A stretch of DNA of 20,311 nt, from IMG/VR virus record IMGVR_UViG_3300021960_000674, positions 1 to 20,311 of that record. One strand, given 5' to 3'. Within the stretch, counting starts at the first letter, position 1. Every line of letters starts with the position of its first letter. Positions 1 through 20,311 of the stretch are shown here, one piece after another. This DNA is from a virus. The notes under the pieces were generated by a model. The model ran no database searches. It was given only the letters and a program-made list of their open reading frames with translations, and had not been told where the DNA came from. A program made the translations under genes and the position numbers.

Positions 1-62
1 GTCTGACGCTGCACGTCAGTACCTCTTCTTAATTTTAGTTTTACGATTTCAACGTCTGGCAT
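1..62 (-). CDS. Partial phage tail fibre / adhesin, N-terminus only
   Basis: Only the first 20 codons lie in the window (ATG at 62-60). They read MPDVEIVKLKLRRGTDVQRQ and the frame is open to the edge. A short start of this kind, with a K/Q-L-(K)-x-R-R-G-T core followed by a Q-R segment, is typical of the N-terminal attachment domain of many phage fibre and side-tail proteins (the Mtd_N-like family), which usually continues into an E-L-x-Y-x-T-D motif that would lie outside the window. The gene starts 12 bases after the stop of the tail-collar gene, in the same direction, and so is the next member of the fibre operon. The leader is A-rich (AATTTAAAAAA) with no Shine-Dalgarno sequence and no TAAATA box. 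The family assignment rests on very few residues. Confidence 0.7.
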   Translation of the reverse strand, partial: MPDVEIVKLKLRRGTDVQRQ

Positions 63-74
63 TTTTTTAAATTG

Positions 75-701
75 TTAAGATGTTCTTTGCCATACATACA
101 ATCCGAATGATGGTGGCATATTATTATGTGGAGTTCCGCTTCCAGTAGAAGCTGAAGTAAATGTATTGACTGTGGCTTGTCCACCATCAGCATCACGTTG
201 CTGGTTATTAGAAACACCCTGTCCGAAAGCACTTCTATCAATACCAGCATTATTACTGAGTTGGTCTAGACCGTGACTATGGGAAGCTAACTCGGCTGTA
301 GTAAGTGGGTGATTATATTTACCAGTAGTGTCATTACCAGCTGGAATTGTTTTAGCTTCAGTACCGTCATTACCAGCCCCTTCTCCAGCTATAAACCGAC
401 CTGTAGCAATTTGTATCCAAGTAGTACCTGTAAATCTCGATCCTGGATTAGTATTATCTTGCGAAAATGTAACAGACCCAACAGGGTATATTGCTTCAGC
501 TATAGCAGTTTTAAAAGCATCACCAAGTGGACCGTCTACATCAATACCTTTACCTGCTTGACCTACCTTAAGAGCACTTTTATTACCAAACCCATCGTAT
601 ACATCTTCTTGTCCAGTAGCTGGTAACGCTGCACCTTTCGCATGCAGTACACCAACGTAAGTATTGCTGATGTTAGTATTAGTTAAGGAAGTACTTGCCA
701 T
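75..701 (-). CDS. Tail collar-domain fibre protein
   Basis: A 208-residue virion protein, probably a short tail fibre or fibre tip. Residues 1-62 form an attachment-like module (ISNTYVGVLHAKG, then VYDGFGNKSALKVG). Residues 71-110 carry the phage tail-collar signature: YPVGSV, an N-T-N-P pair, then TTWIQIATGRFIAG. HSHG at 141-144 matches the His-x-His found in collar domains, and the protein ends in NNMPPSFGLYVWQRT, the usual collar terminus. I chose the ATG at 701 because CATAAATA lies five bases upstream (707-714). An in-frame TTG at 734 would add 11 residues encoded by the promoter itself. The frame is also continuous with the preceding gene through a single UGA at 735-737, so a read-through fusion is possible. 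The domain call is strong; the exact position in the virion is inferred. Confidence 0.88.
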   Translation of the reverse strand: MASTSLTNTNISNTYVGVLHAKGAALPATGQEDVYDGFGNKSALKVGQAGKGIDVDGPLGDAFKTAIAEAIYPVGSVTFSQDNTNPGSRFTGTTWIQIATGRFIAGEGAGNDGTEAKTIPAGNDTTGKYNHPLTTAELASHSHGLDQLSNNAGIDRSAFGQGVSNNQQRDADGGQATVNTFTSASTGSGTPHNNMPPSFGLYVWQRTS

Positions 702-706
702 ATGTA

Positions 707-714
707 TATTTATG
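707..714 (-). promoter_or_regulatory. T4-type late promoter octamer, 5 bases before the ATG
   Basis: CATAAATA on the minus strand, followed by TACAT and then the ATG of the collar gene. It matches the T4 late consensus TATAAATA except at the first base. The spacing places the expected transcription start on the A of the start codon. Confidence 0.7.
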
Positions 715-734
715 TCAATGGCAGTATTAAGCAA

Positions 735-2768
735 TCAAATATTTGTTAAAGCATCTTTATTAAATACAGGTTGTACATCAGCTTCAACATTTACTTGCAC
801 TGTATTCATTATCTTTTGCTGTAAATTAAAAATTAACTCAAAACACCTATTTAATGTACCTGTTAAATTTTCCTCGTTCCCATGCACATATAGATTTTCT
901 ATCTCTTGATTAAGTAATTGCTTAAAGTCAATCTCATAGTTATAATCGTCTAACTCGAGAATATCATTAACAAATTTACCAGTAAATCTACCAATAATGT
1001 TGTTTTTAATAGCAATTGTATCATTGATAACTTTAAACAGCTCAGTATTAACAACAGAATTCTGTATAAAGCTATCTGTATTCAAAGAAAATGCTGCACT
1101 ACCATAATTATTGTAGTTAACATCCTTTATTACTCGTTGATATGCATTTTGAGTAGGTTCATCAAAGAAAAATAGTCTACCAGTAGTTAGCATAATAGCA
1201 CGATCAGAAGAACTCACACCAGGAAAAATAGAGAATGATGTAATTTTGTCATCCAATAGACCGTCAACAGCAGCTGTTGTTGGAATACTAGAAGGAGCAG
1301 CATCAGTCGCTTGATTTACATTTTCAACTTCAATTTCAATACCTAAATTCCATATGAAATCAGCATTAGAATAATCTATATTAATAAAATTCCATCTATT
1401 ATTAATAGTATTAACTTCTACTTCTTTATTTTCAAGAACTTCTTCTAGAGCTATTTCTTCTGTTGTTTCAGTAAAATCGAGTAAATATAAACGCTGTGTT
1501 CTAAACTTACCAATTATTTCAACTGGACGCGTTTTAAATTTTTTGTAAACTGTCTTATCTGTACCAAAATACCAATAATTACTATCCGTACCAGAGAAAG
1601 TTAATGAATTAATAGTTTCATTTAATCCTAATGTATCATTTAAAGTAAACTTCTCACTAAAGCGGTAATTATCACCACTAAATCTATATAAGAATGGGGT
1701 TCTGACAGTAATTTTATTTGTAGTAATATCTCTATAAGTTATAACATAAAGCGAATTAAAGTTAGGATCATATCCCATTGCTCCAAACGTCTCTTTGCTT
1801 AGCTCAACAGAAGTAATTCGTGTTATAAAGTTAAAATCACCATCAAAAATTTTAATATTTCTGTTACCAGAATCAAAAACCGCTAATTCAGAATTGTTAG
1901 CTGCTAAGAAAGTAGGTTTATTAAATTTAGTTTGTCGTGTTGCACCACCGAAACCACCAACTAATTCTATATAGTTTCTTCGAAATCTTAAAGAGCTATC
2001 ATTATTACTATATCCAGCAATATCATATTTTAAAACTACATTATTTCCAGTATCTGATATATATAGGAAATCTTTTGTTGAGGTGATACCTCCTAATTCG
2101 TTAAAAGATAGATCATTATTTTGACTCTCATACCCTGTAGTATCTTCAACTACAGTTAGTGCGGTATTATTCCCAGTTAAGCATAATAAATTAGTTTTAG
2201 TTATTGCAAATAGTGAAAACTCACCACTTAACGGCTCAATATTAGTTTGCGCAGTTGCAGCAACCACATTACCAAATGCACTTAAGTAATTATTGTTTTC
2301 AAACCTACTATTAGCAGAAAAAGCTGGAGTTGAACTATCCGATATACCTATTTCAAACTCGGTTGCAGATACTGATGATACTGATGCGTAGCGTAGGCTA
2401 GTAGCAAAAGGTAGCTTATTTGATGGTATAAACAATTTAGAATATACGTATGTATTATTCTCTCTTAACTTATCTAACTTAAATTTAAATAACTCATAAT
2501 TAAAATTATCATTTAAAGCAAATAAACACTCATTTTGGGTATTGGGTAACTCTAAGTCGAAATCTGCAACTACCCTATCCCTAAAATAACTTGTATAAAA
2601 CTGATCTGTTCTATAAGTACCTTTAGGTGTAAGTGTTTTACCAGTACTCACTTCCTTTGCTAGACCATCAACGGTTTCAGCAAAACCATAGAAATCACTA
2701 CCAGTTAATGTAAACATATCACCGGAGGTGTAAATCTTTTTGTAGCTATAATAATTAGGAATTGCCAT
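735..2768 (-). CDS. NHL-repeat beta-propeller tail protein
   Basis: A 677-residue probable tail fibre or baseplate-periphery protein. NHL-type repeats are visible near residues 235-252 (LYISDTGNNVVLKYDI) and 290-310 (LAVFDSGNRNIKIFDG). These are the D-x-G-N-x-x-(V/I)-x-x-(F/Y)-D motifs of six-bladed propellers that often bind protein or sugar; weaker repeats seem to flank them. The C-terminus (NRCFELIFNLQQKIMNTVQV) looks like a helical trimerisation or docking segment of fibre proteins. The start chosen is ATG at 2768 (MAIPNYYS); a TTG six bases earlier is less likely. It overlaps the end of the 1118-residue gene by 14 bases, implying translational coupling, and no Shine-Dalgarno is visible. 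It stops at UGA, after which the frame runs open into the collar gene. The propeller call is good, the role inferred. Confidence 0.75.
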   Translation of the reverse strand: MAIPNYYSYKKIYTSGDMFTLTGSDFYGFAETVDGLAKEVSTGKTLTPKGTYRTDQFYTSYFRDRVVADFDLELPNTQNECLFALNDNFNYELFKFKLDKLRENNTYVYSKLFIPSNKLPFATSLRYASVSSVSATEFEIGISDSSTPAFSANSRFENNNYLSAFGNVVAATAQTNIEPLSGEFSLFAITKTNLLCLTGNNTALTVVEDTTGYESQNNDLSFNELGGITSTKDFLYISDTGNNVVLKYDIAGYSNNDSSLRFRRNYIELVGGFGGATRQTKFNKPTFLAANNSELAVFDSGNRNIKIFDGDFNFITRITSVELSKETFGAMGYDPNFNSLYVITYRDITTNKITVRTPFLYRFSGDNYRFSEKFTLNDTLGLNETINSLTFSGTDSNYWYFGTDKTVYKKFKTRPVEIIGKFRTQRLYLLDFTETTEEIALEEVLENKEVEVNTINNRWNFINIDYSNADFIWNLGIEIEVENVNQATDAAPSSIPTTAAVDGLLDDKITSFSIFPGVSSSDRAIMLTTGRLFFFDEPTQNAYQRVIKDVNYNNYGSAAFSLNTDSFIQNSVVNTELFKVINDTIAIKNNIIGRFTGKFVNDILELDDYNYEIDFKQLLNQEIENLYVHGNEENLTGTLNRCFELIFNLQQKIMNTVQVNVEADVQPVFNKDALTNI

Positions 2769-5700
2769 GATCAATGAATGTTATGTTATTAATTTTAGTA
2801 CCTACTGGTAAAAACTGCTTAGCTTCTGCTAATATACTAGTTTTAATTTGATCTCTCACAATAGAGTTTGTAAGATTAAGATCTCTTACAACTATATCAA
2901 TTAAGTTAGAAGAATTATTTCTATTAAACTTAAAGAATTGCTGTATCTCAGTTTTTGATGTTCGTTGACCACCTGGTAAAGATAATGTAATATCATCAAT
3001 ATCTTTAGTTGAAAGGTAAATTGCAAATATCTCTTCTGTGCTAATAGCTCTATCGTAAATAAATGGATTACGTACAATCAGATCTTTAGAGTAATAATAT
3101 TTAGGTTGCCTCAAGTATGTAGCAAGATCAAGATTACTCTGGAAACCAGTTGATCCTATAAAGAACTGATCAGAGAAAATATCTTGAATTAAATACTTTC
3201 CTGGTTGAAAGGTTTGATTTTCATATAGATCTCCGTTTATATATAAAGAAGAATTACCTTGTAGACTATCAAGCCTATACGTGAAGTTATAAAATCCTGG
3301 CTCAAAAGAGCTTGGTTGGAAAGATATGGTCTGATTTAGGACATCCTCGGTATCCAGATAATTTCTTAAACTCAATTTAAAATCTATAGATGTATTATTA
3401 TAAATCCGATTAATAGCATTATAATTAGTAAGATTATTTTGACTTGTATTATCACATAGATAAACACCTGATAGAGCTGTAGCTGTTAATGTAGGAAACA
3501 ACCCTTTTGCTAAATACATGTTTTTATCACTTCCTTCAGCAAGAATTACTGGGTATTGATATTGAATACCTTCAATATATTCATTAACCCAATCAATAGA
3601 TGTGAATGCACCACCAGATAATGAAAACGTAGTATCATTAAAAGGTATTGGTATATTAATATCACCTATACTACCAGATAGCAAAAATACAGCGCTAGTG
3701 TTATGTATAAAATATTTATCTGTAGTTAGAGTTACAATAGTATCATTTAAAATATTAAAGTCAACGATTTGGTCATTTGACTTAAGAAACGACTGCGGTC
3801 CAAAATCTATATTATGCTTAACTATAAAATTACTTACTTTGTAAAAGAATGTATTATTGTTTTCCCATTTAGTTTTTGAACCTGGCAACTTATAAACTGT
3901 ATCATTGTAATCTACTACATTATCATACAAACACATCTCATCCTTATAGACATCAAACTCTGTAGAAGAAAGAGCAGATACAGACATAGTGTTAATATTC
4001 ATCCGAGTAGTCTTTTGATCAGAAGATATAAAGTCAATATGATCATGCTCCATATGTGTACCATAGTAATCTAAAATACCTGAACCACATTCAAGCTTAA
4101 TCTTATTACCTTGAGTATTTACTTTATAATATATATTACCAGCAGTTGCAACAATATAATCATCTAATGCACTTCTCTTGAAAACATGTTTAATTTTTGT
4201 TTTAAATTCTACTTTGTTAAGTAATACAAAATCCGTATTGTATATATACAAAGTATAATCTCCAACAACATGTATAAATGGCGTTACTGTCTGATCTTGA
4301 AAAATACCAAATCCTCTGTTAGTATTATTACCAATTAATTCAAAACCATAATTAACCGTAGGATCTAGATACATATCGAAGTTCAAGGTAAATGATTTAG
4401 AGTCATTAATTGCATCTTGAACATTAAAACTGGTATAGTTACTACCATTAAAAGTTAATTCCTTACCGGTGTAATCTACACAAATATTTTCTGATTCACC
4501 TCTTACAATTTTAGATGTGATATAGCTATCATACGATGATATTAAAGGAGCAGACGAATCGATAATTTCTGTAATATCCGCGCCACCGATACGTTGATAT
4601 TTAATATCGATATTAGGTTCAATAGCCGCATCACTCTTTTTATCGAAAAACTTTTCTCTCGCTAGAACAGCATCTGCAACAGATAAATCAACACCATCAA
4701 CACTATCATTTAACGCGGGTGCATATCGAGCTGAACTTGAAAGAGCTGCTGTTTTTGTAATTTTATCAGGGTAGTAGTATCTATCAACCCAGATACCAGT
4801 TTCTTCTAATGAACTACCAGATAACCAAGTACATAAATACCTACCATTATCATATTGAGTAGAATTTTGCCGTTTAATAAAAATCTTATCTGAAAGCTGT
4901 GGCGTCGGTCCAGCAAAAGCGCCATTATTTACAAATGTAGAATCATTTATATTTAATTTAGTATAAGGGTAAGTTGAAGATGGTGCTTGGAAGTAAGTAT
5001 CCGTACCATTAGTAATAAATACATCTTTATTGTAAAAGGTGTAATTTAGTATAGGATTTGTTAATCCTCCTTCCTGATCATTACCTAGATAGAGGTTGTT
5101 ATAATCTCGATTTTCATAGCCAGGTAATCCATAAGGAGTATCAATTAAATTACTACCACGCTTAATAAAGTTAAATTCAGATCTACTAGTGTCGAGAGCA
5201 AAGTAGTTAATAGGCATCTTATCACTAGATATTGTATTATAGTTAGTGATAAACATATACTGACCATTATCATCAAATGAACTCCGTTGTGTATTAAGAG
5301 TTAAATTAGATGCATTTTTTGAGCTATATGAAATAAAGCTATTATTAAGAAACTGCTTGTTAGTATCGAGGTTATAATCAATATTAATTAAATTATTAAA
5401 ATCTCTATTTAAACCAGAAGGTTGTAGAGGGGCCATAATAGGTACTATACCGGTAGGTATAGAGCTTAACGTAAAGATGGTAAGGGTTGTACCAATAGTT
5501 TTAAATAACTGTAAGTAACCATCATCGTCTAAATTATATCGGAAAACATCATTTCGCTCTTGCGTTATTTCCTTGTAGTTATCAGTATTTTGATAGAAAA
5601 CAAACTCTCCACCTGATAGGGACACACCTGAATAATTAAGGTAAAAATCAAATATACCGTTATTATGTTTAATTCTTAATAAATTATTATTAAGTGCTTC

Positions 5701-6111
5701 TATTTCGAAAAAGTAATTATTACTAAATGAATTTGCTGCATTTAAAGGACGTACGCCAAGAGGCTTTTGTTGGTTGGTCGCGACCTCACCATCAGAGTTA
5801 AAAATATATAGATATTGGTCTAGTTCTCCTAAAGCTCGTTGAAATCCTAATTTAGTAACAAATGATGTACTCTCATCTCCAGCTATACTAGATAATTGCA
5901 AAAAATCAGAAAGCTTACTTTTGTTAGTAATATGAAAGGATGTATAGTTATTAATTTTACTATCTTTCGCACCTGATAGCGCGGTAATATTATTTACCTG
6001 AAATCCTTGCTCTAAAACACTATCATACTGATCTAGTGTGACAAATCTATCGTCATATTCCCCTGTTGGGAAAGAGATTGAACTAACAGATTTTGTATAT
6101 GAAGAACTCAT
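2755..6111 (-). CDS. Giant tail/adhesin protein with concanavalin-like (LamG) segments
   Basis: A 1118-residue protein rich in Asn, Ser, Tyr and Asp, without signal peptide or membrane segments, as expected of a virion fibre. Around residues 550-690 a LamG/concanavalin-like jellyroll is suggested (ELTFNGSNYTSF, then SFTLNFDMYLDP). A second, clearer one spans about 924-1035: SSLYINGDLYENQ, then the typical terminal motif NPFIYDRAISTEEIFAIY. Such jellyrolls commonly bind glycans. The last 60 residues (IKTSILAEAKQFLPVGTKIN) look like a docking domain. ATTAAATA sits six bases before the ATG at 6111. It precedes the propeller gene and follows the small PKD-like gene. A host-glycan-binding adhesin is the best inference; the family of the N-terminal half is unknown to me. 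Confidence 0.7.
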   Translation of the reverse strand: MSSSYTKSVSSISFPTGEYDDRFVTLDQYDSVLEQGFQVNNITALSGAKDSKINNYTSFHITNKSKLSDFLQLSSIAGDESTSFVTKLGFQRALGELDQYLYIFNSDGEVATNQQKPLGVRPLNAANSFSNNYFFEIEALNNNLLRIKHNNGIFDFYLNYSGVSLSGGEFVFYQNTDNYKEITQERNDVFRYNLDDDGYLQLFKTIGTTLTIFTLSSIPTGIVPIMAPLQPSGLNRDFNNLINIDYNLDTNKQFLNNSFISYSSKNASNLTLNTQRSSFDDNGQYMFITNYNTISSDKMPINYFALDTSRSEFNFIKRGSNLIDTPYGLPGYENRDYNNLYLGNDQEGGLTNPILNYTFYNKDVFITNGTDTYFQAPSSTYPYTKLNINDSTFVNNGAFAGPTPQLSDKIFIKRQNSTQYDNGRYLCTWLSGSSLEETGIWVDRYYYPDKITKTAALSSSARYAPALNDSVDGVDLSVADAVLAREKFFDKKSDAAIEPNIDIKYQRIGGADITEIIDSSAPLISSYDSYITSKIVRGESENICVDYTGKELTFNGSNYTSFNVQDAINDSKSFTLNFDMYLDPTVNYGFELIGNNTNRGFGIFQDQTVTPFIHVVGDYTLYIYNTDFVLLNKVEFKTKIKHVFKRSALDDYIVATAGNIYYKVNTQGNKIKLECGSGILDYYGTHMEHDHIDFISSDQKTTRMNINTMSVSALSSTEFDVYKDEMCLYDNVVDYNDTVYKLPGSKTKWENNNTFFYKVSNFIVKHNIDFGPQSFLKSNDQIVDFNILNDTIVTLTTDKYFIHNTSAVFLLSGSIGDINIPIPFNDTTFSLSGGAFTSIDWVNEYIEGIQYQYPVILAEGSDKNMYLAKGLFPTLTATALSGVYLCDNTSQNNLTNYNAINRIYNNTSIDFKLSLRNYLDTEDVLNQTISFQPSSFEPGFYNFTYRLDSLQGNSSLYINGDLYENQTFQPGKYLIQDIFSDQFFIGSTGFQSNLDLATYLRQPKYYYSKDLIVRNPFIYDRAISTEEIFAIYLSTKDIDDITLSLPGGQRTSKTEIQQFFKFNRNNSSNLIDIVVRDLNLTNSIVRDQIKTSILAEAKQFLPVGTKINNITFIDHGNS

Positions 6112-6117
6112 TATACT

Positions 6118-6125
6118 TATTTAAT
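6118..6125 (-). promoter_or_regulatory. Late promoter-like ATTAAATA, 6 bases before the ATG
   Basis: ATTAAATA on the minus strand, followed by AGTATA and the ATG of the 1118-residue gene. It lies in the 34-base gap after the preceding stop codon. The last six bases (TAAATA) match the core of the T4 late consensus; the first two differ. Confidence 0.55.
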
Positions 6126-6145
6126 CTGGAAGCTAGTTGTTGCAA

Positions 6146-6685
6146 TCAATCTTTATCGAAGAATGTAGTATAGGTTCTCCTATTAAATCTAGATTGTAGG
6201 TTAGCAATAGTATTTGATGCAGATGTGCCGATCATTTGAGTATTAAGGATACCAAGTTTTTCAATACTATCATAGTATGATTCTTTCAATAACCTAATTG
6301 GTTGAAAGATATTAGCAAAAAAGCCATCATTGAAATATATAAGAAATTGAACACTCAGACTTGTTACTTGCGTGCTTAGAGTAGGGGTATATGTATGCTC
6401 ATATTCTTCTAGAACACTACCACCAATTTTACCATATAGTACTTCGTTTAAAATAGATTGCTCTCTATAATCATAAACAACATCTCTTTGATAGTACTCG
6501 ATATTACTATTATCACCCCAGTTAATATCTAATGTAAGAGCTTTGCTCTTAGATTCATCAATACCTGTAAGTACAAACATTATAGACGGCGCGCCTTTAA
6601 AAGTAACTTCTTCTAAAGTTGCAGATATAGATGACTGAAGCGCTGTCCCACTTAAAGCAGGTAATTTAATAAAAATATTTGACAT
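6146..6685 (-). CDS. Small PKD-like tail-associated protein
   Basis: A 179-residue protein that I cannot assign to a named family. Residues 54-60 (DINWGDNS) and 95-101 (YEHTYTP) recall the W-G-D-G and H-x-Y positions of PKD/immunoglobulin-like domains, with an insertion between them, so a degenerate PKD fold is plausible. The C-terminal 50 residues are more helical and end in RFNRRTYTTFFDKD. Its ATG overlaps the stop of the 975-residue gene (TAATG), so it is probably translated by re-initiation. It ends in UGA, one of three frame-ending UGAs in the window; reading through would add 20 codons that overlap the next gene's start in another frame, so this looks like an ordinary stop. Its position suggests a connector or chaperone-like part of the baseplate periphery. 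Confidence 0.6.
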   Translation of the reverse strand: MSNIFIKLPALSGTALQSSISATLEEVTFKGAPSIMFVLTGIDESKSKALTLDINWGDNSNIEYYQRDVVYDYREQSILNEVLYGKIGGSVLEEYEHTYTPTLSTQVTSLSVQFLIYFNDGFFANIFQPIRLLKESYYDSIEKLGILNTQMIGTSASNTIANLQSRFNRRTYTTFFDKD

Positions 6686-9612
6686 TAGATTGTAACAGTA
6701 AAGTTGTTAGTATTGCGTGTGAATGCTCCGGAGTTAGCTGATATAGAGCCAAACATCGAACTTAATCCAAATGTGGTTGATCTTAATATATCATCATTAT
6801 CTTCATATTTGTAAATACTCTGTAATGTTAGATCATTATCAACCTGCTTAAACGATACATCGATAAAATGTGACATATCATTAAGATCATTTACAATATA
6901 AGTTAACTTAAATATATCATTTTTCTTATTATATGCTATTTTCGGTGTATGAACTTCTTCAATTGTATAGTTTCTCAAGGCACTTAAACCTAAGCTCAAA
7001 GCTGCGGTATTAACGTTAAATACACTTAAAGTAGTAGATGCTGTATCGGCAGGATAAACTCTATTTACCTTGTTATCTAGTATAGAGTATTCATAAATCT
7101 CCGGGTAAACTGTAAGATTGTTTTTAGGTGAAGCTTCACAGCTATTAACTCCAATAGTTTGAAATCTAGCAAAGTATACCTTACCAGTACTCTCTACGTA
7201 GAACCTATTTGAGAACGTTTCTGCACCTACAGAGCTACTTACACTATATAATGTGTTAACTGTACTCGGCTTATTAAATTTAGAATCTTTATACTCAATC
7301 TTATCTATTAAAAGATTAGATTTAGTTTCTAAGAAAATAGTATTTTGTATAATATCAAAATCTAGTAAAGATAGATTTATATCTGTTTGAACACTTGTTG
7401 AATACTTTTGAAGTATGTTTGAAAGTGCAGTAGAGAGTGGTTGAGAATCAGAATAAGAACCATTCTTTACATATAATCTACCATCCAAAGCTTTACGCTC
7501 TTCAGTCGTAAGAGTTAGATCTTGAGAAGATAATGTTGATAATACAGTAGCACCACGAGGATCAGGGTTATCTAGATATCGATAATTATCTGAATAAATA
7601 AAATCATTAGGTAGATTTACCTCATCTGTAAAGAATCCCCCATCGTAATTAGTATAAGGGTCACCCGCTGATAGGTAATATCGGATATCTTGCGTAAAGT
7701 CAATTTCAACATCTCCTGTAGCAAGAAGAAAATCTGCTTCAGTTGTAATATCAGATAGCGGAGTCTGATCAGTAGTTAAGACAACCTCTTCAGGAAAGGT
7801 ACCTTCTGCAAGAACTGTGTAATAGTAATTTAGTGGTGAAGGAAAATCTGGACCTATTCCAGATATTGGATTAGGTAACTCACTACCATCAAAAAAGGTA
7901 AATGCCCCACCATCACGCCAGAACGGCTTGAGATTTCTAGTCTTCTTAATAAGATTTTGATAAGGTGAAAATTCTCTAAAATATAACGTTAAAAAGGTGT
8001 TTAACCCCTGGTATCCGTTTGTATTAGCTGTTAATCCAGACCTAATAGTATCACCATTTACACTAGCCGTACTATAGTTAAAATTATAACCTTCATTTAT
8101 ATCCCAAAAAGTATGACCATCTAATAATAAGTTTTTAATATAGTCTTGATCTGTAATTCTTGGTTGTAGTGGTGTATACTTAAGTAAAGCATATTCATTA
8201 CCAAAAATATCTGTTTGATATTTATCAATAACTCCTTGATCAAACAGATCTGTAAAGTTTAGCTTATAACTAATATCATTTAACTCTTTTAATTGAGTGC
8301 TATTACGTTCTTTTGTAGTATATGGCTCAAAAGTAGTAACTTTATTTGTAATTTTTGGATCACCAGAAGCTATACCACTAGAAACGTTTCTTACATTATC
8401 ACGGTAATCAAACTTATAGTATACCGGGTAACTACTAACCGGGTTAACTGATACATTACCATACTTATTTGGATCTGGAAAAATAACAAATTCGTTACTT
8501 AAAGCGGAAAGATTAATTGAATACGTGTAAGTTTCAGCTTGTAACTTAAATAAACCTATATTATCTGGTTTAAAGTTTAACCCTATATCTCTCAATAATC
8601 TAACGTCATTTGACTCAACTTGTGCTGCATCTGCACCTAGTAAGTTTAATGCATTTGAAGTTGGATTATCAGCAGCAATTAATAATCCAGATGTAGGTGG
8701 GGTAGTGGTAGTATCTATATAGTAGATATCTGTACCTAAATACTTCTTAATTAATGACCGCTTAAGACTATATACTTCTGCTAAACTAAGACCACCAGTT
8801 TTATATGCATTAGTTGCTTGAACAAGCTCATTATCTGGATTACATATAGCATCAAACTCCTCTGGTGTAACAGCCGGTGGATTAATTTTAAAGGTTCTAA
8901 TAGCACCGATAAAGTTTTTTTGACCAGTAATAGCTTCGATTGCTAAAGGATCTAAATAATATTTTGTATCTATATTATTAATATTATTGGCTTCACCACC
9001 GGATGGTAAATCAAAATAATCACCATATACGTCAACAAATTCTTCTATCTCTATACCCAGTCCACTTACTGAAGCAGCAATAGTAGCAGTTTCTACTTCT
9101 TTTGAATCCTCCGCTGTAAATATAAAATTATAAATATTATCGAAAATTGCTTTTTCAACACCTGTAGTGCTTCCTTTAAGCTTATTTCTATCAATAACAT
9201 ACTTACCTTCATCTCTCTTCTTCTTGTAAAAGAGTGCAATATCTTTTAACCTGTTGGCAAAAAATGGTATAGCAATATCAAGATCGGAGGAATTATTGAA
9301 GTCTATATTTTCAAGAAATCTTTTCTCACTCTCTGTTGTATAGCTAATAACAATCTCTTTAATAAATTGTTGATAGTAATCTTTAAATTGTGTTTTTTGC
9401 TCTTGAGCAGATATATCTTGAAGCGAGTACCAGTTTTGAAGATAGGAGCTATAAAAAGAGCTATATTCTTCTGGTGAATAATCTGCTTGAGTATAATTTA
9501 TAAAGTCTAGAAAGGAGAACGGGGCAACATTATCTCTATAATCATCATTCTCAATCTTTGAGTTTGTGATAGAGTAGTTAACTACAACTGTTCTGAGTGA
9601 TTGGTTAGACAT
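6685..9612 (-). CDS. Large baseplate/tail structural protein, unrecognised family
   Basis: A 975-residue protein. The first 250 residues are mostly helical, with many Tyr and acidic residues, and contain a compact block (IAIPFFANRLKDIALFYKKK) that I associate, from memory only, with large structural proteins of marine T4-like phages. The rest is beta-rich and Asn/Ser/Tyr-rich, without repeats or membrane segments. It occupies the slot where T4 carries gp7-gp8 after gp6, but I see no convincing resemblance to either. CCTAAATA lies nine bases before the ATG at 9612 and overlaps the TAA of the preceding gene; there is no Shine-Dalgarno. It shares one base with the next gene (TAATG), so the two are coupled. 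Virion structural role is inferred from context; the molecular function is unknown. Confidence 0.65.
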   Translation of the reverse strand: MSNQSLRTVVVNYSITNSKIENDDYRDNVAPFSFLDFINYTQADYSPEEYSSFYSSYLQNWYSLQDISAQEQKTQFKDYYQQFIKEIVISYTTESEKRFLENIDFNNSSDLDIAIPFFANRLKDIALFYKKKRDEGKYVIDRNKLKGSTTGVEKAIFDNIYNFIFTAEDSKEVETATIAASVSGLGIEIEEFVDVYGDYFDLPSGGEANNINNIDTKYYLDPLAIEAITGQKNFIGAIRTFKINPPAVTPEEFDAICNPDNELVQATNAYKTGGLSLAEVYSLKRSLIKKYLGTDIYYIDTTTTPPTSGLLIAADNPTSNALNLLGADAAQVESNDVRLLRDIGLNFKPDNIGLFKLQAETYTYSINLSALSNEFVIFPDPNKYGNVSVNPVSSYPVYYKFDYRDNVRNVSSGIASGDPKITNKVTTFEPYTTKERNSTQLKELNDISYKLNFTDLFDQGVIDKYQTDIFGNEYALLKYTPLQPRITDQDYIKNLLLDGHTFWDINEGYNFNYSTASVNGDTIRSGLTANTNGYQGLNTFLTLYFREFSPYQNLIKKTRNLKPFWRDGGAFTFFDGSELPNPISGIGPDFPSPLNYYYTVLAEGTFPEEVVLTTDQTPLSDITTEADFLLATGDVEIDFTQDIRYYLSAGDPYTNYDGGFFTDEVNLPNDFIYSDNYRYLDNPDPRGATVLSTLSSQDLTLTTEERKALDGRLYVKNGSYSDSQPLSTALSNILQKYSTSVQTDINLSLLDFDIIQNTIFLETKSNLLIDKIEYKDSKFNKPSTVNTLYSVSSSVGAETFSNRFYVESTGKVYFARFQTIGVNSCEASPKNNLTVYPEIYEYSILDNKVNRVYPADTASTTLSVFNVNTAALSLGLSALRNYTIEEVHTPKIAYNKKNDIFKLTYIVNDLNDMSHFIDVSFKQVDNDLTLQSIYKYEDNDDILRSTTFGLSSMFGSISANSGAFTRNTNNFTVTI

Positions 9613-9621
9613 CGATATAAT

Positions 9622-9629
9622 TATTTAGG
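9622..9629 (-). promoter_or_regulatory. Late promoter-like CCTAAATA, 9 bases before the ATG
   Basis: CCTAAATA on the minus strand overlaps the TAA stop of the PKD-domain gene (9627-9625) and lies nine bases before the ATG at 9612. The spacing is longer than the 5-6 bases seen at seven other genes, and the stop codon supplies half the motif, so this is weaker evidence. Confidence 0.4.
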
Positions 9630-11871
9630 TATCAAAAAGGTTCAAGCCTTCGTAAAGTGAGTTAGCAAAGATATTAGACATAATACCGTTATCTTTTGAC
9701 CAATCGTTGTAAGATGTGATACCATAAGTTAACGTATTATTAGGATCATCGAAATTAATAATAGAATCAGTAATGTCACCAACAGAACTTGCTTGATAAT
9801 AGAATGAATAGATATCTGTAATTTCTCTATTACCACCGGATAATAATGGCCAGCCCCAGGTTTCATTATAATCACTAAGATTATAAAATTGAGTTGATGA
9901 CATTATATCCTCTGTTAATAGACCGGATAATGCTTCTGTAAGTACTGAGCAATTAGATGCACGTTCTAACGTTATAGGCTCACCTTCGGATATACGTTCA
10001 GATGAAGTAGCTGTTAATACTCCTGTAACTGTACGATATACTATTCCATCTGGTATAGTTATGGTTGGAGCAATTCTCGCACTTAATGGTAGAGATGTAT
10101 TCAGCGTTATATACTTACCACTATATAGTTCATTTGCTACTATAGGATCCCCTGGAACTATAATACTGTTAGGTGTAAGTTTCTCACCTAAGTTATAACC
10201 ATAAAAATTATTAGATCTATATCCATAAGATTGATACTGAGTTCTATCTCTATTTCGTTTACCGAAAAGCTTTGACTTACTAATAGAGAGTAAATCCATT
10301 AATCTTGCTAGCTTAGGAGGTAGAGAGTATTTATTAAGTTTAGGTAAATCGAGCATTTGAAGTAACCCATCAAGTTGATTGATGTTACTCTCATCTATAA
10401 CTGTATTATTCTTTAAAAAGTTTTGGATCTTTTCATACGTAGCCTTACCTATTGAATCTTGAGTAGAGCTTAAGTCGCCGAAAACTGTTCCTAAAAAGTC
10501 TTTCATTAAGACTCTAGCATCAGTAAATAGAGGTTGGATAGCAATTTCTTTAAATGCATCTTCAAAGTCTATATTTTCGTTCTGTTTTGCTATGGTATAG
10601 TAGCTACTAGGATTAATAGTAAATGTATTACTTGCTCCGTTTAAGAAAACGCCATTATAGTTACCTTGTGCTCCGGACAAGTATACATTATTAAGAGGTA
10701 CAGTATTGTTAGATACAAAATAACCTTTGTAAAATCCACCATTAGATAAAGATGAGAGAGTTCCAAAATCCGACGTAAACTCCGCATCATAAATTGTTGT
10801 ACCATCAGTTAACTTAAAATTAATAGCACTAATACTACCTTGAGTAGCACTTAACACTGGTGCAGATCGGTTACTAAAATTATCCTGATCTTTTACTTTG
10901 GCAACAAACGCTATTTTAGTTCCCGCAAACTTCTCTGAGCTTATATTAAATACACTAAAGTTATCAGCTCCTTCTCCATCAATACCATTTGATGAAAAGT
11001 CTAAACTATTATATTGTGCATTCGAGGTAATAGTTGCTTTCATACCATAGTTGGTAGTATTTGCATATTCGAATATATCACCTTGTTGAAAACCAAATAT
11101 TAAATTATAATTATCAACAAAATCACTCTTAAAGTATACATCTGATGTACCAGAAACTCCAGCAAAAAATCCATCTATATCTGATTCATCAGTATATACA
11201 ATCTCATTACTACTTAACTTAACGTATAAAGGGGTATCTATAGTTTCAATTGCATTAACGTTAAGAGTTTCAACTATACCGTTAGAAGTAAGTATTTGAA
11301 CGAAAGAATAACTAGGATATAAATGCCCGTACGCTAATTTATCGTAACCATTTTTAAAGAAATCGTACTCGCTGCTAGATAAAGTTGCACCTGATGCGTA
11401 TGGAACGATCGTTGATAATCCGGTATTTAAGGTTCTATAAGAATTATAACGTTTTACGTTTATTGGATTAACTACTTTACCAGCTTTATGATTTATATCT
11501 GCTGAACTAGTTACTACTAACTCATCTTGAACAAAGTCTTTAATGTTAACATCAGCATGGAAAGTATCTAGATAACCATTACCTGCATCATCATAAAGAA
11601 AACAATTTACTCTATATGAACCTGGTTTATCAAATGCATGAGTAGCAGATACAGCTTCTGCAGTTGTACCATCTCCAAAATCCCATACTATGCGCTTATT
11701 AGATACAAAATCTTGAATAGTGGGATCTAAGTTAGGTATAAAGGAAAGTGGTGCAAAGGGTAACGCGAACCCTTCATATGTTTCCTCACCGCTAATGTTC
11801 TTCACATAGAAGAAATTATACAAAAGATCAAATTCACCGGATTGATCGAGTTGTAGAGAACTGAGCGACAT
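9625..11871 (-). CDS. PKD-domain baseplate/tail protein
   Basis: A 748-residue structural protein. A canonical PKD domain lies at residues 61-110: IVWDFGDGTT, then HAFDKPGSYRV. PKD folds are immunoglobulin-like and are common in phage and surface proteins that contact carbohydrate or protein. The middle is beta-rich. Residues about 440-560 are more helical and basic (KSKLFGKRNRDRTQYQSYGY). The C-terminus has a conserved-looking segment, DYNETWGWPLLSGG, followed by GIMSNIFANSLYEGLNLF. The ATG at 11871 has ATTAAATA six bases upstream. The gene follows the gp6-like gene, the position of gp7 in T4, so it may be a wedge component, but I see no direct similarity to gp7. Confidence 0.75.
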   Translation of the reverse strand: MSLSSLQLDQSGEFDLLYNFFYVKNISGEETYEGFALPFAPLSFIPNLDPTIQDFVSNKRIVWDFGDGTTAEAVSATHAFDKPGSYRVNCFLYDDAGNGYLDTFHADVNIKDFVQDELVVTSSADINHKAGKVVNPINVKRYNSYRTLNTGLSTIVPYASGATLSSSEYDFFKNGYDKLAYGHLYPSYSFVQILTSNGIVETLNVNAIETIDTPLYVKLSSNEIVYTDESDIDGFFAGVSGTSDVYFKSDFVDNYNLIFGFQQGDIFEYANTTNYGMKATITSNAQYNSLDFSSNGIDGEGADNFSVFNISSEKFAGTKIAFVAKVKDQDNFSNRSAPVLSATQGSISAINFKLTDGTTIYDAEFTSDFGTLSSLSNGGFYKGYFVSNNTVPLNNVYLSGAQGNYNGVFLNGASNTFTINPSSYYTIAKQNENIDFEDAFKEIAIQPLFTDARVLMKDFLGTVFGDLSSTQDSIGKATYEKIQNFLKNNTVIDESNINQLDGLLQMLDLPKLNKYSLPPKLARLMDLLSISKSKLFGKRNRDRTQYQSYGYRSNNFYGYNLGEKLTPNSIIVPGDPIVANELYSGKYITLNTSLPLSARIAPTITIPDGIVYRTVTGVLTATSSERISEGEPITLERASNCSVLTEALSGLLTEDIMSSTQFYNLSDYNETWGWPLLSGGNREITDIYSFYYQASSVGDITDSIINFDDPNNTLTYGITSYNDWSKDNGIMSNIFANSLYEGLNLFDT

Positions 11872-11877
11872 ATAACA

Positions 11878-11885
11878 TATTTAAT
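11878..11885 (-). promoter_or_regulatory. Late promoter-like ATTAAATA, 6 bases before the ATG
   Basis: ATTAAATA on the minus strand, then TGTTAT, then the ATG of the PKD-domain gene. It lies in the 28-base gap after the gp6-like stop codon and has the same octamer and spacing as the box upstream of the 1118-residue gene. Confidence 0.55.
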
Positions 11886-11899
11886 CACTCAACTTACGT

Positions 11900-13744
11900 T
11901 TACAACCGTCTTATTGCTATCTTATTAGTAATATTAGCAATATCATAAAAATATGCATACTCAAAATCTGCTAATTGGTAGTTAAGAGATTGAATAGCTC
12001 TATCACTATCTTTATAATCTGGATTCCAAACAACAAAGCTTAAATTAGGAATCTCTGCATCACCATTAACTGTGTGTAGTTCTGTTACTCCTTGAATATT
12101 AAGTATATCATTAGTCATAGAAGCTACATTAATAATATCCCCAAGTTGTAGTTTACTAAAGTAATTATTAAGTATAGTTGAAACAGCACTTTTTATGGCT
12201 CCGTTATTAGAAGCTTGATTCTTATCAACAGTAACACGTATTAAACTAGCTTGTACGATTTCATCAACACTATCACTGTCACCAAAGCTAGCTATCTCTG
12301 TATTAGAAACACCAAACGCAAATGCTTTAAATAAAGCATCAGTCACAACAACATTATGTGTTATGTCCTTTTTATTGTTGCAAAAATCAGCAATAATTTG
12401 TTTTTGAGCAGCATTAAGATATTTTGGTGATAAACTATTTAATGTAGGATCTCCACTAGGCACTGTATAGATATAAACATTGTTAAAGCTAGTAGAAGTA
12501 GAAAACTGAACTTGAGAGAATAGCATACGCGCATCATCATTACCTTGACCGAGACCTTGTTCAGTGTAATATCCTAATACTCTAGATGTAAACTCATCAT
12601 TAGATAGAACCTTAACATCTTTAGTTATATTATTAAAATTCCTATTAACTTGATATTCGTAATCTTCTTTAGTAACAAGCCTGTTTTGCGAAGCGAATAC
12701 TTTAGGTGCGTTAGTTTTAATATCATCTGTAGTCTCTGCCTTCTTTGGTGGTAAAGTACTATTATTATTATTTACTGTTACATTAGCAACTTCTGTTGAA
12801 GTAATTAAATTTTGATCTTCGCTATATAGTACACTCTTAATGGCTTCAAAATTAGTTGAACCGTATAGGTTAAAAGCGGCGTTAGCCAGAGTATTAGGAC
12901 CTGTTATACCGGCTTCGTTATCAGAGATTACATAGAATATGAGTATAGTATCATCACTTTCTAGCTGCTTACCATTTAAATTATTACCAAATTTAAACTC
13001 ATAATTACCAGATGAATTCAAACGCTTTTCATAACTCTTACTTTCAGCAGATTCAAGAAACAAAGAAGCGCATTCATACCACTCAGACCAAACACCAGTT
13101 ACAGCGTTCTTAACAAATATATTAAATGCATTATCTGAAATAAACGTAGCACTATCTAAATTTGTTACACTTTTTACTAGCTGTGGGGATGTAAAGCTAT
13201 CAACAAGAGTTATATTCTCATATGGTTCACCAGTTGCTGTAAAGATAGTTTCATTAACTGCTCCTTGGTAGAGGGTGTTGTTTGACGGTGCTACTGCTTC
13301 GAGTGTAGTATTTGTTGTCTTTTGGAAAGTTGTATCTTCTATTGTAACAAAAGAAATACCTCCAGCTACTACGGAGCTAAACCTTGGTATAGTATATACA
13401 TCTGTAGGTATATTAGCAGCAGATAAATTAAAATTAAGTAGAGCTGTTTGATCGCCAAGAGGTTTGTATCCAATATTAGATACAAGCTTGTTCATATTCT
13501 CATAAATAGTAGCAGTATTAAACGTAGACTCGTTGGATGTAGTATTAAGCTGGAAAAGCAATACATGATACATATAAGCTACTACATCGATGAATGCACT
13601 AAAGTTAGAACCTTCGAAGTTCTGATCTGTAAACGTTTCATTCTCATTTAACCTCTCAATAATTAGACTCTTAAGAGTATCTGCATCAAAGGTGAGATAT
13701 GCGTTTTTAGGAAGTTTGTAATCTGTAAAGTCTTGTAAGCTCAT
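11900..13744 (-). CDS. Baseplate wedge protein, gp6-like (baseplate J family)
   Basis: A 614-residue protein close in length to T4 gp6 (660). T4 gp6 forms the dimeric ring of the wedge that surrounds the hub. The N-terminus contains the features of this family: LKSLIIERLNEN, then the SNFSAFIDVVAYMYHVLLFQ helix and the following YENMNKLVSNIGYKP segment, where the helix packs and the baseplate-J body begins. Around residues 350-370 KEDYEYQVNRNFNNI resembles the segment leading into the conserved J-domain strands. The gene follows the gp25-like gene at 23 bases, as in T4 (25 then 6). ATTAAATA lies directly after the gp25 stop, 15 bases before the ATG at 13744. No Shine-Dalgarno is present. Family and role are well supported. 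Confidence 0.88.
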   Translation of the reverse strand: MSLQDFTDYKLPKNAYLTFDADTLKSLIIERLNENETFTDQNFEGSNFSAFIDVVAYMYHVLLFQLNTTSNESTFNTATIYENMNKLVSNIGYKPLGDQTALLNFNLSAANIPTDVYTIPRFSSVVAGGISFVTIEDTTFQKTTNTTLEAVAPSNNTLYQGAVNETIFTATGEPYENITLVDSFTSPQLVKSVTNLDSATFISDNAFNIFVKNAVTGVWSEWYECASLFLESAESKSYEKRLNSSGNYEFKFGNNLNGKQLESDDTILIFYVISDNEAGITGPNTLANAAFNLYGSTNFEAIKSVLYSEDQNLITSTEVANVTVNNNNSTLPPKKAETTDDIKTNAPKVFASQNRLVTKEDYEYQVNRNFNNITKDVKVLSNDEFTSRVLGYYTEQGLGQGNDDARMLFSQVQFSTSTSFNNVYIYTVPSGDPTLNSLSPKYLNAAQKQIIADFCNNKKDITHNVVVTDALFKAFAFGVSNTEIASFGDSDSVDEIVQASLIRVTVDKNQASNNGAIKSAVSTILNNYFSKLQLGDIINVASMTNDILNIQGVTELHTVNGDAEIPNLSFVVWNPDYKDSDRAIQSLNYQLADFEYAYFYDIANITNKIAIRRL

Positions 13745-13759
13745 ATTATACTACGTTAT

Positions 13760-13767
13760 TATTTAAT
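13760..13767 (-). promoter_or_regulatory. Late promoter-like ATTAAATA, 15 bases before the ATG
   Basis: ATTAAATA on the minus strand directly follows the TAG stop of the gp25-like gene and lies 15 bases before the gp6-like ATG. With T4 geometry this would leave a leader of about 10 bases. It is the same octamer as at 6118 and 11878, but with longer spacing. Confidence 0.45.
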
Positions 13768-14253
13768 CTACACCGCTACATACCCATCTCGGTTAAGAGT
13801 AGCATTTAGAGTTAAATTATAGATATCTAGGTTAGGAATACTAAAAGTAATGTCGATAATATACTCACCTTGATCAGGATTCTCAGTAATTGTTAATTTA
13901 TTAAGAGTTACACGAGGTTCTTGAATACCTAGGTTATTATAAATGTAGTAGCCTAAAAAGTAAGATGTTGTCGAGTTAATAGGCTCAAAAAGATAACTTC
14001 TAAAATCAAGACCTAACAATGGGTTAAGTAACTTTTGACCTGGAGTTGTTGTAAGAATATTCTTAATAGAATTAATAACAGCTTGACCATCCTGAATTTC
14101 ATCTAAATCTTTAAGCTCACTCGTACCATAGAGCTCTGATTTAGTAAATCGACTAGTCTTGAGATCGAACTTTATATCTTTATATAGATACCCACTCTCA
14201 AGTGATTTCTTTTCACTAGCTGGGATCTGTAAATTATCTAACCTTACTGCCAT
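13768..14253 (-). CDS. Baseplate wedge protein, gp25-like (GPW/gp25 family)
   Basis: A 161-residue protein; T4 gp25 has 132 residues. The GPW/gp25 domain is clear: LDEIQDGQAVINSIKNIL, then TTPGQKLLNPLLGLDFRSYL, which is the conserved P-G-(E/Q)-x-x-x-x-P-x-(F/L)-G core, and a C-terminal beta-sheet (RVTLNKLTI, IIDITFSIP). gp25 sits at the inner baseplate next to the sheath and helps start sheath polymerisation. It is the first gene of the minus-strand late block. Its promoter is the palindromic TATAAATATTTATA at 14262-14275, which points both ways; the minus octamer ends 14 bases before the ATG. It stops at TAG. The call is strong. Confidence 0.92.
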   Translation of the reverse strand: MAVRLDNLQIPASEKKSLESGYLYKDIKFDLKTSRFTKSELYGTSELKDLDEIQDGQAVINSIKNILTTTPGQKLLNPLLGLDFRSYLFEPINSTTSYFLGYYIYNNLGIQEPRVTLNKLTITENPDQGEYIIDITFSIPNLDIYNLTLNATLNRDGYVAV

Positions 14254-14261
14254 AAAATGTG

Positions 14262-14275
14262 TATAAATATTTATA
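14262..14275. promoter_or_regulatory. Palindromic bidirectional late promoter TATAAATATTTATA
   Basis: A perfect 14-base palindrome holding a full T4 late consensus TATAAATA on each strand (14262-14269 on +, 14268-14275 on -), sharing its central AT. It lies between the divergent gp25-like gene and the 174-residue gene. The minus octamer is 14 bases from its ATG, the plus octamer 25 bases from its own. Confidence 0.75.
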
Positions 14276-14281
14276 TGAGTG

Positions 14282-14289
14282 ACTAAATA
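14282..14289 (+). promoter_or_regulatory. Late promoter-like ACTAAATA, 5 bases before the ATG
   Basis: ACTAAATA on the plus strand, followed by ATAGT and the ATG at 14295. This gene therefore has two candidate late boxes: the perfect consensus at 14262, which would give a leader of about 20 bases, and this weaker one at the leaderless spacing. Confidence 0.45.
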
Positions 14290-14294
14290 ATAGT

Positions 14295-14819
14295 ATGGCT
14301 AAATCGAACAAATTCACAACTCTTTTAGAGTCTTACATGAAACGCTACGAGCGTGGGGGTTTTCTCGTAGGAGATGTATTCAAGTTTAATGATAACTTTA
14401 AAAGCGATGATGCATATAAAGATCTTGCTGATAATGTCAAAGGGAATATTGACTCGATGATTGATTCAGGACTTCATATTCGTGTTATTAATATTAAAGA
14501 CACTTCACCTGCAAGGTATCCTGCATCTGATCAAACATCCTCACTCGATGTTGTACTTGATATTGCACTTGATACAGGTGGCGGTCGTTACACAGATCAA
14601 TGCTCTATTCCTTGTTGTCTTGGTAGTTGTGAGCAATATGCTCCTAATTTACTTCCTATTCCAGATGGGCAGCGCCGTAAGAGTAAAGTCACTATTAAGC
14701 CTGAAGAGGTTGATGAGAGTGAAGAGAATCCAGCTAACTATACTGATAGGGGAGATGGTAAGCTTACTCTCACAGGATTATCTCTTAAGAAAGAAAGCTA
14801 CACTCAACAGTATCTTTAA
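14295..14819 (+). CDS. Conserved-looking late protein, possible internal virion protein
   Basis: A 174-residue protein of unknown family. It starts MAKSNKFTTLLESYMKRYER, in which FTTLLE ends in an L-x-E tripeptide like T4 prohead-protease sites; a short capsid-targeting peptide is therefore possible. The next part contains GGFLVGDVFKF and a beta-rich segment with LHIRVINIKDTSPARYP. A cysteine cluster CSIPCCLGSC follows near residues 108-117 and may bind metal or form disulfides. The last third is acidic then polar (EEVDESEENP). It is the first of a two-gene plus-strand unit with the zinc-ribbon gene, overlapping it by one base (TAATG). Late expression is indicated by the TAAATA boxes upstream. 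Expression as a protein is very likely; the function is unknown. Confidence 0.75.
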   Translation: MAKSNKFTTLLESYMKRYERGGFLVGDVFKFNDNFKSDDAYKDLADNVKGNIDSMIDSGLHIRVINIKDTSPARYPASDQTSSLDVVLDIALDTGGGRYTDQCSIPCCLGSCEQYAPNLLPIPDGQRRKSKVTIKPEEVDESEENPANYTDRGDGKLTLTGLSLKKESYTQQYL

Positions 14820-14983
14820 TGCCTAAAGAAGTTGCTACTACGAAGTGGTGTCCTGTCTGTAATAGTTCACAGAAGATTAAAGGATTCCGTTCGTTCTATT
14901 GTTACGATTGTTGGAAAGCAGCCGGAAAGCCTAAAATAGAGCCATTATTTAAGGCAATGGATAAAGCTAAAGGTAAGAAGTAA
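14819..14983 (+). CDS. 54-residue zinc-ribbon microprotein
   Basis: A short gene whose ATG overlaps the preceding stop codon (TAATG), so it is probably translated by coupling. It encodes two cysteine knuckles, CPVC (residues 11-14) and CYDC (28-31), separated by 13 residues, which is the standard geometry for a four-cysteine zinc ribbon. The surrounding residues are basic and aromatic (KIKGFRSFY), and the tail is lysine-rich (KAMDKAKGKK), suggesting nucleic-acid or protein binding. Small ribbons of this type occur in phages as transcription or packaging accessories, but nothing here names the role. It converges on the 85-residue gene with no gap: the two stop codons are adjacent, inside a perfect palindrome. 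Confidence 0.78.
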   Translation: MPKEVATTKWCPVCNSSQKIKGFRSFYCYDCWKAAGKPKIEPLFKAMDKAKGKK

Positions 14984-14992
14984 TTACTTCTT
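14975..14992. terminator. Perfect palindrome across convergent stops, possible weak terminator
   Basis: AAGAAGTAATTACTTCTT is its own reverse complement. It contains the TAA stops of both convergent genes, each of which ends Lys-Lys-stop. As RNA it can fold with a six-base stem (AAGAAG/CTTCTT) and a TAATTA loop. On the plus strand it runs into TTTCTT, so a weak terminator is possible. Coding constraint alone could also produce it. Confidence 0.3.
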
Positions 14993-15241
14993 TTTCTTCC
15001 AGCTCTTTCTAGCTGGACCCCTCTTCTTGTATTTCTTGTTTTTAATCTTCTTACAAGCTGCATGAGTTGGTCTACAAGCCGGGTATGAAGCGCCTTTTTT
15101 TCCAGCCTTCTTACGTCCGCAAGGACCACCAGTCTTGCAGTTTACCCAACCTTTAAACTTCTTACCAGTCTTCTTATCGGTACGAGTCTTGAACCAATCT
15201 CTTAGGTTCTCACTCAATTGTAACGTCTCTTGTTGAGTCAT
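14984..15241 (-). CDS. Cys/Lys-rich basic protein, DUF5872-like
   Basis: An 85-residue, very basic protein with five cysteines. The centre reads GWVNCKTGGPCGRKKAGKKG, then YPACRPTHAACKK; this cysteine pattern is, as I recall it, the hallmark of DUF5872, a family of unknown function found in marine phages and other large viruses. The C-terminus is almost pure Lys/Arg with aromatic residues (KNKKYKKRGPARKSWKKKK), as expected of a DNA- or RNA-binding or condensing protein. The N-terminus, MTQQETLQLSE, ends in an L-x-E site. The ATG overlaps the TAA of the upstream gene (TAATG), and GGAGG lies 10 bases before that ATG (it begins at 15255), the only clear Shine-Dalgarno in the window. The family label is from memory. 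Confidence 0.72.
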   Translation of the reverse strand: MTQQETLQLSENLRDWFKTRTDKKTGKKFKGWVNCKTGGPCGRKKAGKKGASYPACRPTHAACKKIKNKKYKKRGPARKSWKKKK

Positions 15242-16134
15242 TACTTAATCTTACCTCCTCGGTTTACACATTTCTGAACATATCCAGAAGCATAAGCAGA
15301 AGGCCATACGTCATACTTACGCTTTGCTTTAGCTTGACATTTTGCACGAGTCTTTGAGACTTTCTTTTCTGCATCTTCCTCACCCTCAGACTTCTTCCTA
15401 CCTCCTTTCATATTGGCACACCAGTGATACATCTTACCTTTCTCTCCACCGTACTTCTTAGCCATCTTACGAAGTTTTGTCACTGAACCCTTACAACTAG
15501 CACCAGAACGCTTAACTCGTCCTGGGCTGCTCTCCGCATCTTCTTGATATGAACCCTTAACAAATTTAATACCTTTCTTTAATTGACCATCTGTTGCGAA
15601 GTTAGCAACCTCCAATGCAGACTTACCAGCTAACTTAGCAGTACCTAATGCAGCCTTACCAGCTAACTTTAACGCCCCCATACCAACCTTCTTGGCAGTC
15701 TCGTTATCTTCCACCTGATCCATTGGTACTATATCTAACTCTAACCCTTCGAGAGGTATCCTTCTTGTTTGACCATTCGCAGCTGTAACTGTTAGATTTT
15801 GATCATCATGAGCAAGATAATATAATGTTTCACCATTATAAACTATTGGATATCCTAAATCTTCTTCTACCTCATTTTTAAGATCTGCGATATTGTTAAT
15901 AATAGCTTTAACCTCTTCAGGGTCCATATCTTTTTTAATTGAAATAGGCTTTGTTAGTTTAACCTTACCATCAGAACCTCTTTTAAACTCATCCAATAAA
16001 GCACCTACACCTGCTGTTGCTTTAGGAGCTATATCTTTAGCTACTGCACCTGCTACCCCTTTAGCTACATCAAACAAACCTTCTTCTACGATATACTCGT
16101 TAAGCACTTTTTTATATAGCTCGTCAAACTGCAT
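15241..16134 (-). CDS. Late virion-associated protein with two Cys/Lys-rich modules
   Basis: A 297-residue protein. The N-terminus MQFDELYKKVLNE, followed by YIVEE, carries two possible prohead-protease sites (L-N-E and I-V-E) in an amphipathic helix, resembling a capsid-targeting peptide. Residues about 15-45 are Ala/Gly-rich. A compact beta-rich domain follows (NGETLYYLAHDDQNLTV). Two 11-residue repeats (KLAGKAALGTA, KLAGKSALEVA) lie near 175-197. The C-terminus has two modules that I recognise from marine phage proteins: KRSGASCKGSVTKLRKMAKK with MYHWCANMK, and KYDVWPSAYASGYVQKC. The start at 16134 is set by TATAAATA five bases upstream; an upstream in-frame ATG would translate the promoter. 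Probably packaged or virion-bound; the exact function is unknown. Confidence 0.75.
   Translation of the reverse strand: MQFDELYKKVLNEYIVEEGLFDVAKGVAGAVAKDIAPKATAGVGALLDEFKRGSDGKVKLTKPISIKKDMDPEEVKAIINNIADLKNEVEEDLGYPIVYNGETLYYLAHDDQNLTVTAANGQTRRIPLEGLELDIVPMDQVEDNETAKKVGMGALKLAGKAALGTAKLAGKSALEVANFATDGQLKKGIKFVKGSYQEDAESSPGRVKRSGASCKGSVTKLRKMAKKYGGEKGKMYHWCANMKGGRKKSEGEEDAEKKVSKTRAKCQAKAKRKYDVWPSAYASGYVQKCVNRGGKIK
15614..15670 (-). repeat. Two-copy direct repeat encoding an 11-residue helix repeat
   Basis: Two 24-base copies that start 33 bases apart (15614-15637 and 15647-15670) differ at two positions. They encode tandem 11-residue units (KLAGKAALGTA, KLAGKSALEVA), matching about three turns of an amphipathic helix. 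This looks like a recent internal duplication within the gene. Confidence 0.6.
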
Positions 16135-16139
16135 ATGTA

Positions 16140-16147
16140 TATTTATA
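16140..16147 (-). promoter_or_regulatory. Perfect late promoter TATAAATA, 5 bases before the ATG
   Basis: An exact T4 late consensus on the minus strand, followed by TACAT and the ATG at 16134. The stretch from ATAAATA through the start codon is identical to that of the tail-collar gene (699-713). Confidence 0.78.
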
Positions 16148-16187
16148 TTAAAGAGAGCGAAATTCCCTTTATTTTTAGTACCTTTGA

Positions 16188-16195
16188 TATAAATA
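16188..16195 (+). promoter_or_regulatory. Perfect late promoter TATAAATA, 5 bases before the ATG
   Basis: An exact T4 late consensus on the plus strand, followed by CTAAT and the ATG at 16201. It is one half of a divergent promoter pair with the box at 16140-16147; the two octamers lie 40 bases apart. Confidence 0.78.
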
Positions 16196-16200
16196 CTAAT

Positions 16201-16629
16201 ATGGCTAAACACAATACCAATTTTGGAAAAGATTTAAAAAATCTTTCAGATCTGGCGTTCTCGGTCCTTAATGAGAATACCAATGAAGTTATTAATGGCG
16301 GAGCTGCTTATAAGGGTGGTGATATCGACCACGATTGAGCGTCTCATATTAAAGCTCCTCCGTTTGGGGAGTCAATTAAGAAGATCCTTCACCACAATCT
16401 TACTGAGGAAGGTATTGTTGAAGAATATTACGTAGAGCACAACGGCAAACTCGTTGGCCTTTTAGCTGAAGATGTTGAGGTTATCCGTGAAGAAGGTCAT
16501 CCTCCAGCGAAATCATCAGATGAGGAAGATGATGATGATGAAAAGAAAGAGCATGAAGGTGAAGAAGACGAAGAAAGCACAGCCCATGGTGCACGTCCTA
16601 AACTTATCGGAGTACCTATCCTTAGGTAA
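16201..16629 (+). CDS. Acidic late protein interrupted by an in-frame UGA
   Basis: From the ATG at 16201 the frame runs 45 codons (MAKHNTNFGKDLKNL..., ending YKGGDIDHD), meets UGA at 16336-16338, and then continues open for 96 more codons to TAA at 16627. The continuation begins ASHIKAPPFGESIKKILHHN, has a second block (EEYYVEHNGKLVGLLAEDV), a very acidic stretch (EEDDDDEKKEHEGEEDEE) and a C-terminus PKLIGVPILR. It has no ATG or plausible start of its own, so it is best read as one 142-codon gene with UGA standing where TGG (Trp) would fit. The N-terminus has LAFSVLNE, an L-N-E site. Function unknown. Alternatives: a true 45-residue protein plus decayed tail, UGA read-through, or a sequencing error. 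It overlaps the clamp-loader gene tail by 8 bases. Confidence 0.6.
16336..16338 (+). other. In-frame UGA within an otherwise open gene
   Basis: The codon follows GAT and precedes GCG. A single G-to-A change from TGG would produce it, giving D-H-D-W-A-S-H in the uninterrupted protein. The base after the UGA is G, not the C typical of leaky read-through sites. Confidence 0.7.
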
Positions 16630-17545
16630 TAGCTTTCTCAAGTGATACTAGACATGCAAATGCATTAATCTCTTTATCTACTATAAAAGCACTCTTATAG
16701 AGATGATCGGCAATTATGACGATCATCTCTTTCTTTTTCATATCAGGTAAATCTTGCTCATATAGAAAGTCGAGGAAGTTAGCTAATAGAGTGTCGTAAT
16801 CACCTTGAAACCTATCCTCATTCTCAATAAGATACTTACGTAATCCTAGAGAGTTAGTCCTAACACCTTGCATAACTTTAGCCAATAGCTCGTTATCACT
16901 AGCATTAGAGTCAATACATAGCTCACCATCTACAATAGACTTTTGAATCTCATTGATAGTCTTACGAAGATCAGGGAAATGCTTCTTAACTAAGATAACA
17001 AACTTCTTCTTCTGCTCTTCACTTACCTTTACATTCTCTAGTCTAAGGATATTAAAGCATCGCTTAGCAGCTTGATCTACAACCGGTTTAAGGTCTAATG
17101 ACTGACATCTGGATTGAAGAGCAGGAATAATCTTATGCTTATAGTTAGCAGTAAGAATAAACCTACAATACTTAGCATACGTCTCCATAGTATTACGAAG
17201 AGCAGCTTGAGCTTGAGGAGTTAATCCATCCGCCTCATCGAGGATAACTACTTTGATACCACCATCGAATGATTTAGTTTGAGCAAAGTTAGTAATATTA
17301 TGACGAATGACATCAATACCAGATTCATCAGAAGCATTAATGTATAAGAAGTTACATCCAAGTATATCATTAACAATAATCCTAGCAAGAGTAGTCTTAC
17401 CTGTACCAGGGCTTCCAACAAACAACAAGTTAGGAATCTCATCCTCAAATTGCTTAACAACACGTAAAGACTTATCATCTAAGATAAGATCATCTAGCTT
17501 ATGAGGACGATACTTCTCTACCCAAATCTTATCGAAATCAACCAT
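16622..17545 (-). CDS. DNA polymerase clamp-loader small subunit, gp44-like AAA+ ATPase
   Basis: A 307-residue protein; T4 gp44 has 319. It loads the sliding clamp onto primed DNA using ATP, as the repeated subunit of a pentamer with one gp62-like subunit. Visible motifs in order: WVEKYRPHKLDDLI at 8-21, Walker A GSPGTGKTT at 44-52, Walker B VVILDEAD at 99-106, sensor-1 LTANY at 131-135, and the SRC arginine-finger motif at 145-147. All catalytic residues are intact. The ATG lies two bases after the dUTPase stop (TAATTATG), so the two are co-transcribed from the promoter near 17980. The gene is an early or middle replication function set among late genes, and its 3' end overlaps the convergent UGA-containing gene by 8 bases. 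A hairpin for that convergent transcript lies inside this gene. Confidence 0.95.
   Translation of the reverse strand: MVDFDKIWVEKYRPHKLDDLILDDKSLRVVKQFEDEIPNLLFVGSPGTGKTTLARIIVNDILGCNFLYINASDESGIDVIRHNITNFAQTKSFDGGIKVVILDEADGLTPQAQAALRNTMETYAKYCRFILTANYKHKIIPALQSRCQSLDLKPVVDQAAKRCFNILRLENVKVSEEQKKKFVILVKKHFPDLRKTINEIQKSIVDGELCIDSNASDNELLAKVMQGVRTNSLGLRKYLIENEDRFQGDYDTLLANFLDFLYEQDLPDMKKKEMIVIIADHLYKSAFIVDKEINAFACLVSLEKAIT
16699..16739 (+). terminator. Intrinsic terminator-like hairpin inside the convergent clamp-loader gene
   Basis: AGAGATGATCG (16699-16709) and CGATCATCTCT (16720-16730) form a perfect 11-base stem with a 10-base loop. On the plus strand the stem is followed by a T-rich run (TTCTTTTT). 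It lies 70 bases after the stop of the plus-strand acidic gene and is suited to end that transcript. On the minus strand it lacks a following T run. Confidence 0.5.
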
Positions 17546-17547
17546 AA

Positions 17548-17970
17548 TTACTTACCTGATGAGCCAAAGCCCTTTTCACCACGATCTGATTCAACTGCAG
17601 AGCCTTCACTCACCTCAACAGGGAAGTTAGCATATACAACAAACTGCGCAATACGATCACCAGCTTTACCTTCATAGTCTTTATCAGTAAGGTTGTAGAG
17701 CTTAATACCAGCATCACCTCGATAGCCTTGATCAATGATACCAGGATGAGGCATAATGCCATGCTTAAAGCCAAGACCTGAACGACCTTCTACTTTAACC
17801 CAGTAACCAGGTTCAATAAAGGCAAACTTAAGTCCTACACCAACAACAGTAGAGCCACCAGCAGGAATAGTAAAGTCTTCAATACAAGTAACATCCATAC
17901 CTGTATCACTATCATGATTCTTACCAGGTAGTACAGCGTCTACATGGGTCTTTTCAAATTGTAACTTCAT
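17548..17970 (-). CDS. dut: dUTPase (dUTP pyrophosphatase)
   Basis: A 140-residue trimeric-type dUTPase that hydrolyses dUTP to dUMP and pyrophosphate, lowering uracil in phage DNA and feeding dTMP synthesis. All five motifs are visible: 1, DTGMDV at 22-27; 2, GRSGLG at 62-67; 3, GIIDQGYRGDAGI at 77-89, including the catalytic Asp and substrate Tyr; 4, GDRIAQFVV at 104-112; 5, RGEKGFGSSG at 130-139, the flexible C-terminal arm. I chose ATG at 17970 (MKLQFEKTHVDAVLPG), which gives the family's usual N-terminus; an upstream extension to 18015 would add a hydrophobic stretch that the family lacks. It is the first gene of an early-type unit with the clamp loader. A sigma-70-like promoter lies directly upstream. 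No Shine-Dalgarno. Confidence 0.96.
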   Translation of the reverse strand: MKLQFEKTHVDAVLPGKNHDSDTGMDVTCIEDFTIPAGGSTVVGVGLKFAFIEPGYWVKVEGRSGLGFKHGIMPHPGIIDQGYRGDAGIKLYNLTDKDYEGKAGDRIAQFVVYANFPVEVSEGSAVESDRGEKGFGSSGK

Positions 17971-17978
17971 ATATACAT

Positions 17979-18006
17979 ATAATACTATAGGTATTGCAAA
18001 AATCAA
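17979..18006 (-). promoter_or_regulatory. Sigma-70-like early promoter for dUTPase and clamp loader
   Basis: On the minus strand TTGATT (18006-18001) and TATTAT (17984-17979) are separated by 16 bases, a fair match to the bacterial -35/-10 elements. The -10 ends 8 bases before the ATG at 17970, so the predicted leader is only about 1-2 bases. No TAAATA late box is present, in keeping with early expression. Confidence 0.45.
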
Positions 18007-18013
18007 CTGTATC

Positions 18014-18021
18014 ATTAAATA
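18014..18021 (+). promoter_or_regulatory. Late promoter-like ATTAAATA, 5 bases before the ATG
   Basis: ATTAAATA on the plus strand, then TGTAT, then the ATG at 18027. It lies just behind the divergent dUTPase early promoter (17979-18006). Confidence 0.55.
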
Positions 18022-18026
18022 TGTAT

Positions 18027-18509
18027 ATGGACGAAGTTAATAATGAGATTGACGATGCGGTAGATGACATCTTAACTCAACTTAAAACCCAAAATCATTC
18101 TGTTACTAAAGAGGAAAAGCAAGATGCTACTCTTGAAGTAGAGGATATTGAGGAGTTTCTATTAAAGCGTACTGCCACTCTTGTTGATGTATCTCTTAAT
18201 AATGTTAAAGAACATTCTGACTATATTTCTTCTGCACCAGAAGCTAGAGATGCAGAGGCTAACGCAGCTCTCCTTAAGGCTGCCACTGGGGCAATAGAAA
18301 CACTACAGAAGATCCATGCTAATAAGGAGAATAATGATGCTCGTAAAGAGCTCAAGGAAATGGATATTAAAGCTAGGAAAGAAATTAACACTGCTGACAA
18401 TACTACGAGAATAGCCCTTTCACAGCAAGAGGTGATGAAGATGTTAATGGAAGACGATATACCGGTAGTCTCAAAAGAAGATAAAGAAGAGGCTATTGAT
18501 CTAGATTAA
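18027..18509 (+). CDS. Probable terminase small subunit, gp16-like
   Basis: A 160-residue, mostly helical, acidic protein; T4 gp16 has 164 residues. Small terminases recognise or stage DNA for packaging and stimulate the large-subunit ATPase as a ring. The central part, LVDVSLNNVKEH then ARDAEANAALLKAATGAIET and LQKIHANKEN, is a long coiled-coil-like hairpin of the kind that forms the gp16 oligomer, and the C-terminus ends IALSQQEVMKMLMEDD, similar to the short terminal motif after the core of gp16 proteins. I chose the ATG at 18027 because ATTAAATA lies five bases upstream; other in-frame starts at 18021 (ATG) and 17994 (TTG) are within or before the promoter. Its end overlaps the convergent gene by 17 bases. 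An alternative is a scaffold or other coiled-coil late protein. Confidence 0.5.
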   Translation: MDEVNNEIDDAVDDILTQLKTQNHSVTKEEKQDATLEVEDIEEFLLKRTATLVDVSLNNVKEHSDYISSAPEARDAEANAALLKAATGAIETLQKIHANKENNDARKELKEMDIKARKEINTADNTTRIALSQQEVMKMLMEDDIPVVSKEDKEEAIDLD

Positions 18510-20311
18510 AGTTTGCATCCAACTGTGCTATAGCATCATCATACTCATCACCTATAGGTGTACCAAGTTTAACTTTAATATTATCTATAGAGCCTTGACA
18601 TAATCTCACCTCAACAGGTCCAAGATTATCGTTAGATATCTTTTTTACACTAGTCCATTCAGTTCCCCTTATCTCTCTCTGAGCTCCTCTAGATATATTA
18701 AGCTCACCGAGATTATTAGCAGTCATAAAGTGCTTATATGCACCAACAGTTAAATCAACATTAGCTTCTTTCTGACCATTCCAATCAATAACTTTATAGT
18801 AGTACCATTCCCCGTTAGGAATACGAAGCGCAGCAAAAAACTGATTAGTTTTTTGAAGTTTCCCATATGATGTGGTTAACGCTTTAACTTCCGGATCATT
18901 TACAAAATCTTTAAATAAGGCTTGGCTAATTGCTACACCATCGTTAATATAATTAGGTGCAAACCGGGTATTGTAAAGAGTCTCCATACCTTCGTTAGTT
19001 AAGTTATGTCTATAACCACGTGCATAGACACCCGGTATTGTATAAGCATCTGTTTTTGCTATTTCTTCAGGTGTTAAATTATCATTTAATGCATCCCGAA
19101 GTACCTTTTCATCATGACCAAAGTATGATGGTCCAATACGATAATCAATACTATTAATATTATTAATCCCTTTAAGAGTCATAACATCTCCTGCTAACTT
19201 ACTATAATTTTCGTACCATAAGATATTTTTTTCTTCATCAATAAGACCTGCAAATATTGAATAGTGTGCTCTTACACCATTACCTTTCGGGTTAAGATTA
19301 TAAATTTTAGATATTGCGGTTCCGTCTCCAACAATTGCACTACCATATTTAGGAGCTATACCCGGTAAAGGCATAGCATAACTATTACCAGTTTGTCCTT
19401 GTAAATTCTTTGTATTGTTTGTAGACCTATAAACCTTACCTGTACCATCTGCATCAATATCTCTACCATTAACGCTTATTATATGATCACCTGAAGGAAA
19501 TTGACCGTTATCTACGTAAGGATTATATCGATATTTATACTGATACTTATCAAAGCATCCTCCAAGATTCTCTTTAATCTTATTAAGAACCATTGAACCG
19601 GTAGCAGAGTAATCGTTATAGGATTTAATATCTGGTGTATACCGATACACCTTGCTTGTATCTCTAAAAGATTTACCTTCTTGAGCTAGTTTAACTAATT
19701 CCGGTAAGCTCTTTTTACCCGCTAAAACAGCTTGAGTATTGGTCCAAGCTTTATTAGCCACTTGCACAGTTTGAACATACGCATCTTGGAACATAGCTGG
19801 TATCTTATTAAAGATAGATTGATCTAAATCATCAATCATATTAACTGAACTATTACTTGCTGCACCAACCCCGAAGGTATTACCAGAGTTTTTTGTAGAG
19901 GCTGGTTGTGCCATTCTACCAATACTATCTGAAGTTTGCAGGAATAAATTACACGGAGAGTTAAGGCAATCTTTAAGTTGCTCGTTCAGAGATTGTTGAT
20001 ATGAATCGCTAAATTGTTGTGGTGAATCAAATCTTTCTTGAATTTCTCTAATAGAAGATGTGAAGATTGGATTATTAGATGTTTTCTTCGCGTAATAATC
20101 TAAAGTTGACCAATCAAGTAGTCCACTATTTAGAGTAAGATTCTTAATAAAACTATCTGCAGCAGAGAGATTACCAGTAGTGGCACTGTTATATCCTATC
20201 GCTAAATCGATATCTAGCTGAAAGTTAGGATCATCAACTATATCACAAAACGGGGTATTGAACTTTAAGTAATCCCTACTTATTGCAATACCCTGAAGTT
20301 TTTGGTGAAGG
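18493..20311 (-). CDS. Large unrecognised virion-type protein, partial (N-terminus off the window)
   Basis: The frame is open from the window edge to TAG at 18493-18495, giving at least 605 residues. The Met at 19914 (MAQPASTKN) is only an internal methionine: 132 in-frame codons without a stop lie upstream of it. The visible upstream part includes QGIAISRDYLKFNTPFCD, then LDIDLAIGYNSATTGNLSAA, and a helical Gln-rich stretch (FDSPQQFSDSYQQSLNEQ). Later come SVNGRDIDADGTGKVYRSTN and a Gly/Asn-rich part (LPGIAPKYGSAIVGDGTAIS), and the C-terminus is charged (IGDEYDDAIAQLDANFNLDQ). There are no membrane segments. Composition (Asn, Tyr, Ser, Asp) resembles the tail proteins of this genome. I do not recognise the family; a baseplate-hub or other structural role is possible but only inferred. 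Confidence 0.72.
   Translation of the reverse strand, partial: LHQKLQGIAISRDYLKFNTPFCDIVDDPNFQLDIDLAIGYNSATTGNLSAADSFIKNLTLNSGLLDWSTLDYYAKKTSNNPIFTSSIREIQERFDSPQQFSDSYQQSLNEQLKDCLNSPCNLFLQTSDSIGRMAQPASTKNSGNTFGVGAASNSSVNMIDDLDQSIFNKIPAMFQDAYVQTVQVANKAWTNTQAVLAGKKSLPELVKLAQEGKSFRDTSKVYRYTPDIKSYNDYSATGSMVLNKIKENLGGCFDKYQYKYRYNPYVDNGQFPSGDHIISVNGRDIDADGTGKVYRSTNNTKNLQGQTGNSYAMPLPGIAPKYGSAIVGDGTAISKIYNLNPKGNGVRAHYSIFAGLIDEEKNILWYENYSKLAGDVMTLKGINNINSIDYRIGPSYFGHDEKVLRDALNDNLTPEEIAKTDAYTIPGVYARGYRHNLTNEGMETLYNTRFAPNYINDGVAISQALFKDFVNDPEVKALTTSYGKLQKTNQFFAALRIPNGEWYYYKVIDWNGQKEANVDLTVGAYKHFMTANNLGELNISRGAQREIRGTEWTSVKKISNDNLGPVEVRLCQGSIDNIKVKLGTPIGDEYDDAIAQLDANFNLDQ

Follow-up and report, generated by a model that had tools for sequence, protein, structure and literature searches.

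Organization of the recoded gene and its surroundings

The window, i.e., the whole stretch of 20,311 nucleotides that was analysed, is an IMG/VR record (20.3 kb) from a T4-like phage that lacks close relatives among isolates. With proteins of cyanophages, pelagiphages, and other phages, its gp44 protein shares about 40% identity and the gp23 protein of a relative about 35%. The gene considered here spans positions 16201-16629 (+), and its translation confirmed the frame described in an earlier note on this DNA, that is, 45 codons, an in-frame UGA (16336-16338), a further 96 codons, and the terminators TAA TAG. The same note had recognized a perfect late promoter, a neat end within the convergent gene, and a downstream part devoid of a start codon of its own, and all three features were borne out. 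The T4-type late promoter −10 element TATAAATA, read directly from the sequence, is located at 16188-16195 (+), with the ATG five bases further on; the TAA falls within the terminal 8 bases of the convergent gene (16622-17545, −), which encodes a gp44-type clamp loader; and no start codon is found in the same frame closely 3' of the UGA. In the window, an in-frame ATG also exists upstream, at 16135; most of the relatives harbor a stop there, and the conserved start is 16201, not 16135. As for the other genes of the window, a Shine-Dalgarno-like sequence precedes few of the starts, many of which are located only a few bases after AT-rich or TATAAATA-type leaders.

The predicted protein contains, close to its N-terminus, the tripeptide L-N-E (16267-16275, +), a possible prohead-protease site recognized by eye in the family, the site rule of the T4 prohead protease being (L/I)xE. 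It is followed by a conserved domain spanning the UGA (16306-16500, +), whose alignment reads KGGxxxHD-[UGA]-ASHIxxPxFGES..LHHxLxxxGxxEEYYxEHNGKL..AE, by an acidic linker of variable length (16519-16575, +), absent or replaced in some relatives, and by a C-terminal motif, HGARPKLxGVPxxR (16585-16626, +), which is conserved in the alignment and absent from one clade (L057/L060). The protein of the window has neither a second Cys nor a CxxU/UxxC redox motif, and the search of Pfam and PHROGs gave nothing significant for it.

Conservation of the in-frame UGA in related phages

Relatives were collected through peptide and DNA pattern scans of IMG/VR, where the contigs are fragments. The gene was found in 31-32 contigs, corresponding to 20-21 distinct sequences with a domain identity down to about 64%, and the codon is UGA in all of them, TGG or TGY in none. 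When the pattern was run with the codon left free (NNN), TGA alone was retrieved, apart from a single sequence of a later scan bearing CGA (L076), which was discarded as a chance match. No phage record was matched by tblastn with the readthrough protein as the query, and no copy of the gene was disclosed by a scan of bacterial genome assemblies.

The most conserved part of the gene is represented by the flanks of the UGA, KGG[DN][IV][ED]HD-UGA-ASHIxxPxF. The part N-terminal of the UGA is poorly conserved, its length ranging between 45 and about 145 codons, and the relatives either lack the acidic tail or vary in it. The differences among relatives (L054:2354-3016, −; L057:2275-2829, +; L014:4830-5474, +) consist of large insertions to both sides of the conserved domain and of the loss of the acidic tail; the L057 protein ends with a run of Lys in its place. 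In another relative (L015, about position 5397-5399), an extra TAA occupies the place of a Glu codon of a near neighbour and truncates the C-terminal part.

The earlier note had also raised the question of whether the downstream frame is conserved: it is, in all these relatives, and dN is well below dS. For the region 3' of the UGA, the comparison between the window and L010 gave a dN of 0.13 and a dS of 1.04, and that between L010 and L057 a dN of 0.27 and a dS of 2.1. These values indicate that the frame 3' of the UGA is under purifying selection. The recurrence of the UGA with conserved flanks in all the relatives found is far beyond chance.

The hairpin downstream of the UGA and the Cys-containing homologues

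A SECIS-like hairpin (GCUCCUC-CGUUU-GGGGAGU) is located at 16354-16372 (+), i.e., at nt 19-37 when the U of the UGA is counted as 1. Its core stem is formed by 16357-16360 pairing with 16366-16369 (nt 22-25, CCUC, with nt 31-34, GRGG) and encloses the apical loop CGUUU (16361-16365, nt 26-30); in every sequence, CCUC pairs with GRGG around a loop NGUUU. This order, a U, a short stem, and a loop with G-U, presumably resembles the SelB contact sites of Escherichia coli fdhF. In the published model of the bacterial SECIS element, the loop has 3-9 nt and the stem 4-16 bp, the spacing is 16-37 nt, the energy does not exceed −7.5 kcal/mol, and one of the first two bases of the loop is a G, mostly with a G or U after it (PMC13188914). 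All the sequences share this geometry, with a loop of 5 nt, a stem of 4-7 bp, and a spacing of 22 nt. As for the energy, it is −8.5 kcal/mol in the window, from −8.5 to −9.8 across the window clade, and about −8.0 in the L054/L062 group, within the −7.5 limit; in the L018, L030/L031, and L057/L060 clades, the hairpin alone reaches only −4 to −5 kcal/mol, short of that limit.

The nucleotides of the hairpin appear to be constrained beyond the amino acids that they encode. The same hairpin was obtained by synonymous resampling in just 0.65% of the cases for the window and in 1-4% for the other clades. Counting from the UGA, codons +7 to +10 (CCT; CCG/CTG/CAG; TTT; GGG/GAG) keep the same third base in 20/20 sequences, even where the encoded amino acid differs (P/L/Q and G/E), and most of the neighbouring codons vary. 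In particular, the loop G (16362) is invariant even though it is the third base of a Pro, Leu, or Gln codon depending on the relative; in these phages, CCG accounts for 10-13% of the Pro codons and CAG for about a quarter of the Gln codons. Codon +10 is GGG or GAG throughout the UGA family, whereas in the Cys homologues described below a Gly codon at that position ends in G in just one out of 52. The sequences themselves show a hairpin conserved under selection at the nucleotide level. Its covariation was not above that of shuffles, since the stem hardly varies, and an Rfam search of the hairpin region gave no match.

The distant homologues are found among cyanophage proteins, in an SH3/Tudor-like domain, HDCASKVKHEEFG. 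A likeness to the cyanophage HDCASKV domain was at first only presumed, and a blended query led to the Cys family, matching P-SSM7, S-ShM2, AG-345 records, and others; the later tests were carried out with an X at the site. A clean query matched 262 phage records, and a profile matched 363 stretches of IMG/VR; among the loci inspected, the aligned position is occupied by Cys in 80/80 cases from IMG/VR and in 16/16 from the phage records. With X in place of the UGA, hhalign gave P = 0.0011 against 15 Cys sequences and P = 6.9e-5 against 63 Cys sequences over 55 columns, with a score of 26.5 that exceeded all 300 column shuffles, one of which reached 26.2. In these alignments, the UGA column is set opposite the Cys, within the segment C/U-A-S-[KH]-[VI]-x(4)-[FYW]-G, so that HD-UGA-ASHI aligns with HDCASKV as one segment; the identity between the UGA and Cys domains is 29%, i.e., that of remote homologues. 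In a search of the UGA phages with the Cys HMM (2,225 six-frame segments), copies of the recoded gene took all of the first 26 places, with an E value of 0.002 at best, and the first other match followed at 0.083.

Comparison of the profiles shows the domain of the cyanophages (Kyanoviridae) and that of the recoded gene to be one and the same (H-D-C/U-A-S-[KH]-[VI]..[FYW]-G); the former differs in that it bears a Cys at the site and belongs to differently composed proteins, such as PSSM7_192 of P-SSM7 (annotated as "possible cytitidyltransferase", T4-GC 715) and SShM2_183 of S-ShM2, and the hosts of its carriers are mainly Synechococcus and Prochlorococcus. The model of the Cys domain is a five-strand SH3/Tudor-like barrel (pLDDT 89.5), whose PDB matches include the UvrD/PcrA Tudor domains at a Z of about 5, a value to be read in the light of how common this fold is. 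The model of the UGA domain has three strands at places roughly matching those of the Cys domain; its pLDDT is only 52, and for this reason the comparison of the folds does not add a confirmation of homology.

Predicted decoding of the UGA and possible role of the protein

Three marks have been used in surveys to recognize a new selenoprotein family, namely a conserved in-frame TGA, homologues bearing Cys at the corresponding site, and a SECIS-like hairpin (PMC1088965), and all three occur together in the recoded gene. The invariant UGA, the invariant Cys of the distant relatives, and the conserved hairpin make a selenium-containing protein the most likely product. We consider it probable, on these grounds, that the gene encodes a phage selenoprotein, expressed late, possibly internal to the capsid, whose UGA is decoded as selenocysteine by the machinery of the host. 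In late infection, the gene would be transcribed from the TATAAATA promoter; a host SelB-type elongation factor would bind the hairpin just 3' of the UGA and deliver Sec-tRNA, and the UGA would then be read as selenocysteine rather than as a stop. The residue would take the place of the invariant Cys in the small SH3/Tudor-like domain known from cyanophage proteins, where it might act either as a metal ligand or in redox chemistry, since several His residues are conserved together with it. A reading of this kind, selenocysteine with a SECIS-like hairpin, was absent from the earlier note, which had listed programmed readthrough yielding a short and a long form, suppression, a recent nonsense mutation, and a sequencing error, and had pointed out that TGA is one base change away from TGG. 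The part of that interpretation that stands is recoding, to which the alignment of homologues at the codon clearly points; an ancestral TGG is unsupported, because the distant homologues carry Cys and not Trp.

Some of these explanations can be weighed against the same data. Readthrough of the UGA without selenium, in which the 3' hairpin would pause the ribosome or hinder RF2 and a near-cognate tRNA (Trp, Cys, or Arg) would read the UGA in part of the passages and yield a minor long form, is the main rival and appears less likely than selenocysteine, even though it too would require an invariant UGA with a conserved 3' hairpin and though the insertion of Cys by a near-cognate tRNA would be compatible with the Cys homologues. 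No defined short product is conserved, because the domain runs through the UGA and the length of the upstream part differs greatly; since the conserved domain spans the UGA and the N-terminal part varies, the codon does not separate a conserved short protein from an add-on, and this also disfavors the programmed pair of short and long forms as the main function. Moreover, a need for Cys or Trp at this site should have left a sense codon in some of the 20-21 sequences, and the spacing of the hairpin and the G-U of its loop match the SECIS model. Two adjacent genes, or termination followed by reinitiation, with a short ORF ending at the UGA and a second protein starting just after it, would be in keeping with reinitiation at or near stops being common in phages; however, no ATG, GTG, or TTG lies closely after the UGA, and the codon lies inside the most conserved stretch, HD-UGA-ASHI, whose match to HDCASKV forms a single segment, so that this arrangement is very improbable.

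An explanation at the level of the genetic code, i.e., a phage or host code in which UGA stands for an amino acid throughout, would explain why a conserved gene contains an in-frame UGA, but it is still harder to accept. TGA ends 2/14 long ORFs in the window and 7/62 and 14/74 in two longer relatives, and Trp is encoded by TGG; UGA is not reassigned, because TGA terminates 10-19% of the ordinary long ORFs, and a phage-wide suppression is excluded or unlikely. No tRNA genes were found, and the comparison of TGA-read-through frames disclosed no other convincing conserved in-frame UGA among the matches listed, the other candidates examined being antisense frames or gene junctions. At 735-737 (−) of the window, TGA ends a gene of the tail region, in whose frame the next gene is also read; the short stretch after this TGA, LLNTAIDINI, is similar in L178, perhaps because the promoter of the next gene lies there. 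Lastly, a sequencing error, a nonsense mutation, or a pseudogene is refuted: the one point in favor is the separate, later TAA truncating the tail in L015, but many metagenome assemblies, made separately, show the UGA without exception, and 3' of it dN remains well below dS.

The selenocysteine reading would place the gene beside some known systems. With bacterial selenoproteins (E. coli FdhF and the families found in the marine surveys of the Sargasso Sea and GOS, PMC1088965, PMC2398784), it shares the UGA/Cys pairing and an in-frame hairpin directly 3' of the UGA, with a G in a small apical loop and a spacing within 16-37 nt. Unlike them, it belongs to a T4-like phage and encodes a domain that is SH3/Tudor-like, on the basis of the Cys homologues, rather than a thioredoxin fold or a formate dehydrogenase, with no CxxU/UxxC. 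The unnamed marine families GOS_A and GOS_B (PMC2398784) may be the same family. Among viruses, selenoproteins are represented by the glutathione peroxidases of two poxviruses (PMC8310308), where a virus gene relies on the Sec machinery of the host, as proposed here; in that case, however, the SECIS is eukaryotic and the enzyme was captured from the host, whereas the phage gene has a bacterial-type SECIS and a phage domain. A search of the open-access literature found no phage selenoprotein family, which is a weak sign of novelty. In phage Q-beta, inefficient readthrough of the leaky UGA of the coat gene adds the extension of the A1 protein; there too a phage UGA is read through, but in the present gene the codon is located inside a conserved domain and is accompanied by a hairpin and Cys homologues.

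If the reading is true, a tailed phage depends on the selenium metabolism of its host for one of its own proteins, Sec is present in a kind of domain for which redox enzymes are not known, and the recoded protein will have been truncated by gene callers in every genome carrying the gene. It would also provide a clue for host prediction, as the host should possess SelB and tRNA-Sec; the partial phage contigs showed no Sec machinery, and 16 of them, searched for tRNA-Sec, gave no hit above threshold. The only hint concerning the host, a weak one, comes from a relative in which a 64-nt RNA at L181:11484-11547 (+), corresponding to 70884-70947 of the G001 contig, bears both the 5' and the 3' signature of a tmRNA (Rfam tmRNA, 59.5 bits). 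This mini-tmRNA is without an mRNA-like domain and immediately precedes a late promoter; at its 5' end it is similar to Ignavibacteria tmRNAs, and its matches are mostly of the Ignavibacteria type. No SelB above the cut-off was detected in 25 genomes with an Ignavibacteria-type tmRNA, so that the hint points to genomes without such a SelB.

As for the location of the protein, the LxE motif near its N-terminus fits the T4-type prohead processing of internal proteins, and might suggest a processed protein internal to the capsid; the internal proteins of T4 have been described (PMC9958956). A broader proposal, according to which a family of selenoproteins is peculiar to these phages, is tentative and should be viewed with some doubt; the protein, late and internal to the capsid, would be packaged in the virion with its SH3/Tudor-like, Sec-bearing domain and perhaps be ejected into the host, so as to tie host range and yield to Sec-decoding hosts. 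Two neighbouring genes of the window, 14295-14819 (+) and 15241-16134 (−), have short starts ending in LxE (LLE-SYMKR and LNE-YIVEE, respectively) near late promoters, and possibly form, together with the recoded gene, a cluster of processed head-internal proteins.
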